In this document: piece after piece, positions 1 to 64,000 of the stretch
Layout of the letters: each line of letters starts with the position of its first letter
How positions within the stretch are numbered: the stretch's first letter is position 1
Assembly (NCBI RefSeq): GCF_003568865.1
Contig: NZ_CP031115.1
Coordinates: 2,728,001 to 2,792,000, forward strand
Reading direction: 5' to 3'
Length of the DNA: 64,000 bases
From: Rubrobacter indicoceani
Lineage (GTDB): Bacteria > Actinomycetota > Rubrobacteria > Rubrobacterales > Rubrobacteraceae
The notes under the pieces: model-generated
The model's input: the letters and a program-made list of their open reading frames with translations, nothing else
Database searches by the model: none
Told to the model about the DNA's origin: nothing
Translations under genes and position numbers: made by a program

Positions 1-254
1 TACTGATGCACCAACTTGCAATGCAGGGCGGGCTTGGCGGTCAGGCATCGGACGTCGAAATACACGCAAAGAAGATGATCCACAGCAAGCGCAGGGTCAA
101 TGAGATCATCGCCGAAGAGACCGGACAAACCTTTAAGAAGGTGGAGCGTGACACAGACCGGGACTTCATAATGGGGCCGGAGGAGGCCATCGAGTACGGC
201 GTCATAGACAGCGTCGTGTCCGGGGCCAGTATCGGCTCGTCGAATGGCGGGTAG
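1..254 (+). CDS. clpP: ATP-dependent Clp protease proteolytic subunit ClpP, C-terminal part
   Basis: Only the last ~83 codons are present; the reading frame enters from the left edge, so the true start lies outside the window. ClpP is the serine peptidase that forms the tetradecameric barrel of Clp proteases and works with an AAA+ unfoldase in the cytoplasm. The segment begins just before the MHQ motif that carries the catalytic His. It then runs through the GGLGGQASDVEIHA helix and the ERDTDRD motif with the active-site Asp, and ends after the EAIEYGVID strand, as in the family. The catalytic Ser region is off the window. The downstream hypothetical gene starts 6 bases later and may be cotranscribed; no clpX follows directly. 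Confidence 0.95.
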   Translation, partial: LMHQLAMQGGLGGQASDVEIHAKKMIHSKRRVNEIIAEETGQTFKKVERDTDRDFIMGPEEAIEYGVIDSVVSGASIGSSNGG

Positions 255-260
255 CGATCA

Positions 261-665
261 ATGCTCCTCCACGAGTACATGAAATATCGTAGCGGGTATT
301 CGCTGGAGGCCGGTGCGTGCTGGGTGAGGGTCTACGGTTCTTCGCCCGGTGACGCCCCGCTCGTCGTCTGCGAGGGCGTTGCGGGTGAGATCCCGGACAC
401 CGCTTTATCCCAGATCGCCGCCGAAACAATCGAGCGACACTTCCCCGACGGACTTTCCGAACTCCCGAGGCCGTTGCTCTGGATCGAGCGCGTCAGATCT
501 CGCAGGAGCGGAAGGAGTAGGTTCTATTTTGTCTCGTTCGAGAGCTACAGGCCGAGACCTGTCTCCGTAGGGTTTACGAGCAGGGTCACGCTCGGGGGAG
601 CCGTGCGATACAAGCTCTCTGCCGAAGAGGTCGAAGCTTTGATCGGCGAGAAATCCGCCTCCTGA
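261..665 (+). CDS. Hypothetical protein downstream of clpP
   Basis: A 134-residue soluble protein with no family I recognise. The N-terminal half alternates short strands and acidic turns. A basic RSRRSGRSR stretch lies near residue 95 and a likely C-terminal helix (AEEVEALIGE) follows. No signal peptide or membrane segment is evident. It starts 6 bases after clpP, with a GGCGGG-like purine stretch overlapping the clpP stop, so cotranscription with clpP is likely. The function is unknown. Confidence 0.6.
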   Translation: MLLHEYMKYRSGYSLEAGACWVRVYGSSPGDAPLVVCEGVAGEIPDTALSQIAAETIERHFPDGLSELPRPLLWIERVRSRRSGRSRFYFVSFESYRPRPVSVGFTSRVTLGGAVRYKLSAEEVEALIGEKSAS

Positions 666-684
666 GAGTCTTTGAAGCGAACCC

Positions 685-1083
685 TCAGCGACCGAACAGC
701 CGCCTGAAAAATCCACCGCGCTGCGGCTCTTCGAGGGCGGGGTCGGTGTTTGCGGCCTGCATGGTCAGCAGCGCGCTCAGAGAACCTATTTCCAGCAGCC
801 GGAATTCCATCCCGCCTTCGAGGTCTTCGGGGGGCGGGCTCAGGGCGACGTAGCGAATGTTCTCGGGTTGAGCATCGAGCATGTCCCGGAGGTCCGCGGG
901 GGGGATCTCCGCCGGGAACCATCCCTTCCCCACGCCCGTGAGCGAGCCGAGAAACTCATCCGCCTCGGCGGTGGAGCCGAAGAGCGGCACGGCCCGCTCA
1001 CCCCCGACTACGATAACGAGCGTCTCGACGTAGCCGTCCGGCGCACCGACTACGACTACGTGCCTGGCGTTCTCCGGCTGCAT
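685..1083 (-). CDS. Hypothetical protein with leaderless-type promoter
   Basis: A 132-residue protein with no signal peptide. The N-terminal part has strands VVVVG and TLVIVVGG, then PLFGSTAEADEFL and a proline-rich YVALSPPPEDLEGG segment; the C-terminus is the basic tail FFRRLFGR. The strand/helix pattern vaguely resembles SseB-like or enhancer-type domains, but I would not name it. The ATG lies 6 nt after TAACCT (1090-1095 on the complementary strand), the spacing expected for a leaderless transcript. It is convergent with the preceding gene. Confidence 0.6.
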   Translation of the reverse strand: MQPENARHVVVVGAPDGYVETLVIVVGGERAVPLFGSTAEADEFLGSLTGVGKGWFPAEIPPADLRDMLDAQPENIRYVALSPPPEDLEGGMEFRLLEIGSLSALLTMQAANTDPALEEPQRGGFFRRLFGR

Positions 1084-1168
1084 CCCGTCAGGTTAGCAAA
1101 CGGTGCGGAAAAGCGGGCGACGCACCTTTCGCGTCGCCCGCCGGGTAGAGTTTTTCTGGCTGCCGTGT

Positions 1169-1462
1169 CTAGTTCTCTGAGGGCTGGTCCGGGGTGGCGA
1201 TTCCGATTGCCGGGCCTTCCGGCGTCTCGATAACGTTTATGGTCGCGCCGTCGAGGGCTTCGCTCACGGGGCCTGCGATATGCAGCAGGCTCTCGCCGTC
1301 CTGCTCCACGACCTGATCGTCGGCCTTGGGCTCCCCGGCGGCGATGCCGACCTGGGTCTGTCCGGTCTGCTCGTCCGTTACCGGGTCGAGGCGTAGAACG
1401 GTCCCCTCCGGGTGTTCGACGTTCTGGAAGAGTTCCTTTGCATCGGGGGTTATCTCTATCAT
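1169..1462 (-). CDS. HesB/IscA-fold-like protein without cysteines
   Basis: A 97-residue protein starting MIEITPDAKELF, the opening typical of A-type iron-sulfur carriers (IscA/HesB family). It is followed by alternating strands ending in a GxxIxVIETPEGPAIGI segment. The three metal-binding cysteines of true A-type carriers are absent; the protein contains no Cys at all, so it is unlikely to carry an iron-sulfur cluster. A clear AAGGAG ribosome-binding site precedes the ATG. It is probably a cytosolic protein that kept the fold and lost the cluster role; that assignment is inference. Confidence 0.6.
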   Translation of the reverse strand: MIEITPDAKELFQNVEHPEGTVLRLDPVTDEQTGQTQVGIAAGEPKADDQVVEQDGESLLHIAGPVSEALDGATINVIETPEGPAIGIATPDQPSEN

Positions 1463-1606
1463 GCGTTCTCCTTCGTTCGCTTGCGGCTCTCTCTGGAGAC
1501 TGCCGCGTCGTTTTCAAAGCTTGTACTTTCGACGCTTCCTTGAACGTACCATAAACTCACCGCTGTTAAACTCGGAGCCGGATCACGACCCGGAGGACAG
1601 CATCAG

Positions 1607-1789
1607 GTGAGCGCAAAGACCGAGTACGGAATAAAACAGGTCGGGGAACGGTACTTCCCCGTTATCGTGGACAAAGAGGCCGGTGGACACTACGAGATCA
1701 ACAACCCGATGACCGGAACCTCTCTGAGCTACAACAACCCGAAGGCCGCCGAGGACTACATCGAGCGGGCGAAAAAAGCCGGAAGCTAA
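1607..1789 (+). CDS. Small conserved-looking hypothetical protein (60 aa)
   Basis: A 60-residue hydrophilic protein starting at GTG, with CGGAGG about 10 nt upstream. It has a strand-rich first half (YGIKQVGERYFPVIVDKEAG) and a C-terminal helix ending KKAGS. There is no signal peptide and no recognised family. The stop codon overlaps the stop of the convergent Clp-N gene by 4 bases (1786-1789). Confidence 0.55.
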   Translation: MSAKTEYGIKQVGERYFPVIVDKEAGGHYEINNPMTGTSLSYNNPKAAEDYIERAKKAGS

Positions 1790-2304
1790 ACCGCCCTTAA
1801 CACCTCGAGACGCCTCTGCAGCTCCGGGATCTCCACACCGAGGTTTTCGATGGCCCGAACAGCACGACCGTTTTCGAGTCGCAGCACACCGAGCAGGACG
1901 TGCTCGGCTCGGATCTCGTTGCACCGGAGATCCCGCACGACCTTCAACGCTTCTTCCAGAGCTTTCTTTGCAAGCGGTGAGAAATGAATCCGTCGTCTGT
2001 CAGAATTACCGATCCGGAAGTTTTCTCCGGCTTGATCGCGAACTTCCCCGTAATCTATACCGACCGAGGCGAGCGAACTCGCGAACATTCGTCTTAGTTC
2101 CTCCCGAACGTCCTCTACTCCAAATCCCATCTCCCCGGCTATCCCGGCGATTTCTCCGTTCGAGACGAGTACCCCGAGAAGCAGATCTTCGTCGCCGACC
2201 GAATCGTGGCCGAGCCAAGCCGCTTCTTCCAGCGAGGCCACAACGGCCCGTCGCGCTCTCACCGTAAAACGACTCGTCAACCCCGAAAGCAGCTTGCCTA
2301 TCAC
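1786..2304 (-). CDS. Clp N-terminal (double Clp repeat) domain protein without ATPase
   Basis: About 172 residues. Two Clp-N repeats can be read: a first with AVVASLEEAAWLGHDSVGDEDLLLGVL, and a second with SPLAKKALEEALKVVRDL followed by EIRAEHVLLGVLR. This is the substrate/adaptor-binding domain found at the N-terminus of ClpC and ClpA, but no AAA+ module follows, so it is a stand-alone protein and not an unfoldase. I place the start at the GTG whose last bases form GTGA with the stop of the upstream HTH gene; longer readings would run inside that gene. The pair is translationally coupled and probably shares one promoter. Confidence 0.75.
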   Translation of the reverse strand: MIGKLLSGLTSRFTVRARRAVVASLEEAAWLGHDSVGDEDLLLGVLVSNGEIAGIAGEMGFGVEDVREELRRMFASSLASVGIDYGEVRDQAGENFRIGNSDRRRIHFSPLAKKALEEALKVVRDLRCNEIRAEHVLLGVLRLENGRAVRAIENLGVEIPELQRRLEVLRAV

Positions 2305-2522
2305 GCCCGGCCCCCGATCCTCTTCGCATGCTTTCTGTGAACCGCCTGCTTGCTCACCCCTAAAACCTCCGCCATCTCCGCCCACGTCCACCCCGCCTCA
2401 TACGCCCGCTCCACATGCGCCGCCTCCAACCCTTCTAGAAGCCGCCTGAGCGCAACCACAGCCTCCAAGCCCTCCCGAGGCCCGAGCGGTTCCTGCATCC
2501 GATTCGTTCTTTTATCGCTCAT
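2301..2522 (-). CDS. Small helix-turn-helix DNA-binding protein
   Basis: A 73-residue protein with a C-terminal HTH (TWAEMAEVLGVSKQAVHRKHA) resembling sigma-70 region 4 or Xre-type helices. The preceding AVVALRRLLEGLEAAHVERAYEAG forms long helices. It is most likely a transcriptional regulator, and it is followed by an overlapping Clp-N gene. Its promoter carries two GTCAA-N6-TTGAC inverted repeats over the -35 and -10 elements, which strongly suggests autoregulation. The ATG lies 6 nt after the -10, so the mRNA is probably leaderless. Confidence 0.75.
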   Translation of the reverse strand: MSDKRTNRMQEPLGPREGLEAVVALRRLLEGLEAAHVERAYEAGWTWAEMAEVLGVSKQAVHRKHAKRIGGRA

Positions 2523-2524
2523 GC

Positions 2525-2569
2525 GTCAATTTTAGTTGACAGGAGTTACTTCGTCAACTTTTATTGACG
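2525..2569 (-). promoter_or_regulatory. Promoter and twin inverted-repeat operator of the HTH/Clp-N pair
   Basis: Read toward the HTH gene: TTGACG (2552-2557), a 17-bp spacer, TAAAAT (2529-2534), then 6 nt to the ATG. Two inverted repeats overlap these elements. GTCAA-TTTTAG-TTGAC lies at 2525-2540 and CGTCAA-CTTTTA-TTGACG at 2552-2569, with centres 28 bp apart. The upstream repeat also encodes the last residues of the neighbouring membrane protein. The natural candidate binder is the HTH protein itself. Confidence 0.75.
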
Positions 2570-3426
2570 GAAATTTCTTGAGGGCTACGCCAGAGGTAGG
2601 CGATAAGGGCGGTCAGGGCTATCGCGACGATGAGCCGGATAACGAGGAGCGGCAGGACGTTTATGCCGAGCGGGATAAAGATAAGCGTGTCCTCGATAAC
2701 GGCGTGGCAGGCGGAGAGAAAGAGAGCTATCAGGGTGATCTCACGCCGGGAGAATTTCTTCTCCCGCGCCTGCTCCAGTATCACCCCGGCCCCGAAGGCG
2801 AGGCCGAAGGTCAGGCCGCCCGCCATAGTGACCGACCCTCGAGACGAGATGCCGAGCGGCTTCAAAAGCGGCGTCGTGGCGTGGGCGAAGAGGTCGAGCG
2901 TCCCCAGGTCTTTGAGGATCTGGATAACGAACATCACGCCGATAACGATGGCCGCTATCTGCAGAACCCCCGTAGACGCCGAGACGAACGCGGAATAGAC
3001 TATCTCTATCCAACCCTCCGGCTCGACGGCGGCGGGCGCGACCAGCCCGTAACTCGCCCGCTCCGAACCGCCCTGCCAGAGAAAGTTCACGAGCAGCCCG
3101 GCGACGAGCGAGAGCGCGATGCGAAAGCCGGTAACCTTCCAGAATCCCGCCCCGATGCGCTTGCAGACCGCGCTCTCGACCGGCAGCCCGTGCGAGAACG
3201 AGAGCATCAACGCAAGGATAAAGACCTGCTTGACCGAGAGATCCATCGCGAGCATCGCCCCGATGGCGGCGTACAGGTTCAGCAGGTTGCCAAGGACAAG
3301 CGGCACGGCGGCCTCGCCCGGCAGCCCGAAAAGCCCCATCACCGGAGCGAGGCCGGAGACGGCGGCGTCAAAGAGCGGCGTGTAGCGAACGATCGAGAAC
3401 ACCAGCGTTACGGGGAAGATGATCAC
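2554..3426 (-). CDS. Nucleoside recognition (Gate) domain membrane protein
   Basis: A multi-pass membrane protein of about 290 residues as started at GTG, resembling the nucleoside-recognition/Gate family (spore maturation SpmA/SpmB and nucleoside transporter relatives). Two homologous halves are visible. The first runs from FPVTLVFSIV through SFSHGLPVESAVCK, and the second includes VIGVMFVIQILKDLG and LSACHAVIEDTL. The substrate is unknown. The annotated start looks too short: the in-frame upstream codons encode the amphipathic helix (QWLEGLKSGLRTAWRLG) that normally precedes this domain. No ATG, GTG or TTG exists there, only a CTG (3508-3510) overlapping the ligA stop with GGGAG upstream. 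Confidence 0.75.
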   Translation of the reverse strand: MIIFPVTLVFSIVRYTPLFDAAVSGLAPVMGLFGLPGEAAVPLVLGNLLNLYAAIGAMLAMDLSVKQVFILALMLSFSHGLPVESAVCKRIGAGFWKVTGFRIALSLVAGLLVNFLWQGGSERASYGLVAPAAVEPEGWIEIVYSAFVSASTGVLQIAAIVIGVMFVIQILKDLGTLDLFAHATTPLLKPLGISSRGSVTMAGGLTFGLAFGAGVILEQAREKKFSRREITLIALFLSACHAVIEDTLIFIPLGINVLPLLVIRLIVAIALTALIAYLWRSPQEISVNKS

Positions 3427-3506
3427 ACCGAGCCGCCACGCCGTCCGAAGACCGCTCTTCAGGCCTTCCAGCCACTGTATACAACCGAGCAGTTTCAGAG
3501 CGTAGT

Positions 3507-5555
<2,049 letters not shown>

Positions 5556-6182
5556 TCATCCACCGGAGATCCGGACCGGCCAGCCCAGTTCTTTGCCGGC
5601 CGGGTTCACCGCCGAGAAGTCGAGGCCGGGGAGCTCTTCGCGCTCGATGCCGCGCACCGAGACCACGGCCGCCGGGTAGGTAAGGGCCTGGGCCACCCTT
5701 GCCCCCTCGGGCGGGGCGGTCTCTCTGACGACGATTTCGACCAGATCCCCGGTCCGGCTCACCTCCCGGATGCTCACAGAATGACCCCCGGTGGTTTTAA
5801 GCCCGGCAAAGGCCGCGATGTAGACCGTCTCGCCGGAGTCCGAAGTATCGAAGGCTGTGAGTTCATCGAGTTCCGGTCGCCGGGGGAGATCGCTTCTGGA
5901 GGCCGAGATCACGACCTCCGGCCCCTCTTCACCGACGCCGGCGGATCCGGCATACACCTCCTCAACGCCCGGTTCGGCATCTGCCCCCGGCCCGTTGCCC
6001 CCGGTGGTCTCCGGCGCGTCCCCGGTGCCATCCCCGGCGGAGCAGGCTCCCAGCCCCCCGATAAGTAGGAACCCGAGCAGCGCAAAAGAAATCCCCCGCC
6101 GGGGTTTGCATCCGGCTGCCGCCGTCCGCCCGGCGTTGCTTTTAGGGGCGAGGCTACGGGGTTCATGGAGTTTGTCGGACAT
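5556..6182 (-). CDS. PrcB-C domain lipoprotein
   Basis: About 208 residues from the ATG at 6182, which is preceded by AGAGAGGA; a longer reading lacks this site. The N-terminus has a charged lead and then a hydrophobic stretch ending in the lipobox GLGAC, so the protein is probably lipid-anchored outside the membrane. The C-terminal ~110 residues match the PrcB-C pattern: VYIAAFAGLKTTGGHSVSI, then VVRETAPPEG and TYPAAVVSV. This domain is found in protease-complex and other extracytoplasmic proteins; its exact role is unknown. It is divergent from the neighbouring lipoprotein gene. Confidence 0.75.
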   Translation of the reverse strand: MSDKLHEPRSLAPKSNAGRTAAAGCKPRRGISFALLGFLLIGGLGACSAGDGTGDAPETTGGNGPGADAEPGVEEVYAGSAGVGEEGPEVVISASRSDLPRRPELDELTAFDTSDSGETVYIAAFAGLKTTGGHSVSIREVSRTGDLVEIVVRETAPPEGARVAQALTYPAAVVSVRGIEREELPGLDFSAVNPAGKELGWPVRISGG

Positions 6183-6244
6183 CGCGGTCCTCTCTTCGCA
6201 ACCGTTTGGCGCGGTTGGGGGCGTTGGAGTACACTCGGGAAATA

Positions 6245-6862
6245 ATGCCATTAATCCGATCCACATTCGCTTCACCGTGGCCGACGATGCTGGTCGTGAT
6301 CCTGCTCGGGCTGCTCGCAGGCGGCTGCTCCGGCGGCCCCGGGGAGAGCGAGCCGGAGACCACCGGTGAGTCCGTGATGGTCGCTCCCCGGGCCGAGGGG
6401 GAGGCCGTAGCGGCTCTCTCGGGGCTCGAAGCCGCCGACGAAGCGGCCGTCGGCTGGCAGGAGGACGCCGGCCTCTATGCCGTTGCGGCGGCGACGCCGA
6501 CCCTGAACGCGGAGGGCGAGTCTCCGAGCTGGCTCTACACCTACGTCTCGGAATCGGCGGGCGCGGTGGCGAGCGTAACCTACTCGGAGGCCGAAGGCGC
6601 GAGGCTGGACCCGGCGCAGGAGCTGCCGGAGGCCGACATAACGTACATCTCCGACAACCTGCTGCCGGAGCCGGCGAGCCTCACCGACAGCACCGAAGCC
6701 ATAGAGGCGGCGCGGGAAGTCGGTTCGGCTCTGGAAGAAAACCCGGAAGCTGAGGCATCGGCGGGCCTGGATTCGTTCTCCGGAAATGGTCCGGAGTGGA
6801 TCTTCGCCACGGCGCAGGGAGAGGAGCGCATCGAAGAGCGCGTCCCGGCGACGACCCCGTGA
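6245..6862 (+). CDS. Predicted lipoprotein
   Basis: About 205 residues with signal segment PTMLVVILLGLLAGGC, where LAGGC is a lipobox. A Gly/Ser/Glu-rich linker and an acidic, alanine-rich mature domain follow. Motifs in the mature part include WLYTYVSES and ITYISDNLLPEP, and the tail GPEWIFATAQGEERIEERV. I recognise no family. The chosen ATG has GGGA upstream. It is divergent from the PrcB-C lipoprotein, and both are probably exposed on the cell surface. Confidence 0.7.
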   Translation: MPLIRSTFASPWPTMLVVILLGLLAGGCSGGPGESEPETTGESVMVAPRAEGEAVAALSGLEAADEAAVGWQEDAGLYAVAAATPTLNAEGESPSWLYTYVSESAGAVASVTYSEAEGARLDPAQELPEADITYISDNLLPEPASLTDSTEAIEAAREVGSALEENPEAEASAGLDSFSGNGPEWIFATAQGEERIEERVPATTP

Positions 6863-6908
6863 GCGCAGGGTGGCAGGAGCAACCGTATAGGCGTATGATA
6901 TTGCGATC

Positions 6909-7901
6909 GTGAACGGAGCCGCTGCGACAACCAGAGAAACAAACTCTCGCGGGATGAAGATCGCGGCTTTCTTCTACCTGATCCTCTCCGCCATCTCGCT
7001 TCTTCTGGTACACAGCCCCTCCTACGGGCCTGCGGTTTCCTACGTGCTTATGTACATGGTCGTTGCGGTTCTGATAACGGTCTCCGTGGCGACGATCATG
7101 CTCCCGCCGGAGCAGTTCGGCGACGCTTTTACGGCCGCGGTGTGTCTGGTCTATGCGGCGATGCTCTCGCTGGCCGCTTTTTTCTCGGGGGGCTCGTCGA
7201 GCGAGCTTTTCCTGCTGCTCCTTCCCCTGCTGCTCTGCAGCACGCTGCACCGTTCGCGCAGCGTCGGGGTGATAACGCTCGTCGGGGTGCTTTTCTTCTA
7301 CGCGCTGTGCGTTCTGCCGGACCTGCTCGGCTCCGGGCTGTACTCGGAGGCCGCGCCGGTGATCCTTTACCGGTTCGGCCTGCTGCTGACGGTCGGCCTC
7401 TTCGGTCTCTTTGCGACGACGCGCGGGGTGGCCGGCTCATCCTCGGAGGCTGATGCGGGCCGGGCTCCGGTCGAGGACGCTTCGACGCTCGTGAGACGGG
7501 CCGAGCGGGAGATACAGGCCAAGCGGGGCATACCCGTGGCGATCGTCGTAGTGGACCCCGGCAGGGAGGTGGAGGACATGGACTCCCTCCTGAAACGGGT
7601 GGACGCCCGCATCTCGCGCCCCGTGCTTCTCGGGGAGGCCGACATCTTTGGGTTCGTGGTCGTCGGCGGCGAGCGGGAGATAGAGAGCGCGGCCCGGCGA
7701 ACGATGGCCGCGGCAGGCTCCCTCGGCGCAACCGAAACCCGGGTCGGGGCGGCTATCTACCCCCGCGACGCCCGCTCGGGCAAGGAACTCCTCTCGGCGG
7801 CGGGTCAGGCTCTGGAAGCGGCCTTCGAGATAGATTCCCCGACCGCGATGGTCCTCTCCGGCTCCTCGCGCGACGAGCGCCCTTACCGCGCCGCAAGGTA
7901 G
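6909..7901 (+). CDS. Membrane protein with degenerate GGDEF-like domain
   Basis: 330 residues. Five or six hydrophobic segments fill residues ~17-170 (for example IAAFFYLILSAISLLL and LLLTVGLFGLFA). A soluble C-terminal domain follows with VAIVVVDPGREVEDMDSLLKRVDARI, LLGEADIFGFVVVGGE and a final GAAIYPRDARSGKELLSAAGQALEAA. The last two segments follow the layout of a diguanylate cyclase, but the GGDEF signature is replaced by GEADIF, so catalysis is unlikely. It may be a sensor or c-di-GMP-related pseudo-enzyme. It starts at GTG; a TATGAT lies 9 nt upstream. An in-frame ATG at 6954 is the alternative start. Confidence 0.65.
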   Translation: MNGAAATTRETNSRGMKIAAFFYLILSAISLLLVHSPSYGPAVSYVLMYMVVAVLITVSVATIMLPPEQFGDAFTAAVCLVYAAMLSLAAFFSGGSSSELFLLLLPLLLCSTLHRSRSVGVITLVGVLFFYALCVLPDLLGSGLYSEAAPVILYRFGLLLTVGLFGLFATTRGVAGSSSEADAGRAPVEDASTLVRRAEREIQAKRGIPVAIVVVDPGREVEDMDSLLKRVDARISRPVLLGEADIFGFVVVGGEREIESAARRTMAAAGSLGATETRVGAAIYPRDARSGKELLSAAGQALEAAFEIDSPTAMVLSGSSRDERPYRAAR

Positions 7902-7981
7902 CATCCCCGAAACCCACCCGTGTTCTCTGCGTAGCCTTTCCTGGCTGCGTAGTGGCTGGTGGCGGGGGTAAATATCCTCGA

Positions 7982-7990
7982 TGTTATAAT
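7982..7990 (+). promoter_or_regulatory. Extended -10 promoter of the PspA-type operon
   Basis: TGTTATAAT is a TG-extended perfect -10 about 43 bp before the first ATG of the operon. No TTGACA-like -35 is visible 17 bp upstream, consistent with an extended -10 promoter. The remaining 7902-7981 stretch shows no gene. Confidence 0.55.
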
Positions 7991-8032
7991 CGGCTGGCAG
8001 GCATCATACGAGAGCGAGGGCGGTCCGAGCAG

Positions 8033-8785
8033 ATGGGAAGACTCAGGAGATCCATAAGGGGTTTCTTCGGCAGGTTCCTCTCCGGCGTGGAACGCAGAAA
8101 CCCGGAGATACTGCTGGAGAACGCCGTTCAGGACGAGCTTGAAAACCTGAAGAAGCTCCAGGTGGCGGCGGCCCGGACGATGGCTTACGAGAAGATGCTC
8201 GCCGGGGACGCGGCCCAGAAGCAGAAGATCGCAACGGCCAAGGACCGCCAGGCGCAGGAACTCGCCGCCAGAGGCCAGCGCGAGGCCGCAGTAGAGGTGA
8301 TCCAGCAAAAACAGGAGGCCCAGGCCGCGCTTATCGAGATCGAAGCCCGACTGGAGGAGGCCCACAAGAACTCTGTCGAGATAGAGCAGGCTTTTCGGGA
8401 TCAGGAACGCCGCTACAGCGAGGTGGTTCGCGAGCGGTCCGCGCTGTCTGAGGAACACCAGAGGGCGAAGGCGATGCGGACGGCCAACGAGGCGCGGGCC
8501 GAGATCTCCCTCTCCGACTCCTCCCGGGACCTGGACAAGGCGCGGCAGGCGATTCGGCAGGCTTCCTTCGAGGCTCAGGCCGTCGGAGAACTCGGCACGA
8601 GCGACACGGAGCGACAGATCGCCGCCGCCGAACTGGACGTGAAGCGGATAGACGCCGAGCGGGAGCTTGAAGAGATGGAGGCCCGGCTGGGCCTTCGGGG
8701 GTCTTCACCGGATCAGGAGCAGCTCGAACCCGGCCTCGGACCGGATGATGCCTCCGGCGAGGCTGGCGGCGGTGAGCGGCGGTGA
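8033..8785 (+). CDS. PspA/IM30 family protein
   Basis: About 250 residues from the ATG at 8033; the longer reading has no ribosome-binding site. The N-terminus MGRLRRSIRGFFGRFLSGVE is the amphipathic membrane-binding helix. It is followed by NPEILLENAVQDELENLKKLQ and a long coiled coil to residue ~215, as in PspA/Vipp1/LiaH. These proteins polymerise on stressed membranes. The C-terminus is acidic and Pro/Gly-rich. It is the first gene of four joined by four-base overlaps with a membrane coiled-coil protein, an acidic protein and a J-domain protein. Confidence 0.85.
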   Translation: MGRLRRSIRGFFGRFLSGVERRNPEILLENAVQDELENLKKLQVAAARTMAYEKMLAGDAAQKQKIATAKDRQAQELAARGQREAAVEVIQQKQEAQAALIEIEARLEEAHKNSVEIEQAFRDQERRYSEVVRERSALSEEHQRAKAMRTANEARAEISLSDSSRDLDKARQAIRQASFEAQAVGELGTSDTERQIAAAELDVKRIDAERELEEMEARLGLRGSSPDQEQLEPGLGPDDASGEAGGGERR

Positions 8786-9645
8786 CCCTCACAAGGCGCG
8801 ACGGACGCGGCGGCTCCCTGAAAAGAGCCGCTTACCGGGCGGTCCCGTTTACGGCGTTTCTCGGGCTCGGAACGGCTGCGGCTCTGGACGCCGCCTACCT
8901 CGTGGTGGCCGCCTGCGGGGCCGGGGCGTACTTCACCGGCAAGCGTCTCTTTGACCGGGAGAGAAACGCCCGGCGGGAACTGGGTCGGCGCATGAAGGCC
9001 AACGCCTCGCTTCTCGGGGAGGTGGCGCGGCGGGACCGAGTGGCCGCACCGCAGATGGAGCGGCTCACGGCGCTTCAGTCAAGCGTTATCGAGAGTTGGG
9101 AGATCATGCCCGAAGAGTACCGGACGCTCCTCGACGACGACATCTTCACCATCCTCGAGGAGATAGAGGGCACGGCTCACCTGGCCCGTCGCCGGGCCGC
9201 GCTCCGGGGTCACCTTGCAAACACCGACCGGCGCGGCATTCAGGCCCGCATCGGCAGCCTGGAGCGCGACATCCGCGACCTTCCGGAAGGCTCCGCCGTG
9301 CGCCAGACCTTTGAGACGACGCTCGCCGGGCGACAGTCCGAGTTGGACGGCCTCGGCGAGATGCTCGACGGCATCAACCTTATAAACGCCCAGCTGGAGA
9401 GTGCGGAGAGCCTGCTGGCAAACCTGCGGGGGGACTTCCTGACCCTCGATACGACCCTCTCCTCCGGCAGAACCGGGGCGGGGCTTGCAAGGCTCAAAGA
9501 ACGGGTGAACCTCTTCAAGCGGAGCCTCGACGAAGTAAAGTACGTGCTCAGCGACGTACCGGAACCGCCGGAGGCCCGCGCAGATCACCCGGAGAGCGAC
9601 CCCCGGAAAAAACAGCGACCAGCAGAGGAGTTGCCGACACGATGA
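8782..9645 (+). CDS. Membrane-anchored coiled-coil protein in PspA operon
   Basis: 287 residues. An N-terminal hydrophobic stretch (residues ~20-52, VPFTAFLGLGTAAALDAAYLVVAACGAGAYF) provides one or two membrane segments. Most of the rest is predicted coiled coil (RRAALRGHLANTD, LDGLGEMLDGINLINAQLESAESLL). The architecture recalls XpaC-like proteins, but I cannot assign the family. The GTG start overlaps the stop of the pspA-like gene (GTGA), and the end overlaps the next ATG. It is probably a membrane partner for the PspA-like protein; that role is inferred from context only. Confidence 0.7.
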   Translation: MTLTRRDGRGGSLKRAAYRAVPFTAFLGLGTAAALDAAYLVVAACGAGAYFTGKRLFDRERNARRELGRRMKANASLLGEVARRDRVAAPQMERLTALQSSVIESWEIMPEEYRTLLDDDIFTILEEIEGTAHLARRRAALRGHLANTDRRGIQARIGSLERDIRDLPEGSAVRQTFETTLAGRQSELDGLGEMLDGINLINAQLESAESLLANLRGDFLTLDTTLSSGRTGAGLARLKERVNLFKRSLDEVKYVLSDVPEPPEARADHPESDPRKKQRPAEELPTR

Positions 9646-10355
9646 GCGATGATCGCCCGAAAGGATTCCTCTCCCGCGTCTTCGGACCGGTCGAAGATGA
9701 CGACCACACCTCCGTCTACTCGGGACGTGACAGGGAAGACTACGACGATTACGATGACTACGACGGGGAAGCCGACGAAGAGCCGGGGGCTGCGGACGGG
9801 AGCTTCACGGTCGAGCGGGCGGCCGAGATCATCAAACACCTCCCGCCGGAGGTGCCGCGTTCGAGCGCGGTGCGCATAGTGCGGCAGACCCTCGTGGCCG
9901 CCGGGATAAACATGGACGACCTCACGCGCTCCACGCTGGACCGCGAAGAACGACTCAACTCGGAGATCTCCCACCGAGAGGCGAAGATCTCCGACCTTCG
10001 GCAGCGCACCGACGAGACCGTCCGCGACCTTGAACGCAGCATCCGCGAGGCGCGGGAAGACCGCGACACCGGCGTGGCCGCTGAGGAGCGCCGCATAACG
10101 ACCGCCCGGACCGGTCTCGAAGACGTCGAGCGGGTCCGGGACTTCTTTGACCTGCCGCTCGACCCCGACGAACCTTCGGTGGCCCGGGAGGATCCGGTCT
10201 CGGACGACACGCACGTTATAGACCGCGCCTCCGTAGAGAACGAACTCGACGACGACACCCGCGTGATCGGTCGCCCGGAGGCCTCCGAACTCGAAGACGA
10301 CTGGAACGGCACCGGCCGGGGACGCCGGGAAGACGCTGGTGGAAGCGGATATTGA
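9642..10355 (+). CDS. Acidic coiled-coil protein with Asp/Tyr-rich segment
   Basis: 237 residues. A basic N-terminus (KGFLSRVFGP) resembles a membrane-binding amphipathic helix. It is followed by a striking run of Asp/Tyr (residues ~29-45). A small helical domain comes next (TVERAAEIIKHLPPEVPRSSAVRIVRQTLVAAG), then a coiled coil (residues ~100-170) and an acidic tail. No family is recognised. The ATGA overlap with the upstream gene and TTGA overlap with the downstream gene place it firmly in the operon. Confidence 0.7.
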   Translation: MSDDRPKGFLSRVFGPVEDDDHTSVYSGRDREDYDDYDDYDGEADEEPGAADGSFTVERAAEIIKHLPPEVPRSSAVRIVRQTLVAAGINMDDLTRSTLDREERLNSEISHREAKISDLRQRTDETVRDLERSIREAREDRDTGVAAEERRITTARTGLEDVERVRDFFDLPLDPDEPSVAREDPVSDDTHVIDRASVENELDDDTRVIGRPEASELEDDWNGTGRGRREDAGGSGY

Positions 10356-10933
10356 GCCTGCCGCGTCGTTTCGGTCGTTTCGCCCGGGGCTTTGTCTCCG
10401 GCGTCTCCGAGGGTTCCGACCCTGCGGGCTCGGAGTTCGACCGCTCGAAGCCCAACTTCGAGGACTACCTGCGTACCGGGGTCAGGCGGGGGGAGAACCT
10501 CCGGGACGCCCTCGGCGTGGCATGGCGCAGCGCCTCCGAGGAGTGGCGCCGGGCCGAGGAGAGGCGCATCCGGGAGGAGCAGGAGGAGGCCATCCGGCGC
10601 GAGCGGGAATTTCCCTTCTCCGAAACCCGGCGGCCCGAAGGAGAAGCCGGCTTCGGGGAGCGGATGCGGGAACGGGTCCGGGAGAGGGTCCGGGAGGACT
10701 CAGGGACGCCGTTCAAGGTCAGAAAATACTCACCGGAGATTCTGCGGGCCTACGACCGGCTCGGGTTGCTGCCGGGCGCGGCACCGTACGAGGTGGACCG
10801 CAAACGCCGGGACATGGTCAAGAAGTTCCACCCGGATCGCTTCACCGACCCCGAGAAGCGGGTCCGGGCCGAGAAGGTTACCGCCGAGATCAACGCGGCT
10901 CACGACCTTATAGCCCGCAACAGCCGCCGCTGA
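10352..10933 (+). CDS. J-domain (DnaJ-like) protein in PspA operon
   Basis: 193 residues from a TTG that overlaps the previous stop (TTGA). The first ~120 residues are highly charged and Arg/Glu-rich, with a basic N-terminus. The C-terminal ~70 residues form a J domain: AYDRLGLLPGAAPYEVDRKRRDMVKKFHPDR, with the HPD motif needed to stimulate Hsp70 ATPase. A helix (VTAEINAAHDLIARN) ends the protein. Unlike classical DnaJ, the J domain is C-terminal, with no zinc finger or G/F region. It presumably recruits DnaK to the PspA-type complex (inference). Confidence 0.8.
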   Translation: MSLPRRFGRFARGFVSGVSEGSDPAGSEFDRSKPNFEDYLRTGVRRGENLRDALGVAWRSASEEWRRAEERRIREEQEEAIRREREFPFSETRRPEGEAGFGERMRERVRERVREDSGTPFKVRKYSPEILRAYDRLGLLPGAAPYEVDRKRRDMVKKFHPDRFTDPEKRVRAEKVTAEINAAHDLIARNSRR

Positions 10934-10952
10934 GGCGGCTGCTCCCTCTCTT

Positions 10953-11684
10953 CTAGCCCTTGACCAGCTCGGCCTGAATGACGAGGCGCTTGTCGAACTC
11001 CGGTATCGGGACGCAGCTCTGCAGGGAGACGACGGTCCGCCCCTCACGGTCGGGCATGGTTACCCAGTAGTCTTCGGGACGGACAGTCACTTCGTCAAAG
11101 ACCCGGTACCTGTAGGTGGCCCCGGCGGCGTCTTCAAGGGTTATGGTGTCTCCGGGCCGGAGCTTGTCGAGTTCGTAGAAAGCATAAGGGAGCTTCGTGC
11201 CCTGGTAGCCGAGCGTATGCCCGACGATAAAGGTGTTGGAGCCGGACTCCGACGGCAGGCCGGTCCCGGCCATCCTGAGTATCCCCTCGCGGTCCAGTTG
11301 CTGCTGGGTCGAGCCGCTCGGCACCGGCACGCTTTCGAGCTCGAGCTTCGGGACGCTCAGAAAGAGTTCCCCGCCGCCGCCGGAGGCGCTCCGGGCCGGG
11401 GCTCTCCGGGCGACCTGTTCGGGCGCAAGCACCTCCCCGCCACCTTCGCCGAGAAGCCGGGGAGCAGCGGCCCCCTGCGGGGCTTCGTCCGGGGGTTCGG
11501 CCCTCGGGGCGGTCGGGGCCGCGTTCGGAGTGCTTGCCACGGAGGCGGCGCTTCGGGGGTCGTCCTTTAAAAAGGTCAGGGCCAGGGCGGCCGCCAGGAG
11601 CAGGCCCGCCGCCGCAAGATAAACCATTGCGGGGACGCCGAGCGTGCTCCGGCGCGCTCTTCCGCTTGTTCTTCGAGTGGGCAC
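10953..11684 (-). CDS. Sortase family transpeptidase
   Basis: About 243 residues from the GTG at 11684. An N-terminal membrane anchor (MVYLAAAGLLLAAALALTFL, ~20-39) is followed by a Pro/Ala-rich linker to ~105 and then the sortase beta-barrel. The catalytic triad is visible as His156 (VGHTLG), Cys224 (LQSC) and Arg233 (DKRL). It attaches or cross-links surface proteins outside the membrane; class D/E-like is my best guess. TATACT lies 7 nt before the GTG, so it is probably leaderless. An internal ATG at 11627 is the alternative start. No sorting-signal substrate is seen next door. Confidence 0.85.
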   Translation of the reverse strand: MPTRRTSGRARRSTLGVPAMVYLAAAGLLLAAALALTFLKDDPRSAASVASTPNAAPTAPRAEPPDEAPQGAAAPRLLGEGGGEVLAPEQVARRAPARSASGGGGELFLSVPKLELESVPVPSGSTQQQLDREGILRMAGTGLPSESGSNTFIVGHTLGYQGTKLPYAFYELDKLRPGDTITLEDAAGATYRYRVFDEVTVRPEDYWVTMPDREGRTVVSLQSCVPIPEFDKRLVIQAELVKG

Positions 11685-11691
11685 GGGATCG

Positions 11692-11720
11692 AGTATATCA
11701 GGGGGGTTTGACGGTAGAAT
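11692..11720. promoter_or_regulatory. Interlocked divergent leaderless promoters
   Basis: Minus strand: TATACT (11692-11697), 7 nt before the sortase GTG. Plus strand: TAGAAT (11715-11720), 6 nt before the recombinase-like ATG. The two hexamers are separated by exactly 17 bp, so each -10 sits where the -35 of the other would be. Only one polymerase is likely to occupy the site at a time. Confidence 0.55.
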
Positions 11721-11726
11721 AAAGCC

Positions 11727-12560
11727 ATGCGAGTCGAGGTTTTGATCAGGGAGTTCGGGGATGTCCTTGCAGACGACATCGCGACCAGCCCCAGAACGGC
11801 GGAGTTCTACCGGACGGATCTGCGGGATTTCGCCGCGTTTCTCTCCGGCAGGGGGATAGAGGAGATAGGCTCCGTAAAGGTCGGGGAGGTAATGGCCTTC
11901 CGAAACCACCTGCTCGAAGAGAACCGCAAACGCTTCACCGTGTACCGCAAGGACGCTGCCATCCGGCGGTTCCTTGACTGGGTAAGAACCTCGACCGACG
12001 CGGGCTTTGACTACGACCCGATAGAACCGATGCACCAGCCGCTTGACCAGAACATCGTCGCCCTCACCGACGAGGAGGCCGGGCAGCTGCTCTCCTTCCC
12101 GCTCTCGGGGGTCTGGGACCTTCGGGACGCCGCCGTTATAAGGCTGATGCTGGAGAGCGGGGTTACGGTCGGTGAGATCCGGGGCCTCCTGAGGGGCGAC
12201 CTCGACCTCGACGCGGGAACCGTCACCCTCGGCGGCCCCGGTTCGCACCTCGCGCCCCGCACGATACGCCTTGCTCCCGAAACGGTGGAGGTTCTGCAAA
12301 GGTACCTCGGTGCAAGGGAGGACGACACGCCCGAGCTCGTTATCGGGCGGGCCGCAAAGCCCGTGAAGACCTCCAAGGCACTTCACACCGCCATTCTCAA
12401 ACGCTGCGAGCAGACCGGCCTGTTCGAGATCTCACCAATGGTCCTTCGCCACACCTTCGCGGTTCGGATATTGAGGAGGGGAGGATCCCTGGGGGACCTC
12501 AAGGAGGCCATGGGCGTCCGCGACACGACGAACATCGGGGTCTACCGGAAGTTTGTCTGA
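11727..12560 (+). CDS. Tyrosine-recombinase-fold protein lacking most catalytic residues
   Basis: 277 residues with XerC/XerD layout: an N-terminal SAM-like core-binding domain (TAEFYRTDLRDFAAFL ... RFLDWVR) and a C-terminal catalytic-type domain. Compared with XerD, Arg I is Thr147 (ESGVTVGEI instead of TGLRxSEL). The His of HxLRH is Met238, although Arg241 and His242 remain, and the third His is Val264 (MGVRDTT). Tyr273 remains. The usual beta-hairpin Lys is not evident. Strand cleavage is therefore doubtful and a DNA-binding or structural role is more likely. It is not flanked by repeats or mobile genes. The 3' end overlaps the convergent cysteine desulfurase gene by 19 bases. Confidence 0.75.
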   Translation: MRVEVLIREFGDVLADDIATSPRTAEFYRTDLRDFAAFLSGRGIEEIGSVKVGEVMAFRNHLLEENRKRFTVYRKDAAIRRFLDWVRTSTDAGFDYDPIEPMHQPLDQNIVALTDEEAGQLLSFPLSGVWDLRDAAVIRLMLESGVTVGEIRGLLRGDLDLDAGTVTLGGPGSHLAPRTIRLAPETVEVLQRYLGAREDDTPELVIGRAAKPVKTSKALHTAILKRCEQTGLFEISPMVLRHTFAVRILRRGGSLGDLKEAMGVRDTTNIGVYRKFV

Positions 12561-13711
12561 CGGACTTCCCGCGCCGCTTGCACGAGATGCTCCGCCGCCG
12601 CCTCCACATCTCCCTCCGTCGTGAAACGTCCGAGGCTCAGGCGCACGGTGGAGGATGTTTCTTTTTCATCCAGCCCCATTGCAGCAAGGACGTGTGAAGG
12701 CTCCGGGTCCCTTGAAGCGCACGCCGAACCGGTCGAGGCCGCGACCTGCGGGCAGTTCGCCAGCAGCTTTCCCGCGTCGAGGCCACCGAAGCGGACGCTC
12801 AGGGTGTTCGGAAGCGTGACGCTCGGGTCTCCGTTTGCAAGAACTTCAACCCCCGGCCCGGAGAGCCCGTCGGTCAGGGCTTCGAGCAGGCGGAGCTTGA
12901 GGGACCGGAGCCGTTCGGTCTCTTCCGGGAGGCTCTCTGCGGCGATCTCGGCGGCCTTCCCGAAACCGACGATGCCCGGCACGTTGAGCGTACCGCCGCG
13001 CAGGCCGTTCTCCTGTCCCCCACCCGTCAAAAGCGGAGCGAGGCGCGGAAGCCCCGGCACGCGCCTCACCACCAGCGCCCCGACGCCCTTGGGGCCGCCG
13101 GCCTTGTGCGCCGAGAGGCTCATCATGGAGAGGCCGGTCGTGCTCGCGTCGAGCGGGAGCCGCCCGAGAGCCTGCGCCGCGTCGGTGTGAAACGGTACGC
13201 CGCGCTCCGCCGCAACCGCCGCGAGCGAGGCGATGTCCTGGACCACACCCGTCTCGTTGTTCGCGAGCATCACGGAGACAAGGGCGGTGTCGTTCCGGAG
13301 GCTTTTCCGCAGCTTTTCCGGTGAGACGCAACCGTTCTCGTCCACCGGAAGCACGGTGAGCGAGACCCCGTAGCCCTCGAGCGTTCGCGCGGTGTGGAGC
13401 ACCGCTTCGTGTTCGGTGGCGCAGGTGACGAGGTGCGCCCCGGCAAAGAGCGTCCCGCGCAGGGCGAGGTTGTCGGCCTCGGTCGCGCCGGAGGTGAAGC
13501 AGACCTCATCCGGCGCGGCCCCAACGGCCTCCGCGACGCGCTCCCGGGCCACTTCTACGGCGGCTTCGGCGGTCCAGCCGTAGGCGTGGGAGGCGGAGGC
13601 CGGGTTACCGAACTCACCCCTGAGGTACGGGAGCATCTCGTCGAGGGCGCGCGGGTCGAGCGGGGCGGTCGCGTTGTTATCCAGGTAGACCGGCGAGCCT
13701 GCGCGGCGCAT
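12542..13711 (-). CDS. Cysteine desulfurase (NifS/IscS family)
   Basis: 389-residue PLP enzyme that transfers sulfur from cysteine to assemble iron-sulfur clusters. Seen: VYLDNNATAPLDP at the N-terminus, the GATEADNLAL loop, the His of TEHEA, and the PLP lysine in SLSAHKAGGPKG (about Lys203). The substrate-loop Cys is in STGSACAS. It overlaps nadB by 35 bases and is the last gene of nadA-nadC-nadB, so it probably supplies the [4Fe-4S] cluster of NadA, as known for dedicated NifS-like proteins in nad operons of other bacteria. Confidence 0.92.
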   Translation of the reverse strand: MRRAGSPVYLDNNATAPLDPRALDEMLPYLRGEFGNPASASHAYGWTAEAAVEVARERVAEAVGAAPDEVCFTSGATEADNLALRGTLFAGAHLVTCATEHEAVLHTARTLEGYGVSLTVLPVDENGCVSPEKLRKSLRNDTALVSVMLANNETGVVQDIASLAAVAAERGVPFHTDAAQALGRLPLDASTTGLSMMSLSAHKAGGPKGVGALVVRRVPGLPRLAPLLTGGGQENGLRGGTLNVPGIVGFGKAAEIAAESLPEETERLRSLKLRLLEALTDGLSGPGVEVLANGDPSVTLPNTLSVRFGGLDAGKLLANCPQVAASTGSACASRDPEPSHVLAAMGLDEKETSSTVRLSLGRFTTEGDVEAAAEHLVQAAREVRQTNFR

Positions 13712-15206
13712 ATTCCATCCCTCCGGTGCTGTGGGCGTCCGACCTGTAGTGACAGCCGAGGTTCGCTTTGTCGAGCAGCGCGGCTTTCAGGACCGAGCGG
13801 GTGACAAGAAGCGGCCCCGCCAGCCCGGCCCCGGGTGCGAGCCTCTCCAGCTCTCGAAGCCCGGCTTCGAGTCCGTCCGCGTCCCGGACGATGCCGGCCC
13901 TTCTCCACATTATCCCGCGTAGTCGGGAGAGGTCCGCCTCCCGGCTCTCCGGGTCGGTTTCGGACCTCGGGCGGTGCGTACCGAAGGCCTCTTCGAAGTC
14001 CGGGGTCCTGCAGGCGGCCTCCCCGGCCCGCCAGCCGAAGAGAAGACCTTCCAGAAGCGAGGTCGATGCGAGCCGGTTCGCCCCGTGTATTCCGGTCGAG
14101 GCGACCTCTCCAGCGGCCAGAAGGCCGGGGAAGCTTGTTCTGCCGGAGAGGTCGGTCAGGACGCCGCCGCAGGTGTAGTGGGCCGCCGGGGAGACGGGGA
14201 TGGGGTTTTCGTCCGGGGAGATCCCGGCCTCCATGCAGCGGGCGTGTATTTCGGGGAAGCGTGTGGCGAACCATCCCTTCGGTCGGCCCGTTCTCTCCGG
14301 CGTCGCGTCAAGGTAGACGCAGGGAAGACCGGAACGGCCGAGGGCGGTGGAGATCTCCCTTGTAACCACGTCCCTCGGAGCGAGGGAGCCGCCGGGATGC
14401 TCGATGAACTCCTCTCCCCCGTCTACGAGCACGGCCCCTTCGCCGCGCACGGCCTCCGAGATAAGAGCGGCCCGACCGACCCCGTCCGGTCTGTAGAGTA
14501 CGGTCGGATGGAACTGTACGTAGTGGAGGTCCCGCACCCTCGCCCCGACCGAGAGCGCAAGGGCGAGGCCGTCCCCGGTCGCGATGGCGGGGTTGGTGGT
14601 GCGCTCGTAGAGCCCGGCGAACCCCCCGGTCGCAAGCACGACCGCCCGGGCCCGCATGGCGGTCAACTCCCCGCCGAGCAGAGCCGCGACCCCGACGCAC
14701 CGCCCCTCGGCCACAAGCAACTCCAGAACGTTCGCGCACGGCGGGAGTTCGATGCGTTCGTGGGCGGCGACAGCGCGGGTCAGGGCGTTCTGGATGGCGT
14801 CCCCGGTAGTGTCTTTTCTGTGGATGATCCTTGCGACCGAGTGCGCTCCTTCGCGGGTGAGCTTGAGTTCGCCGCTTTTTCCCCGGTCGAAGGGGACCCC
14901 GAGCTCTTCTACAAGGAGCCTTCGGACCATCTCCGGTCCCTCGGCGGCGAGGAGCCGTACGGCGTTTCGGTCCCCCGCTCCGACCCCGGCCTCCATCACG
15001 TCCTCGGCCAGAAGCTCCGGCGAGTCATCCGGCGAGGTGTAGATGATCCCGCCCTGAGCATAGCGGGTGTTGGACTCCTCCGGCTCGGGGGCTTTGGTGA
15101 GCAGCGCGACCCGCGAACCGGCTCTGGCCGCCGCGAGGGCCGCCACACAACCCGCAACCCCCGCTCCCACGACGATCACGTCGTACCGCTCCCGGGCCCG
15201 GCTCAC
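13677..15206 (-). CDS. nadB: L-aspartate oxidase
   Basis: 509-residue flavoprotein that oxidises L-aspartate to iminoaspartate, the first step of de novo NAD synthesis. The FAD dinucleotide fold is at the start (VIVVGAGVAGCVAALAAARAG), followed by the NTRYAQGG substrate loop and HRKDTTGDAI. The family signature GGVLTDLSGRTSFPGLLAAGEVASTGIHGANRLASTSLLE (here read in pieces) and a helical C-terminal domain complete the protein. The GTG start overlaps the nadC stop (GTGA). Confidence 0.95.
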   Translation of the reverse strand: MSRARERYDVIVVGAGVAGCVAALAAARAGSRVALLTKAPEPEESNTRYAQGGIIYTSPDDSPELLAEDVMEAGVGAGDRNAVRLLAAEGPEMVRRLLVEELGVPFDRGKSGELKLTREGAHSVARIIHRKDTTGDAIQNALTRAVAAHERIELPPCANVLELLVAEGRCVGVAALLGGELTAMRARAVVLATGGFAGLYERTTNPAIATGDGLALALSVGARVRDLHYVQFHPTVLYRPDGVGRAALISEAVRGEGAVLVDGGEEFIEHPGGSLAPRDVVTREISTALGRSGLPCVYLDATPERTGRPKGWFATRFPEIHARCMEAGISPDENPIPVSPAAHYTCGGVLTDLSGRTSFPGLLAAGEVASTGIHGANRLASTSLLEGLLFGWRAGEAACRTPDFEEAFGTHRPRSETDPESREADLSRLRGIMWRRAGIVRDADGLEAGLRELERLAPGAGLAGPLLVTRSVLKAALLDKANLGCHYRSDAHSTGGMEYAPRRLAGLPG

Positions 15207-16114
15207 AGCGAACCGCCCGTCTCCGGCGCGAGCTTCAGGGAGATATCCGCAGCCGTTGCGGAGTGGGTCAGCGCGCCGACGGAGATAAGGTCCGGCCCGG
15301 CTTCGGCGTACAGGCGGATGTTGTGCAGCCCAACGTTCCCGGAGACTTCAACGATGACCTCGGGACGCTCCCGGCGGATGATGCAGACGCACCCGGCTAC
15401 TTCTTCGGGGGTCATGTTGTCGAACAGCACCGCGTCGGCCCCGGCGGAGACGGCCTCGTACAGCCCGGCTTCGTCCTCCACTTCGACCTCGACCTTGAGC
15501 AGGTGCGGCGCGCCGGTCTTCGCCAGCCTGACGGCCCGGCCGAGCCCACCTGCAACGGCGATGTGGTTGTCCTTTATAAGGACGCCGTCGTCGAGGCCGG
15601 AGCGGTGGTTCGTGCCGCCTCCGGCGAGGACGGCGGCTTTTTCGAGCGACCGCAAACCGGGCGTGGTCTTGCGGGTATCCGTCACCTTCGCCCCCGTTCC
15701 GGCGACTTCGGCAACGAACCGGGCCGTCAGCGTGGCGATGCCGGAGAGGCGCATGATCAGGTTCAAAGCAACCCGCTCGGCCCCGAGAATACTCCGCGCC
15801 GGACCTTCTATCTCCGCCAGCACCGTCCCGGCTTCGACCGCCTCGCCGTCCGAAACACGCTGAGTGAAGGTGATGCCTCCCTCCGGCACATGCGCCTCAA
15901 GGACGGCGCGGGCGACCGCCAGACCGTAGACGGTGAGGTCGCTCTTGGCTATGAACCTTCCGCCTGCGCGAGCCTCCGCCGGGATGGTCAGCTCGCTGGT
16001 CTTGTCGCCGCGCCCGAGGTCTTCCGCGAGCGCGGCCCGGATAAAGTCGTGCAGGCCGGGCGTAAACCGGCCCTCGGCGGTTCTTTCGCGGTGGTCTGTT
16101 CCGGCTTCTCCCAT
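15203..16114 (-). CDS. nadC: Nicotinate-nucleotide diphosphorylase (quinolinate phosphoribosyltransferase)
   Basis: 303 residues. It converts quinolinate and PRPP to nicotinate mononucleotide with loss of CO2. Visible motifs are EDLGRGDKTSE near the N-terminus, ALNLIMRLSGIAT, DTRKTTPGLR and GGGTNHRSGLDD. LIKDNHIAV and LKVEVEVE follow, with the C-terminal VEVSGNVGLHNIRLYAEAGPD. The ATG shares one base with the nadA stop (TAATG), and the end overlaps nadB. Confidence 0.96.
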   Translation of the reverse strand: MGEAGTDHRERTAEGRFTPGLHDFIRAALAEDLGRGDKTSELTIPAEARAGGRFIAKSDLTVYGLAVARAVLEAHVPEGGITFTQRVSDGEAVEAGTVLAEIEGPARSILGAERVALNLIMRLSGIATLTARFVAEVAGTGAKVTDTRKTTPGLRSLEKAAVLAGGGTNHRSGLDDGVLIKDNHIAVAGGLGRAVRLAKTGAPHLLKVEVEVEDEAGLYEAVSAGADAVLFDNMTPEEVAGCVCIIRRERPEVIVEVSGNVGLHNIRLYAEAGPDLISVGALTHSATAADISLKLAPETGGSL

Positions 16115-17094
16115 TAGAGCTCCAGCATGCGCTTTATCGGGGCGAGGGCGCGCAGGCGCAGCTCCTCGTCTATCTCGATGCGCGGGTTGAGGTCACGCAT
16201 GCAGGCGGCGAGCTTCTCCAGGGTATTGCGGCGCATGTGCGGACACTCCGAGCAGGCCTCGCAGCCGGGGCCGTCGCCGGGGGCGGGGATAAAGAGCTTG
16301 TCGGGTGAGGCTTTCTGCATCTGGTGGATGATCCCGGCCTCGGTCGCGACGATGAACTCCCGCACCCCGCTCTCCCGGCTATGGTCGAGCAGCGCGGTCG
16401 TGCTGCCGATGTAGTCGGCGAGGTCGAGTATCCGGTCCTCGCACTCCGGATGAGCAAGGACTTCGGCGTTCGGATGCCGGACTTTGAGCTGGCGGATCTT
16501 CTTCTCCGAGAACTGCACGTGCACTATGCAGCTCCCCGGCCACAGGACCATCTCCCGCCCGGTCCGCTTCGCCACGTACCGCCCGAGATGCCTGTCCGGG
16601 CCGAAGATGATCGGCGTCCCTTCCGGGATGCTCCTGATGACGCGCTCGGCGTTCGACGAGGTGCAGATGATGTCCGAGAGTCCCTTCACAGCCGCCGAAG
16701 TATTCACGTACGAGACCACGGTGTGATCGGGCCTCGCCGCAACGAACTCCCCGAACGCCCCCGGCGGGCAACTGTCCGAGAGCGAACACCCGGCTTCAAG
16801 GTCGGGCAGGACCACCACCTTCTCGGGGTTGAGTATCTTCGCCGTCTCGGCCATGAAGTGGACGCCGCAGAAGACTATTACGTCCGCGTCGGTCCCCTGA
16901 GCCTCCCGCGCAAGCCCGAGCGAATCCCCGATGTAATCCGCCACGTCCTGTATCCCCGGCTCCTGATAGTAGTGAGCCAGCACAACGGCGTTCAACTCCC
17001 GCTTCAAAAACTCTATCTCCTCGACAAAGTTTTTCGTCGAACCTCGACCAATCCCACCAACGAAAGTCCCGCTCCCTGCCACCGTCACCGCCAC
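16114..17094 (-). CDS. nadA: Quinolinate synthase
   Basis: 326 residues. It condenses iminoaspartate with dihydroxyacetone phosphate to quinolinate using an oxygen-sensitive [4Fe-4S] cluster. Seen: [21 protein letters not shown], the cluster cysteine of [20 protein letters not shown], the region [12 protein letters not shown], and the C-terminal [11 protein letters not shown]. It is the first gene of the NAD operon. The GTG start has a strong AAGGAGG 5 nt upstream. The promoter region carries repeats that look like operators. Confidence 0.95.
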
Positions 17095-17103
17095 TTTTAC
17101 CTC

Positions 17104-17173
17104 CTTGTAACGACTTCCATGCCGCTTGATACTTGTTTTTGTTACAACCTATGCTGCTTGTAACATAATGTTA
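17104..17173. promoter_or_regulatory. Putative operator region upstream of nadA
   Basis: Contains the perfect 13-bp palindrome TAACATAATGTTA (17161-17173). TTGTAAC boxes lie at 17105-17111 and 17158-17164, with the same heptamer inverted (GTTACAA) at 17141-17147. Spacing is irregular. A regulator of NAD synthesis is the natural candidate; I do not match it to the known NiaR or NrtR consensus. The rest of 17174-17340 holds no gene that I can see. Confidence 0.5.
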
Positions 17174-17340
17174 TTTTCAGTATCACACGCGCCCGGATTA
17201 GATACAAGCAGATATATTCGGATGGGGCTTTGAGGGTGGGGTCGGAGTTGTTATCATCGCCGGGTTCTGCAGGGTGCTTTGTATTTCAGGAATGAGGGCT
17301 GGTCTTTGGGTTTGTCTTGTTTTGCGGGTTGGGGGCGGCG

Positions 17341-18795
17341 GTGATTTCGTCCGGCAGGAGGTCGGGGGTTTTGCTGCACCCGACTTCGCTTCCGGGTCGC
17401 TACGGTTGCGGGGAGTTCGGGGAGGAGGCTCTCCGGTTTGTGGAGTTTCTGAGGGCTGCGGGGCAGAGCCTGTGGCAGGTTTTGCCGCTCGGTCCGACGG
17501 ACGCCGCCGGGTCGCCGTATTCTTCGCCCTCGGCGTTTGCCGGCAACCCGATGCTCGTCAGCACGGAGAAGATGATCGAAGACGGTCTGCTGTGCGAGGT
17601 GCCTGCGGAGGCGGTCGGCCCGGTTGATTACGGGAAGGCCGTTCCGGAGAAGATGGCGCGGCTCCGGGAGGCATACTCGCGGTGGCGACCGGACGCGGCC
17701 TTCGAGGCGTTTCGGGTGGAGCATCGCGGCTGGCTCCGGGACTACGCCCTCTACATGGCCCTGAAAGAAAAGCACGGCGGGGCCTGGAGCGGGTGGCCGG
17801 AAGGGCTTGCGTTCCGGGATGGGGGTGAGATCCGGTCGGCGGCTCGGGAGCATTCCGGCGAGATAGAGTTCTGGGAGTTCGTGCAGTACCGGTTTTTCCG
17901 GGACTGGGGCAGGGTCAAGCGGCGGGCAAACGAGGCCGGGGTCTACATAGTCGGGGATGTGCCGATCTTCATCGCCCACGACTCGGCGGACGTGTGGGCC
18001 AACCGCGAGAAATTCCATCTCGACGAAACCGGGCAGCCGACCGTCGTTGCGGGGGTCCCGCCGGACTACTTCTCGGAGGAAGGCCAGCTCTGGGGGAACC
18101 CGCTCTACCGCTGGGACGTCATGCGCGGAGAAGGTTATGCGTGGTGGGTCGAGAGGATAAAAATGGCTCTGACGCAGTGCGACCTTCTACGCCTGGATCA
18201 CTTCCGAGGCTTCGAGGCTTACTGGGAGGTCCCCGCCGCCGCCGATACGGCGAAGGGCGGGAGATGGGTCGAAGGACCGGGAGAAGAGCTGTTCGCGGCT
18301 TTGCGAAGCTCGCTCGGGGAGCTGCCGCTCATCGCAGAGGATCTCGGAGACATAACCGACGGGGTGCGTGCGCTCAGAGAGACGCTCGGGTTGCCCGGCA
18401 TGAAGGTGCTTCAGTTTGCGTTCTCACACCCGGAGAACGCCTTTCTGCCGCACAACTACAGGGGCGAGGACTGGGCCGTCTACACCGGAACCCACGACAA
18501 CGACACGACCTCCGGCTGGCTGGCCTCGGCTTCACAGAGCGAGAGAAAACTCGTTCGGGCGTACACCGGGCGGGAATACCCCGGAAGCTGGGACCTTATC
18601 CGGCTTGCGCACACCTCGCGGGCGCGGTGGTCCGTCGTGCCGATGCAGGACCTGCTCGGCCTCGGCTCCGAGGCGAGGATGAACACCCCCGGGGTCCCGA
18701 CCGGAAACTGGACCTGGAGAATGCAGCGGGAGCCGGAAGAAAACCTTGCAGAGCGGCTGGCCGGGATCACGACCGCCAGCGGAAGAACAGCTTAG
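17341..18795 (+). CDS. malQ: 4-alpha-glucanotransferase (amylomaltase)
   Basis: About 484 residues from the GTG at 17341; a TTG eight codons upstream is an alternative. GH77 enzyme that transfers glucan chains in maltodextrin and glycogen metabolism. Seen: SGVLLHPTSLPGRYGCGEFG, WQVLPLGPTDAAGSPYSS, GDVPIFIAHDSADVW, and the nucleophile Asp in LLRLDHFRGFEAYW. The acid/base Glu is in LIAEDLG, and the transition-state Asp in YTGTHDNDTTSGW. It ends directly against the convergent lepB stop. Confidence 0.95.
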   Translation: MISSGRRSGVLLHPTSLPGRYGCGEFGEEALRFVEFLRAAGQSLWQVLPLGPTDAAGSPYSSPSAFAGNPMLVSTEKMIEDGLLCEVPAEAVGPVDYGKAVPEKMARLREAYSRWRPDAAFEAFRVEHRGWLRDYALYMALKEKHGGAWSGWPEGLAFRDGGEIRSAAREHSGEIEFWEFVQYRFFRDWGRVKRRANEAGVYIVGDVPIFIAHDSADVWANREKFHLDETGQPTVVAGVPPDYFSEEGQLWGNPLYRWDVMRGEGYAWWVERIKMALTQCDLLRLDHFRGFEAYWEVPAAADTAKGGRWVEGPGEELFAALRSSLGELPLIAEDLGDITDGVRALRETLGLPGMKVLQFAFSHPENAFLPHNYRGEDWAVYTGTHDNDTTSGWLASASQSERKLVRAYTGREYPGSWDLIRLAHTSRARWSVVPMQDLLGLGSEARMNTPGVPTGNWTWRMQREPEENLAERLAGITTASGRTA

Positions 18796-19488
18796 CTAGA
18801 GCAGGCTGTTGAGGTTTCCGGGCGGCCAGAAAAGCAGGAACGCCTCGCCCTCGATGTTCTCCTGAGGGACCGGGCCGAAGACCCGGGAGTCCTGCGAGTT
18901 TGCCCGGTTGTCGCCCATCATAAAAACGTGGCCCTCCGGGACGATAAACGGCCCGTAGAAGCTCGTGTCGCGCATCTCGGTGTTCACGTACGGTTCGTTC
19001 TGAAGTTCACCGTTCACGAAAAGCCGGCCGTTCTGAACCCGGATCTCATCGCCCGCCACCCCGACGACCCGCTTTATAAGGTCCTGCCTCGGGTCGGAGC
19101 CACCGGGCAGAAGGTTCGCAACGCCGGAGAACGGACCGGAGGGCTGGGGCAGGGTCTGCGGCGTCGGCTCGACGCTCTTGAAAACAAGGATATCGCCCCG
19201 CTCGGGTTCCTTGAAACGGTAGATGAACTTGTTCACGAGAACCCGGTCCCCGACCTGAAGCGTCGGGACCATGCTCTCCGAGGGGATCCAGAACGCCTCC
19301 ACGATAAACGGGCGTACGACCCCGAAGACAAGCACAAACGAAACAACGAGGATAACAAAGAACTCCAGAAACCCGCGCAGGGCGGACTTGCCCGCCGACC
19401 CCTTGCGCTTCAGGGAGTTCCGGGTCTCGAAGTCGTCGGAGCGATCCGCTTCCTCTTCGGGTCTTGTCTTGGGTTCTCTCTCTGACAT
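18796..19488 (-). CDS. lepB: Signal peptidase I
   Basis: 230 residues. It cleaves signal peptides of secreted preproteins at the membrane. A charged N-terminal cytoplasmic tail is followed by one membrane segment (FFVILVVSFVLVFGVV, ~43-58). The catalytic Ser72 lies in IPSESMVPTL and Lys139 in LIKRVVG. Box E is GDNRANSQDSRVFGPV. A loop rich in Pro and Gly (residues ~107-132) is inserted before the lysine box. The protein is typical in length for an actinobacterial type I peptidase. Confidence 0.95.
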   Translation of the reverse strand: MSEREPKTRPEEEADRSDDFETRNSLKRKGSAGKSALRGFLEFFVILVVSFVLVFGVVRPFIVEAFWIPSESMVPTLQVGDRVLVNKFIYRFKEPERGDILVFKSVEPTPQTLPQPSGPFSGVANLLPGGSDPRQDLIKRVVGVAGDEIRVQNGRLFVNGELQNEPYVNTEMRDTSFYGPFIVPEGHVFMMGDNRANSQDSRVFGPVPQENIEGEAFLLFWPPGNLNSLL

Positions 19489-19545
19489 ACCGCGCTAAAG
19501 GATACACCCGCAGGCATCGCGGGACCGAAAATACTTTTCGCTCTT

Positions 19546-20304
19546 CTAGACCCCGAAAGCCCCGAGAAGCGTCCTGATCGCAACAACGACCATAAAGCAG
19601 GCGAACCCGACGCGCACCACCCGGTCCGGCAGCGGGTCCCGCACCTTGACCCCGAGCCACGCCCCGACGATGGACCCGACGACGAGCGGTGGAACCTCCG
19701 AGATGCGGTCGAAGCCCGTCAGGATGTAGCCGAGGCCGCCGACGAGGCCGGTGAACATCACGACCGCGAGGCTCGTTGAGACCGCTCGCTTCGCCGTCAG
19801 ACCGAGGCCGAGAACCATCAGCGGCACCATCACCACCCCGCCCCCGACCCCGACGAGGCCGGAGAGCGCGCCGATAAAGATACCCGCCGCAAAGACCGTC
19901 CAGGTCGGTATCTTCTGTACCCCCTCGTCCATCTCCGGGCGGCCTTTCGCCGTCGGGTAGGCGAGCGCGAGAAGAAGCAGGCCGAAAACGGCCTCGACGA
20001 CCGTCTCGGGCGAGACGCGACTTATGGCGACCCCTATAAGAGATGAAGGCGCAACGGCGAGCGAGAAAAGCAGGGTCCACCGCCAGTTCGCCGGGTCGCG
20101 GCTGCTCTGGTTGCGAATCGTCCCCGAAAGCGAGCTGAAGACGATGATGATCAGGCTCGCAGCCACGGCTTCCGTGATGTTCCAGCCCGCGGCATAGACA
20201 AGGGCCGGGACAAAGACTATCCCCCCGCCGACCCCGACGAGGCCCGAGAGCATCCCCCCCACGACCCCGAACACGAGCAGGACAAGTAAGTCGAAGATCT
20301 CCAT
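19546..20304 (-). CDS. TauE/SafE family permease (sulfite exporter-like)
   Basis: About 252 residues from the ATG at 20304. It has seven or eight membrane segments with the two internally repeated glycine motifs of the family: GMLSGLVGVGGGIVFVPAL at the N-terminus and GALSGLVGVGGGVVMVPLM after the loop. Members export or import sulfur-containing anions or small acids; the substrate cannot be read here. TAGACT lies 7 nt before the ATG with no Shine-Dalgarno, so it is probably leaderless. A longer upstream reading lacks support. Confidence 0.85.
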   Translation of the reverse strand: MEIFDLLVLLVFGVVGGMLSGLVGVGGGIVFVPALVYAAGWNITEAVAASLIIIVFSSLSGTIRNQSSRDPANWRWTLLFSLAVAPSSLIGVAISRVSPETVVEAVFGLLLLALAYPTAKGRPEMDEGVQKIPTWTVFAAGIFIGALSGLVGVGGGVVMVPLMVLGLGLTAKRAVSTSLAVVMFTGLVGGLGYILTGFDRISEVPPLVVGSIVGAWLGVKVRDPLPDRVVRVGFACFMVVVAIRTLLGAFGV

Positions 20305-20487
20305 AAAGCGCAGTCTACAGGACTGTCGAACCCCGGTTGCGTCGGGCGGCGCTCGCGCCGCAACGTAGACCATGAAGATGGCGGGGCCCGCTGCATGGAC
20401 CGCTCGGAGAAACGCCTGCGCAGGCGCACCACGCCCCGGTCGGAACGCATCTTCGCCCAACACGCGCCCGAAGAACGGCCTCGGCGT

Positions 20488-21258
20488 CTAGCGGCCCTTC
20501 CACTCCGGGCGGCGCTTTTCGGTGAAGGCGGCGACGCCCTCGCGAAAGTCCTCGCTACCGTAGACGCGGCGGGTTATATCCGTGGTCTCCGGCAGCTTGT
20601 CGAGGTAGAAGCGGTGGAGTGCTTCTTTTGACGCGCTGATGGTTAGCGGGGCGTGCGAGGCGATGGTCCTGGAGAGTTCCTCGATGCGGCCTTCCAGCCC
20701 GGCCTCCGGGACGACCTCGGAGACCAGCCCGGCACCGAGGGCTTCGGTGGCGGAGAGAAGCTTTGCGGTCAGGATCAGCTGCTTTGTTTTTGCAACCCCT
20801 ATTATGTTTGCGATGCGGGCGAGGTTCTTTCCGGCGGGGACGTTGCCGAGGGTTCTTGCGATGGGCAAGCCGAACATGGCGCGTTCGGAGCAGATCCGCA
20901 GGTCGCAAACGGAGGCGAGGATCATCCCCCCCCCGACGGCGTACCCGTCTACGGCGGCTATCGTCGGCTTCGAGAGCTTTTCCAGACGCCCGATTGCCCG
21001 TCCCGTCAGCTTTTCGTAAGCTACGCCGTCCTCGCCATCCGTGAAGCTTCGGAACTGCCGGATGTCACCGCCCGCCACGAAGTTACCACCCGCACCGCGC
21101 AGCACGACCACGCGCACCGAACCGTCGGAGTCCAGCGACTCGCAGTGGTCGTGGAGCTGCTCGAACATCTCCCCCGTGATCGCATTCCGAGCCTCCGGTC
21201 GGTCGAAGGTGATGTTCGCGACCGTACCGTCTGTCTCCAGCGTGACCCTTCCGGCCAT
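20488..21258 (-). CDS. Enoyl-CoA hydratase/isomerase family protein
   Basis: 256-residue crotonase-fold protein. Seen: NITFDRPEARNAITGEM, the oxyanion-hole segment NFVAGGDIRQF, KPTIAAVDGYAVGGGMILASVCDLRI (read in pieces) and the FGLPIARTLGNVPAG segment. In this last segment the canonical first catalytic Glu of hydratases is not evident, so another crotonase reaction is possible. GGGAGGA precedes the ATG. It is divergent from the GST gene. Confidence 0.88.
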   Translation of the reverse strand: MAGRVTLETDGTVANITFDRPEARNAITGEMFEQLHDHCESLDSDGSVRVVVLRGAGGNFVAGGDIRQFRSFTDGEDGVAYEKLTGRAIGRLEKLSKPTIAAVDGYAVGGGMILASVCDLRICSERAMFGLPIARTLGNVPAGKNLARIANIIGVAKTKQLILTAKLLSATEALGAGLVSEVVPEAGLEGRIEELSRTIASHAPLTISASKEALHRFYLDKLPETTDITRRVYGSEDFREGVAAFTEKRRPEWKGR

Positions 21259-21327
21259 AGAAGTTCCTCCCGGCTAGTATCATCCCGTCTGTCGGACTGG
21301 TTCAGGATACACGGGGAAGGACGATAA

Positions 21328-21936
21328 ATGCTTAAGGTCTGGGGCAGGAAGAACTCCATAAACGTACAGAAGGTCGTCTGGTGCGCCGCCGAACTCGGCC
21401 TTGACTTCGACCGGAAAGACGTCGGCCTGCAACACGGCTTCCCGGAAGATTTCGAGGAGATCAACCCTAACAGAAAGGTCCCCGCCATCTCGGACGACGG
21501 CTTCGTTCTGTGGGAGTCCCACGCGATAGTCCGCTACCTCGCCGCGAAAGAGGGCTCGCTTATCCCGACCGACCTGCAGGGCCGGGCCGACTGCGAACGG
21601 TGGATGGACTGGCAGCACACGCAGCTCTGGGAGACGCTGAAGCCTATCTTCTTCGGCCTTGTTCGCACCGCCCCCGAAGAGCGGGACCTCGCCGCCATCC
21701 AGGCAGCCGTTGACGGTACGGCGGCCTCGCTCGGCGTCCTTGACCGGCATCTCTCCGACCGGGAATACGTTCTCGGGGACAGGTTCTCGGTCGCGGATAT
21801 CCCGCTTGCGGTGTCCGGGTACCGCTGGTTTGAGATGGAGATAGACCGCCCGGAACTGCCGAACTTCACCGCCTACTACGGGCGTATAAAGGAGCGTCCG
21901 GCCTTTCAGGAGCACTGTATGTTCCCGCTTACCTGA
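21328..21936 (+). CDS. Glutathione S-transferase family protein
   Basis: 202 residues. The N-terminal thioredoxin-like domain reads LKVWGRKNSINVQKVVWCAAELGL, with the cis-Pro in NRKVPAI and the ESHAIVRYL motif. The C-terminal all-helical domain includes YVLGDRFSVADIPLAV. Many actinobacteria lack glutathione, so the thiol cofactor is uncertain. GGGGAAGGA precedes the ATG. Confidence 0.9.
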   Translation: MLKVWGRKNSINVQKVVWCAAELGLDFDRKDVGLQHGFPEDFEEINPNRKVPAISDDGFVLWESHAIVRYLAAKEGSLIPTDLQGRADCERWMDWQHTQLWETLKPIFFGLVRTAPEERDLAAIQAAVDGTAASLGVLDRHLSDREYVLGDRFSVADIPLAVSGYRWFEMEIDRPELPNFTAYYGRIKERPAFQEHCMFPLT

Positions 21937-22067
21937 ACTTCTTTTTCTTTTTTCGCGAGATGCGGGCGTTCGTGAAAAGTTCAACCCCGGCGCAGGATCT
22001 ACTGGTTAGGCCGGTGGGCTTTCGGGCAACAAGACACTACAGGCTCAGAAGATCGAAGGGAACTTGT

Positions 22068-22535
22068 ATGCCCAGAGAAGCAAATATAAAAGCCCAGGAA
22101 CGTTTCGGAGAAGCCGTCAACACCGGGAACTTCGATATCTTCGACGAGGTGGTCGCCCCGGACGCGGTGGACCACGACCCCGCGCCGGGACAGGGACGTG
22201 GTCCGGAAGGGTTCAAGAGCTTTTTCGGAGAGATGCGGAGCGCGTTCCCGGACTTCACGGTCGAGGTGGACCACATGAGCGCCACCGACGACGACGTGGC
22301 GTTTGCATACAGGATCAGCGGCACGCACAACGGTGAGTTCCAGGGCATCGCACCGACGGGCAACAGGGTCGAGGTTCGCGGGTGTCAGATCTCCCGCTTT
22401 GAAGCCGGCAAGCTCGTTGAACGCTGGGGCAGCTCCGATGAGCTTGGCCTGATGGCTCAGCTGGGCGTCGAGCCGCAGCAGGACAGGGGCTTTATGGACA
22501 AGCTCAAGGACGGCCTCTCGGGCTCGGGGCAGTAG
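22068..22535 (+). CDS. SnoaL-like ester cyclase family protein
   Basis: 155 residues from the ATG at 22068, which has AAGGGA 9 nt upstream. NTF2-like fold: RFGEAVNTGNFDIFDEVVAPDAVDHDPAPG, then FKSFFGEMRSAFPDFTVEVD, GEFQGIAPTGNRVEVRGCQISRF (read in pieces) and KLVERWGSSDELGLMAQLG. The layout matches the ester-cyclase/SnoaL group, whose members act on unknown small substrates. The next gene starts one base after its stop. Confidence 0.82.
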   Translation: MPREANIKAQERFGEAVNTGNFDIFDEVVAPDAVDHDPAPGQGRGPEGFKSFFGEMRSAFPDFTVEVDHMSATDDDVAFAYRISGTHNGEFQGIAPTGNRVEVRGCQISRFEAGKLVERWGSSDELGLMAQLGVEPQQDRGFMDKLKDGLSGSGQ

Positions 22536-22536
22536 C

Positions 22537-23004
22537 TTGCTCGTCTCCACCGCATCGAGCCTGGCCTCCGCGATAGGTCGGGGCCTTGCAGCCGGGGCCA
22601 TCGGTACCGCCGCCATGACCGTCTCCAGCTCCATCGAGGCGAAGCTCTCCGACCGAGGCGCCAGCACCGCCCCGGCGGACGCCGCCAAGAAGGTACTGCA
22701 GGTCGAGACCCCGAACGACGAAGCCGAGGCCCACTTCTCGAACCTCGTTCACTGGGGCTACGGGACGGCGTGGGGCGCGGCGCACGGGGTTCTCGGGGAG
22801 CTGGGTCTCTCCGGTAAGAACGCGACGCTTGCGCACCTCGCGCTTGTCTGGGGCTCGGAGCAGGTTGTCCTCCCGAGCCTCGACGTCGCCCCGCCCGTCT
22901 GGGAATCCGGCGCAAAGGCGACCGCGACCGACCTCTTCCACCACCTGGTCTACGCAACCGCAACCGGGCTCGCCTACGAGATGCTGGACAAACCGAGAAA
23001 CTAG
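22537..23004 (+). CDS. Small alanine-rich membrane-associated protein (DUF1440/YagU-like)
   Basis: 155 residues from a TTG one base after the previous stop, with CGGGGCAG upstream. Weakly hydrophobic helices (GRGLAAGAIGTAAMTVSSSIEAKL, WGYGTAWGAAHGVLGELGL, LFHHLVYATATGLAYEML) and conserved-looking His/Trp/Gly positions recall YagU/DUF1440 inner-membrane proteins. The function is unknown. Probably cotranscribed with the SnoaL-like gene. Confidence 0.6.
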   Translation: MLVSTASSLASAIGRGLAAGAIGTAAMTVSSSIEAKLSDRGASTAPADAAKKVLQVETPNDEAEAHFSNLVHWGYGTAWGAAHGVLGELGLSGKNATLAHLALVWGSEQVVLPSLDVAPPVWESGAKATATDLFHHLVYATATGLAYEMLDKPRN

Positions 23005-23152
23005 GGAGATCGAAAGCCGCAGTCCATATCCCGGAAGGCCGCATCCGGAAAACGGCCGGGCAGAGAAAGGAGCCGTACAGAACAGCAGCAGGGCTTCCGC
23101 CGCTCAGGCAGCACCGGACAGATCGAAACACCAACACAAAGGAGCACTTATC

Positions 23153-23728
23153 ATGGCAAACGAACTGCAGGGAAAGAAGATCGCATACCTCATCTCCCCG
23201 AACGGGACGGAGCGCGTCGAGTTCACGGACCCGAAGAAGGCCCTTGAAGATGCCGGGGCCGCCGTGGACGTTATAAGCATCCAGTCCGGCGAGGCGCGGA
23301 CGATGGACGGCGACGTAGAGCCTTCGGAGAGCTTTCCGGTGGACAAGACCTTCTCGGACGTTTCCTCCTCGGAGTATGACGGGCTCGTGATACCGGGCGG
23401 CACGGTCGGGGCGGATACGCTTCGCGGTGATGCGGACGCGGTCTCGTTTATCAGAAGCTTCTTCGAGCAGCAGAAGCCGGTTGGTGCGATCTGCCACGCG
23501 CCCTGGACCCTGATCGAAGCCGGCGTCGTCGAGGGCCGGACGCTGACCTCGTATCCGACGCTTCAGACCGACCTGAGAAACGCCGGGGCAACGTGGGTCG
23601 ACAAGGAAGTCGTAACGGATGCGGGCCTCGTGACGAGCCGCAACCCGAACGATATCCCGGCTTTCAGCGCGAAGATCATCGAGGAGTTCGCCGAGGGCAA
23701 GCACCAGGAGCAGGCCCGAAGCGTCTAG
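23153..23728 (+). CDS. DJ-1/PfpI family protein (type 1 glutamine amidotransferase-like)
   Basis: 191 residues from the ATG at 23153, preceded by AAAGGAG. It matches the general-stress/PfpI group: KKIAYLISPNGTERVEF, YDGLVIPGGTVGADTLR, and the nucleophile elbow GAICHAPWTL with Cys114. The C-terminus has WVDKEVVTDAGLVTSRNPNDIPAF. Family members include deglycases, chaperones and peptidase-like proteins; the activity cannot be decided here. It stands alone between a ~150-base gap and a convergent amidase. Confidence 0.92.
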   Translation: MANELQGKKIAYLISPNGTERVEFTDPKKALEDAGAAVDVISIQSGEARTMDGDVEPSESFPVDKTFSDVSSSEYDGLVIPGGTVGADTLRGDADAVSFIRSFFEQQKPVGAICHAPWTLIEAGVVEGRTLTSYPTLQTDLRNAGATWVDKEVVTDAGLVTSRNPNDIPAFSAKIIEEFAEGKHQEQARSV

Positions 23729-23777
23729 CGCCTGCCCGTAGAGAAACGAGAACGGATAAACCCAGGGGGGGCCGGCG

Positions 23778-25211
23778 TCAGACCACGACGCCGGGCTTTC
23801 TCGTGCCGTATTTCGTTGCCTGCTCGAAGGCATGGGCGAGCCGCAGCACCCCCAGGTCGTCCTGCCAGCGACCGACGATCTGGACCCCGACCGGAAGCCC
23901 ATCGGCCGTGAACCCGCCCGGCACCGAAACCGCAGGAAGCCCGGTTGTCGTGATGTAATAACACGATTTCATCCAGTCTATGTAGGTCTCCATCGTTGCA
24001 CCGGCTATCTCTTCGATGTAGGGTTGATCGACCGGAAACGGCGGAACCTGCACGGTCGGCAGGACAAGGAATTCGTGGCTTTCCATGAACCGCGTGACCC
24101 GCCCGTGGAGGGCGGTGCGGAGTTTCTCGGCGCGGCCGAGTTGCGGCCCGGTCAGCTTGCGCCCTTCTTCGATGTTCCAGACGACGGTGTCTTTCAGTTG
24201 ACCTCTGTGAGAGTCCAGGAGGTCGCCGTGTGCCAGCTCGAAGTGCCAGGCCCGGAGCGTCTTGAAGACCTCGTCCGCCCCGGTGAAGTCCGGCGCCTCA
24301 TCCATGACCGTGCAGCCGAGCGACTCGAAGCCCGGGCGGCTCCGGGAAAAGACCCTTCGCACCTCCGGATCGAGCGGGAAATCCCCGAGGTCGGGGCTGA
24401 AGGCGATACGGACGCCGGAAAAGTCGCGGTTGAGCGACGCTGCAAAGACGCTCCCCGGCTGCGGGACCGAGAGCGGAGCGCGAGCGTCGGGTCCGGCGAG
24501 CGCGGAGAGAAACAGGGCGAGGTCTTCGACGCTCCGGGCCATCGGGCCGGGGACGGAGACCTGGTTGAAAGCGGCATCGGCGGGCCACGACGGGACGCGC
24601 CCGACGGACGGGCGCAGGCCCACGACGTTGCAGAAGCTCGCCGGGTTGCGGAGGCTCCCGCCCATGTCCGAACCGTCCGCCAGCGGGACGAGGCCGCAGG
24701 CCAGGGCGACCGCAGAGCCGCCGGAAGAGCCGCCGCACGTCTTTGTAGGGTCGTAGGGGTTCTTTGTCGCGCCGAAGACGGGGTTGAAGGTCTGCGACCC
24801 GGCCCCGAACTCCGGGGTGTTCGTCTTGCCGACGGGTATCGCCCCGGCTGCGTGGGCCCGGGCTACGATAACGTCGTTTAGCTCGGGGATGTTGTCCCGG
24901 AAGATCGGGGAACCGTAAGTCGTCCTGACACCCTGCGTCTGGAAGAGGTCCTTGTGTGCGACGGGGAGGCCGTGCAGAGCTCCGACTGCTTCGTTGTCGT
25001 TGCGATGGAGTTTTTCGTCGGCGAGCTTCGCAAGCTCCATCGAGCGTTCGGGGTGGGTTGTTACGACCGCGTTGACGGACGGGTTGAACTCCTCTATCTG
25101 TGTGAGGTGCGCCGCCATCACCTCGGTGCAGGAGACCTCTTTCCGGCGGATGTCTCGCGCCAGCCCGGTGGCGGAGGAAAAGCAGAGTTCGAGTCGGTCC
25201 GAGCGGTTCAC
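23778..25211 (-). CDS. Amidase (amidase signature family)
   Basis: 477 residues from the GTG at 25211, which forms GTGA with the upstream MFS stop. Amidase-signature hydrolase with the Ser-Ser-Lys triad: Lys87 (PVAHKDLF), Ser in CGGSSGGSAVAL (~162-163) and Ser186 in LADGSDMGGSLRNP. The substrate is unknown. The coupled MFS transporter upstream suggests that an imported amide or a released acid is the substrate or product. Confidence 0.93.
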   Translation of the reverse strand: MNRSDRLELCFSSATGLARDIRRKEVSCTEVMAAHLTQIEEFNPSVNAVVTTHPERSMELAKLADEKLHRNDNEAVGALHGLPVAHKDLFQTQGVRTTYGSPIFRDNIPELNDVIVARAHAAGAIPVGKTNTPEFGAGSQTFNPVFGATKNPYDPTKTCGGSSGGSAVALACGLVPLADGSDMGGSLRNPASFCNVVGLRPSVGRVPSWPADAAFNQVSVPGPMARSVEDLALFLSALAGPDARAPLSVPQPGSVFAASLNRDFSGVRIAFSPDLGDFPLDPEVRRVFSRSRPGFESLGCTVMDEAPDFTGADEVFKTLRAWHFELAHGDLLDSHRGQLKDTVVWNIEEGRKLTGPQLGRAEKLRTALHGRVTRFMESHEFLVLPTVQVPPFPVDQPYIEEIAGATMETYIDWMKSCYYITTTGLPAVSVPGGFTADGLPVGVQIVGRWQDDLGVLRLAHAFEQATKYGTRKPGVVV

Positions 25212-26566
25212 GCGGTCCCTTTCGCTGGTTGGTCGTCTTCGGCGAGGAGTTCCTTTTCTTCGGCCCGGATACCGGAGATATCGGTCAGGTACGTCTCGGT
25301 GAGCAAGAAAACGCAGCCGAAGCTGAGGACGGCCATCCCGAGGATGTAGAGCGAGACGGACCACGTCGCCCCGGTCACGGCGAGAAGCGAGGCGGCGATG
25401 ATCGGGGCGAGCGCGCCGCCCGCTACGCCGCCGAGGTTGTAGCTGACGGAGGCACCGGAATAGCGCAGGCGCGTCCCGTAGAGTTCCGGCAGGAACGCCC
25501 CCATCGGGCCGTAGAGGACGGCAAAGGCGACCATCCCGCCGGTGAACGCCAGCGTGATAAAGACCGGCTCGGCGGAGTTGATCAGCCAGAACATCGGAAA
25601 GGCCCAGACCATCGCAAGAGAGGCCCCGGCGAGGCAGGTTCTGCGGCGTCCGATGCGGTCGGAGAGCGTCGCGGCTGCGGGAACCGTCAGGCCCATGACC
25701 AGAACTGAGATCATGACGCAGTACAGAAGCGTCGAGTTCGACAACCCGAGCTCCGTTGTCCCGTAGGAGAGGGAGAACGTCGTGATCGTGTAGAACAGCA
25801 CGTACGTCAGCGCCATCCCGCCGCTGCTGAGCAGCAGCACCTTCGGATAGGTCCTGATCATGTCGAAGAACGGCACCCGCGCCCGCGTCTGCGTCTCAAG
25901 GGCCCGCTTGAAGACCGGCGTCTCGGAGATGGAGACCCTCACGTACAGCCCGATGGCGACAAGGAAGATGCTGAAGAGAAACGGTATCCGCCAGCCCCAC
26001 GCCGCAAACTGAGCCTCCGTCAGCGAGAGGGTCAGGACAAGGAAAAGCCCGCTCGACAGCAAGAAACCCGCCGCAGGACCCATCTGCGGAAAGCTTGAGT
26101 ACAGGCCGCGTTTGCCCTCCGTGGCGTGTTCGGTGGCGAGGAGCACGGCCCCGCCCCACTCACCGCCGAGGCCGAATCCCTGCATGAAGCGCAGAATCAC
26201 GAGAAGTATCGGGGCGGCGATGCCGAGGGTCGCGTAGCCCGGCAGGAGGCCGATGGCGAAGGTCGCGACGCCCATCAGGAACAGGGAGAAGATCAGCATG
26301 GATTTCCGCCCGAGGCGGTCGCCGTAGTGTCCGAAGACCACCCCGCCGAGCGGCCTCGCAAAGAACGCTACGGCAAAGGTGGCGAAGGCGGCGAGCGTCC
26401 CGGTTGCTGAGGCGAACTCCGGGAAAAAGACCCCGCCGAGAACAAGCGCGGCGGCGGTGCCATAGATGTAGAAGTCGTAGAACTCTATCGCCGTCCCGAT
26501 AAAGCTCGCGAACGCAACCTTCCACATCGAGACCGGAGCCTCGCCGGTGTTCGCACCGCTCTGCAT
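25208..26566 (-). CDS. MFS transporter, metabolite:proton symporter type
   Basis: 452 residues with 12 predicted membrane segments. Motifs of the MHS subfamily (ShiA/ProP/KgtP relatives) are visible: GTAIEFYDFYIYGTAAALV at TM1, the loop FGHYGDRLGRKSML, GFGLGGEWGGAVLLATEHA and LSDRIGRRRT in the central loop. It probably imports an organic acid, osmolyte or amide that the coupled amidase processes. A strong GAAGGGGAGGAG lies directly before the ATG. Confidence 0.9.
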   Translation of the reverse strand: MQSGANTGEAPVSMWKVAFASFIGTAIEFYDFYIYGTAAALVLGGVFFPEFASATGTLAAFATFAVAFFARPLGGVVFGHYGDRLGRKSMLIFSLFLMGVATFAIGLLPGYATLGIAAPILLVILRFMQGFGLGGEWGGAVLLATEHATEGKRGLYSSFPQMGPAAGFLLSSGLFLVLTLSLTEAQFAAWGWRIPFLFSIFLVAIGLYVRVSISETPVFKRALETQTRARVPFFDMIRTYPKVLLLSSGGMALTYVLFYTITTFSLSYGTTELGLSNSTLLYCVMISVLVMGLTVPAAATLSDRIGRRRTCLAGASLAMVWAFPMFWLINSAEPVFITLAFTGGMVAFAVLYGPMGAFLPELYGTRLRYSGASVSYNLGGVAGGALAPIIAASLLAVTGATWSVSLYILGMAVLSFGCVFLLTETYLTDISGIRAEEKELLAEDDQPAKGTA

Positions 26567-26636
26567 CTCCTCCCCTTCCGTCTATTCTTTCCTGACGGAA
26601 ACTCTACGGCAAACCCGGGTCTGAATCCCGGCTTCT

Positions 26637-27311
26637 TCAAGCGGCGGGTTTCTTTCCGCGCCGGGAGGAGATCAGGGCCGCCAGAGCCAGAAGCGTCGGG
26701 GGGACAAGGGCGCCGGCGAGGACGTCGGACGGGTAGTGGACCCCGAGGTACATGCGACTGAGGGAGATCATCGCCGCGACGAATACCCCCGTCGCCGCGA
26801 CGACCCACCGCAGCGGACCTTGCAGATGCAGAAAGAGTATCACCGCCAGAAACCCGTAGAACCCGACCGCCATCGTAGCGTGGCCGCTCGGGAAGGACAG
26901 ATACCCGGCGGTGTAGCCGGAGTCTATTAAGTCCGGTCTCTCGCGCCCGAAGGTGTACTTCAGGATGGTCGTAGCGATCATCCCGCCCGGGGTCGAAACA
27001 AGGATGGCCATAGCAGAGACGCGCCACCCGAGAAAAAAGAAAACACCCGCCGCCGCAAACGCCAGCACCGCGCAGACCCGGTAGTAGCCGATGGTCGTAA
27101 AGAAGAGCATCGTACCGGAGAGGCTCTCCGGCAGGTTCGCGTCGAGGAAAAGAAGCGTCGCGACATCGAAGCCCCGCGTCAGGCCGAGCAGGACCGCAAC
27201 GGCCGTAAAAGCAAAAGCGAGAACGAGAACCACAAGGGCCGTCGCGGCCCGGGGTCTGTCGTGCAGGACACCTTCTAGAGGTCTGGTCTGCATGTTTTGG
27301 TTTTCTCGCAT
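26637..27311 (-). CDS. PAP2 family phosphatase
   Basis: 224-residue membrane phosphatase, probably acting on lipid phosphates such as undecaprenyl or phosphatidic acid derivatives. The three signature motifs are present: KYTFGRERP, PSGHAT and SRMYLGVHYPSDV, with the catalytic His residues. About six membrane segments are predicted. The second ATG, six codons in, is an alternative start. Confidence 0.92.
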   Translation of the reverse strand: MRENQNMQTRPLEGVLHDRPRAATALVVLVLAFAFTAVAVLLGLTRGFDVATLLFLDANLPESLSGTMLFFTTIGYYRVCAVLAFAAAGVFFFLGWRVSAMAILVSTPGGMIATTILKYTFGRERPDLIDSGYTAGYLSFPSGHATMAVGFYGFLAVILFLHLQGPLRWVVAATGVFVAAMISLSRMYLGVHYPSDVLAGALVPPTLLALAALISSRRGKKPAA

Positions 27312-27540
27312 CCGGGACTTTCCGTTGTTTTCAAGCGGTATGCGCCGGATTCTATCCCAGAGCAGGGACAGAGACGTCGGTGGAACCTCTGCCGAAAGCC
27401 TTTACATATCCGGGAAGGTGGGTAATGTAACGTCAGACCACTAATCGAATGGGATGCCTCACCGATACGGAGAGCCGCCGACGAAACGCATGGGTAGCTC
27501 AAGGGAAGCATCGGAGACATGCCGAAGGAGGAAACAGGTC

Positions 27541-29139
27541 GTGGTAGCGAATTTCAGGTCGCAGGTCGGGACGGTTTTCTGGGTGTCGCTTGTCTTCTCG
27601 GTGCTGTTCGTTCTGTGGGGGGTTTTCTTCACGGAGAACCTTTCGGCGGTCTTCGACGCGACGCTCGGGTACGTTGTCTCGACGTTTGGCTGGATCTACC
27701 TGATAGCCGTAACGGGGTTTCTGGTCTTTATCCTCTACCTTGCGCTGTCGAGGCACGGTCGGGTCAGGCTCGGCAGGGACGACGAGCGACCGGAGTTCTC
27801 GACCGTCGCCTGGATCAGCATGCTCTTCGCCGCCGGCGTGGGCTTGAGCTTTCTTTTCTGGGGCGTGGCGGAGCCGGCCTCGCACTTCGGTACTACGCCC
27901 TACGGACTGGCCGAGCCGAACACCCCCGAGGCGGCGGCCCTGAGCCTTCAGTACACCTTCTTTCACTGGGGACTCCATCCCTGGGCGGTCTACGCCGTCG
28001 TCGCGCTGGCTATTGCGTACTTCAGCTTCAGGAAAGGGACCGGCAGCCTTATAAGCGCGACGCTCCGCCCGGTCTTCGGGGACAGGGTGGACGGCGCTTT
28101 TGGAAAGGCCGTCGACATCCTTGCGATAGTCGCCGTGCTGTTCGGGGTTGCGACCGCCCTCGGCATCGGGGCGCTGCAGATGAACGGCGGGCTTTCGTAC
28201 ACGTTCGGCGCGCCGGAGGATTCGCTCCCGGTTCAGTTTATCGTTATCGGGATTCTGACCGTTGCGTACCTTATCTCGGCGGCTACGGGGATAAACAGGG
28301 GCATCAAGATCCTGAGCCTCACGAACATGGTGCTCGCGCTCGTCATCATGCTCTTCGTGCTCTTCGCCGGGCCGACGGTCTTTCTGTTCGAGACGTTCAC
28401 GGAGTCCATCGGCCGTTACCTCGGCGAGCTCGCCCCAATGAGCTTCCAGACGGCGGCCTTCGGCGACGGAACCTGGGCCGAGGCGTGGACGCTCTTCTAC
28501 TGGGCGTGGTGGGTTTCGTGGGCCCCGTTCGTTGGTACTTTCATCGCCCGCATCTCACGCGGGCGGACCATCCGGCAGTTCGTCGTTGGTGTGATCTTCG
28601 CCCCGACCATCCTGAGCTTTGTCTGGTTTACGGTCTTCGGCGGGACGGCTATCCACCTCGACCTCTTCCAGAACGGCAATATCTCGGCTACGGCGGCCTC
28701 CAACCTGCCGCAGGCCCTCTTCGATACGCTCAACTCGCTGCCGTTCGGGTTCGTGGTCTCGATCCTCGCCCTGATCCTCGTGAGCATCTTCTTTATTACC
28801 TCGGCCGACTCGGCGACGTTTGTTCTCGGGAGCATGTCCACGGGCGGCTCGGAGAACCCCTCGGCTCTGGTGAAGCTTGCCTGGGGCGTGGTTATCGCGC
28901 TGTTCGCCTCGGTGCTGCTTTACGCGGGCGGCCTTCAGGCGCTTCAGACGGCGACCATAACGGCGGCGGTCCCGTTCTCTATAGTCATGATCTGCGTCTG
29001 CTTTTCGCTGTACAAGGCTCTGGCCGCCGAGGCTCGCGAGACCGAAGCGGCGCGCCGCTCGATCCTGGAGCGGGCCACCGACCGGCTCGGACGCCCCTCC
29101 GGCGGCGTCGCAAACCCGGCCCCGAGCCGCAGAAAGTAA
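27541..29139 (+). CDS. BCCT family transporter (betaine/choline/carnitine)
   Basis: About 532 residues from the GTG at 27541, preceded by AGGAGG 9 nt upstream; a longer in-frame reading has no such site. Twelve membrane segments. The family's tryptophan-rich region is seen in WTLFYWAWWVSWAPFVGTFIARISRGRTIR (read in pieces), and GVAEPASHF and QYTFFHWGLHPWAVYA are present. Na+- or H+-coupled uptake of a quaternary amine for osmoprotection is expected. The ~230-base region upstream (27312-27540) holds no gene that I recognise. Confidence 0.93.
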   Translation: MVANFRSQVGTVFWVSLVFSVLFVLWGVFFTENLSAVFDATLGYVVSTFGWIYLIAVTGFLVFILYLALSRHGRVRLGRDDERPEFSTVAWISMLFAAGVGLSFLFWGVAEPASHFGTTPYGLAEPNTPEAAALSLQYTFFHWGLHPWAVYAVVALAIAYFSFRKGTGSLISATLRPVFGDRVDGAFGKAVDILAIVAVLFGVATALGIGALQMNGGLSYTFGAPEDSLPVQFIVIGILTVAYLISAATGINRGIKILSLTNMVLALVIMLFVLFAGPTVFLFETFTESIGRYLGELAPMSFQTAAFGDGTWAEAWTLFYWAWWVSWAPFVGTFIARISRGRTIRQFVVGVIFAPTILSFVWFTVFGGTAIHLDLFQNGNISATAASNLPQALFDTLNSLPFGFVVSILALILVSIFFITSADSATFVLGSMSTGGSENPSALVKLAWGVVIALFASVLLYAGGLQALQTATITAAVPFSIVMICVCFSLYKALAAEARETEAARRSILERATDRLGRPSGGVANPAPSRRK

Positions 29140-29218
29140 GAACGGTTCCCGGCTTTCAGAGCGGCCCCGCACCCGTATAATCCACCGGGTACGGGGCCGC
29201 TACCTTCCGGGAGACGCT

Positions 29219-30952
29219 TTGCAGAAGAATCCGCCGACAAACGCAGAGCTGTCGAGGGCGCTCGAAACGGTCGTCACGCTTATGGAGATCCGGGGCGACG
29301 AACACTACCGCGTCCTTGCCTACCAGCGGGCCGCCGAGTCGGTCGCGAACTACGGCGGCTCCGTCTCCGAGATGGCCAGCCCGAAGGAACTCCCGCACGT
29401 AGGTCAGGCGACCGCCGGGGTTATAACCGACCTTGTGGAAGGCCGGACCCCCGGGGTCCTCGAGGAGCTGATGGCCGAGATCCCCCGCTCTCTGGTAGAG
29501 GTTACGCGGCTGCCCGGCGTCGGTCCGCGCACCGCCGGCAGGCTCTGGAAGGAACTGGACGTGACGAGCGTCGAGCAGCTCGCAGCCCTCGACCCGAAGG
29601 AGATCGGCGGGCTCAAAGGCTTCGGCAAGAAATCCGCCGAAAAGATGATCGCCGCCGCCGAGAAGTACGACGTGACCGAACGCCGACTCCTTCTTGACGA
29701 CGCAACGGCCATCGGAGAACGGCTGCTCGAGTTCGTGCGCTCGCACCCCGCAACAAAGCGGGCCGACCTCGCCGGTTCGCTGCGCCGTCGGAAGGAGACC
29801 GTGGGCGACCTCGACCTCGTGGCCGCGAGCGGCGACGGAAAGTCCCTTGCGAACGCTTTCGTCGGAGCGGAGTTCGTGCGGGGGGTCGTGGCGCACGGTG
29901 AGACAAAGGTTTCGGTTCAGGTCGCCGGGCCGGACGGCGAGGCGGTTGACGTTGACCTGCGCATCGTCGAGCCGGAGGCTTACGGTTCGCTTTTGCATCA
30001 CTTCACGGGTTCTCAGGCGCACAACGTGGTGCTGCGGGAGCGGGCCGTGAAGCGCGGCATCAACATCTCGGAGTACGGGCTTGCACGGTCCGGCGGGGAG
30101 CCGCAGCCGGTCGCGAGCGAGAAGGAACTGTACGCCGGGCTCGGGCTCTCGTACATCCCGCCGGAGCTTCGGGAGGACGGCGGCGAGTTCGAGGCGGCGG
30201 AGCGGGACGAACTGCCGCACCTCGTGCAGACGCAGGACATCCGGGGCGACCTGCACGTCCACACAAACTACTCGGACGGCAAGGGGACCGTCAGGAGCAT
30301 GGCCGAGGCGGCCATCGCGCTCGGCTACGAGTACCTGGTCTTCTGCGATCACTCGCAGTCCCTGCGCGTCGCGAACGGCCTCTCCCCGGAACGCCTGAAG
30401 CAGAAGCTGAAGGAAGTCCGCGAAGCGGATGAGGAATACAGCGAGATCAAGCTCTATTGCGGCTCCGAAGTGGACATCCTGAAGGACGGGACGCTCGACT
30501 ACACCGACGACATCCTCGCGGAGCTGGACTTCGTGGTTGCGGCGGTGCACACGTCGTTCAACATCGGGGAAGAGGCGATGACGGAGCGCATCAGGCGGGC
30601 GATGAACAGCGAGTTCGTGCGGACCGTCGCCCACCCGACCGGACGCATCCTCAACCGCCGCGACCCGTACGCCGTGAGCGTCTCACGGCTTATAGAAGAG
30701 GCCCGGCGCACGAATACCGCGCTCGAGTTGAACGCCTACCCCGACCGCCTCGACCTTAAAGCCGAGCAGGTGCGAACGGCCATACAAGCCGGGGTCCGCA
30801 TCACCGTCGACACCGACGCCCACGACGAGGGCGCACTATCGTTTATGAGGTTCGGCATCGCTCAGGCGCGGCGGGCGTGGGCGTCGAAGGGCGACCTCAT
30901 AAACACGCTGCCGCTCTTCGACTTCGATAAGTACCTGAGAGCCGGGAAGTAG
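29219..30952 (+). CDS. polX: DNA polymerase X family with PHP domain
   Basis: 577 residues starting at TTG (GGGAG just upstream). The N-terminal helical 8-kDa-like domain and helix-hairpin-helix motifs (LPGVGPRTAGRLWKEL, LKGFGKKSAEKMI) precede the polymerase palm with GSLRRRKETVGDLDLV, carrying the metal-binding Asp pair, and VDVDLRIVE. The C-terminal PHP domain starts DLHVHTNYSDGKGT and contains CDHSQSLRVANGL, AAVHTSF and HPTGRIL. PolX enzymes fill short gaps in base-excision repair; the PHP domain gives 3'-5' exonuclease activity. Confidence 0.95.
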   Translation: MQKNPPTNAELSRALETVVTLMEIRGDEHYRVLAYQRAAESVANYGGSVSEMASPKELPHVGQATAGVITDLVEGRTPGVLEELMAEIPRSLVEVTRLPGVGPRTAGRLWKELDVTSVEQLAALDPKEIGGLKGFGKKSAEKMIAAAEKYDVTERRLLLDDATAIGERLLEFVRSHPATKRADLAGSLRRRKETVGDLDLVAASGDGKSLANAFVGAEFVRGVVAHGETKVSVQVAGPDGEAVDVDLRIVEPEAYGSLLHHFTGSQAHNVVLRERAVKRGINISEYGLARSGGEPQPVASEKELYAGLGLSYIPPELREDGGEFEAAERDELPHLVQTQDIRGDLHVHTNYSDGKGTVRSMAEAAIALGYEYLVFCDHSQSLRVANGLSPERLKQKLKEVREADEEYSEIKLYCGSEVDILKDGTLDYTDDILAELDFVVAAVHTSFNIGEEAMTERIRRAMNSEFVRTVAHPTGRILNRRDPYAVSVSRLIEEARRTNTALELNAYPDRLDLKAEQVRTAIQAGVRITVDTDAHDEGALSFMRFGIAQARRAWASKGDLINTLPLFDFDKYLRAGK

Positions 30953-31059
30953 GGACTCGCGCGAGCGAAGCGGCGACCAGAAGCGGCGGCTCTCAGGCTG
31001 GCGCGTATAGTAAGATTCGTCCTGAAGATGCAGGTATACATACAGGGAGGAGTTTGACC

Positions 31060-31653
31060 TTGAAAGCTTCGACGAGGGTAGGGATGGTCGTCTTTCTGGG
31101 AATATTCCTCGGCCTGCTGGCATCCTGTGGTCAGCAGGATCAAGCTCCTGTGGAGAGGGAGTCTATCGGTGATGCGGGACGCCAGGATAACCCGATCAAT
31201 CAGACCGCCGATAACGACGACGCCCCGAGCAACCGAGACTACGACGAGGCCGCTCAGAGCGCTCCGAGTAACCGGCCCAACAACAACGACGACAATGTCG
31301 CACGCGACTCAGGCGCCCGCTCGTCCGAATCGGCTCCCCCCGAGGCCGGGGGCACGGCGACACTACCGCCAAGCTTCCCGTTGCCCGTACCGGAGGAGTA
31401 CGAGGTCATCTCCGTTCAGGAGTCCGGCGATGATACGGAAGTCGTCCTTGCGGCTCCCTCCGGCCAGGACGCCTACGATTACTACAGAGAAGCCATCCCC
31501 GAGGCGGGCTTCACGATAGAGGAACTCGATCAGGAAGGCTCCGGGGCCTCTTTCGAGGGTGACATAGAGTTCGAGAACGAAACCTTTTCGGGCGATGTGG
31601 ATATAGACGGCACCAGAGTAGAGATAGACCTGGACCGTCGGGACGACAACTAG
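31060..31653 (+). CDS. Predicted lipoprotein with Asn/Asp-rich linker
   Basis: About 197 residues from the TTG at 31060, which has GGGAGGAG at proper spacing; a TTG at 31054 is too close to it. The lipobox is LLASC. A low-complexity Asn/Asp/Pro-rich linker (~30-95) leads to a small C-terminal domain (PVPEEYEVISVQESGDDTEVVL ... AYDYYREAIPEAGFTIEEL), ending in alternating acidic strands. The C-terminal domain has the same order of elements as the secreted protein at 58479. The function is unknown. Confidence 0.7.
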   Translation: MKASTRVGMVVFLGIFLGLLASCGQQDQAPVERESIGDAGRQDNPINQTADNDDAPSNRDYDEAAQSAPSNRPNNNDDNVARDSGARSSESAPPEAGGTATLPPSFPLPVPEEYEVISVQESGDDTEVVLAAPSGQDAYDYYREAIPEAGFTIEELDQEGSGASFEGDIEFENETFSGDVDIDGTRVEIDLDRRDDN

Positions 31654-31701
31654 AACAGCTCCCGAAGACTACCGCCTCACCCAGCTCTCCCGGTACGAAG
31701 A

Positions 31702-31738
31702 ACGAGAAGTCCCCGGAGATCATCCGGGGGCTTCTCGT
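31702..31738. terminator. Strong hairpin between convergent genes
   Basis: A 16-bp stem with one G.U pair: ACGAGAAGTCCCCGGA pairs with TCCGGGGGCTTCTCGT around a GATCA loop. It lies between the ends of the lipoprotein gene and trxB. There is no U-run on the plus side, so intrinsic termination is uncertain; it may still protect the 3' ends of both mRNAs. Confidence 0.55.
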
Positions 31739-31761
31739 GGGTTACCAGTAGGGGCTTCGCT

Positions 31762-32766
31762 CTAGGCGTTGTCTTTCGAGGAGGTCCATTCGCCGGGGTC
31801 TTCTATAGCGTCGGCCTCGCCCTGATCATCTAGCCACCGCTCGGCGTCTATGGCGGCGCGGCAGCCATCGGCGGCGGCGGTTATGGCCTGCCTGTAACGT
31901 CGGTCCGAGACGTCTCCGGCGGCGAACACGCCGGGGACGCTGGTCATGGTGTGGTCCTTCTGGATTATGTATCCCTCATCGTCGGTCTCGACCTTGCCCC
32001 GGAAGAGCGCGGTCGCCGGCTCGTGGCCGATGGCGGTGAAGAAGCCGTCCACCGGGAGGTCGCTCTCGTCGCCGGTCCGGGCGTTCTTCAGGCGCGCGCC
32101 GGTTACGGCGTCCTCACCGAGGATATCCTCGACCGTCGTGTTTGTGAGGATGTTTATCTTCTCGTTCTTTCTTGCGCGGTCGAGCATGATCTGAGACGCC
32201 CGGAACTCGTCGCGGCGGTGAATGAGGTTGACCTCCGAAGCGTGGTTCGTGAGGTAGAGCGCCTCCTCCATCGCGGTGTCGCCGCCGCCGATAACGGCGA
32301 CCTTCTTGTCCCGGAAGAAGAAGCCGTCGCAGGTCGCGCAGCCGCTGACCCCCCGGCCCATGAGCCGCTGCTCGTTCTCGAGGCCGAGCCACTTGGCCTT
32401 CGCTCCGGTCGCGATAATGACCGTTTTCGCGATGGTCGGTCTGTCCTCGTCCTCGGCCCAGAGCTTGAACGGACGCTCGGAGAAGTCTATGCGGTCTATC
32501 TCGTCCGGGCGCATCTCCGAGCCGAAGCGGGCGGCCTGACCTTCGAGGTCTTCCATCATCTCCGGCCCCATCACCCCGTCCTTGTAGCCGGGGAAGTTCT
32601 CCACGTCCGTGGTGAGCATAAGCTGTCCGCCCGACTCCCAGCCCTTGAAGACGACTGTCTTCATGTTCGCCCGCGAGGCGTAGAGCGCGGCGGTATAGCC
32701 CGCCGGACCGCTCCCGATGATCGCCACGTCGTAGACCTTCGGGGCGGTTCCGTTCGGCTCTGACAT
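31762..32766 (-). CDS. trxB: Thioredoxin reductase
   Basis: 334-residue flavoprotein that passes electrons from NADPH to thioredoxin. The FAD fold is IIGSGPAGYTAALYASRA. The redox pair is Cys143/Cys146 in SGCATCDGFF. The NADPH fold is VAVIGGGDTAMEEALYL, and the C-terminal motif is GVFAAGDVSDRRYRQAITAAADGC (read in pieces). AGAAGGGA precedes the ATG. A tandem 14-bp repeat lies in the leader. Confidence 0.95.
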   Translation of the reverse strand: MSEPNGTAPKVYDVAIIGSGPAGYTAALYASRANMKTVVFKGWESGGQLMLTTDVENFPGYKDGVMGPEMMEDLEGQAARFGSEMRPDEIDRIDFSERPFKLWAEDEDRPTIAKTVIIATGAKAKWLGLENEQRLMGRGVSGCATCDGFFFRDKKVAVIGGGDTAMEEALYLTNHASEVNLIHRRDEFRASQIMLDRARKNEKINILTNTTVEDILGEDAVTGARLKNARTGDESDLPVDGFFTAIGHEPATALFRGKVETDDEGYIIQKDHTMTSVPGVFAAGDVSDRRYRQAITAAADGCRAAIDAERWLDDQGEADAIEDPGEWTSSKDNA

Positions 32767-32776
32767 AGTGCGTCCC

Positions 32777-32804
32777 TTCTCGTATCTCAGTTCCCGTATC
32801 TCAG
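32777..32804. repeat. Tandem 14-bp repeat upstream of trxB
   Basis: TTCTCGTATCTCAG is followed directly by TTCCCGTATCTCAG, one mismatch apart. It lies in the trxB leader and includes the ribosome-binding site on the minus strand. It may be a slipped duplication with no function. Confidence 0.5.
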
Positions 32805-32949
32805 TTTCATCTGACCGCGCATATATTGTATTACCCGGTTCAAGGCTTGCAGACGCGGGTTGTGAGGGTTTGATCCTTTCTGTCCGGAGGTCCGGTCGGG
32901 GCTCGGGCCTGCGTAAAAACCCCGGTTTTCGAGAGTATCATCCGGAGCC

Positions 32950-33882
32950 GTGATCCTCTCGGTCTTTGCTCAGGTGATGCTCCCGATCCTCTTCGTGGTC
33001 GCCTCGGGCTTCGCGTTCAAAAAGCTCACCGACTTCGACGTGCGTCCCGCGAGCCGCGTGAGCCTCTACCTTTTCAGCCCCGCGCTTATCTTCTCCTCGC
33101 TCGTCGAGGCCGAGATAGGCGGCGAAGAGGCCCTGCGGGCCGTGGCCTTCATGCTCGTCCTGACCGCTATCCTCGGCACGCTGACGCTCCTTGTCGGGGT
33201 GTCTCTGCGCTACGACCGCGCCACGAAAGCCGCGCTGCTTCTGTGTACGATGTTCTCCAACACCGGAAACTACGGCCTGCCGCTCGCCCTCTTCGCCTTC
33301 GGCCAGGCCGGGTTCGAGGCTGCGATCGTCTTTTTTGTAACGCAGGGTATCCTGACGCAGACCCTCGGCATCTACATCGCGGGCTCCGGGCAGGCGGGCT
33401 GGCGGGAGGGGGTCTCCGGGCTGCTCAGGATGCCGCAGCTCTACTCCGTCTTCGCCGCGCTTGCGATCCGCTACATCGGGCCGGAGTACGTAACCGATTC
33501 GGGGAACCTCGCGAACGACATCTACCGGGGCGTAGACCTCATGGGACAGGCGGCGATCCCGGTGCTGCTCGTCGTGCTCGGGGCGCAGCTCGCCGGAGCG
33601 CGCATCGAAGCCGGAGAGAAGACCCTGATCGGGATCGCAACCGCGATCAAACTTCTCATCGCCGTCCCGCTCTCCTACGCGATAGCCCGCCTTCTCGGCT
33701 TCGACGATCTCACGACCGGCATCGCCGTTATCCTCGGCAGCATGCCGACCGCCGTCAACGTCGTTATCCTTGCAACGGAGTTCGATATTCGTCCCAAGCT
33801 CGTCAGCAGCACCGTTATCGTCTCGACCGCCGCGAGCTTCGTGACCCTGACCGTCCTGATCTCGGTCTTCGGCGGCGGCTAG
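32950..33882 (+). CDS. AEC family transporter (auxin efflux carrier type)
   Basis: 310 residues starting at GTG. About ten membrane segments in two inverted halves. Family features include PILFVVASGFAFKKLTDFD at the start, LLLCTMFSNTGNYGLPLALFAFG (read in pieces) with the conserved NTGNYG loop, and GSMPTAVNVVILATEF near the end. Substrates of bacterial members are organic acids or unknown. Confidence 0.9.
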   Translation: MILSVFAQVMLPILFVVASGFAFKKLTDFDVRPASRVSLYLFSPALIFSSLVEAEIGGEEALRAVAFMLVLTAILGTLTLLVGVSLRYDRATKAALLLCTMFSNTGNYGLPLALFAFGQAGFEAAIVFFVTQGILTQTLGIYIAGSGQAGWREGVSGLLRMPQLYSVFAALAIRYIGPEYVTDSGNLANDIYRGVDLMGQAAIPVLLVVLGAQLAGARIEAGEKTLIGIATAIKLLIAVPLSYAIARLLGFDDLTTGIAVILGSMPTAVNVVILATEFDIRPKLVSSTVIVSTAASFVTLTVLISVFGGG

Positions 33883-33903
33883 CCTTTTTTACACCCAGAT
33901 TCT

Positions 33904-34956
33904 TCACACCCCCGATTCGAGCAACTCGTTCAGGTATCCGTCCACCTGCTCGATGTACTCCGGCTCAAGGTTGAACAGCCCGAGGTGGCCGCTGTTCGAC
34001 TCTATGACGCGCAGCTCGGAGTTCGGGATAAGGGCTTCTTCGGCGGCGCAGTCCTCCGGCGGGAAAAACCAGTCCGTGCTTATGGGCATGACAAAGGTCC
34101 TGGCGGTGATCCTCCCGAGCGCGGCTGCGAGGTCGCCCCCCGTGTTGCGGCTCACGTCGCCGTTGCCCCACTTCCACGCCTGACAGAGCAGGTCGTTCAC
34201 GTCCATCGGGGCGAAGTACGCCTCGAGAAAGCCGACCCGGAAGTCCTCGACCGAGGAGAACCCGAGCGTCGCCCACTTCTCCGTGCTCCAGAACTCCGGC
34301 GAGAAGCCCATCAGCGCGAAGAGGTTGGCCTTTCTCGCAAACGCCTTACGCAGATCCGCCTGTCTTGTATAGAAGCCATCGTTGAACTCCGGGTCGGCGG
34401 TCATGGTGTCCACGTTGGCCTTGACCCAGATGGCGCAGTGCGGCGTGAGCTTCGCCGTTCCAGCGATAGCCGCGGCCCGTCTGACCTTCTCCGGAAACCG
34501 GACGGCCCACTCGTAGGTCTGCTGCGCCCCCATCGAACCACCCGTAACGAGCGCGAGCTTCTCGATGCCGAACCGCTCACGCAGAAGCTGCTCCTGAGCG
34601 CGCACGTCGTCGGAGATGCGGACCCTCGGGAAGTTGCCCATCGAGAACGTGCCGGGGTAGTTGTGCGGCGAGGTGGAGAGGCCGGAGCCTAGCTGGTTTA
34701 TAACGACGATGAAGTACCTCTCCGGGTTCAGAGCGCGTTCGGGACCGATGTAGATGTCGTCCCAGATCTGATGCGTCCCCGAATACCACGTCGTCACGAG
34801 GATGGCGTTGCTCTTCGCCTCGTCGAGCGTCCCGAACGTCTTGTACGCAAGCTGCGCCCCGCGAAGCGTAACCCCTTCCTCCAGCACGAAATCCCCGAGG
34901 TCGAACATCTCGTAGTCGCCATGAAACTCCGGCGAATAAAACGCGTTCTCGATCAC
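33904..34956 (-). CDS. MetX-like alpha/beta hydrolase (homoserine O-acetyltransferase family)
   Basis: 350 residues from a GTG with GAGGAGG 5 nt upstream. The fold and motifs follow MetX: LAYKTFGTLDEAKSNAILV, NQLGSGLSTSPHNY, and the nucleophile Ser141 in GGSMGAQQTYEWAVRFP. The acid Asp is in ISTDWFFPPED and the His in SNSGHLGLF. True MetX enzymes read GGSxGG and are usually next to metY; here the neighbour genes are unrelated, so a related hydrolase or acyltransferase is equally possible. Confidence 0.8.
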   Translation of the reverse strand: MIENAFYSPEFHGDYEMFDLGDFVLEEGVTLRGAQLAYKTFGTLDEAKSNAILVTTWYSGTHQIWDDIYIGPERALNPERYFIVVINQLGSGLSTSPHNYPGTFSMGNFPRVRISDDVRAQEQLLRERFGIEKLALVTGGSMGAQQTYEWAVRFPEKVRRAAAIAGTAKLTPHCAIWVKANVDTMTADPEFNDGFYTRQADLRKAFARKANLFALMGFSPEFWSTEKWATLGFSSVEDFRVGFLEAYFAPMDVNDLLCQAWKWGNGDVSRNTGGDLAAALGRITARTFVMPISTDWFFPPEDCAAEEALIPNSELRVIESNSGHLGLFNLEPEYIEQVDGYLNELLESGV

Positions 34957-35030
34957 CGCTGCCTCCTCAAAAGATCCATTTCCCGAAGCGTATATTAGGC
35001 AGGGACGAGATCCGGCGCAATCTGTAAACC

Positions 35031-35981
35031 TTGCGTTCCGAGCAGATATTGCGGATAGTAAATGAACGTGTATCTATTACTCTGAAGAGTTATTCTTTGG
35101 CAATGGGAAATCCTTCTCCACACGAACAAATTGTCGTCTTACTTGGAAATCTTGAGGATGAGATAAGCCGCATTAGTAGACACAAAGTGACGGATCAAAA
35201 TTGGTTTAAGGGAATCAAGAAAGCTTCTATTGCTAAATCATTTGAGTTTTGTTTGGAAGCGTATCGCCGAGACACATCAGACTCTGCCTTTTTTCTTGCT
35301 CCTTCTGTGCGGGGGATTTGCGAGGATCTGATTACGATCACTTACCTTCAACAGCTTTCAGAAAGAGAGCAAAATAGGGTAACTATTCTAAAATCTAAGC
35401 TTGCTTCGGTAGAAGCGACCGAAAAGCAACAACGTTTCTTCGAATCTGAGCGACCTTGGCAGCCCGTCGTCACATACTCCAACGCTGCTGAATTGAAGCA
35501 GCAGCTAACAGCTGAACTCAAATCTATTGGCGAGAATAAGAACTTATGGAAAAAAGGAACTCCGTTTCCCAGTGTTTATAAAATGGCCGAGGCAACTAAA
35601 TTATCTGAAGTATATGATTTCATCTACAATATCTCTTCAGACATTGTACATTTCAACGCCCGCATTCTTCTCAGGATGGGATGGGGAGAAGATCCTAGAG
35701 ATGTTTCGTTCTCTACAGGAAACTTTTCAAGCTACTACCTAAACATGTGTTGCACGTATGGCCTGCTGCTTTTCTTATATCAACAACAAAACTTTGATCT
35801 GCCATTCAATACTGACGCTCAAGAAATCTTTCTTGAGTTGAGCGCACTCCTAAGCTACGAGATGCGCTGGGTAGAATCAGTAACGTTTGAGGAACTCAAT
35901 ATCGAGCCTCCGAGCTTGCAAGATCGCATAAATAGACGATTGCAATTCGATAAGAACATGTCAGAAATAAACGAAACTTGA
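35031..35981 (+). CDS. DUF5677-like protein in AT-rich island
   Basis: 316 residues, helical and soluble. The N-terminal region (SFEFCLEAYRRD, RGICEDLITITYLQQLSEREQNRV) and the central FIYNISSDIVHFNARILLRMGWGED recall DUF5677 proteins, often found in defence or toxin-antitoxin contexts. I am moderately sure of the family and do not know the function. Codon use is unlike the neighbours, with many AAA, TTT, AAT and TCT codons, which suggests recent acquisition. Start uncertain: the TTG at 35031 has no ribosome-binding site, while the ATG at 35103 lies 6 nt after TATTCT and could be leaderless. Confidence 0.65.
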   Translation: MRSEQILRIVNERVSITLKSYSLAMGNPSPHEQIVVLLGNLEDEISRISRHKVTDQNWFKGIKKASIAKSFEFCLEAYRRDTSDSAFFLAPSVRGICEDLITITYLQQLSEREQNRVTILKSKLASVEATEKQQRFFESERPWQPVVTYSNAAELKQQLTAELKSIGENKNLWKKGTPFPSVYKMAEATKLSEVYDFIYNISSDIVHFNARILLRMGWGEDPRDVSFSTGNFSSYYLNMCCTYGLLLFLYQQQNFDLPFNTDAQEIFLELSALLSYEMRWVESVTFEELNIEPPSLQDRINRRLQFDKNMSEINET

Positions 35982-35990
35982 GGGACATGT

Positions 35991-36203
35991 GTGCTGAGAA
36001 TGATTAAAGCGGTGGTGAGAGAAGATGGTCGGGTCAGGCTTCTGGAAGACGTCGAGTTGCCGCGTAACGGGCGGGTACTGGTTACGATCCTGGACGATTC
36101 TTTGAGTGATGAGAAGGCCATCTCTGTAGAAAATGCTCTTTCGGAGGACTGGAATAGAGACGAAGAAGATGCGGCTTGGAAGCACCTGCAGCCGGGTCGG
36201 TAG
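35991..36203 (+). CDS. Small antitoxin-like protein (DUF104/AbrB-type strand pattern)
   Basis: 70 residues from GTG, with GAGGGA 5 nt upstream; the ATG three codons later is the alternative. The first half (IKAVVREDGRVRLLEDVELPRNGRVLVTILDD) has the strand pattern of DUF104/AF2212-like or AbrB-type antitoxins. The second half is acidic and helical. It starts 10 bases after the DUF5677-like gene and precedes a DUF4258 gene, so it is probably the regulatory partner of a toxin-antitoxin-like set. Confidence 0.6.
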   Translation: MLRMIKAVVREDGRVRLLEDVELPRNGRVLVTILDDSLSDEKAISVENALSEDWNRDEEDAAWKHLQPGR

Positions 36204-36212
36204 CATTGACCC

Positions 36213-36509
36213 GTGATCGGAGAACTGCGTAAGAGAATAGTCGAGGGAAGTTTTGAGTTCTCAAAGCATGCAGTCGATCAAAGTATCTTGCGAAAGGTCA
36301 GAGAAGCGTTCGCTTCGGGAGAGGTGATCGAAGACTACCCCGAGAATCAGTATGGGCCGAGTTGTATGGTCTCTGGAATGGCGGACTCAGGAAGACCAAT
36401 ACACGTTCATTGCAGCCATCCTACGAGAACTCCGGTTAAAATCACGACGTTGTACGAACCGCATCCGGCTCTCTGGCTGCTGGATTTTCGGGAGAGGAGG
36501 AGGCGGTGA
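36213..36509 (+). CDS. DUF4258 domain protein (toxin-like)
   Basis: 98 residues from GTG. DUF4258 pattern: FEFSKHAVDQS near the start, VREAFASGEVIEDYPENQYGPSCMV and RPIHVHCS, ending with ITTLYEPHPALWLLDF. DUF4258 proteins are commonly encoded next to YgiT-like antitoxins and are considered putative toxins related to RelE/MqsR-type nucleases; activity is not established. Its end overlaps the next gene in a GTGA junction. Confidence 0.75.
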   Translation: MIGELRKRIVEGSFEFSKHAVDQSILRKVREAFASGEVIEDYPENQYGPSCMVSGMADSGRPIHVHCSHPTRTPVKITTLYEPHPALWLLDFRERRRR

Positions 36510-36730
36510 GCAATGATAACGGCAACCGGATTTCGCAGGAGCTGGTCTCTTACACGCTGGAGCTTGACGGTCGCTTCTATATAGTGGAGAACGTACCGGC
36601 GCGGGTGGACGTGGAGACTGGAGAACGTTTCTTTTCTCCCGAAACGGTCGAGAGGCTGCACAAAACAATTCTCGGAGATGAAGCTCCGGCGAAAGTGATC
36701 GAAACCCCCGTCTACGATTTCTCCGGATAG
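36506..36730 (+). CDS. YgiT-like antitoxin without zinc-binding cysteines
   Basis: 74 residues from GTG overlapping the DUF4258 stop. The body ELVSYTLELDGRFYIVENVPARVDVETGERFFSPETVERL aligns in layout with YgiT/MqsA N-terminal zinc-finger proteins (read in two pieces). The CxxC pairs are replaced by non-cysteine residues (VDVETGE where VCxxCGE is usual), and there is no Cys in the protein. The position directly after DUF4258 is the standard pairing. It is probably the cognate antitoxin with a zinc-free fold. Confidence 0.65.
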   Translation: MSNDNGNRISQELVSYTLELDGRFYIVENVPARVDVETGERFFSPETVERLHKTILGDEAPAKVIETPVYDFSG

Positions 36731-36733
36731 CAT

Positions 36734-37729
36734 CTACCCGAACGTGGGGATGATCTCCTCCCCGTACGCCTTCAGCGTCTCCTCCTTCTCATCGTGCATG
36801 AGGTAGAGGTTGAACTGGTCAACGCCGAGATCTTTAAGAGTTCGCAGCTTCTCTTTGTGATCCTCGACCGTCCCGAGGACGCAGAAGCGGTCCACTATCT
36901 CGTCCGGTACGAAGTCGGTCGAGGGGTTTCCGGCCTTGCCGTGGTGGGCGTAGTCGTAGCCTTCGCGGGCTTTTATGTATTCGGTGAGGGCCGACGGGAT
37001 CTCATCCCCCTCACCGTACCGACGCACGAGGTCGGCGACGTGGTTCCCGACCATCCCCCCGAACCACCGCGACTGTTCCCGCTGGTGCGCGAGGTCATCC
37101 CCGACGTAGGCCGGGGCGGCGACGCAGATCTTTATCTCATCCGGGTCTCGTCCGGCGGATTCGGCGGCTTCCCTGACGTGTCCGACGGTCCATTCGAGTA
37201 TTACCGGGTCGGCGAGCTGGAGTATGAAACCATCGGCCTTTCTGCCTGCGAGGTCGAGTGCCTTCGGACCGTACCCGGCGAGCCACACGTCGAGCTTGCC
37301 GTTCCTGACCCAGGGTATGGATACCTCGTTGCCGTTTGCCTCGATGCTGCGTCCCTCGGCGAGTTCCTTTATAACGTGCATCGCGTCCTCGACCTGCCCG
37401 AGCGTCGTCGGCTTCTTGCCCATCACCCTCTGAGCGGAGTCGCCGCGCCCGATGCCGCAGACCGTGCGGTTGCCGTACATATCGTTCAAAGTCGCGAAGG
37501 TCGAGGCCGTTACGGACGGGTCGCGGGTCGCCGGGTTGGTGACGAACGGTCCGACTATTATCCTCTCGGTCTCGGCGAGCATCCGCGAATGTATAACGTA
37601 CGGCTCCTGCCAGAGTATGTGCGAGTCGAAGGTCCAGGCGTGGGTGAAGCCGTGCGCTTCGGCGAGCTTCGTCAGCTCGACGACGCGGCTCGCGGGCGGG
37701 TCGGTCTGGAAGGTTACGCCGAAGTCCAC
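36734..37729 (-). CDS. Luciferase-like F420/FMN-dependent oxidoreductase in pyrimidine catabolic operon
   Basis: 331 residues, TIM-barrel LLM fold: MDFGVTFQTDPPASRVVELTKLAEAHGFTHAWTFDSHILW (read in pieces), IIVGPFVTNPATRDPSVTAS, VCGIGRGDSAQRVMGKKP and a C-terminal LKDLGVDQFNLYLM strand. It resembles the CPS_4043-type group of F420-dependent enzymes. It is the last gene of an operon for dihydropyrimidine or hydantoin breakdown, so it may oxidise or reduce a pyrimidine-like ring or an aldehyde product. The exact reaction is unknown. Confidence 0.85.
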   Translation of the reverse strand: MDFGVTFQTDPPASRVVELTKLAEAHGFTHAWTFDSHILWQEPYVIHSRMLAETERIIVGPFVTNPATRDPSVTASTFATLNDMYGNRTVCGIGRGDSAQRVMGKKPTTLGQVEDAMHVIKELAEGRSIEANGNEVSIPWVRNGKLDVWLAGYGPKALDLAGRKADGFILQLADPVILEWTVGHVREAAESAGRDPDEIKICVAAPAYVGDDLAHQREQSRWFGGMVGNHVADLVRRYGEGDEIPSALTEYIKAREGYDYAHHGKAGNPSTDFVPDEIVDRFCVLGTVEDHKEKLRTLKDLGVDQFNLYLMHDEKEETLKAYGEEIIPTFG

Positions 37730-37757
37730 GCTGGCTCCTTTTTCGGTCTGAAGTTCT

Positions 37758-38393
37758 TCACGCGGCGCGTCTCCAGGCCGCGGCGGCGACCCCGAGGGCG
37801 ATGTACAGGCCGCCGACTATGTAACGTTGCCGCCGCCGGAACGCCCCGCTTCTGCCACGCAGCCAGCGTCCCGCCGTGCTGCCGAGAAGGGCATAGGTCC
37901 CATCCGTTACGACGCCGACGGCGGCAAGGGTGACGCCGAGGATCAGGATCTGGGTCCACACCGCACCGTTCGCCGGGCTGACGAACTGCGGCAGGAACGC
38001 AAGAAAGAACAGCGCGGTCTTCGGGTTGAGGACGTTGACCATTATTCCCTGCAGGTAGGCTTTCGAGAGCTTTGCGGGCCGGACGGCGGCTCTGTCCGGG
38101 TCGTCGCTGCCGGAGAGGATCTGGCTGATGCCGAGATAAACGAGGTACGCGACCCCGAGCCACTTTACGACGCTGAACGCGACCGCCGAAGTCGCCACGA
38201 TAGCGGACAGCCCGACGGTCGCAAAAAGGATGTGGACGAAAGTCCCGGTCTGCACCCCGAGGACCGAGGCGAGCCCCGCCGCCCGTCCCTCGCTGACGCT
38301 GCGAGTAACGATGTAGAACACCGACGGCCCCGGAAAGACAAGGAACGCCACCGTCGCCGCGATAAAGAGCAGGAACGTCGCCGCATCGGGCAT
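37758..38393 (-). CDS. LysE family amino acid exporter
   Basis: 211 residues with six membrane segments. The N-terminus (FLLFIAATVAFLVFPGPSVFYIVTRSVSEGR, read in pieces) and KAYLQGIMVNVLNPKTALFFLAFLPQFV are diagnostic of LysE/RhtB. It starts one base after the upstream NCS1 stop. In this operon it may relieve build-up of beta-alanine or another amino acid released by pyrimidine degradation (inference). Confidence 0.92.
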   Translation of the reverse strand: MPDAATFLLFIAATVAFLVFPGPSVFYIVTRSVSEGRAAGLASVLGVQTGTFVHILFATVGLSAIVATSAVAFSVVKWLGVAYLVYLGISQILSGSDDPDRAAVRPAKLSKAYLQGIMVNVLNPKTALFFLAFLPQFVSPANGAVWTQILILGVTLAAVGVVTDGTYALLGSTAGRWLRGRSGAFRRRQRYIVGGLYIALGVAAAAWRRAA

Positions 38394-38394
38394 C

Positions 38395-39921
38395 TCAACG
38401 CTCCATCGCGGGTTTGCCCGACGGCTTCTTTTCCCGGTCGCCGATCATGGACAGCGCAAGGTAAACCACCGCCGCCACCCCGAAGGTAAAGAAGAGGCCG
38501 TAGGTGTAGAGGCCGTCTATAAAGGTCGGGTTCTCGACTATGCCGCCGGGCGTTGCGGCGGCCTTCAGAAAGCCCGGCACGACCGGGACGACCCCGGCGA
38601 AGACCGCGATCATGGCCCGCCAGTTCCAGCCGCTCGAGTAGGCGTAGCGGCCATCCATCCTGTAGAGGTCTCCGAGGTCGAGTTGCCTTTTGCGGACGAT
38701 CCAGTAGTCCATGATCATGACGGCCCCGATCGCTCCGAGCAGGCTTCCGTACCCGACGAGCCACGTGAAGATGTACGCCCCGACGTTGTTGAACAGAAGC
38801 CACGGAAACGACACGATGCCGAGCAGGGCCGTGATGATCCCACCCGTCCTGAACGAGATGCGCTTCGGAGAGAGGTTCGAGAAATCGTTCGACGGAGACA
38901 CGACGTTCGCCGCCATGTTGGTCGAGATCTGGGCGATGACTATGACGATCATCGCGAAGATCAGAAGCGCCGGTATATCCCCCGTCAGGCGCACGACAAG
39001 TTCCACCGGGTCCCAGATGGCCTCGCCGTAGACGACAATGGTCGCCGCCGTAACGGCGATGCCGACGAAGCTGAAAGCCGTCATCGTCAGCGGGAGCCCG
39101 ATTGACTGCCCGACGACCTGAGACCGCTGGCTCTTCGAGTAGCGGGTGAAGTCCGGGATGTTGAGGCTCAGCGTGATCCAGTACCCCACGTTCGCCGCAA
39201 GCCCCGGCCAGAAGAGCGTCCAGAACGGCAGGTTCCCTTCCTGAAGCGCGCTCGAAGACGAGAAGACGTTTCCTATTCCGCCGCCCGCGATAAAGCCCCA
39301 GATGAGCAGCGCGACGCCGCCCCCGATAAGCAGCGGCGCGGCAAACGATTCAAAGACCTTTACGCCCTCGATGCCGCGCAGGATGATGACGAGCTGTACA
39401 AGCCAGAAAACCCCGAACGCCACAAACTGGTTGTACGGGATCGCCTCCCAGCCGCCCCAGACCGCCCCGAGAAGCGCGCTGAGTGCGAGGCCGCCGATCC
39501 AGGTCTGTATCCCGAACCACCCGCACGCCACTAAAGCGCGGGCCATCGCCGCGAAGTTCGCCCCCCGCACCCCGAACGAGGACCGCACAAAGACCGGAAA
39601 CGGAACACCGTACTTCGTCCCGGCGTGGGCGTTCAGAAGAACCGGGACAAGGACTATAAGGTTCCCCAGAGAGACGGTCAGAAGCCCCTGCCACCACGTC
39701 ATCCCGGCGGCGATGAGGCCCGAGGCCAGCGTGTAGGTCGTGATAACGATGGAGATGCCGACCCAGAGGGCGATCAGGTTGTAAGTCGTCCAGGTGCGTT
39801 CCTCCGGCCCGGTCGGGGCGAGGTCTTCGTTGTACAGGGGCGACGCGCTGACTTCGGCCTTGAGCCTCGCAAGCTCCCCCACATCGCTTACCGCGAGATC
39901 GCGGTACTCTTCTCGCTCCAC
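38395..39921 (-). CDS. NCS1 family nucleobase:cation symporter
   Basis: About 508 residues from the GTG at 39921, with GGGAGG 5 nt upstream; the longer reading overlaps the preceding gene. Twelve membrane segments. Seen: SPLYNEDLAPTGPEERTWTTYNLIALWVGI (read in pieces), GTKYGVPFPVFVRSSFGVRGAN, SLNIPDFTRYSKSQR and NMAANVVSPSNDFSNLSPKRISFR. NCS1 members import uracil, hydantoins, allantoin or purines. The context with dihydropyrimidinase and an amidohydrolase points to a pyrimidine base or hydantoin. Confidence 0.93.
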   Translation of the reverse strand: MEREEYRDLAVSDVGELARLKAEVSASPLYNEDLAPTGPEERTWTTYNLIALWVGISIVITTYTLASGLIAAGMTWWQGLLTVSLGNLIVLVPVLLNAHAGTKYGVPFPVFVRSSFGVRGANFAAMARALVACGWFGIQTWIGGLALSALLGAVWGGWEAIPYNQFVAFGVFWLVQLVIILRGIEGVKVFESFAAPLLIGGGVALLIWGFIAGGGIGNVFSSSSALQEGNLPFWTLFWPGLAANVGYWITLSLNIPDFTRYSKSQRSQVVGQSIGLPLTMTAFSFVGIAVTAATIVVYGEAIWDPVELVVRLTGDIPALLIFAMIVIVIAQISTNMAANVVSPSNDFSNLSPKRISFRTGGIITALLGIVSFPWLLFNNVGAYIFTWLVGYGSLLGAIGAVMIMDYWIVRKRQLDLGDLYRMDGRYAYSSGWNWRAMIAVFAGVVPVVPGFLKAAATPGGIVENPTFIDGLYTYGLFFTFGVAAVVYLALSMIGDREKKPSGKPAMER

Positions 39922-39950
39922 CTTCGCCTCCCTTCCATCGTGGCCGGAAT

Positions 39951-41186
39951 TCAGCCCTTCGACACCAGCTCCATCGTCTTCTCCGTCAGCCGGTGCAACG
40001 CCCGCACGCTCATCTCGATGTCTCTCTCCGGCGTATCCTCCTCTTTTGTGTGGCTCAGGCCGCACAAAGACTTCACGAACAGCATCACCGTCGGCATCAG
40101 CGGGGCCATCTCCGCCGCGTCGTGCAGCGGACCGGACGGCAGCCGGTGAGACTCCCCGGCGATCTCCGTTACCGCCTCCTCCGCAAGTTGGATAAGCCTC
40201 TCGTCAAACGGACGCGGCTCGATGTCCCAGATGCGCTCCCAGCCGACCTCGCAACCCTCTTCGGCGGCGAGCCTCTCGCTGCTTTCTTTCGCCACCCGGA
40301 GCATCTCCGCGAGCACGTCGGCGTCGAGGGCGCGCTGGTCCAGAGACATCTCGCACACCCCGTTGAACGCCGTCACGATGGCCGGGCTCACGTTCACAAA
40401 CCCGTTCGTTGCTCGTACGTCGTCCCGGCCAGCCGCGTCGTCCCGGAACGCGAGCGCGGATTTTGCAGCGGCGAGGAATGCGTCCCTCCGAACGTCCATC
40501 GGCGTGGAGCCGGAGTGGGCGTGCTGCCCGGTGAACCGCACCGCGTGCCGCTCCACCCCGAACGTCCCGAGGACCACCCCGAGCGGCAGGTCCATCCGCT
40601 CCAGCACCGGCCCCTGCTCGATGTGTAGCTCAAGGTAGGCGGCGGCATTCTCAAGCTGCTTGTTCGATTCCTTCATCCGGTCGAGATCCAGGCCGTTCTC
40701 CCCGAGCGCGTCCGGCAAACTAACCCCGTCCCGGTCTTTCAGGCCGCGCACCTCTTCCTCTTTCAAAGCGCCGGAACACGCAGCCGAACCGAGCAGGCTC
40801 CTCCCGAACCTCGCCCCCTCCTCGTCGGCCCAGTCAACGAGCCGGACGGTTACGGGGAGTTCCGCGCCGGACAGGTTCCTTAACACCTCGATGCCCGCCA
40901 GCGTGTTGAGGCTGCCGTCAAGCCAGCCACCGTTCGGGACGGAGTCTATGTGGCCGCCTAGCAGCACGGATCTCTCCGATGCACCGCGCAGCGTCGCCCA
41001 CAGGTTCCCGGCCTCGTCGCGCTCGACCTCGGCGCCGGGGATCTCCCTGAGCTTCTCCGTCATCCACCTGCGGGCCTCGCGCCACTTCTCGGTGAACGCG
41101 ACGCGCTGCGCCCCGTCCTTGTCCCCTGTCAGCTCCCGTAGTTCCTTTAACTCGTCCACGACGCGGCGCGGGTCGAGGTCGGGCAT
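39951..41186 (-). CDS. M20 family N-carbamoyl amidohydrolase (beta-ureidopropionase/allantoate amidohydrolase type)
   Basis: 411 residues. Metal-dependent enzyme that hydrolyses N-carbamoyl amino acids to the amino acid, CO2 and ammonia. Seen: GGHIDSVPNGGWLDGSLNTLAG, DWADEEGARFGRSLLGSAA, the ELHIEQGPVLE motif, GQHAHSGSTPMDVRRDA in the dimerisation domain, and SGPLHDAAEMAPLMPTVMLFV near the end. In this operon it probably performs the third step of reductive pyrimidine breakdown. Its GTG/ATG junction with the aminotransferase shares one base at 41186. Confidence 0.92.
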   Translation of the reverse strand: MPDLDPRRVVDELKELRELTGDKDGAQRVAFTEKWREARRWMTEKLREIPGAEVERDEAGNLWATLRGASERSVLLGGHIDSVPNGGWLDGSLNTLAGIEVLRNLSGAELPVTVRLVDWADEEGARFGRSLLGSAACSGALKEEEVRGLKDRDGVSLPDALGENGLDLDRMKESNKQLENAAAYLELHIEQGPVLERMDLPLGVVLGTFGVERHAVRFTGQHAHSGSTPMDVRRDAFLAAAKSALAFRDDAAGRDDVRATNGFVNVSPAIVTAFNGVCEMSLDQRALDADVLAEMLRVAKESSERLAAEEGCEVGWERIWDIEPRPFDERLIQLAEEAVTEIAGESHRLPSGPLHDAAEMAPLMPTVMLFVKSLCGLSHTKEEDTPERDIEMSVRALHRLTEKTMELVSKG

Positions 41187-42505
41187 CAGACGCTCGCCTC
41201 TATGGAGGCTACGGCCTCTTCGAAGATGTCGGCGGCTTCACCGGCGGCTTCTCTGGTCAGCGTAAGCGGCGGTGAGATGCGAACCGCGTTGCTTCTGAGG
41301 CCGCCCTTCCCGACCAGCACGCCCCGCTCCCGGCAGGCCTCCATAAAGCGAGCAGCGGCTTTCGGGTCGGGCGAGCCGTCCGGCGCGACGAGCTCTATGG
41401 CGAGCATCAGGCCCCGGCCCCGCACCTCGCCGACCATCTCGTGCGTCTCGGAGAGCTTCATCAAACGCTCTTTCAGGTATCCGCCGACCTCGTCGGCGTT
41501 GCGCTGGAGGTCGTTTTTAAGGATGTACTCGATGTTTGCGAGCGACCCGGCGGCGGAGATGTGGTTGCCGCCGAAGGTCGAGATGTGGAGCTTCCCGGAG
41601 AGCGAGTCCACGATCTCCGCCCGTCCCATCACCGCGCCTATGGCGAGCCCGTTCCCGAGTCCTTTCGCCATCGTTATGAGGTCCGGCTCCACGTCGTGGT
41701 TCTGGATGCCCCAGAAGTTCGTCCCCGTCCTGCCGAACGCCGTCTGGACCTCGTCGGAGATAAAGAGGATACCCTGTTCGTCGAGGATCTCCTTCACACG
41801 CGAGAGGTAGCCGGGCGGGTGCTCGATAAACCCGCCGACGCCCTGTATCGGTTCGGCGATAAAGGCGGCGATGTGCCCCGCCGTGCCGCTTTCTATAAGG
41901 TTCCTTACATCCTCGGCACAGGATTCGGCCCGGCGCTCCGGCGACATCCCTTCAAGGAGCGGGCTGTAGGACGGGTGCGGGTTCATGGCGTAGGACACGT
42001 CGAGGGCGGAGCGGCTCGTCGCCCGCCACGAAGCCTGCCCGGTGATCCCCATCGTCCCGAACGAGCCGCCATGATACGAGCCCCTGAGCGCAATCACCTC
42101 GCTCGACCGCCGGTGGTGCGTCGCGAACAGAAGCGCCGCCTCGTTCGCCTCGGAGCCGCTCCCCACAAAGAAAACCTTCTGGTCGCCGTTTATCGGGGAC
42201 TTTTCGATCAGCTTCTCGGCGAGCTTTACCTGTGACTCGATCAGGTACAGCGTCGAAGAGTGCATTATCTTTGCGGCCTGCTCCTGCACGGCCTCGACGA
42301 TCTCCGGCACGTTGTGCCCGCTTATCGTCGTTACGATCCCACCAAAGAGATCGAGGTACTCGTTTCCCTCGGAGTCCCAGACCTTGAAACCCTCGCCCCG
42401 CACAAGCTCCATCGGACGCTCGTAGTTAAGAGAGACCCAGTCCGGCAGAACGGCCTTTTTCCGCTGCAGCAGCTCCTCCGGCTTTACCCTGTTCTTTGTA
42501 TCCAT
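41186..42505 (-). CDS. Class III aminotransferase (beta-alanine/omega-amino acid type)
   Basis: 439-residue PLP enzyme. Seen: LWDSEGNEYLDLFGGI-type N-terminus (VWDSEGNEYLDLFGGIVTT), FFVGSGSEANEAAL, SYHGGSFGTMG, FISDEVQTAFGRTG, and the PLP lysine in ITMAKGLGNGLAIGAV. Class III members move amino groups from omega-amino acids to pyruvate or 2-oxoglutarate. The operon suggests transamination of beta-alanine released from dihydrouracil. AGX2-like glyoxylate aminotransferase is a possible alternative. Confidence 0.9.
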   Translation of the reverse strand: MDTKNRVKPEELLQRKKAVLPDWVSLNYERPMELVRGEGFKVWDSEGNEYLDLFGGIVTTISGHNVPEIVEAVQEQAAKIMHSSTLYLIESQVKLAEKLIEKSPINGDQKVFFVGSGSEANEAALLFATHHRRSSEVIALRGSYHGGSFGTMGITGQASWRATSRSALDVSYAMNPHPSYSPLLEGMSPERRAESCAEDVRNLIESGTAGHIAAFIAEPIQGVGGFIEHPPGYLSRVKEILDEQGILFISDEVQTAFGRTGTNFWGIQNHDVEPDLITMAKGLGNGLAIGAVMGRAEIVDSLSGKLHISTFGGNHISAAGSLANIEYILKNDLQRNADEVGGYLKERLMKLSETHEMVGEVRGRGLMLAIELVAPDGSPDPKAAARFMEACRERGVLVGKGGLRSNAVRISPPLTLTREAAGEAADIFEEAVASIEASV

Positions 42506-42543
42506 CGTACTATCACCTCATAATTATGGTTCGCTGGCTCAAT

Positions 42544-43932
42544 CTAGATAGCGGGGTGCGTGAAGTTCCGTTCGACGAACCTTCCGGAGCCGTGTTCGGC
42601 GATCACGTCGCCGTCTTTGTAGGCGAGGTTTCCACGCACGTAGACCTCCGATGGGCCTCCGTGGAAGTCCATGCCCTCGTAGGGGGTGTAGTCCACGTTG
42701 CCGTGTCGGTTGGCGACGGTGGCGGTGGTTTCGAGCATCGGGTCCCAGACGACTATATCGGCGTCGGAGCCAGGGGCGAGCATGCCTTTTCTCGGGTACA
42801 GGCCGTGAACTTTGGCCTGGTTTGTGGCGAGAACGGCCACGAACTGGTTTTCGGATACGCGGCCTTCAAGCACACCGTGAGTCCAGAGGACCATCGCCCG
42901 TTCTTCGGCGCCGGGGCAGCCGTTCGGGATCTTCGTGAAGTCGTTGCGGCCGAGGTCTTTCTGGCCCTCGAAGTTAAAGGCGCAGTGATCGGAGCCGAAG
43001 ATCTGCAGGTCGCCAAGTTGCAGGCCGCGCCAGAGCGGTTCGCGGTTCCACTTCTCGCGCATCGGCGGGGAGCATACGTATTTCGCACCTTCGAAGCCCG
43101 GCTTCCTGAGGTCTTCAACGGAGAAGACGAAGTACTGCGGGCAGGTTTCGGCGTAGACCGTCTGGCCTAGTTCGTGGGCGCGGTGGATGGGCTCAAGGGC
43201 GGCGGCGCAGGAGACGTGGACGACGAGGAGCGGCGCGCCCGCTATCTCGGCGAGCTGGATGGCCCGGTTCGTGGCTTCGGCCTCGGCCTCTTCGGGGCGG
43301 GTGAGGGCGTGATAGACGGGATCGGTGTTTCCTGCGGCGAGGGCCTGTTCCTGCAGCTTCGCGACCACGTCGCCGTTCTCGGCGTGGACCATGACAAGAA
43401 CCCCGGCCTCGCGGGCTATCTGCATCGCCTCGAAGAGGTCTGCGTCCTCGGCATACAGGGGCGTTCCCTTGTAGGCCATGAAGATCTTGATAGAAGAGAC
43501 CCCGAGCTCCGGTAGGCGGGAGATCTCATCTTTCACCTGCGCCAGGTTTGTGATCGCAACGTGGAAGCCGTAGTCTACAAGGGCCTTGCCACGCGCCTTT
43601 TCGTGCCAGGTGTCAACCGCGTCCCCGAGCGAACCATCCACGTCCTGCAAGGAGAAGTCCACGATGGTGGTCGTGCCCCCGGCGAGGGCGGCGGCGGTTC
43701 CGGTGGCCCAGTCGTCGGCGGTTACCGTGCCGCCGAAGGGCATGTCCATGTGGGTGTGTCCGTCTATAAAGCCGGGCATCAGAAGCTTACCGGAGACATC
43801 TATCGTCTCGGCGACCTCGTAGGAGAGGTCGGTCCCGACCGCGACTATCTTCTCGTCTTCCACGAGAACGTCGGCGTCGAAGCTGCCCTCGGCGGTAACG
43901 ACCGTCCCGCCCGCAAAAATGGTTCTCCCCAT
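42544..43932 (-). CDS. hydA: Dihydropyrimidinase/hydantoinase
   Basis: About 462 residues from the ATG at 43932 (GGAGAGGAGCAGAGG upstream). Amidohydrolase-fold zinc enzyme that opens dihydrouracil, dihydrothymine or hydantoin rings. Seen: metal ligands His59/His61 in GFIDGHTHMDMPFGG, and the SSIKIFMAYKG segment that holds the carboxylated lysine. VMVHAENGD, LLVVHVSCAAALEPI and the Asp ligand in IFGSDHCAFN follow, and the substrate loop CSPPMREKWN is present. It is the first gene of a six-gene operon. Confidence 0.94.
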   Translation of the reverse strand: MGRTIFAGGTVVTAEGSFDADVLVEDEKIVAVGTDLSYEVAETIDVSGKLLMPGFIDGHTHMDMPFGGTVTADDWATGTAAALAGGTTTIVDFSLQDVDGSLGDAVDTWHEKARGKALVDYGFHVAITNLAQVKDEISRLPELGVSSIKIFMAYKGTPLYAEDADLFEAMQIAREAGVLVMVHAENGDVVAKLQEQALAAGNTDPVYHALTRPEEAEAEATNRAIQLAEIAGAPLLVVHVSCAAALEPIHRAHELGQTVYAETCPQYFVFSVEDLRKPGFEGAKYVCSPPMREKWNREPLWRGLQLGDLQIFGSDHCAFNFEGQKDLGRNDFTKIPNGCPGAEERAMVLWTHGVLEGRVSENQFVAVLATNQAKVHGLYPRKGMLAPGSDADIVVWDPMLETTATVANRHGNVDYTPYEGMDFHGGPSEVYVRGNLAYKDGDVIAEHGSGRFVERNFTHPAI

Positions 43933-44285
43933 ATCCTCTGCTCCTCTCCGGCCTGCGGAAGCTGGAACCCCGCGAGCCTCTATAGGTGGAACGTCAGGCT
44001 CCCTGTTGCATTGGCCGGGCGGTGGAAAACGGGGTGCCAGGACCCCGAAACCCCTGTCCGACGGGACGTTGCGGGGTGCCGTCACGACCTTCGAAACCCA
44101 CGCTTGCGCCCGGATTCAGTATAGGGACAGGGCGAGGGCGTTGTAAATCCGGGTGCTCGGGATTATCCTGTCCGGTATGGGTGACACGGACTCCTGATCG
44201 GCAGAATTCTCGAAATGTCTCTCTGAAGAGGCGTCCCAGCTCACTTCGACCGGTCCGGTTCGGGACCGTGGTTCAGGGGTTATCC
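43933..44285. other. 353-base divergent intergenic region
   Basis: No gene is seen here. It carries GGGGTGCC twice (44032 and 44084 areas) and TATAGA on the minus strand toward hydA. A good plus-strand promoter lies at 44141-44169. A perfect inverted repeat, CGGTCC-GGTTCG-GGACCG (44251-44268), lies just before the MFS start and could be an operator or leader hairpin. I could not match the region to a known riboswitch. Confidence 0.5.
44141..44169 (+). promoter_or_regulatory. Predicted sigma-70 promoter of the MFS gene
   Basis: TTGTAA, 17-bp spacer, TATCCT. Predicted transcription start is about 44176, giving a leader of ~110 nt before the ATG that includes the CGGTCC/GGACCG inverted repeat. 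Confidence 0.5.
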
Positions 44286-45566
44286 ATGCAGAAGTTTTCT
44301 TTGTTTCGGTCGGTGTTCGGCTGTTTGTTGCCCGAGGTGCCGGATTCCGCGTCTTTTCGTTCTATTCTCCTGGCGTTTGTCGGGCTTGGGTTCCACGTCG
44401 GGGTGTGGGCGGTCCTGGTGGCCGACCTTGCCGGATCTGCCGACCTGACTCCGGGGATGCTCGGGGTTGCGCTTTCGGTGATGACCTTTGCCGGGATCGT
44501 CGCACTTTTTTTGTCTGGAGCGCTCTCGGACCGCTTCGGTCGCCTTCCGTTCCTGCTGATCGGAGCAGGCGGAACCGGGGCTTTCTTTCTGACCCTCGCG
44601 ATCTTTGCGGGTTCGGGCGGCTTTGTACATCTTCTTGTTCTGCTCGGCGTCGGAGGAGTTTGCGCGAGCGCGTGGGACCTCGCCGTCAACGCTCTCGGAA
44701 GCGACTATGAAAGCGAATATCGGGTCAGGGTTATGACTTTTCTGCACGCGGGCTTCTCCGCAAGCGCCGCAGTCGGTGCGTTGTCGTCGGGGATGTTTCT
44801 GTGGGCGAGCCTCGACTTCAGGGCGCTGTACGCGTTTGTCGGGCTTGGCCTGATCTCACTCGCCATGGTGCTTTCGAGATCCCGATTCCCCGGCAACGCC
44901 TCCGAGACAACGGGAGATTACGGTACGGATACCGCAGGAATCGGCACTTCCAGCCTTCTGCTGATGCCCGCGGTGCTCGGGTGTGTGGCGATAGTCTTCA
45001 TGAGTTTCTCGACGGACGCTATTCTGGAAGGGTTCCTCTCCGTGTACCTGCGAGACGCTCTTGCATCAGGTCCGCTGCTCGGGGGGGTCGCGCTTGCTTC
45101 GCTGTATTCCGCGGCTGCTCTTGGAAGGCTCCTCAGCGGCAGGCTCCTCGGGATCTTCGGAGAGAAGCGAACCCTGGCGACGTGTGGCGCGGGGTCTGCG
45201 GTCGGGATGTTATGTGTCGTGGCGACTACAAGCGGGACGTTCTCCGCAGCGGCGCTTCTGCTCGTAGGCTTTGCCACCGCCCCGGTTGCTCCCGTAGTCT
45301 TCTCCCTGGCGGCTCGTGCCGTCCCCGGAGCGAGCGGCAGGATCATCTCACTTGTAACCATCTTCGGGTACGCCGCATTCACCCTGGGGCCTCTCGTTGT
45401 CGGCTTCGTCTCCGACCTGACCTCCGTAAGAACCGCGCTTCTTTTTCCCGTCGCCATGAGCCTGGGCCTGATGTTCGTGGCCCTGTTTTTCCTGCCAGGA
45501 GAGCCTGAAGCCTTCAGAAACGGTCGGGACGGAACGGGGCGAGAAGCGGGTCCGGAGCGCCCGTGA
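44286..45566 (+). CDS. MFS transporter
   Basis: About 426 residues from the ATG at 44286, with AGGGG 6 nt upstream; the longer frame reading is not coding-like. Twelve membrane segments. The MFS loop GALSDRFGRLPFLLIG follows TM2, and GRLLSGRLLGIFGEKRTL marks the second half. The substrate is unknown. The last 53 bases overlap the convergent FAD-dependent oxidoreductase gene. Confidence 0.87.
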   Translation: MQKFSLFRSVFGCLLPEVPDSASFRSILLAFVGLGFHVGVWAVLVADLAGSADLTPGMLGVALSVMTFAGIVALFLSGALSDRFGRLPFLLIGAGGTGAFFLTLAIFAGSGGFVHLLVLLGVGGVCASAWDLAVNALGSDYESEYRVRVMTFLHAGFSASAAVGALSSGMFLWASLDFRALYAFVGLGLISLAMVLSRSRFPGNASETTGDYGTDTAGIGTSSLLLMPAVLGCVAIVFMSFSTDAILEGFLSVYLRDALASGPLLGGVALASLYSAAALGRLLSGRLLGIFGEKRTLATCGAGSAVGMLCVVATTSGTFSAAALLLVGFATAPVAPVVFSLAARAVPGASGRIISLVTIFGYAAFTLGPLVVGFVSDLTSVRTALLFPVAMSLGLMFVALFFLPGEPEAFRNGRDGTGREAGPERP

Positions 45567-46581
45567 GAACCTCAGCCGCCAGAAGCCTCCCGACGAGCGG
45601 GCCGAGCGTAACCCCGCTGTGCGTCAGGGCTTCGTAGTAGCCGGGGAGGTCAGGCAGCCCTCCGACGCACGAATAACCGTCGCCCGGAACCGGACGCAGG
45701 CCGGGGCGCAACCCCACCACCTCTGAGCCTTCGAGGGCCGGGACGATCTTCCGGGCCCGTTTGAGTAACTCTTCCGCCAGAGCGTCGAGATCGGCTTCCT
45801 CTGAAATTCTCTCGTCTATGGTTTCATGATGGATGGCGAGGTAACCGTCACCGTCGGGGCGAAGGTTGACGAGCGGTGTATGGAGCAGACCGTTAAGCAC
45901 CTCAGGAGGGGCCGAGACCCGTGCGATCAAACCCGGAAACACGTCCAGCGGCAACCCCCGCCCGACCATTCGCGCAACCTTTGCCCCGTCCGGACCGGCG
46001 GCGTTTACGATGGCATCGGCGGCGAGGATTTCCCCGCCTCCAAGCGCGACGCTCTTCCCGGCCTCCGTGCCGACGACCTCGGCTCCGGTTCGGACCTCCG
46101 CACCGATCGAACGCGCCGCGTCGGTGATGGTGCGGGTCGCAAGCGGCGCATCCGCCCACGATTCGCCGGAGAAGTGTGCGACGGCGGCGTTCGGGAAAGC
46201 CTCGGATAGCGCAGACCCGGGTTCTACCTCACGCGCTTCTTCCGGCGAGATGATTCTTGCCTTGTAGCCCCAGCCTTTCAGCCGCAGGACTTTCTTCTCA
46301 AGCGATCCGGCATCCTCCGAGACGATGGTGTTGCCCGTCGTGTAGAGCCACTCGCCGCCGAGTTCTCTCTGCAGGGCGGCGTTTTCCTGCATCCCGCTGA
46401 CGTTCAGGTCGAAGTAAGTTTTCGGGGTCTTGTTGTTGGCGTTGACCCAGGCGAAAGAGCGGCTCGTCGTGCCGGAGGCCGGGTCCGTCGCGTCGAGCAA
46501 CGTTACGCTCACGCCACCCTTCGCCAGATTGTAAGCGACCGACGTACCGATTATCCCGGCCCCGACTACAACGACCTTCAT
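45514..46581 (-). CDS. FAD-dependent oxidoreductase (DadA/glycine oxidase type)
   Basis: 355 residues from the ATG at 46581, which forms ATGA with the AbgT stop. DAO fold: VVVVGAGIIGTSVAYNLAKGGVSVTLLD, GTTSRSFAWVNANNKTP, AIVNAAGPDGAKVARMVGRGLPLDVFPGLI (read in pieces), and the C-terminal GYYEALTHSGVTLGPLVGRLLA. It probably oxidises an amino acid or secondary amine. Coupling to AbgT suggests the substrate enters through that transporter. Confidence 0.88.
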   Translation of the reverse strand: MKVVVVGAGIIGTSVAYNLAKGGVSVTLLDATDPASGTTSRSFAWVNANNKTPKTYFDLNVSGMQENAALQRELGGEWLYTTGNTIVSEDAGSLEKKVLRLKGWGYKARIISPEEAREVEPGSALSEAFPNAAVAHFSGESWADAPLATRTITDAARSIGAEVRTGAEVVGTEAGKSVALGGGEILAADAIVNAAGPDGAKVARMVGRGLPLDVFPGLIARVSAPPEVLNGLLHTPLVNLRPDGDGYLAIHHETIDERISEEADLDALAEELLKRARKIVPALEGSEVVGLRPGLRPVPGDGYSCVGGLPDLPGYYEALTHSGVTLGPLVGRLLAAEVLTGAPDPLLAPFRPDRF

Positions 46582-48104
46582 CCCGACACCCGGAGTCCCT
46601 CGCCCGGCCCGACGGGGAGCCCGGCTATGGCCCACACCGCGAACAGGAGCGTCCAGACGAGCAGGAACACGACCGTGTACGGGAGCATCAGGGAGAACAG
46701 CGTCCCGAATCCGGCCCGGCGGTCGTACTGCTGCATAAAGGCGAGGACAAGCGGGACGTACGGGTTCAGGGGGGTGAGGACGTTGGTGGAGGAGTCGGCG
46801 ATACGGTAGGCGGCCTGAACGTAGGCCGGGTTGTAGTCGAGAAGGTAGAAGAGCGGGATGAAGATCGGGGCGAGTATCGCCCACAGCGCAGATCCGCTGT
46901 AGATAACGAAGCTCAGGGCGGCGGTGACGAAGATAAAGGCGAAGAGGACCGGAAGCCCGGTAAGGTTGGCGCTCTGAAGGGCGTCCGCGCCTGAGACCGC
47001 GATCCAGGTAGAGAGGTTCGAGTACTCGAAATACGCAAGGAACTGCGCGGCGGCGAAGATAAGTACGATAAACCCCGCCATCCCGGCTATCGTCTCGCCC
47101 ATCAGCCTCGGCACGTCCGCCGGGCGCTCTATCTTTCCGACCGTTATGCCGTACGCCAGCGCGACCACCACGAAAAAGAGCAATATTACCGGTACGATCC
47201 CGTCCAGCAGCGGCGACGGGATCAAACCGCCGTCCTCGTTACGAAGCGGCGAGGACTCCGGCAACGTAACCGCCACCAGCAGGATGACAAAGACAACCGC
47301 CGCGATAAGGGCGTTGCGGAGACCCCGGTTCTCACGGTCAGTTACGGGTTCCATCATCTCGGCTTCGTGTTCGTCCTCGTAGGCCCCGAGGCGCGGCTCG
47401 ACCAGGCGTTCCGTCACGAAGACCCCGGCGAACATCAGGACGGGGACCGAGGCGATCATGAAAAACCAGTTGCTCACGGGCGTTACGACTTCGCCCTCCG
47501 CCACCGACTGCAGGACCCCGGTCGTGATGCCGGAGAGGAGCGCGTCCGTCGAGGTGATAAGGAAGTTCGCCGAGAACCCGGCCCCGGCGGCGGCGAAACC
47601 GGCGGCCAGCCCGGCAAGAGGATGACGCCCGACCCCGAGAAAGACCAGCGCGGCGAGCGGCGGAACCACGATAAAGGCCGCGTCCGAGGCGAGGTTCCCG
47701 AGGATGCCGACGAAGACGACGGCGTAGGTGATAAGGGACGAAGGGGCGTTCATTATAGTCCGCTTCATCGCCGCTTCTATAAGACCGGTGCGTTGCGCCA
47801 GCCCGATGCCGAGGATGATAGTCAGGACCGTCCCGAGCGGCGGGAACTCCACGAAGTTCGTCACGGTCGAGGTGAGGATGTATTCCAGCCCCGCCCCGGA
47901 GACGAGGCTCTGGATCTGCAGCGTGTCGCCCGTCGCAGGGTCCTCGAAGGACACCCCGAAGAGGCTCACGGCCCACGAAACAAGAACCGTAATAAGGGCG
48001 AGGTAGACAAAGATCATAAACGGATGCGGCAGCCGGTTCCCGACCCGCTCCACCCCGTCGAGGAACCGCTCCAGCCTGCTTTTTCCCGCCGCCTCTTCGG
48101 TCAT
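46578..48104 (-). CDS. AbgT family transporter
   Basis: 508 residues with about 11-13 membrane segments. Family features: RFLDGVERVGNRLPHPFMIFVYLAL, FPPLGTVLTIILGIGLAQRTGLIEAAMKR (read in pieces), DAAFIVVPPLAALVFLGVGRHPLAGL and PLNPYVPLVLAFMQQYDRRAGFGTL. AbgT proteins import p-aminobenzoyl-glutamate or export sulfonamides. The coupled amine oxidase hints at a different amino-acid-like substrate here. Confidence 0.92.
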   Translation of the reverse strand: MTEEAAGKSRLERFLDGVERVGNRLPHPFMIFVYLALITVLVSWAVSLFGVSFEDPATGDTLQIQSLVSGAGLEYILTSTVTNFVEFPPLGTVLTIILGIGLAQRTGLIEAAMKRTIMNAPSSLITYAVVFVGILGNLASDAAFIVVPPLAALVFLGVGRHPLAGLAAGFAAAGAGFSANFLITSTDALLSGITTGVLQSVAEGEVVTPVSNWFFMIASVPVLMFAGVFVTERLVEPRLGAYEDEHEAEMMEPVTDRENRGLRNALIAAVVFVILLVAVTLPESSPLRNEDGGLIPSPLLDGIVPVILLFFVVVALAYGITVGKIERPADVPRLMGETIAGMAGFIVLIFAAAQFLAYFEYSNLSTWIAVSGADALQSANLTGLPVLFAFIFVTAALSFVIYSGSALWAILAPIFIPLFYLLDYNPAYVQAAYRIADSSTNVLTPLNPYVPLVLAFMQQYDRRAGFGTLFSLMLPYTVVFLLVWTLLFAVWAIAGLPVGPGEGLRVSG

Positions 48105-48181
48105 TCTTCCCCTTCGCTGGCCTCAATGCGAGGGATGTTAGCACCCGGACCGGTGGGATTTACGGGTACTGATCGCCCGGT

Positions 48182-49180
48182 CTAGCTCTTCCACTTCAGC
48201 TTCGGGATGACGCGCTCGCCGTAGGCCTCGATGAACTTTTCCTGGTTGCGCCCGACGTTGTGGACGTAGACTTCGTCGAAGCCGAGGTCCACGTAGTGCT
48301 GGATGTGCTCCAGATGCTCGTCTATGTCTGCCGAAGTCAGGACGCGGTCCTTGAAGTTCTCGATGGAGACCTGCTTGGCCATTGCGGCGAAGTCTTCGGG
48401 GTTTCGGATGTCGCCCTTGGGGAAGGGCATCCCGCCGTTCGGCCACTCCTTGACGGCCTGTTCCTCGGCCTTTTGCTGGCTGTCGGCGTAGGATACGTGC
48501 AGTTGGATCATGCGCGGCATCTGCGCCGGGTCTTTGTCCGCCTCGCGCGCTCCCTCTTCGAACTTCTCCATAAGCATCTTTATCTTCTCGTCCGCCGCTC
48601 CGACGGTGATTATGCCGTCGCAGGTCTTTCCGGTCCGCTTGCTCTGTATCGGCCCAGCGGTCGCGACGTACACCGGCGGCGGCGTGTCAGGCATCGTGTA
48701 GAGCCGCGCGCTTTCGAGCTGGATGTGCTCCCCGGAGAACTTCACCTTCTTCCCGGTGAAGAGCCGGTTTATGACCTCGATGGACTCCATGAGGATCTTG
48801 AGCCGCGTCGGGGCTTCGGGCCAGTACTTCCCGACGATGTGTTCGTTCAACGCCTCGCCCGCACCGAGGCCGAGCCAGAAACGACCGGGATACATCGCCT
48901 CTAAAGTCGCGGCGGCCTGGGCGATTATGGCCGGGTGGTAGCGGAACCCCGGCGGCGTAACGCCCGTTCCGAAGCGCATGCTGGTAGTTGCGCCTAAAGC
49001 GCCGAGCCAGCTCCAGACGTACGCCGATTCGCCCTGCTCCGGGGTCCAGGGATGGAAGTGATCCGAGGCCATCACGGACGTAAAGCCGTTCTGCTCGGCG
49101 ACCTGGCTGTACTTCAGGAGGTCGGTCGGGTGAAACTGCTCGAACATCGCTGCGTATCCAACGACCTGCGTGTGCTTCAT
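48182..49180 (-). CDS. F420-dependent LLM oxidoreductase (glucose-6-phosphate dehydrogenase-like group)
   Basis: 332 residues. LLM TIM barrel with VVGYAAMFEQFHPTDLLKYSQVAEQNGF, VMASDHFHPWTPEQGESAYVWSWLGALG (read in pieces), GRFWLGLGAGEALNEHIVGKYWPE and VYVATAGPIQSKRTG. The HFHPW motif, with the His and Trp near the F420 site, resembles Fgd-type and related F420 enzymes of mycobacteria. The substrate is not certain. AAGGAG precedes the ATG. Confidence 0.88.
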   Translation of the reverse strand: MKHTQVVGYAAMFEQFHPTDLLKYSQVAEQNGFTSVMASDHFHPWTPEQGESAYVWSWLGALGATTSMRFGTGVTPPGFRYHPAIIAQAAATLEAMYPGRFWLGLGAGEALNEHIVGKYWPEAPTRLKILMESIEVINRLFTGKKVKFSGEHIQLESARLYTMPDTPPPVYVATAGPIQSKRTGKTCDGIITVGAADEKIKMLMEKFEEGAREADKDPAQMPRMIQLHVSYADSQQKAEEQAVKEWPNGGMPFPKGDIRNPEDFAAMAKQVSIENFKDRVLTSADIDEHLEHIQHYVDLGFDEVYVHNVGRNQEKFIEAYGERVIPKLKWKS

Positions 49181-49246
49181 GAACGGTCTCCTTGAAATGT
49201 AAGTTTTCTCTGGCTGGATTCTACCCGCGCGGGACGGGCGTAGAAC

Positions 49247-50446
49247 CTAGAAGTGATCCACCGGAAATACAAACGGGTCGAGGACGGGGAAGTATTCTTC
49301 CAGCAGGGTGAGCGCTGCCTCGGAATCCGGTGAGATCAGACCGTGCCCGGCGAGCGCGCGTGCGGGGAGATACCCCGCATACAACCGCGAGAGTTGCCGC
49401 ACGTCGAGCCGGACGCGGCGCCCGGCGTTCGCGCCCCGCCTCACCTCGCCGTCACCGACCGTAAACCCTCCGTTGTTCTCCGGGATCACATGGTCTTCGA
49501 TCTCGAGCACGAGCGGCTCGGCGAGGCTGCGTTCGAGATACCCGAGCGCGCCCTCGACGTCCACGAGGCGGAGCATGAGGCCGGGCTGCACCTCGGCTTT
49601 GACAAAGGAATCCTTCAGGTACGGGTGGAGCGGCTCGCTGCGCGGGGTTCTGATGCTCACCTCGAATTCTTCCGGGTCGAAGGCTGCAAGAAAGGAGACG
49701 AGCCCTTCCCTTGCCTCCCTCGTGCGCCCGATGAGTTCCCGGACGTGCAGGGTTCGGGTCGGTTCCTCTCCACCGTCACGGTTCTCTATGCTGTACATCG
49801 CGTAGCCCTCTACCCCGTCGCCTCCCGGCGCGAAGACAACGACCTCGTTTTCCTTTACGCGTTTGCCGCCCCCGGCGCCGAGTATCTGCCGCCAGCGTCC
49901 CTCGCTGCGCCTCACGCAGGCTTGATGCCGGGCGGCTTTTTCTATGAGGATCTCCCGAACCCTTGCGGCGTCCTTTTCCCGGTAAGCCCTGATGTGTCGC
50001 TGCTCGTCTCCTGTCGGGAGCTTTTTCGGGCTGAGGCTGTAGAGGATGGAGTCAGAGGCCGTCTCCCAGCCCGAGGCCCGGTAGAAGGCGTGCGAGAACG
50101 GGTCGAGCATGGACAGGTGCGTTTCGCGCCGCCGCATGTCCCGGAGGTTCGCTTCCAGAAGCCGCCTCGCGTAGCCGCGCCGCCTGTAGGCCGGGTCGGT
50201 CGTCACGGCGGCGATGCCGCCCATCGGCGCGGGCGTGCCGTCCACGAAGACCTCCATCGGCAGGACGGTGGTGCTGGCGCGAACTTCCCCGTTCTCATCG
50301 GCGACAAGGACCTGATCCGGATCGAGGCGGGCGTTTTTCTCCGGGTCGAAGTACTCGCGGCTCCAGCGTTCGTCCCCGCCGAAGGCGAGCCGGAGCATCC
50401 GCGCCAGCGCATCCCTGTCGTCGGGCTTCATGCTCCTTATCTCCAA
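49247..50446 (-). CDS. Eis-like GNAT N-acetyltransferase
   Basis: 399 residues from a TTG with GGAGGAG 6 nt upstream. Tandem-GNAT plus SCP2-like architecture of the Eis family: EIRSMKPDDRDALARMLRLAF at the N-terminus, the acetyl-CoA loop TDPAYRRRGYARRLLEANL, and YSMLDPFSHAFYRASGWE-type second motif (LSMLDPFSHAFYRASGWE). The C-terminal sterol-carrier-like domain ends DHF, with the C-terminal Phe whose carboxylate is catalytic in Eis. Substrates of relatives are polyamines, aminoglycosides and lysine side chains. Confidence 0.9.
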   Translation of the reverse strand: MEIRSMKPDDRDALARMLRLAFGGDERWSREYFDPEKNARLDPDQVLVADENGEVRASTTVLPMEVFVDGTPAPMGGIAAVTTDPAYRRRGYARRLLEANLRDMRRRETHLSMLDPFSHAFYRASGWETASDSILYSLSPKKLPTGDEQRHIRAYREKDAARVREILIEKAARHQACVRRSEGRWRQILGAGGGKRVKENEVVVFAPGGDGVEGYAMYSIENRDGGEEPTRTLHVRELIGRTREAREGLVSFLAAFDPEEFEVSIRTPRSEPLHPYLKDSFVKAEVQPGLMLRLVDVEGALGYLERSLAEPLVLEIEDHVIPENNGGFTVGDGEVRRGANAGRRVRLDVRQLSRLYAGYLPARALAGHGLISPDSEAALTLLEEYFPVLDPFVFPVDHF

Positions 50447-50485
50447 TGTTTCTCCTCCGGCACACGGCCTCGCTTTCTTCCGAGT

Positions 50486-51058
50486 CTACTCTCTGGCCCC
50501 CGCCCGCGCCCCGAGCGTGTCCGAAACCCACTGACACCATTCCGAGAACTCCCGCTCGAAGCCTATGCCGCGCCTGAGGGCGGCGTACCCGGCGAAGTCC
50601 CGACCCTCCATCGTGAGCGGGTCCCCCCCGCAGTTCGCGAGGATCCAACGCTCGGTCCTTCTGTAACCCGCAAGCCTCTCCCGGTGCAGCCGGGCCTGCC
50701 CCTCGAATACCCCGGCCATCTCCCTTTCACCCCCAAGCCACGAGAGGTACGCCCTGAGGGTCGTCTCGTCGCGGGTAGGACTCGCCCGGAGCGGGCCGGT
50801 CACCCACTCCCCGACGGCCTCCAGCCCGGAGGCCGTGATCCCGTACACCTTTCTGTCCGGTTTCCCGCTCTGCGGAACGACCTCGTGAAAGACCATCCCC
50901 GCCCCCTCCAGCTTCGCCAGCTCAGGGTAGATCTGCGAATGCGAAGCCTCCCAGAAATACCCGACCGGCTCCGCCATCCTGAGCTTCAGGTCGTACCCCG
51001 ACATCTCCCCCCCCGCCAGCAACCCCAACACCGCGTATCCCAGAGTAGATATTTTCAT
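50486..51058 (-). CDS. PadR family transcriptional regulator
   Basis: 190 residues. N-terminal winged helix: LGYAVLGLLAGGEMSGYDLKLRM, HSQIYPELAKLEGAGMVFHEVV and RKVYGITASGLEAVGEWV. The C-terminal dimerisation domain is of Vir-type (LRAYLSWLGGEREM ... WILANCGG). Its ATG is immediately followed upstream by a perfect ATGT-N8-ACAT site, and a second lies 44 bp further, so autoregulation and control of the divergent gene are likely. Ligand unknown, probably a phenolic or drug-like compound. Confidence 0.93.
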   Translation of the reverse strand: MKISTLGYAVLGLLAGGEMSGYDLKLRMAEPVGYFWEASHSQIYPELAKLEGAGMVFHEVVPQSGKPDRKVYGITASGLEAVGEWVTGPLRASPTRDETTLRAYLSWLGGEREMAGVFEGQARLHRERLAGYRRTERWILANCGGDPLTMEGRDFAGYAALRRGIGFEREFSEWCQWVSDTLGARAGARE

Positions 51059-51118
51059 ATGTATATCTTGACATATAAAAGCCGCGCCCGTAGACTGCGG
51101 TTATGTAAAAAATTACAT
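51059..51118. promoter_or_regulatory. PadR operators and divergent promoter
   Basis: Site 1, ATGTATATCTTGACAT (51059-51074), and site 2, ATGTAAAAAATTACAT (51103-51118), both fit ATGT-N8-ACAT, the known PadR-type motif. The plus-strand promoter is TTGACA (51068-51073), a 17-bp spacer and TAGACT (51091-51096). Site 1 covers the -35 and abuts the padR ATG; site 2 covers the expected transcription start. Confidence 0.8.
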
Positions 51119-51145
51119 ATGCAGAATCAGAGGAAAGGATCAGGG

Positions 51146-51625
51146 ATGTATACGAGGGGGCTTTCGCGGGGTTCGGGGTGCTTTCGGGGCGGGTTCCTGG
51201 GGTCGAGTATCGTCGGGCTGGGTCGCGGCGCGCGGTTTGCGGTCGCCGGGGCCGTAGTCTTGTTCGTGCTGGTATCGGGGTTGCTGCTGGCGGTTTTCGC
51301 GCCGGGGGCGTGGTGGATAGTGACCGTTTACGGCTGGATCGTGTTTCCGGCTCTCGGGCTGCTCGGGCGTGGAGGGGCCGGGATCAGTCCTGCTCGCAGA
51401 CCGCTTCCGGCGGCGAAGCCCGGGGAGCGGCAGTTGCTCGAAGCGCTGGAGAGAAACGGCTCGCTCACGGCGGCTCGGGCTTCGATGGAGACGACCCTCT
51501 CGGTGGCGGAGGCCGAGGCCGGTCTCGACGAGCTTGCGGGAGAAGGGTACATACGGGTCGGGGTAAAGTCCGGCGGGCTTGCCTACTCGATGTGGGACAG
51601 GCCGGAGACGATCGAAGAGCGGTAA
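51146..51625 (+). CDS. Membrane protein with C-terminal winged-helix-like domain, PadR-controlled
   Basis: About 159 residues from the ATG at 51146 (GGAAAGGATCAGGG upstream). Gly/Arg-rich N-terminus, then two hydrophobic segments (FAVAGAVVLFVLVSGLLLAVFA and WWIVTVYGWIVFPALGLLG, ~30-75). A C-terminal domain follows (LLEALERNGSLTAARASMETTLSVAEAEAGLDELAGEGYI, read in pieces) that looks like a winged helix. No family recognised. The two PadR sites in its promoter make it the likely main target of the divergent regulator. Confidence 0.7.
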   Translation: MYTRGLSRGSGCFRGGFLGSSIVGLGRGARFAVAGAVVLFVLVSGLLLAVFAPGAWWIVTVYGWIVFPALGLLGRGGAGISPARRPLPAAKPGERQLLEALERNGSLTAARASMETTLSVAEAEAGLDELAGEGYIRVGVKSGGLAYSMWDRPETIEER

Positions 51626-51785
51626 GCCGTTTTTCAGGAGCACCGGCAGGATTTTTTGTTTTCGACCGTCCTGTAAGGCGGTCCGGGCGAGTCCGCGCCG
51701 GGGTTCGGCCGGCGGTGTTGCGCACGGCAAGCCTGCTGGCGCCGGGCGTCGGGCTTGTCAGGAAACCGGAAGAAATGGAGGTCCG

Positions 51786-52232
51786 ATGACAAGAGTAGAG
51801 CCGGGAAGGTTCATGGCGCACATAGAGGAGCCGTTCGTGGTCTTTCTGATCGGGATGAGGATCAACCGCTACCTAGCTGTCTGGAACTGGCTGCCGACCG
51901 CCCGGGCTATGGGGCCGATGCTCCGGGAGCTTTACAGGAACCCGGAAAAGGGCTTTCTCGGGGCGGAGTTCTACTTCAACCTGCGCGGGCCGATGCTCGT
52001 TCAGTACTGGCGTTCCTTTGAAGACCTCGAAAGGTTCGCGCGTGACCCGAACGACCCGCACCTCCCGGCGTGGCGAAGCTTCAACAGGCGGGCGCGGGCC
52101 AGCGGTGACGTCGGCATCTGGCACGAAACCTACCGGATAGCACCCGGCAACTACGAATCCATATACTCGAACATGCCGTCCTTCGGGCTTGCCCGGGCAA
52201 CAGACCACCGTACCGCGCGGACCGGTCCGTAA
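51786..52232 (+). CDS. DUF4188 family protein, copy 1
   Basis: 148 residues from the ATG at 51786 with GGAGG upstream. Ferredoxin-like monooxygenase-type pattern: EEPFVVFLIGMRINRYLAVWNWLP, GPMLVQYWRSFEDLERFARD and GIWHETYRI, ending in YSNMPSFGLARA. DUF4188 proteins are related to phenylacetaldoxime-dehydratase/heme-binding dimeric barrel proteins; activity here is unknown. A second copy lies at 53364. It probably continues the PadR-controlled transcript. Confidence 0.85.
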   Translation: MTRVEPGRFMAHIEEPFVVFLIGMRINRYLAVWNWLPTARAMGPMLRELYRNPEKGFLGAEFYFNLRGPMLVQYWRSFEDLERFARDPNDPHLPAWRSFNRRARASGDVGIWHETYRIAPGNYESIYSNMPSFGLARATDHRTARTGP

Positions 52233-52349
52233 GCCGGGCAGCCTTCGGAGCAGCGAATTCTCCCGTGGTGAGGGTAACAGAAGAGGCTGGAGGGTAAGAA
52301 TTGTCGAGATGGGAAAGCTACAGGCGAGACTCGGGGAGGAAAGACCGAC

Positions 52350-53171
52350 ATGACGCAGAGCAGCGAGCGAGGATCCTTCAGGGACAGGATTGTCGAAGAC
52401 TACTCGGGCTACAGGATGTACGACAGCGACGGCGAGAAGCTCGGCAAGGTCGAATACACCGTTCTGGACCGGGACGGTCAGCCCGAATACCTCGGCCTCA
52501 AAACCGGCTTCTTCGGCTCGAAAGCAACCCTCGTGCCCGAACGCATCGTGAGCCTGAACGACTCCGGTGACTTCGAGGTGCAGGCTACGTCGGGCCAGAT
52601 CAACGACGCGCCGACCGTCGGCGACGAAGACGACATCTCCCCCGATTTCGAGGACCGGATCCTCCAGCACTACGGCTTCGGATCCTCCAGCGGTTCGACC
52701 AGACAGGCTGCGGAGACCTCAGATCAGGACCGGGGCTACGATCAGGACTCAAGCCGGGACCGCGACTACGATCGGGAAGACCAAGGATACGGGAGCGAGC
52801 CTCGCAGCGACTTCGACCGGGATTCCGACCGCGACCGGGAGCGTCAGGGCTCCGGAGGTTCCACCGGCGCAGCGGCGGCGGGCGCGGCAGCGGGTTCGGG
52901 CTCGAGCGATCGTGACTCCGACCGGGAGCTGAGCCGCAGCTCCGACCGCGCCGGAGACCGGGAGAGCGGCGAGACCGAAGAGCGGCGCAGCGGCTCGGCC
53001 TCGAGAAATCGGGACGAAGGCGAGAAGGTCCGGGTAACCCTCCGGCGCGAGGAAGCCCGCGCCGAGCGCATTGTAGACGCCGATGGCGAAGAAGAGGTCC
53101 GGATCCGCAAGAGGATGGTCAAGGAAGAGGTTCTCGTAGACGTCGAGGACGCGGAAGAACCCCGAAGGTAA
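52350..53171 (+). CDS. PRC-barrel plus DUF2382 stress protein
   Basis: 273 residues with GGGGAGGAAAG before the ATG. N-terminal PRC-barrel (residues ~18-90: YSGYRMYDSDGEKLGKVEYTVLD, PEYLGLKTGFFGSKATLVPERIV). A long low-complexity Asp/Arg/Ser repeat follows (~115-225, with an Ala/Gly patch). The C-terminal DUF2382-type segment is VRVTLRREEARAERIVDADGEEEVRIRKRMVKEEVLVDVED (read in pieces). Such proteins occur in stress-tolerant actinobacteria and deinococci; the role is unknown. A clear terminator follows. Confidence 0.88.
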   Translation: MTQSSERGSFRDRIVEDYSGYRMYDSDGEKLGKVEYTVLDRDGQPEYLGLKTGFFGSKATLVPERIVSLNDSGDFEVQATSGQINDAPTVGDEDDISPDFEDRILQHYGFGSSSGSTRQAAETSDQDRGYDQDSSRDRDYDREDQGYGSEPRSDFDRDSDRDRERQGSGGSTGAAAAGAAAGSGSSDRDSDRELSRSSDRAGDRESGETEERRSGSASRNRDEGEKVRVTLRREEARAERIVDADGEEEVRIRKRMVKEEVLVDVEDAEEPRR

Positions 53172-53191
53172 AACCAGACAGACCACACCGT

Positions 53192-53226
53192 ATCCCCCGA
53201 CTCCACCACCGGAGCGGGGGATTTTT
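53192..53226 (+). terminator. Rho-independent terminator after PRC-barrel gene
   Basis: ATCCCCC pairs with GGGGGAT, extended inside by CTCC/GGAG, and is followed by a run of five T. It lies 20 bases after the PRC-barrel stop. A further inverted repeat (CCCGACGG/CCGTCGGG, ~53242-53264) follows before the next gene. Confidence 0.8.
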
Positions 53227-53363
53227 CCTGCCCGCACCGGAGCCCGACGGTCGAAATCCCGTCGGGAATATGAGAAACTGGGAATTATTGTCAACAAGTC
53301 GCCGGAATCCGTTTCGTCTGGAGGCATTATCGGCGGCCCGGGGCTTTTGGAGCGGGAGAGGTG

Positions 53364-53888
53364 ATGAAGCAGGAGATCTCGAACGGTCGGAGTACGGCGA
53401 GGCGGGATGAGCCTTTCGTCGTGTTCATGATGGGTGTGAGGGTGAACCGGGTGCTTTTCTTCTGGAGGTGGGTTCCGGTTCTTCTGGCGTTAAGGGCGAT
53501 GGTTCGGGAGATGGGGGCCGCCCCGGAGAAGGGTTGTCTCGGTGGTGAGACCTTTTTCTCCTGGCGGACGGTTACGCTGGTCCAGTACTGGGACTCCTAC
53601 GAGACCCTGGAGCGTTACGCCCGCTGTCCCGAGAGCGGCCATCTCCCGGAGTGGCAGCGGTTCAACCGGGAGGTCAGGAGAAGCGGCGTCGTCGGGCTGT
53701 GGCACGAGGCCTACACGGTGGGCTCCGCCGAGTACGAGGCCATCTACGCCGATGTACCGGTCTGCGGTCTGGCCCGGGCCACGGTGCACATGCCCGCGGT
53801 CGGGGGGCGGGAAACCCGGCGCAGAAAAGGCATTCGCGAGAAGCTTGGCGGTCCGGTGGAACCGGAGGCCACGCAGAAGGCTGTCTAG
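53364..53888 (+). CDS. DUF4188 family protein, copy 2
   Basis: About 174 residues from the ATG at 53364 (GGAGAGG upstream; a GTG one codon earlier is possible). Same layout as the copy at 51786: DEPFVVFMMGVRVNRVLFFWRWVP, VTLVQYWDSYETLERYARCP, GLWHEAYTV, YADVPVCGLARATVHMP. A basic C-terminal tail (~35 residues) is unique to this copy. It is separated from copy 1 by the PRC-barrel gene and a terminator, so it is transcribed on its own. Confidence 0.85.
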   Translation: MKQEISNGRSTARRDEPFVVFMMGVRVNRVLFFWRWVPVLLALRAMVREMGAAPEKGCLGGETFFSWRTVTLVQYWDSYETLERYARCPESGHLPEWQRFNREVRRSGVVGLWHEAYTVGSAEYEAIYADVPVCGLARATVHMPAVGGRETRRRKGIREKLGGPVEPEATQKAV

Positions 53889-53937
53889 ATCCGGGCACGG
53901 TTTCTTCCGGGGTTTCTCCCCGGCCACCGGGCTTCTG

Positions 53938-55539
53938 CTAGCGGCGGATGCTCGCCCCGACCCGTTTCATCGCGGTGTAAAAGTCGTAGGTCGCGACGGC
54001 GAGGCTCGACAGCTCCCGGTTTGTTACGCGGCGGTCGAGGTCGGTCAGATCAACGGTACGGCGCATGCAGGCTAGGGCGGCCTCGCGGCAGAGGGCTTCG
54101 AGGTCGGCGCCGGAGTATCCCTCGGTGCGGCGGGCGATTTCCTTCAGGTCGGTATTCGGGGCGAGCGGCATCCTGTTGGCGTGGATGTTCAGGATGTGCA
54201 GTCGTGATTCGGGGTCGGGAAGCCCTATCTCGACCTCGTGGTCGAAGCGGCCGGGGCGCCGGAGCGCGGGGTCGAGGGCCGACGGACGGTTTGTCGTGGC
54301 GATCACACAGACCTGCCCGATGTCGTTCATACCGTCCATCAGGGAGAGTAGCTGGCTGACGAGCGTCGCCTCGAAGCTCTCGCTCATCGAGTCGCGGGCC
54401 GCGGCAAAGGAGTCTATCTCGTCAAAGAGGATTATGGCCGGGGCCTTTGCGCGGGCCTCGGAGAAGATGGAGCGGAGCCGGGCCTCGCTCTGGCCCCAGA
54501 ACTTGTTGATTATCTCCGGGCCGGAGACCGCGATGAAGTGCGCTCCGCTCTCGTGGGCGGCGGCGCGGGCGAGCAGGGTCTTTCCCGTTCCGGGCGGCCC
54601 GTAGAACAGGATTCCCCGATGCGCCCGGATGCCGAGCCGCTCGAAAAGCTCGGGGTGTGTGATGGGCAACTCCACGGCCTCGCGGACAAGGGCGATGGTC
54701 TCCCGCATCCCGCCAACGTCCCGGTAGCGCGTGGCGGGCACGTTTCGCGTGCCGGGGGCCATCCCGCCCGCCGCGGCGACCCCGGCTCCCCCGCTTCTCA
54801 CGTTTCTTGCGAGGCGCTCTATAAGGGATTCGCGGGATTCTCGGCTGTCGCGTCCGGGCGGCTTCGGCGGTCCGTCCGCCTCCGGCTCGGCTTTGGAGAC
54901 CTTCCACCCCGTAACCGGACCGTTTTTCTGGCGGTAACGCCAGCCCTCGTGGCGGGCGGGGTCTATCTCCTCGGGGAGCCGGGCGACAAGCTCGGCGGTC
55001 GCGTCGAGGTCGAGTATCGGACATCTGACGCACGGGCCGAGGTCGGAGAGGATACGCTCGGTCATGGCGTCCTTGTCTATCCGGAACGTGCCATCCTCGC
55101 CCATCTCGCCGAAGGAGTACCACGAGCCGCGCGTAAGGTGGTCGTTATCGTAGACGCGCACCTGACGGCACGGGAAAAGCTGGCGCGAGGCCATGTTCTT
55201 CGGGGTGCACCAGTTTTTTGCGCCCTTGCCCGAGCGTTGTTTTCTGAAAAAGCACCGCAGCCCGCCGAAGAGTTCTTCGCGGCTCACCGGCTCTCCGCCA
55301 AGCCGGAAGGTGGCCCGGCTCTCACCCCGAAGAAGCGGCGAGAGTTCTTCCAGGACGCGCCAGTCGGCGGCGGGGTCGAGGGAGACGCCGACCAGCGACG
55401 TGCCGTTCTCTCCGACAACGTGGTAGGAGGGATGCTCGGCGGCGAGGCTCGCGGCCTTCCCGAGCGGCCCGTCGGGGGCCAGCGGAAAGGAGATATCGGC
55501 CCTCGGGCGGTCTTTCCTGATGTTCTTCTCGGGGTTCAT
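53938..55539 (-). CDS. AAA ATPase with uncharacterised cysteine-containing N-terminal domain
   Basis: 533 residues. The C-terminal half is a CDC48/FtsH-like AAA module: RYRDVGGMRETIALVREAVELPI, Walker A GPPGTGKT (~314), KFWGQSEARLRSIFSEA, Walker B LFDEID (~371), ATTNRPSALDPALRRPGRFD with Arg fingers, and the lid YSGADLEALCREAAL. Residues 1-215 match no domain I know. They hold Cys96, 111, 124, 170 and 173, the last two in CVRCP, which could bind zinc or an iron-sulfur cluster. TAGAAT lies 8 nt before the ATG, so it is probably leaderless. Substrates unknown. Confidence 0.9.
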   Translation of the reverse strand: MNPEKNIRKDRPRADISFPLAPDGPLGKAASLAAEHPSYHVVGENGTSLVGVSLDPAADWRVLEELSPLLRGESRATFRLGGEPVSREELFGGLRCFFRKQRSGKGAKNWCTPKNMASRQLFPCRQVRVYDNDHLTRGSWYSFGEMGEDGTFRIDKDAMTERILSDLGPCVRCPILDLDATAELVARLPEEIDPARHEGWRYRQKNGPVTGWKVSKAEPEADGPPKPPGRDSRESRESLIERLARNVRSGGAGVAAAGGMAPGTRNVPATRYRDVGGMRETIALVREAVELPITHPELFERLGIRAHRGILFYGPPGTGKTLLARAAAHESGAHFIAVSGPEIINKFWGQSEARLRSIFSEARAKAPAIILFDEIDSFAAARDSMSESFEATLVSQLLSLMDGMNDIGQVCVIATTNRPSALDPALRRPGRFDHEVEIGLPDPESRLHILNIHANRMPLAPNTDLKEIARRTEGYSGADLEALCREAALACMRRTVDLTDLDRRVTNRELSSLAVATYDFYTAMKRVGASIRR

Positions 55540-55586
55540 CGGGAAAGATTCTAACCCACGCCCTCCGGCGCGGAGCCGAGTCGGGC

Positions 55587-56294
55587 CTAATCCGTCCGGT
55601 CTTCCGCAAGATAGCGGCGAAAGACGACGTAGCGTTCGTCGCTGCGGGTGGTGCGTTCCTCTTCGCCGCTCCAGCCGAGCGCGGTGAAGAACCTCTCACC
55701 CGAGCTGTCGGGCCTTGTTGCGACTTCTATATGACCGGAGCCGGCCTCCCGGCAGAGGCTCTCGAAGGCCCGGAAGAGCTTTCGCCCCGCTCCGGTGCGG
55801 CGCGCCCCCCGCTCGACCGCAACGTACACCGCAAAGCCGACGGGCCGTTGGTCTGCACCGGGGTCTTTATCGTCGGGCTTGCGCCGGGAGGTCGCCCTCA
55901 GGAGACCGCTCACGTAGCGCACCAGTCGGGTCCGTACGAGATCGGCGGCGAGCGAGGGGTTCTTCACCGTGGCGCGGGTGGCCTTCAGGGCCAGGCGGAG
56001 ACCGTGCTGCCTGACAAGGTACGTGTAGTGGGAACGGGCGTCCAGGGCTCCGATCATCACCCCCAGGAGCCGCCCGTCTTCGGGGTCCCGGATCCCGAGT
56101 GCGACGGCGTCCCGACCCTCGACGAAGGCCCGGTAGTAGCCGCAGATAAACTCCTCCCCGAACCGGGATACGAACTCCTCCGGGAGTTCTCTGACGTGCA
56201 GGGCGGCGGCCTCGCCGAGATCCCACCCCGAAAGCCGGAAGACCCCGGCGTCTTCGGCAGGCGGACCTGTCCCGTCTTTTTCGTCTGAGACCAT
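55587..56294 (-). CDS. GNAT family N-acetyltransferase
   Basis: 235 residues. Core GNAT signs: ALGIRDPEDGRLLGVMIGA, then after a basic helical insertion (~100-140) FAVYVAVERGARRTGAGRKLFRAFESL with the acetyl-CoA loop, and VATRPDSSGERFFTALGW. Substrate unknown. TAGAAT lies 9 nt before the ATG and sits inside a near-perfect inverted repeat (56296-56319), a possible operator. Confidence 0.82.
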   Translation of the reverse strand: MVSDEKDGTGPPAEDAGVFRLSGWDLGEAAALHVRELPEEFVSRFGEEFICGYYRAFVEGRDAVALGIRDPEDGRLLGVMIGALDARSHYTYLVRQHGLRLALKATRATVKNPSLAADLVRTRLVRYVSGLLRATSRRKPDDKDPGADQRPVGFAVYVAVERGARRTGAGRKLFRAFESLCREAGSGHIEVATRPDSSGERFFTALGWSGEEERTTRSDERYVVFRRYLAEDRTD

Positions 56295-56295
56295 A

Positions 56296-56319
56296 GGGCA
56301 GGTATTCTAGTACCTGTCC
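56296..56319. promoter_or_regulatory. Inverted repeat over the GNAT gene -10 element
   Basis: GGGCAGGTA-TTCTAG-TACCTGTCC, with 8 of 9 positions paired. The minus-strand TAGAAT (56304-56309) is inside the repeat. The arrangement suits a repressor site; no candidate regulator lies directly beside it. Confidence 0.5.
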
Positions 56320-56391
56320 GACCGGCTCGTCCGTCGGAGGTCGGGTTCGTGTGAACGGGAGCACGGACGAAATCCATCCGGAAGGAGAGAT

Positions 56392-56925
56392 ATGTCAGAG
56401 AAGAAACCACCTGTCTCGACCCGCAAGGGCGACGACGGAACCACGACGCTCATGGGTTCGGGGCGCATCGGCAAGGACGACCCCCGGGTAGACGTGCTGG
56501 GCGACCTGGACGAAGCGACCTCTTTTATAGGTCTCGCCCGCTCGGAGTCGCTGGGCCTGAACCAGGACCTCGCCGCCACGCTCCTTGAACTGCAGCGGCT
56601 CCTGTACCGCATCATGGGCGACGTGGCCATGCCGCAGGAGGACAACTTCACCGGCCCGGAGGACGTGAAGCTCGTTGACGGTGCTCTGGAAAACTGGCGG
56701 GGCAGGACGGACCTTCCGACCGAGTTCGTTATCCCCGGCGAGACAAAGCTCGGGGCGATGCTAGACGTGGCGCGTTCGGTGAGCCGCCGGGCGGAGAGAA
56801 AGCTCGTCGCCGCCGGATACGCGACCGCCCACCCCGACGCCGTCCGGTGCGTCAACCGCCTCTCGGACGTGCTCTACATAGCGGCGAGAAACGCCGACGG
56901 CGGGCTCACCCTCTCGAAAGGTTAG
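56392..56925 (+). CDS. Cob(I)yrinic acid a,c-diamide adenosyltransferase (PduO type)
   Basis: 177 residues. It transfers adenosyl from ATP to cob(I)alamin to give the B12 coenzyme. PduO signatures: STRKGDDGTTTLMGSGRIGKDDPRVDVLGDLDEATSFIGLARS (read in pieces), GDVAMP and the C-terminal RSVSRRAERKLVAAG, where Arg and Glu line the ATP site, followed by NRLSDVLYIAARNA. GGAAGGAGAG precedes the ATG. Confidence 0.93.
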   Translation: MSEKKPPVSTRKGDDGTTTLMGSGRIGKDDPRVDVLGDLDEATSFIGLARSESLGLNQDLAATLLELQRLLYRIMGDVAMPQEDNFTGPEDVKLVDGALENWRGRTDLPTEFVIPGETKLGAMLDVARSVSRRAERKLVAAGYATAHPDAVRCVNRLSDVLYIAARNADGGLTLSKG

Positions 56926-57173
56926 CGGGTCCGTCCGGGCATCCTGCGCGGTGATCGCCCTGTGAGGCCCGGCAGGGAACAGGACAGTAAGACGCCATCC
57001 CGCACAGGGCCGCTCCGGCCGGACGCGTGGATAAGCCCTTTCTTTGCTCCGGTCTACGGCCTCACCTTGCAGAGAAACGCGGCCTGCCGAAACATCGAGG
57101 TCCGGGCGTGTCCGAAGGATGTTCGGCGGACAAACCCGTTAAGATAGCCGGAAAAGATCCGGGAGGAGTGCCG

Positions 57174-58136
57174 ATGAGCGTGAAATTCGGGGTGTTCGTG
57201 CCGCAGGGCTGGAAGATGGACCTGACGGAGATACAGGACCCCGTAGAGCAGTACGAGGCCATGACGGAGGCCGGAAGAAAGGCCGAAGACCTCGGCTACG
57301 ATTCGGTGTGGGTCTACGACCACTTCCACACCGTCCCCGAGCCGACAAAGAACACCGTTTTCGAATGCTGGACGATCACGGCGGGCCTGGTGCGCGACCT
57401 GAGAAGGATAAAGGTCGGGCAGATGGTTACGTGCAACGGCTACCGCAACCCGTCCCTGCTAGCCAAGATGGCCTCGACGGTGGACGTGATGTCGGGTGGG
57501 CGGCTCCTCTTCGGGCTCGGGGCGGGCTGGTACGAGCACGAGTGGCTCGCCTACGGTTACGGCTTCCCGGAGACCGGGCAGCGCATTCAGTCCTTCAGGG
57601 AAGCGTGCGAGATAGTCCACGGTATGTGGACCGAAGACGACTTCACCTTCAACGGGAAATACTACTCGGTGGACGCCCCGATCAACGAGCCAAAAGGCGT
57701 CAGGAAACCGCACCCGGAGTTCTGGATCGGCGGCGGCGGCGAGAAGGTTACCCTGAAGCTCGTGGCGAAGTGGGGCGATGCCTGTAATATCTCCGGGGAT
57801 GAGACGGTGCTTCGTCACAAGCTCGGCATCCTCAAGCAGCACTGCGACGGCCTCGGACGGGACTACGCCGAGATCACCAACTCAAACATCGTGGATGTCC
57901 ACGTCATAGACGACGGCGAGAACCCCGAAGAGGCCACAAGAGCCGCGCGGGGCGACAGGTCTCTTGAAGAATATGCCAGCGGCAGGGTCGTAGGCTCCGC
58001 AGAAGAGGTAACCGAGAAGCTCAGGGCGCGCGCCGACGCCGGGGCCGACTACTTTATCGTCTACCTGCCCCGCGTAGCCTACGACCACCATCAGCTGGAA
58101 CTCTTTGCAAGGGACGTGATGCCCGGGTTCTCCTGA
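57174..58136 (+). CDS. F420-dependent LLM class oxidoreductase
   Basis: 320 residues from the ATG at 57174 with GGGAGGAG 5 nt upstream; longer readings have no such site. LLM barrel: VKFGVFVPQGWKMDLTEI, AEDLGYDSVWVYDHFHTVPEP, GGRLLFGLGAGWYEHEWLAYGYGFP and EFWIGGGGEKVTLKLVAKWGDACNI (read in pieces). This is a common actinobacterial F420 group of unknown substrate. The 248-base gap before it (56926-57173) shows no gene that I recognise. Confidence 0.88.
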   Translation: MSVKFGVFVPQGWKMDLTEIQDPVEQYEAMTEAGRKAEDLGYDSVWVYDHFHTVPEPTKNTVFECWTITAGLVRDLRRIKVGQMVTCNGYRNPSLLAKMASTVDVMSGGRLLFGLGAGWYEHEWLAYGYGFPETGQRIQSFREACEIVHGMWTEDDFTFNGKYYSVDAPINEPKGVRKPHPEFWIGGGGEKVTLKLVAKWGDACNISGDETVLRHKLGILKQHCDGLGRDYAEITNSNIVDVHVIDDGENPEEATRAARGDRSLEEYASGRVVGSAEEVTEKLRARADAGADYFIVYLPRVAYDHHQLELFARDVMPGFS

Positions 58137-58143
58137 GCGGAGG

Positions 58144-58187
58144 CTTTTTAAGGATCTCTTAACGATTGCTTAAGGAGTTTCTAAGCC
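58144..58187. promoter_or_regulatory. Array 1: four 11-bp direct repeats (OmpR/PhoB-type site)
   Basis: Four consecutive 11-mers: CTTTTTAAGGA, TCTCTTAACGA, TTGCTTAAGGA and GTTTCTAAGCC. The core (T/C)TAA recurs in exact 11-bp phase at 58148, 58159, 58170 and 58181. Eight nt after the last repeat lies TAACTT (58196-58201), a -10-like hexamer, and the candidate small RNA begins about 8 nt later. The layout matches activation by an OmpR-family response regulator. Confidence 0.7.
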
Positions 58188-58208
58188 GGAGGGGTTAACT
58201 TCCTCTCT

Positions 58209-58339
58209 AAGGCAGGGCGACGGTTTTCCTGCGGCGGAGACCCGGCGGTTCAGAAGCCGCCGGAGGTGGCGGGGCATCTATTACTCCGCTCCTTGTCTCG
58301 CTACCTGCTCCGCTTCGGCGAGGTCGCCCTGCTTTTTTT
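58209..58339 (+). ncRNA. Candidate small RNA with closing stem and U-tract
   Basis: GCAGGGCGAC (58212-58221) pairs perfectly with GTCGCCCTGC (58323-58332), followed at once by seven T. Between the arms are a perfect 7-bp hairpin CCGGCGG/CCGCCGG (58242-58263) and a CGC-TTCG-GCG tetraloop hairpin (~58311-58320). No open reading frame with a ribosome-binding site fits inside. A -10-like TAACTT and an 11-bp repeat array lie just upstream. I do not recognise a known RNA family. Confidence 0.6.
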
Positions 58340-58363
58340 GTTTCCGGGCTTCGGTTTTCGAGC

Positions 58364-58407
58364 AGTTCTAATCTCTCTTTAATGTGTGTATAACTCTGCT
58401 CTAACCC
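58364..58407. promoter_or_regulatory. Array 2: four 11-bp direct repeats upstream of the secreted-protein gene
   Basis: AGTTCTAATCT, CTCTTTAATGT, GTGTATAACTC and TGCTCTAACCC follow one another, with the core TAA in exact 11-bp phase (CTAA, TTAA, ATAA, CTAA at 58368, 58379, 58390, 58401). CAAGAT (58416-58421) lies 8 nt after the last repeat, the same offset as in array 1, and would start a ~50-nt leader for the gene at 58479. Confidence 0.65.
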
Positions 58408-58478
58408 TGATCGAGCAAGATATCCTTGCTGTAGTGGTTCTCCATGCGATTCGGTGAGAAGAAAGGTCCGGGGGAGAG

Positions 58479-59174
58479 TTGAGGGTTTCACATCTCATGA
58501 TCGCGGTGGCCGCCGTTGCCATACTGTCAGCCGGGTTTATCTTCGGGTGGACGGTAGCGAACGACTCCGGCGAGCGGGCCGCCGGGGAGTGGTCCGAGGA
58601 AGTCGCGGCGACGGACCCGCCACCGCCAGCGCGGTCGCTTTCGGTACCGGACGACGACGTGGAGGGCTCGGACATCGTGGGTCTTCCGAGGTACCCCGGC
58701 TCGGTCCGGATAGAGTACATCCGGGAGGATCAGGGCGAGCTTATCTGGACAGAGACCGAGTACCTTACCGACGCCACGCTGGAGCAGGCTCGCGAGTTCT
58801 ACCGGGATACCTTCAGGTCCAGCAACTGGTCGGTCAACGACATCGGCTTCACCCAGAACTCCTGGGTTTTCTTTGTCGTTGACGACGAGCGGGAGGTCTT
58901 TGTCAACCTGCGCCCGCGAGGGGACATCGTAGAGATAGACATAGAGCACACGGAGCCCGACAGAGCGGAGCCGACGGAGCCCGCAACCGCCGGCGAAGGG
59001 CAGCAGGTCCCCGCCGACGCCTCAGGCGACGAGAACGCCGGGGAGAACGCCCCGGCCCCGGAACAGGTCGCCCCGCCTCAGCGGCCCGCCTACGAAGTCC
59101 CGCCGGCCACGCCGTACTACGGGGACGAGGGCTACGATGAGGACTATGACGACTACGAAGAGTACGACGACTAG
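58479..59174 (+). CDS. Predicted secreted or membrane-anchored protein with acidic tail
   Basis: About 231 residues from TTG (GGGGGAG just upstream but close); the ATG at 58497 is an alternative. An N-terminal hydrophobic segment (LMIAVAAVAILSAGFIFGW) is an anchor or signal. A small domain follows (LPRYPGSVRIEYIREDQGELIWTETEYL, LEQAREFYRDTFRSSNWSV, read in pieces), then Pro/Glu/Ala-rich sequence and an Asp/Tyr/Glu-rich C-terminus. The domain order resembles the lipoprotein at 31060. Upstream it has array 2; downstream it is convergent with the response regulator. Confidence 0.7.
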   Translation: MRVSHLMIAVAAVAILSAGFIFGWTVANDSGERAAGEWSEEVAATDPPPPARSLSVPDDDVEGSDIVGLPRYPGSVRIEYIREDQGELIWTETEYLTDATLEQAREFYRDTFRSSNWSVNDIGFTQNSWVFFVVDDEREVFVNLRPRGDIVEIDIEHTEPDRAEPTEPATAGEGQQVPADASGDENAGENAPAPEQVAPPQRPAYEVPPATPYYGDEGYDEDYDDYEEYDD

Positions 59175-59213
59175 CGGGGCGGTATGTCAGCGTTTTCTGC
59201 AGGGTTCGGGGGG

Positions 59214-59888
59214 TCAGCGGGGTCGGTCGAAGCGGTAACCGGCCCCTCTCACGGTCGTGATCACGGACGGCCGGTCGGGGAGGTCTATCTTTTTCCTGAG
59301 GTACCTGACGTAGACGTCCACGACGTTGGAGCCGGGGTCGAAGGAGTAGTCCCAGATGGCCGAGAGGATCTGCTGCCGGCTCAGAACGTGACCGGGGTGC
59401 TTGGTGAAGTACTCAAGCAGGGCGAACTCCCGGCTGGAGAGCTCCACCTGTTTTCCGGCCACCCAGACCCGGTGGGCAAGAAGGTCTATCTTGATCTCCC
59501 CCATCTCGATAACCGAGTTCTCGGTCTGCTCGGAGCGGCGAGAGAGAGAGCGGATGCGGGCGAGGAGTTCTTCGAGGGCGAAGGGTTTGGTCAGGTAGTC
59601 GTCGGCCCCGTCGTCGAGGGTGGAGACCTTGCTCGTCAGCTCGTCCTTGGCGGTGAGCATGATAACCGGGAGGTTCGGCTTTCTGAGCCGGACCCGCTTG
59701 AGAACCTGTCGTCCGTCGAGGCCGGGGAGCATGATGTCGAGCAGCACGAGGTCTACGTCCTCCTCGGTGGCGAGTCTGAGCCCCTCGTCGCCGTTGTCGG
59801 TGATGATCGCCTCGTACCCCTGAGTCATAAGACCCCGCTGGAGCATCCGGGAGATGCCGGGTTCGTCTTCGACGATGAGTATCTTCAT
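59214..59888 (-). CDS. OmpR-family response regulator
   Basis: 224 residues. Receiver domain with acidic pair in LIVEDEP, phosphoacceptor Asp51 in LLDIMLPGLDG, Thr in MLTAKDE and Lys in YLTKPF. The C-terminal winged helix includes LSSREFALLEYFTKHPGHVLSRQQIL and VDVYVRYLRKKID, ending VRGAGYRF. It is divergent from its histidine kinase. Proteins of this family bind 11-bp-phased direct repeats, and three such arrays lie within 2.5 kb. Confidence 0.96.
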   Translation of the reverse strand: MKILIVEDEPGISRMLQRGLMTQGYEAIITDNGDEGLRLATEEDVDLVLLDIMLPGLDGRQVLKRVRLRKPNLPVIMLTAKDELTSKVSTLDDGADDYLTKPFALEELLARIRSLSRRSEQTENSVIEMGEIKIDLLAHRVWVAGKQVELSSREFALLEYFTKHPGHVLSRQQILSAIWDYSFDPGSNVVDVYVRYLRKKIDLPDRPSVITTVRGAGYRFDRPR

Positions 59889-59942
59889 CTTTTCCCTTCG
59901 TGCGCCTTTGCCCGTGCGTAATTTACTATACGTTCATTGCCC

Positions 59943-61421
59943 ATGAAGAAAGCTCGCGAAAAGTTAACCGGGGTGAAACGCAAGCCTCGCGGAAACGACC
60001 TGCCCCCCGAGGACTCGCTTCTCTCGACCGGACACCCCTGGCGGGTAACGGTCTGGGCCCTGCTCGGGCTGCTCGCCGCCATCATGATCGTCGGTCTGGT
60101 CGGGGTCTTTGTAAACCGGGACATCCGCAACGCCGCCGCCGACGCCCTTGAATACGACGTGGAACTCGAAGACCACGGCGATGACCTTCGGGTGGCGATC
60201 CTCGAAGTCCGGCAGCAGCAGCGTACGCTCTACTTCGGAGGGCAGGGCCCGACCCGCGCGGGTCTGGCCTCGCTCCAGACCTCCTACCAGCTTCTGGAGG
60301 AGGAGATATACGAGTACGCCGAACTCGAGGTCCGCGAGGACGACATCGCCTCGCCGCAGGAGATACGAAATCTCGCCGACCGGTACTACTCCGACTACAT
60401 CGCGGCGATAGAAGAGTTCGAAGACACCGGGGACCGCGCGGCCTGGGACGCGGCCAACGACCTCGCCCTCGCCCGGATAGATGAGATGCAGCTCCTCGCC
60501 GGTGAGATAGACGAGGTGGGAGAAGAGCTCTCGGAAGACTCCCTCTCGCGGGTGGACCGGGAGGCGCGAGCCGGGATGATCGCGATCTCGGCCGTCGTGG
60601 TCGGCCTTCTGCTCGTCGGGGCGATGCTCTCCTACTCGACTTTCCGGGTCGTAAACGAGCTCCGCTCTCTTTACCGCAAGCAGCAGAAGACCGCCGAGGA
60701 ACTCGCCGCCGCCTCCAGGGCGAAGACGGACTTCCTGGCCGACGTCTCCCACGAACTCCGCACCCCGCTCACCGTGCTTCGCGGCAACGCCGAGATCGGC
60801 CTGCAGTTGCAGCACGATGACACGCAGCGGGAGATCCTCTCGGAGATCCTCACCGAGTCGGACAAGATGGGGCGGATGGTCGAAGACCTTCTCTTTCTCT
60901 CGCGCTCGGACTCCTCCTCCCTGCCGCTTGAGATAGTCCCCGTCGAGGTCGGCACGATGCTCTCCGAAGTCGCCGCCCGCGCCGCCGTGCTCGCCCGCGA
61001 ACGTGGCTCGGAACTGAAGACCGACCTGCAGGCAGGCGGCGACTTCGAACTCGACCCCCCGCGCATCGAGCAGGCCGTCATGATCCTCGTGGACAACGCC
61101 GCCAAGTACGCCGGACAGGATAGCCCCATCACCCTCTCGACCCGCTCCCCGGTCGGCTCGGACCTTATCGTTGAGGTCAAAGACAACGGACCGGGTATCC
61201 CCGAAGAGGAACTGGAGAAGATCTTCGACCGCTTCTACCGGCTCGACAAGACCCGCTCTCGCAAGCTCGGCGGCACCGGCCTCGGCCTCCCGATAGCCCG
61301 CACCATCGTCGAAGCTCACCGGGGAGGGATCTCCGCCGCAAGCTCTCCCGGCGCGGGAACCACCATGACCATCCGTATCCCGCAACCCATACCGAACCCG
61401 GAGCTTACCTTCAAGCCCTAG
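59943..61421 (+). CDS. Sensor histidine kinase
   Basis: About 492 residues from the ATG at 59943; a TTG two codons earlier lies 7 nt after TACTAT and could be a leaderless start. Two membrane segments (VWALLGLLAAIMIVGLVGVFV and MIAISAVVVGLLLVGAMLSY) enclose a ~150-residue helical extracytoplasmic sensor. HisKA carries the phosphoacceptor His270 in SHELRTPLTVLRGNAEIG. HATPase motifs are VDNAAKYA, VKDNGPGIPEEELEKIFDRFYRLD and GGTGLGLPIARTIVEAHRG (read in pieces). It partners the divergent OmpR-type regulator. The signal is unknown. Confidence 0.95.
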   Translation: MKKAREKLTGVKRKPRGNDLPPEDSLLSTGHPWRVTVWALLGLLAAIMIVGLVGVFVNRDIRNAAADALEYDVELEDHGDDLRVAILEVRQQQRTLYFGGQGPTRAGLASLQTSYQLLEEEIYEYAELEVREDDIASPQEIRNLADRYYSDYIAAIEEFEDTGDRAAWDAANDLALARIDEMQLLAGEIDEVGEELSEDSLSRVDREARAGMIAISAVVVGLLLVGAMLSYSTFRVVNELRSLYRKQQKTAEELAAASRAKTDFLADVSHELRTPLTVLRGNAEIGLQLQHDDTQREILSEILTESDKMGRMVEDLLFLSRSDSSSLPLEIVPVEVGTMLSEVAARAAVLARERGSELKTDLQAGGDFELDPPRIEQAVMILVDNAAKYAGQDSPITLSTRSPVGSDLIVEVKDNGPGIPEEELEKIFDRFYRLDKTRSRKLGGTGLGLPIARTIVEAHRGGISAASSPGAGTTMTIRIPQPIPNPELTFKP

Positions 61422-61482
61422 GATTTCTCTCTGCTTTGCAGGTCTTCAGCAGCGCAAGAACGGTATTTTATAAAGATTAGAG

Positions 61483-61515
61483 ACTTCTCACCGCCGTCTA
61501 ATAGTCCTTTAACGA
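61483..61515. promoter_or_regulatory. Array 3: three 11-bp repeats upstream of the Arg-rich microprotein
   Basis: ACTTCTCACCG, CCGTCTAATAG and TCCTTTAACGA in exact 11-bp phase. The last matches the second repeat of array 1 at 9 of 11 positions. CAGAAT (61524-61529) lies 8 nt after it, the same offset as in arrays 1 and 2, giving a leader of about 35 nt. Confidence 0.55.
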
Positions 61516-61571
61516 GCCGTCGTCAGAATACGGATCGTAAGGTAAAGAGAAGCACAACAGAAGGGAACGAG

Positions 61572-61709
61572 ATGGCTAACTTCGGCAGAATGGCCCCGGC
61601 GAGCGGCTCCCGGAGCACGCAGACCAACAGCAACTCCGGCGGCAGGCGTCGTCGGCGTCGAAATCGGAGGCGCAGGAACCGTCGCAACCGTCGCAACACC
61701 AACACCTGA
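61572..61709 (+). CDS. Arginine-rich microprotein (45 aa)
   Basis: 45 residues from an ATG with AAGGGA at good spacing. The N-terminal 24 residues are uncharged and Ser/Asn/Gly-rich (MANFGRMAPASGS...). The rest alternates Arg with Asn in runs such as GGRRRRRRNRRRR, giving a highly basic tail. It is too short for most gene finders, but it is bracketed by a promoter-like array upstream and a strong terminator 21 bases downstream. Nucleic-acid binding is the obvious guess; I know no family. It is not L34 or a protamine that I can recognise. Confidence 0.7.
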   Translation: MANFGRMAPASGSRSTQTNSNSGGRRRRRRNRRRRNRRNRRNTNT

Positions 61710-61730
61710 TCCCGGCCTTTCAGGGAGGTA

Positions 61731-61763
61731 GAGACCCGGCCTTGCGAGGCGGGGTCTCTTTTT
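61731..61763 (+). terminator. Rho-independent terminator after the Arg-rich microprotein
   Basis: GAGACCC (61731-61737) pairs with GGGTCTC (61752-61758), followed by five T. The loop contains CGGCCTTGCGAGGCG, which may add an inner stem. It defines a short monocistronic transcript of about 230 nt with array 3. Confidence 0.85.
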
Positions 61764-61818
61764 CGTGCGTTCGGCTGGCTCTGTCGGGCTGGTTTTTGGT
61801 TGAGAAGCGGAGATCGGG

Positions 61819-63753
61819 ATGTTCGACAGGTTCTGGCAGAATTTCAAGCGGCTCTTCGCCGGGATAGACGGCGACAGCGGCGCGATAGTGGATGAGACGC
61901 CGAGCGTCCCGGTCCGGGAGGTTGTCCGGAAGTTCTGGCCCTACGCCAGGCCGTACCGGAAGTACCTGCCGATAATCCTTGTTCTCGCGGCTGCAGGTCC
62001 GGGCATAGAGGCGGCGATAGTCTGGATGTACAAGGTCCTCGTTGACGACGTTCTTGTCGCCGGAAACCTGGACGCTCTTGTCTGGATCGCCTTTGCTTAC
62101 CTCGGGCTGAACGTCGCACAGGGCATCGTGTCGTTTTTCGATTCGGTGCTTTCGGAATGGGTCGGCGGAAGCTTTATAGTCTCCTTGCGAACGGGGTTCT
62201 TCACCCATCTTCAGGGGTTGTCGCTCGGCTTCTTCGACCGTCGCCAGCTCGGCGACACCATCTCGCGCGTTACCGACGACGTGGAAGAGATCGAAGAACT
62301 GCTGCTCTCCGGGGTCGTTTCGGCTGTTTCCTACGGTTTTCAGCTTATCTTTTTTACGGGGGCGCTGTTTTATCTGGACTGGCGGCTCGCGCTTGTCTCG
62401 CTGCTCGTCGCGCCGCTTTTCTGGGTTGCGGCGAGGTATTTCTCGAAGAAGATCAAAGCCGCCTCAAGGGAAGAACGCCGCCGCGCCGGGTCTATAACCG
62501 CCGTTACTGAAGAGAGCCTTTCCAACGTTGCGCTGGTGCAGGCATACAATCGTCAGGACGAGGAGACGGCCCGCTTTCACCGGGAGAACCTCGGGAGCTT
62601 CCGGGCGCAACTCGCCGCCACGCGCCTGAGCGCAACCTTCTCACCGCTTGTCAACCTGATAGAACTCGCCGGGGTTCTGGTGGTTATCTCCTACGGCGCG
62701 TACGGGCTGACGCAGGGGCGGATAACCGTCGGGGGTTTGCTGGTCTTTATCGTCTACCTGAGCATGCTCTACCGACCGATTCGCGGCCTTTCGGGGCTGC
62801 TCAACTCTTTCTATGCCGCCTCCGCCGGGGCCGAACGGATAATGGAGCTCCTCGACGAGAAGCCCGCCGTCCACGAACCGGAGGACGCCTGCGAGATGGG
62901 CCGCGCGAGGGGGCGCATCGAGTTCGACCGGGTTTCGTTCCGCTACGACGGCGCGGAGCGCGACGCGCTCTCTGAAGTGTCCTTCTCCGTGGAGCCGGGC
63001 CGGACGCTCGCGCTCGTCGGGGCTTCCGGTTCGGGGAAATCCACGGCGGCGAAGCTCCTGCTGCGCTTTCAGGACCCAACCTCCGGCGCCGTGCGGATAG
63101 ACGGCGAAGACCTCCGGGGGGTGACTTTGAAATCGCTCCGGGAGAATGTTGCGGTGCTGCTGCAGGAGGCCCTGGTCTTTGATGGAACGGTTCGGGAGAA
63201 CATCGCCTACGGCAGGCCCGGTGCGACCGCGGAAGAGGTCGTAGAGGCGGCGAAGGCGGCGGATGCCGAGCGCTTTATCGAGCGCCTGCCCGACGGCTAC
63301 GATACCGTTATAGGCCAGAAAGGTCGGCTGCTCTCCGGGGGCCAGAGGCAGCGGGTCGCGATCGCACGGGCGATCATTCGCAACTCCCCCGTGCTGGTGC
63401 TCGACGAACCGACGACGGGGCTTGATGCGGACTCCTCGGAGAAGGTCATGGCCCCGATGCGGCGGCTCATGGGCAGGCGTACGACCGTCGTCATCTCGCA
63501 CAACCTGCTCTCCGTCCGGGAGGTCGATGAGATAGTCGTGCTGAACGAGGGAACCATCGCCGAACGCGGAACCCACGGCTCGCTGCTCGCCGCCGACGGC
63601 GTCTACGCGAAGCTCTACAGGTTGCAGGAGGTCCGGGCGATGGAGGCCGGGATGTCGGAGGAGCTTGAAAAGGAGACCGGAGAAATGTTGCAGAATATAG
63701 ACACAGTCGGCATGCCGGAGAGAACGGTCTTCGGCCCGGCGGGGCGTGCATGA
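61819..63753 (+). CDS. ABC transporter, fused permease and ATP-binding protein
   Basis: 644 residues. Six-helix exporter domain (residues ~45-330), then a nucleotide-binding domain with Walker A GASGSGKST, Q-loop in VLLQEALVFDG, signature LLSGGQRQRVAIARAI, Walker B VLVLDEPTTGLD and the H-loop VISHNLLS. It functions as a homo- or heterodimeric exporter, substrate unknown. The stop overlaps the start of a protein kinase gene (ATGA), which suggests linked function or regulation. Confidence 0.94.
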   Translation: MFDRFWQNFKRLFAGIDGDSGAIVDETPSVPVREVVRKFWPYARPYRKYLPIILVLAAAGPGIEAAIVWMYKVLVDDVLVAGNLDALVWIAFAYLGLNVAQGIVSFFDSVLSEWVGGSFIVSLRTGFFTHLQGLSLGFFDRRQLGDTISRVTDDVEEIEELLLSGVVSAVSYGFQLIFFTGALFYLDWRLALVSLLVAPLFWVAARYFSKKIKAASREERRRAGSITAVTEESLSNVALVQAYNRQDEETARFHRENLGSFRAQLAATRLSATFSPLVNLIELAGVLVVISYGAYGLTQGRITVGGLLVFIVYLSMLYRPIRGLSGLLNSFYAASAGAERIMELLDEKPAVHEPEDACEMGRARGRIEFDRVSFRYDGAERDALSEVSFSVEPGRTLALVGASGSGKSTAAKLLLRFQDPTSGAVRIDGEDLRGVTLKSLRENVAVLLQEALVFDGTVRENIAYGRPGATAEEVVEAAKAADAERFIERLPDGYDTVIGQKGRLLSGGQRQRVAIARAIIRNSPVLVLDEPTTGLDADSSEKVMAPMRRLMGRRTTVVISHNLLSVREVDEIVVLNEGTIAERGTHGSLLAADGVYAKLYRLQEVRAMEAGMSEELEKETGEMLQNIDTVGMPERTVFGPAGRA

Positions 63754-64000
63754 GCCGCGAGGGGGTCCTTCCGGACAGGCCGCTCTCCGACGAGACTTTC
63801 CCGGACGGCGAAGATGGCTTTGATGGACCGCCGCCTCTGGAGCCCGGCGCGGAGCCTGCCCCCGGCTACAGAGTTCTCGCGCACATCCACCGCAGCGCGA
63901 AGTTCGACGTATACGACGTGTGGAGCGCGGAGCGGGCGTGCCGGTGCATAGCGAAGACCCAGATCCCCTTTGACGACGAAGAAGACCCGGACGAGGAGCG
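63750..64000 (+). CDS. Protein kinase-like protein, N-terminal part
   Basis: 83 codons are visible; the gene runs off the right edge. After an acidic, Pro-rich lead (~40 residues) comes YRVLAHIHRSAKFDVYDVWSAERACRCIAKT, the pattern of the glycine loop and VAIK lysine of Ser/Thr kinases, with a degenerate glycine loop (IHRSAKFDVYDV). The ATG overlaps the ABC transporter stop. Catalytic motifs lie beyond the window, so activity cannot be judged. Confidence 0.7.
   Translation, partial: MSREGVLPDRPLSDETFPDGEDGFDGPPPLEPGAEPAPGYRVLAHIHRSAKFDVYDVWSAERACRCIAKTQIPFDDEEDPDEE

Follow-up and report, generated by a model that had tools for sequence, protein, structure and literature searches.

What do the three phased repeat arrays around a two-component gene pair in Rubrobacter indicoceani control, and which regulator acts on them? 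The window (the whole stretch of 64,000 nucleotides analysed here) was predicted to contain three arrays with an 11-bp period, and direct reading of the DNA confirmed each of them. Array 1 (58144-58187, + strand) comprises the four direct repeats CTTTTTAAGGA TCTCTTAACGA TTGCTTAAGGA GTTTCTAAGCC, with the cores TTAA, TTAA, TTAA and CTAA. Array 2 (58364-58407, + strand) likewise contains four repeats (AGTTCTAATCT CTCTTTAATGT GTGTATAACTC TGCTCTAACCC), while array 3 (61483-61515, + strand) is built from three (ACTTCTCACCG CCGTCTAATAG TCCTTTAACGA) with the cores CTCA, CTAA and TTAA, its first core being TCA and not TAA. Operators of the OmpR/PhoB type are defined by two or more direct repeats with a spacing of 10-11 bp; the arrays have three to four at 11 bp. 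A -10-like hexamer with A at position 2 and T at position 6 was found to begin 8 nt after the last repeat of all three, as originally claimed: TAACTT (58196-58201), CAAGAT (58416-58421) and CAGAAT (61524-61529), all on the + strand.

The pattern TAAN8TAAN8TAA has five matches in the window, compared to a mean of 0.01 in shuffles of the same DNA. Genome-wide statements made here are based on pattern searches. In the 3.08-Mb genome, exact matches were located only in the window arrays, at a fourth site ~14 kb downstream and in three remaining places unlike the window arrays in their context. Further arrays that escaped the original prediction occur elsewhere in this genome, including a glycosyltransferase array conserved in a second genome (G010), and these mark predicted additional targets of the regulon.

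We sought the same arrays, with the same -10 offset, in related genomes. They were found there with the 11-bp phasing kept. In the neighbourhoods of orthologous kinases of related genera (271 kb in all), 16 chains of at least three cores have a period of 11; none of the other periods between 7 and 24 yields more than one. Following the last core of these chains, position 2 of the -10 is A in 14/16 and position 6 is T in 13/16; A2 and T6 of the hexamers behind arrays 2 and 3 are conserved at this offset, and the sRNA promoter hexamer reads TAACTT, TAGTTT and TACATT at the equal offset in G010, G002 and G003, respectively. The distance between last core and hexamer is fixed in the window as in the relatives, and may put a bound regulator within reach of RNA polymerase at the -35 place. 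Across 40 genomes of the family, the combined array and -10 pattern has ~60 matches, against ~5 for a reversed control. The original prediction missed that many arrays are preceded by a conserved half-site in inverted orientation. At array 3 it reads TTAGA (61477-61481, - strand), its start being 10 nt ahead of the first core; T[TG]AR is present at exactly this offset in 17 of 28 non-redundant arrays, with no more than two at any other offset.

The arrays surround a divergent gene pair with 48 bp between the two starts. One gene (59214-59888, - strand) encodes a response regulator with Response_reg and Trans_reg_C domains (PF00072, 103.6 bits; PF00486, 96.8 bits; both above cut-off), and its recognition helix SNVVDVYVRYLR is nearly invariant among orthologs. 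The other (59937-61421, + strand) encodes a sensor histidine kinase with HisKA and HATPase_c domains (PF00512 and PF02518, both above cut-off). By its domain content the pair is an OmpR/PhoB-family two-component system, in line with the original assignment. In many relatives, spread over several genera, arrays lie no more than ~5 kb from the orthologous pair. The pair, or at least the regulator, has adjoining arrays in G000, G010, G014, G018, G020, G021 and G025, and 10 of the 17 pyrimidine-type arrays in regulator-bearing genomes lie ~5 kb or less from the regulator gene. The presence of arrays and that of the regulator are only modestly associated across the 40 genomes (Fisher p = 0.024, relatedness ignored). 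No array lies between the regulator and kinase genes, and hence there is no sign of autoregulation.

Array 2 is the putative operator of the promoter of a membrane-anchored secreted acidic protein (58479-59174, + strand), which consists of an N-terminal hydrophobic helix, a small alpha/beta domain and an Asp/Glu-rich tail. Its TTG start is conserved in several relatives, and an array stands ahead of the orthologous gene in G010, G002, G003, G014, G015, G025, G020, G021 and G039. The predicted structure contains a confident domain for which no PDB match was obtained at E <= 0.001; the best matches are Mog1/PsbP/DcrB/LpqN-like, several of them envelope proteins (best E 1.5e-3). Asp-rich exported proteins with arrays were observed in G000, G016, G020, G021 and G025.

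Array 3 is the putative operator of the promoter of an Arg-rich microprotein (61572-61709, + strand; 45 aa) and is conserved 5' of both orthologs and paralogs. Microprotein and acidic protein had both been placed downstream of arrays from this one sequence, and both prove to be conserved in relatives behind arrays of their own. The microprotein family (MA[KSN]F...PA...(R)n, 35-45 residues) has no match in Pfam or NCBIfam, and it includes unlinked paralogs with their own TCA-TAA-TAA arrays. Attenuation by a leader peptide is a less likely reading of this locus: the duplicated and unlinked copies, the conserved N-terminus and the mixed Arg codons speak in favour of a protein product. The microprotein is likely a nucleic-acid binder. 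An MsbA-like ABC exporter gene (61819-63753, + strand) lies downstream of the microprotein gene in several genera, and could join the regulon by read-through. The exporter shares the fused ABC membrane and ATPase domains of MsbA-like proteins, yet falls below every curated NCBIfam cut-off among the matches listed.

Array 1 is the putative operator of the promoter of a structured sRNA (58206-58341, + strand), with counterparts 5' of the sRNA in G010, G002 and G003. This RNA, put forward as a candidate from the window alone, has a strong fold (z -6.9) and homologs in four genomes of two genera, which possess their own arrays and show compensatory changes. Its long terminal helix also serves as terminator, and ACUCCGCUCCU lies in the 16-17-nt loop of one arm. 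Covariance models gave no Rfam match (6C and others) up to E = 1 in 57500-62500. A covariance search of 40 genomes returned strong matches only in the four known genomes, with weak matches also present at E 0.02-1. The loop displays an anti-Shine-Dalgarno sequence, and the sRNA is likely a translational repressor. When a 20-nt complement of the loop was sought in the two genomes of this genus, allowing three mismatches at most, only the sRNA itself was recovered. Duplex energies calculated for 12 start regions were best for the ABC exporter, at -21.7 kcal/mol, but with no background set for comparison; as the complementary AGCGGAG was also not seen at the G010 start, this duplex was not used. 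A minus-strand ORF within the sRNA was also rejected, as reading by eye revealed no conservation between G000 and G010.

Taken together, the linkage of arrays and regulator, the common period and -10 offset, the recurring targets and the unlinked microprotein paralogs lend support to the regulon originally proposed for the adjacent regulator. Each of the three target types is also found behind arrays of its own outside this genus, with the sRNA known from two genera altogether. As equal repeats recur 5' of the same genes in relatives, the adjacent pair very probably controls these targets, and we consider it probable that the adjacent OmpR/PhoB-family system uses the arrays as its operators.

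It is unlikely that the arrays are instead bound by one or more paralogous OmpR-family regulators encoded elsewhere, with the adjacent pair being one of several or a bystander. Besides the adjacent regulator, the genome encodes a further seven or eight of OmpR type, of which the closest is 45% identical to it. Arrays with similar cores (CTAA, CTAA, CTCA, CTCA) and the same -10 offset adjoin paralogous regulators in G014 and G018, and hence a paralog could bind the window arrays; a related-core array with identical offset also stands 5' of a PepSY-like protein gene in G025. Arrays occur in G022 and G037, where a close regulator ortholog is absent, and G015 has kept the acidic-protein gene and its array although deletion of regulator and kinase has left no more than some 28-34 residues. 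Against this stands the physical linkage of arrays to the orthologous pair in many genomes, and pattern scans found no array beside the 45% identical paralog in this genome. That the arrays are merely chance runs in AT-rich intergenic DNA has a negligible probability: the cores are indeed AT-rich and intergenic, but this reading is refuted by the shuffles, the reversed-pattern control, the lack of other periods and the conservation across genera.

The original prediction had held a phosphate regulator in reserve, and PHO boxes of a PhoP/PhoB-type protein would account for TTAAC-like cores at 11 bp, which resemble PhoP-type boxes; those of Streptomyces are made of 11-nt direct repeat units (PMC7866108). 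This alternative fails at the pstSCAB-phoU promoter of this genome, which lacks such a phased array and instead displays, as read by eye, TTTA-type cores at spacings of 11 and 12. The adjacent regulator also scores only 219 bits against the PhoB equivalog TIGR02154 (cut-off 296.2), and phosphate genes are absent among the targets found, rendering the PHO-box explanation highly improbable. A different question is whether the adjacent regulator silences its targets by covering and blocking the promoter. Many OmpR-family regulators, such as ArcA, repress from positions covering the -35, and here the array covers the -35 place. However, that place is itself occupied by repeats, and a -10 whose helical phase relative to the last core stays constant fits contact-dependent activation and not occlusion, so we regard silencing as quite unlikely.

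We thus favour operators of the adjacent system, and infer that its regulator binds them directly and activates rather than represses. In the proposed mechanism, the kinase would sense an envelope-side signal and phosphorylate the regulator, whose subunits would bind head to tail on three to four consecutive (C/T)T(A/C)A cores one helical turn apart, with an extra subunit on the upstream inverted half-site at many promoters. The last two cores would flank the -35 place, and their spacing to the -10 is constant; most likely, therefore, RNA polymerase is recruited by the bound regulator where a good -35 is missing. This would switch on a small regulon of the sRNA, exported acidic/Asp-rich proteins, the Arg-rich microprotein and further envelope genes. 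The Rubrobacteraceae are known for radiation and desiccation tolerance. It is conceivable, if speculative, that the regulon is a stress programme of this family, combining exported polyanionic proteins with a family of intracellular polycationic (protamine-like or RNA-binding) microproteins and a translation-dampening sRNA. If true, such a programme, run by one two-component system from promoters in which an inverted half-site precedes the tandem 11-bp operators, would be undescribed before.

No dedicated regulatory study of a Rubrobacter two-component system was found in the literature searched, and the regulon, the microprotein family and the sRNA appear undescribed in the literature and databases searched. 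A two-component system of Rubrobacter would thereby gain a regulon and an operator code, together with two gene families that usual annotation overlooks, the Arg-rich microprotein and the structured sRNA with its anti-Shine-Dalgarno loop. Base-level prediction of the promoters makes regulator, targets and direction of control directly testable.

Comparison with known systems places the sRNA closest to the actinobacterial 6C/B11 RNAs, with which it shares a C-rich loop that could pair with G-rich ribosome-binding regions; the C-rich loops of B11 are able to pair with such regions (PMC10470900). It differs in having no Rfam match, a single loop with ACUCCGCUCCU, another architecture and a position behind a two-component array. 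For the operators, the PhoB box stands in place of the -35. The PHO boxes of PhoB and PhoP (E. coli, Streptomyces, Bacillus) share the 11-nt direct repeat unit, as described for Streptomyces PhoP (PMC7866108), whereas the present arrays are not at phosphate genes and belong with a regulator below the PhoB model cut-off. E. coli ArcA, also an OmpR/PhoB-family regulator, binds direct repeats spaced 11 bp centre to centre, with three to five repeats in 92 of 158 sites (PMC3798270); regulator and core are different here, the -10 keeps a constant distance and the arrays often carry an additional inverted half-site on their upstream side. The operator geometry is of the kind known from ArcA, PhoB and PhoP.

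Direct reading of the window confirmed the three arrays with the positions and register originally predicted. Array 1 (58144-58187) precedes the sRNA, array 2 (58364-58407) the acidic protein gene (58479-59174, + strand) and array 3 (61483-61515) the Arg-rich microprotein gene (61572-61709, +). All three have a -10-like hexamer starting 8 nt past the last 11-mer, as predicted. Array 3 opens with a repeat that carries TCA instead of TAA. The window contains five matches to TAAN8TAAN8TAA, compared to 0.01 in shuffled windows. A pattern search of the whole 3.08-Mb genome, which is nearly complete, located the exact TAA triple only in the window, at 2800778 (outside the window, ~14 kb downstream of array 2) and in three places of other context.

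In 18 kinase-neighbourhood loci (271 kb), periods of 7-24 were scanned for chains in which three or more (C/T)T(A/C)A cores, two with TAA, follow each other. It was found that 16 chains have a period of 11, with one each at 7 and 18 and none elsewhere. The chain definition takes no account of the -10; the hexamer following the period-11 chains has A at position 2 in 14/16 and T at position 6 in 13/16. In addition, a T(T/G)AR element starts exactly 10 nt before the first core in 17 of 28 non-redundant arrays, with any other offset seen at most twice. This element is an inverted half-site (TTAGA-N4-TCTAA), whose TTAGA and TGAGA variants complement the TCTAA and TCTCA forms of the core, and could alternatively be read as a degenerate fourth direct repeat. 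Within the window it accompanies array 3 only (61477-61481) and is absent from arrays 1 and 2.

The same arrays with the same -10 offset were also sought in related genomes, and the triple plus -10 occurs in 29 of 40 family genomes (~60 matches versus ~5 for the reversed pattern). Two classes can be distinguished: pyrimidine-preceded cores, as in the window, and G-preceded cores (GTAAG...). The latter, found with the same -10 offset in G001, G005-G008, G018, G020-G022 and G034-G038, have other targets (e.g. a CcdA-like protein) and show no association with the window regulator across the family genomes. This class probably belongs to another regulator of the OmpR family.

Orthologs of the kinase (59937-61421, +) were found in 13 relatives (44-68% identity over most of the length) and of the response regulator (59214-59888, -) in 16. 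Arrays repeatedly adjoin the pair in the segments, up to 20 kb long, that surround these orthologs. By our own count, 10 of 17 pyrimidine-type arrays in regulator-bearing genomes lie within ~5 kb of the regulator; in G002 and G003, the acidic gene with its array and the regulator lie on different contigs, each at a contig end. This linkage is a stronger argument than the association of array and regulator presence across 40 genomes (Fisher p = 0.024, uncorrected for relatedness). On the sequence evidence, the arrays are very probably operators of the adjacent regulator's regulon, as predicted.

The main rival is a shared or different binder, given that G015 has lost the pair save a short regulator remnant and retains the acidic gene and array, that G022 and G037 carry arrays without a close regulator ortholog, and that arrays whose cores are similar and whose -10 offset is identical occur at paralogous regulator loci. 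The G015 locus (L114, ~12196-12297) is a natural regulator/kinase deletion leaving the last ~28 regulator codons. CTAA-CTAA-CTCA-CTCA arrays with this -10 offset (L176:3577, L178:3587, L148:3689) are located beside paralogous regulator/kinase pairs in G014 and G018; in G025, such an array precedes a PepSY-like acidic protein. Control by a phosphate regulator encoded elsewhere, the alternative initially raised, is not supported. In the pstSCAB-phoU promoter (L236, upstream of 8118, -), TTTA-type cores with 11- and 12-bp spacing may represent the source genome's PHO box. AT-rich repeats at L002 (~1480-1540), which have the gene for a DtxR/MntR-like regulator on one side and on the other that for a PhoU-like protein, followed by a metal-binding lipoprotein, are likely a metal-regulated operator.

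The acidic protein, conserved jointly with its array in many genomes, combines a single confident alpha/beta domain with a hydrophobic helix at the N-terminus and a tail rich in Asp/Glu. Asp-rich exported proteins also follow arrays in G016, G020, G021 and G025; at L154:2591 (G016), an array precedes a small exported acidic protein that has an LPDTG-like motif near its C-terminus. Further array targets in the source genome, named from our reading of the sequence, are a glycosyltransferase (2800641, array conserved in G010), an Asp-rich lipoprotein (2800778) and a subtilase (2333364). The 45-residue microprotein, for which composition suggests a nucleic-acid-binding role, has positional orthologs in G010 (two copies), G014, G020 (two), G021 and G025, with an array ahead and the ABC exporter behind. 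Unlinked paralogs in G020, G021 (two) and G025 follow a TCA-N8-TAA-N8-TAA array with an identically placed -10, and one in G022 has a slightly worn version; the full array form was not seen for the G009 paralogs or a third G025 paralog. A strong terminator-like hairpin (61730-61765) separates the microprotein from the MsbA-like exporter (61819-63753, +), and GC-rich hairpins of a similar kind are present after the G021 and G025 microproteins, suggesting read-through may set exporter expression.

The sRNA (58206-58345; fold z = -6.9) has counterparts in G010, G002 and G003, each behind its own array, and a covariance model gave strong matches only in these and the source genome. The outer helix varies in sequence with pairing kept (at least three pairs changed on both sides), and a 16-17-nt loop that carries ACUCCGCUCCU stays constant among counterparts. 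The loop contains a match to the anti-Shine-Dalgarno core CUCC(U), and the C-rich loops of B11 are comparable in principle (PMC10470900). A loop-complement search of both genus genomes and duplex energies for 12 start regions established no targets. Judged by the databases and literature searched, the regulon, microprotein family and sRNA appear to be new.

The usual place of the -35 element falls between the last two cores, making activation, in which the regulator would take over from the -35, the most likely mode. PhoB is an activator that takes over from the -35. The operator geometry of the arrays is of a known kind: for ArcA, of the same family, sites of three to five direct repeats with 11-bp spacing are documented (PMC3798270), and Streptomyces PhoP uses 11-nt units (PMC7866108).

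Follow-up and report, generated by a model that had tools for sequence, protein, structure and literature searches.

In the window, i.e. the whole 64,000-nucleotide stretch of Rubrobacter indicoceani DNA that was analysed, 342 bp separate a gene for an F420-type oxidoreductase (57174-58136) from a gene for a predicted secreted or membrane-anchored protein, and this gap holds a repeat array with a -10 box, a candidate RNA gene ending in a run of seven T, and a second array (Table 1). An OmpR/PhoB-type response regulator, a histidine kinase and a third array follow. In the case of the regulator, the nearest solved chains in the PDB are those of M. tuberculosis PhoP (E 1.8e-51) and the nearest NCBIfam families are CopR/PhoB-like, below cut-off; the top NCBIfam families of the kinase (PnpS, WalK and PhoR) all score below cut-off as well. 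The 231-aa protein has homologs in 14 of the 39 family genomes and matched nothing in Pfam and NCBIfam or in a scan of genome contigs; it carries an acidic tail, and its start codon is apparently TTG here and another non-ATG codon in its relatives. A viral scan gave no match. Below, G000 denotes the genome of the window (3.08 Mb), G001 that of R. radiotolerans, and G013 and G021 two Rubrobacter MAGs.

Table 1. Features of the candidate RNA locus and its surroundings (positions in the window)
Feature	Position	Strand	Remarks
Array 1, four hexamers in 11-bp steps	58147..58185	+	presumed site of the OmpR-type response regulator
-10 box TAACTT	58196..58201	+	exactly 10 nt past the last hexamer
Candidate small RNA gene, ~130 nt	58208..58339	+	start estimated from the -10 box; T-run marks the presumed end
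Closing stem, 5' arm	58209..58221 (perfect part 58212-58221)	+	from the fold; 8 aligned pairs kept in 4/4 homologs
Internal hairpin 1, 9 bp, GC-rich	58242..58263	+	hairpin recurs at this place, sequence not conserved
Hairpin 2	58264..58306	+	presents the conserved loop (58277-58293, 17 nt)
CAT, possible anti-AUG	58275-58277	+	
Invariant core ACTCCGCTCCTTG, putative anti-Shine-Dalgarno	58283..58295	+	identical in 4/4 homologs
Closing stem, 3' arm, with T7 run	58323..58339	+	predicted intrinsic terminator
Array 2, four hexamers in 11-bp steps	58367..58421	+	CAAGAT at 10 nt; putative separate promoter for the gene at 58479
Predicted secreted or membrane-anchored protein, 231 aa	58479..59174	+	presumably co-regulated neighbour
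OmpR/PhoB-type response regulator	59214..59888	-	presumed activator; Pfam Response_reg and Trans_reg_C
Histidine kinase of the pair	59937..61421	+	Pfam HisKA and HATPase_c
Array 3	61486..61529	+	-10 CAGAAT at 10 nt; before Arg/Asn-rich ORF and MsbA-like ABC exporter gene
Arg/Asn-rich ORF, 45 aa	61572-61709		between array 3 and MsbA-like ABC exporter gene

An earlier note, made from the letters alone, had described 58209-58339 as an RNA candidate closed by a perfect 10-bp stem and followed by seven T, and both points are borne out on reading: the arms GCAGGGCGAC (58212-58221) and GTCGCCCTGC (58323-58332) pair perfectly, A-U and G-U pairs lengthen the stem out to 58209/58335, and the T-run (58333-58339) counts exactly seven. 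The arms are thus where they were said to be, but lie 101 nt apart instead of the 102 nt given. Likewise, the internal hairpin exists but comprises 9 bp, not 7, in the minimum-energy fold, whereas a UUCG hairpin claimed to lie between the arms is absent from that fold and not kept in the relatives, and was dropped as a functional part. The candidate RNA folds with -77.6 kcal/mol (the z-score is -5.4 over 58205-58345 and -6.0 over 58209-58340), a stability equalled by none of 200 shuffles. A GC-rich genome yields stable folds everywhere, as is seen from the mean of -50.6 kcal/mol for 320 windows (141 nt each, sampled every 200 nt on the plus strand), and a GC-rich inverted repeat could by chance have come to lie beside an array that serves another purpose. 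The fold of the candidate is, however, the lowest of all 320, and its homologs show compensatory changes and an invariant loop (see below), which makes an origin by chance very improbable.

A search with the 371-bp region recovered a 29-nt match in R. radiotolerans, the sole congener of G000 among the genomes searched, at a syntenic position with the same neighbours in the same order. The assignment of G001 to R. radiotolerans agrees with an 8-kb stretch of its contig C2 that is identical to plasmid NZ_CP007516.1. The 13-mer ACTCCGCTCCTTG is found in 6 of the 39 family genomes: at the same locus in G000, G001, G013 and G021, and elsewhere in G004 and G032, where it is accompanied by neither array nor synteny and was taken as a chance match. 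G013 and G021 appear to correspond to two Rubrobacter MAG contigs that a DNA pattern picked out (JACDAJ010000086.1 and JACCWD010000118.1). The locus therefore occupies the same place in four of the 39 genomes and is absent from the other 35, the regulator pair being retained in several of these. A covariance model built on the four sequences returned these same four with strong scores (E 7e-20 or better, which is inevitable for its own input) and no further convincing match over the 39 genomes; a hit in G062 (E 0.08), with no array seen in the flank examined, was put down to chance. Within this set of 39 genomes, the RNA family appears in two genera only, g1 (G000, G001) and g13 (G013, G021). 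Folded alone, each homolog gives a closing stem, one or more inner stems and hairpins (z -6.0, -4.1, -4.4 and -4.9), the last hairpin carrying a loop of 17, 17, 16 and 16 nt, respectively. A T-rich tail is also present in R. radiotolerans and G013, and the terminator is weak in G021.

In the alignment of the four homologs, the 13 pairs of the structure are standard in 51 of 51 cells, and pairing falls to 40-53% when partners are slid as a control. Three of the eight closing-stem pairs have changed on both sides (C-G/U-A, A-U/G-C and G-C/A-U), i.e. the stem carries compensatory changes. Since at least three doubly changed pairs also arise in 78 of 500 shuffles, such pairs are by themselves not rare, and the case is built on all the measures combined. 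With no more than four homologs, of which two are siblings from a single genus, the covariation is modest. The tested structure was, moreover, derived from folds of the same four sequences, which tilts the comparison in its favour. The lower part of hairpin 2 was left out of the pair count on account of a gap misplaced there in the alignment; in both G000 and G001 it is paired, but by differing bases. A comparison with Rfam 15 yielded no match at the gathering cut-off, either in the window or in the three homolog loci (the best sub-threshold match, CRISPR-DR4 on the minus strand, scored 15.5 bits), and 6S, SRP and the other known families were rejected as a consequence. Both results, i.e. the compensatory changes and the lack of a known family, support the original reading of the locus as a new small RNA.

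That this transcript would specify no protein had also been proposed, and agrees with what we find: in the window it contains no ATG and no ORF that closes inside it (the longest GTG frame, of 25 codons, overruns its end), and the substitutions between two sibling homologs fall 9/5/8 over the codon positions, without codon bias. A short protein encoded at the locus could be suspected from an ATG frame of 50+ codons that runs across it in both G013 and G021, but this frame is not common to all four homologs and, given the codon-position substitutions, we rejected the protein reading as exceedingly improbable. Judged from the comparative evidence, the locus is very probably a real and conserved RNA gene.

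The most telling element of this RNA is one that the earlier note had left unnamed, namely hairpin 2 with its conserved 17-nt loop. A 13-base stretch, ACUCCGCUCCUUG, is invariant in all four homologs, with 11 of its bases open in the loop of 16-17 nt; these first 11 bases are unpaired with a probability of 0.80-1.00 in all four ensembles, and beyond the core the two genera have strongly diverged in transcript sequence. The core complements a strong Shine-Dalgarno sequence, which is contained in its reverse complement, CAAGGAGCGGAGU. Directly 5' of the core, both g1 genomes have CAU and both g13 genomes CAC, the CA sitting in the stem end, and the four sequences suggest that these triplets are the complements of AUG and GUG at the usual distance from the anti-Shine-Dalgarno bases. 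A loop that is far more conserved than any stem could also be expected if the RNA acted via a protein (the ribosome, RNA polymerase or an RNA-binding protein) and the C-rich loop were a protein site or decoy, and a conserved mRNA partner was indeed not found. The core nevertheless reads as a clean anti-Shine-Dalgarno sequence, and neither 6S nor another Rfam family was matched, so that a protein partner seems to us distinctly improbable.

The hexamers of array 1 are TTTAAG (58147), CTTAAC (58158), CTTAAG (58169) and TCTAAG (58180). Array and -10 box align across the four homologs without a gap, the boxes being TAACTT, TAACTT, TACATT and TAGTTT (TANNTT), and the spacing of 10 nt is identical in all four, which strengthens the earlier assignment of the start to array 1 and TAACTT. 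The position of this box makes a start near 58208 plausible. The -10 score was compiled for 20 hand-picked array promoters, phased on the last repeat unit: those of 4 RNA genes, 9 genes of the secreted protein, 5 ABC/Arg-rich units and 2 lipoprotein genes. This set excludes homologs from G009, G010 and G034, a G001 gene (L037), the protease gene of G023 and the paralogue in G013. The score shows a single peak, at offset 10, where it averages 3.1 bits and exceeds 3 in 13 of the 20 promoters, against a mean of -1.9 at the second-best offset. The three-unit array pattern is rare: G000 has it at 4 places, and nine other genomes have between 1 and 7 matches apiece; the matches of G011 and some other genomes look unrelated, and an array-like match at G000:C1:600776 was taken as AT-rich chance. 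In several genera, arrays precede homologs of the secreted-protein gene and the ABC/Arg-rich unit. As the arrays accompany the neighbourhood of the regulator in this way, their co-occurrence makes the adjacent OmpR-type response regulator the likeliest binder.

The arrangement of the arrays also bears on whether the RNA is an independent transcript. Lying on the same strand and directly upstream of 58479, and with a weak terminator in G021, it could instead belong to the secreted-protein gene as a structured 5' leader or an attenuator, with some signal deciding whether transcription from array 1 stops at the T-run or continues through it. This gene has, however, an array and -10 box of its own, and arrays stand before it in other genera that lack the RNA; moreover, in the window the T7 run comes after a strong stem, and a leader would not need a conserved open anti-Shine-Dalgarno loop. 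We therefore hold a leader to be unlikely.

Two further arrays were noted. One (L043, G000:C1:2800777) stands before a small acidic lipoprotein gene that adjoins a cupin gene, a layout with a counterpart in G019 (L064, 1124, minus strand); the Asp-rich tail of the lipoprotein resembles that of the 231-aa protein. The other, in G023 (L067, 2193, minus strand), precedes a gene for a subtilisin-like secreted protease, a pairing that hints at an envelope or secretion regulon.

With respect to targets, a search of G000 for the full complement of the 13-mer core gave no site other than the RNA locus itself. The pattern AAGGAGYGGAG occurs 3 times in G000 (outside the RNA), 14 times in G001, 14 times in G013 and 23 times in G021, which is not clearly above controls; 30 of 58 matches were examined at their loci. 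The Shine-Dalgarno sequence of murC in G000 (at the murG-murC junction, G000:C1:1508146, L090) is an exact 12-nt complement of the RNA loop, such that 12 bp would form across it, immediately before the AUG; the duplex with the bare loop has an energy of -21.2 kcal/mol, within the lowest 0.02% of window positions. The start of murC was examined in 21 of the 39 genomes, and apart from G000 none has this match; R. radiotolerans, G013 and G021 are among the 20 that lack it. We therefore treat murC as no more than a lead. The ribosome-binding sites of the array-bearing genes pair with the loop only moderately and not consistently. The L043 lipoprotein gene, which has an array of its own, carries AAAGAGCGGAG ahead of its ATG; in R. 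radiotolerans the gene was not seen at this position, and its copy in G013 is preceded by a different ribosome-binding site.

The locus combines the features of a two-component-controlled, trans-acting small RNA, i.e. a putative promoter of its own, a stable and conserved fold, a predicted terminator and no protein. We consider it likely (with a probability of roughly 0.7) that it specifies a trans-acting RNA of ~130 nt that is activated by the adjacent OmpR-type regulator and blocks the initiation of translation. Once phosphorylated by the kinase, the response regulator would bind the four 11-bp direct repeats that closely precede the -10 box, and would thereby activate transcription. The long closing stem may protect the 5' end of the RNA and, together with the T7 run, end its transcription, and hairpin 2 would hold out the loop of 16-17 nt, in which the conserved CUCCGCUCCUU pairs with Shine-Dalgarno sequences and the CAU or CAC just 5' of it possibly serves as an anti-start codon; at target messages, such pairing would keep ribosomes from starting. 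The conserved structure of the locus, its loop and its promoter layout emerge from the comparison of the homologs, and from these we infer its transcription, the identity of the regulator, the pairing and its targets, and a role at the envelope.

Rubrobacter is an actinobacterial line known for its radiation tolerance. Its regulatory RNAs seem to be undescribed, none having been found in the part of the literature that our search covered, and the present analysis provides a concrete RNA, a likely switch and a testable loop; the candidate is present in a cultured species, R. radiotolerans. More tentatively, and with the odds against it as a whole, the locus might define a new family of Rubrobacter RNAs in which the loop complements the whole translation start (anti-Shine-Dalgarno plus anti-AUG or anti-GUG, depending on the genus). 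Such RNAs would act as a broad brake on messages with strong Shine-Dalgarno sequences, including those of cell-wall genes such as murC, when an envelope-type two-component system is on, by a promoter logic reached independently of streptococcal CiaR.

CiaR is a regulator of the OmpR family. The csRNAs under its control are preceded by a direct repeat TTTAAG-N5-TTTAAG (11-bp step) placed 10 nt before the -10 box and consist of a short RNA with a terminator and open anti-Shine-Dalgarno and CAU or anti-GUG bases; they have a conserved nonamer, [A/C]UCCUAAA[A/C], which about four of them lack (PMC3091779). The Rubrobacter RNA shares the repeat step, the 10 nt to the -10 box and the logic of the open anti-Shine-Dalgarno loop, but differs by its four repeats, looser hexamer, single copy, different fold with a long closing stem, and phylum. 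There is also no sequence relation. Set against the NTTAAG-N5-TTTAAG repeat of the csRNAs, the last hexamer of array 1 is TCTAAG, GCTGAG or TTTAAT in the homologs, its final G not being invariant, and the nonamer, looked for by eye, is absent from 58208-58339. The same promoter spacing and anti-start loop may have arisen in both streptococci and Rubrobacter.

In Listeria, LhrC1-5 are five LisR-controlled copies with three redundant UCCC sites, no repeat element for LisR being known from that paper (PMC4132741). There too, the RNA is under an envelope-stress two-component system and uses a CU-rich loop to mask the Shine-Dalgarno sequence (PMC4132741), but the two RNAs are unrelated in sequence. 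The same paper names RsaE, RNAIII and FsrA as RNAs with C-rich loops that bind Shine-Dalgarno sequences (PMC4132741); their motif is UCCC, as opposed to UCCGCUCC here, and their regulators and lineages are different. Mcr7 of M. tuberculosis is controlled by PhoP, and its major loop is predicted to mask tatC from the ribosome-binding site through the first codons (PMC4038636). It resembles the present case in being actinobacterial and in its regulator, since among solved structures PhoP is closest to the regulator of the window; it differs in its target, with no homology seen. In all three systems, a two-component system is coupled to an RNA that masks a ribosome-binding site. As sequence ties to csRNA, LhrC and Mcr7 and the csRNA nonamer are missing, we file the Rubrobacter RNA as a separate family, which by analogy most likely works like the pairs CiaR/csRNA, LisR/LhrC and PhoP/Mcr7.
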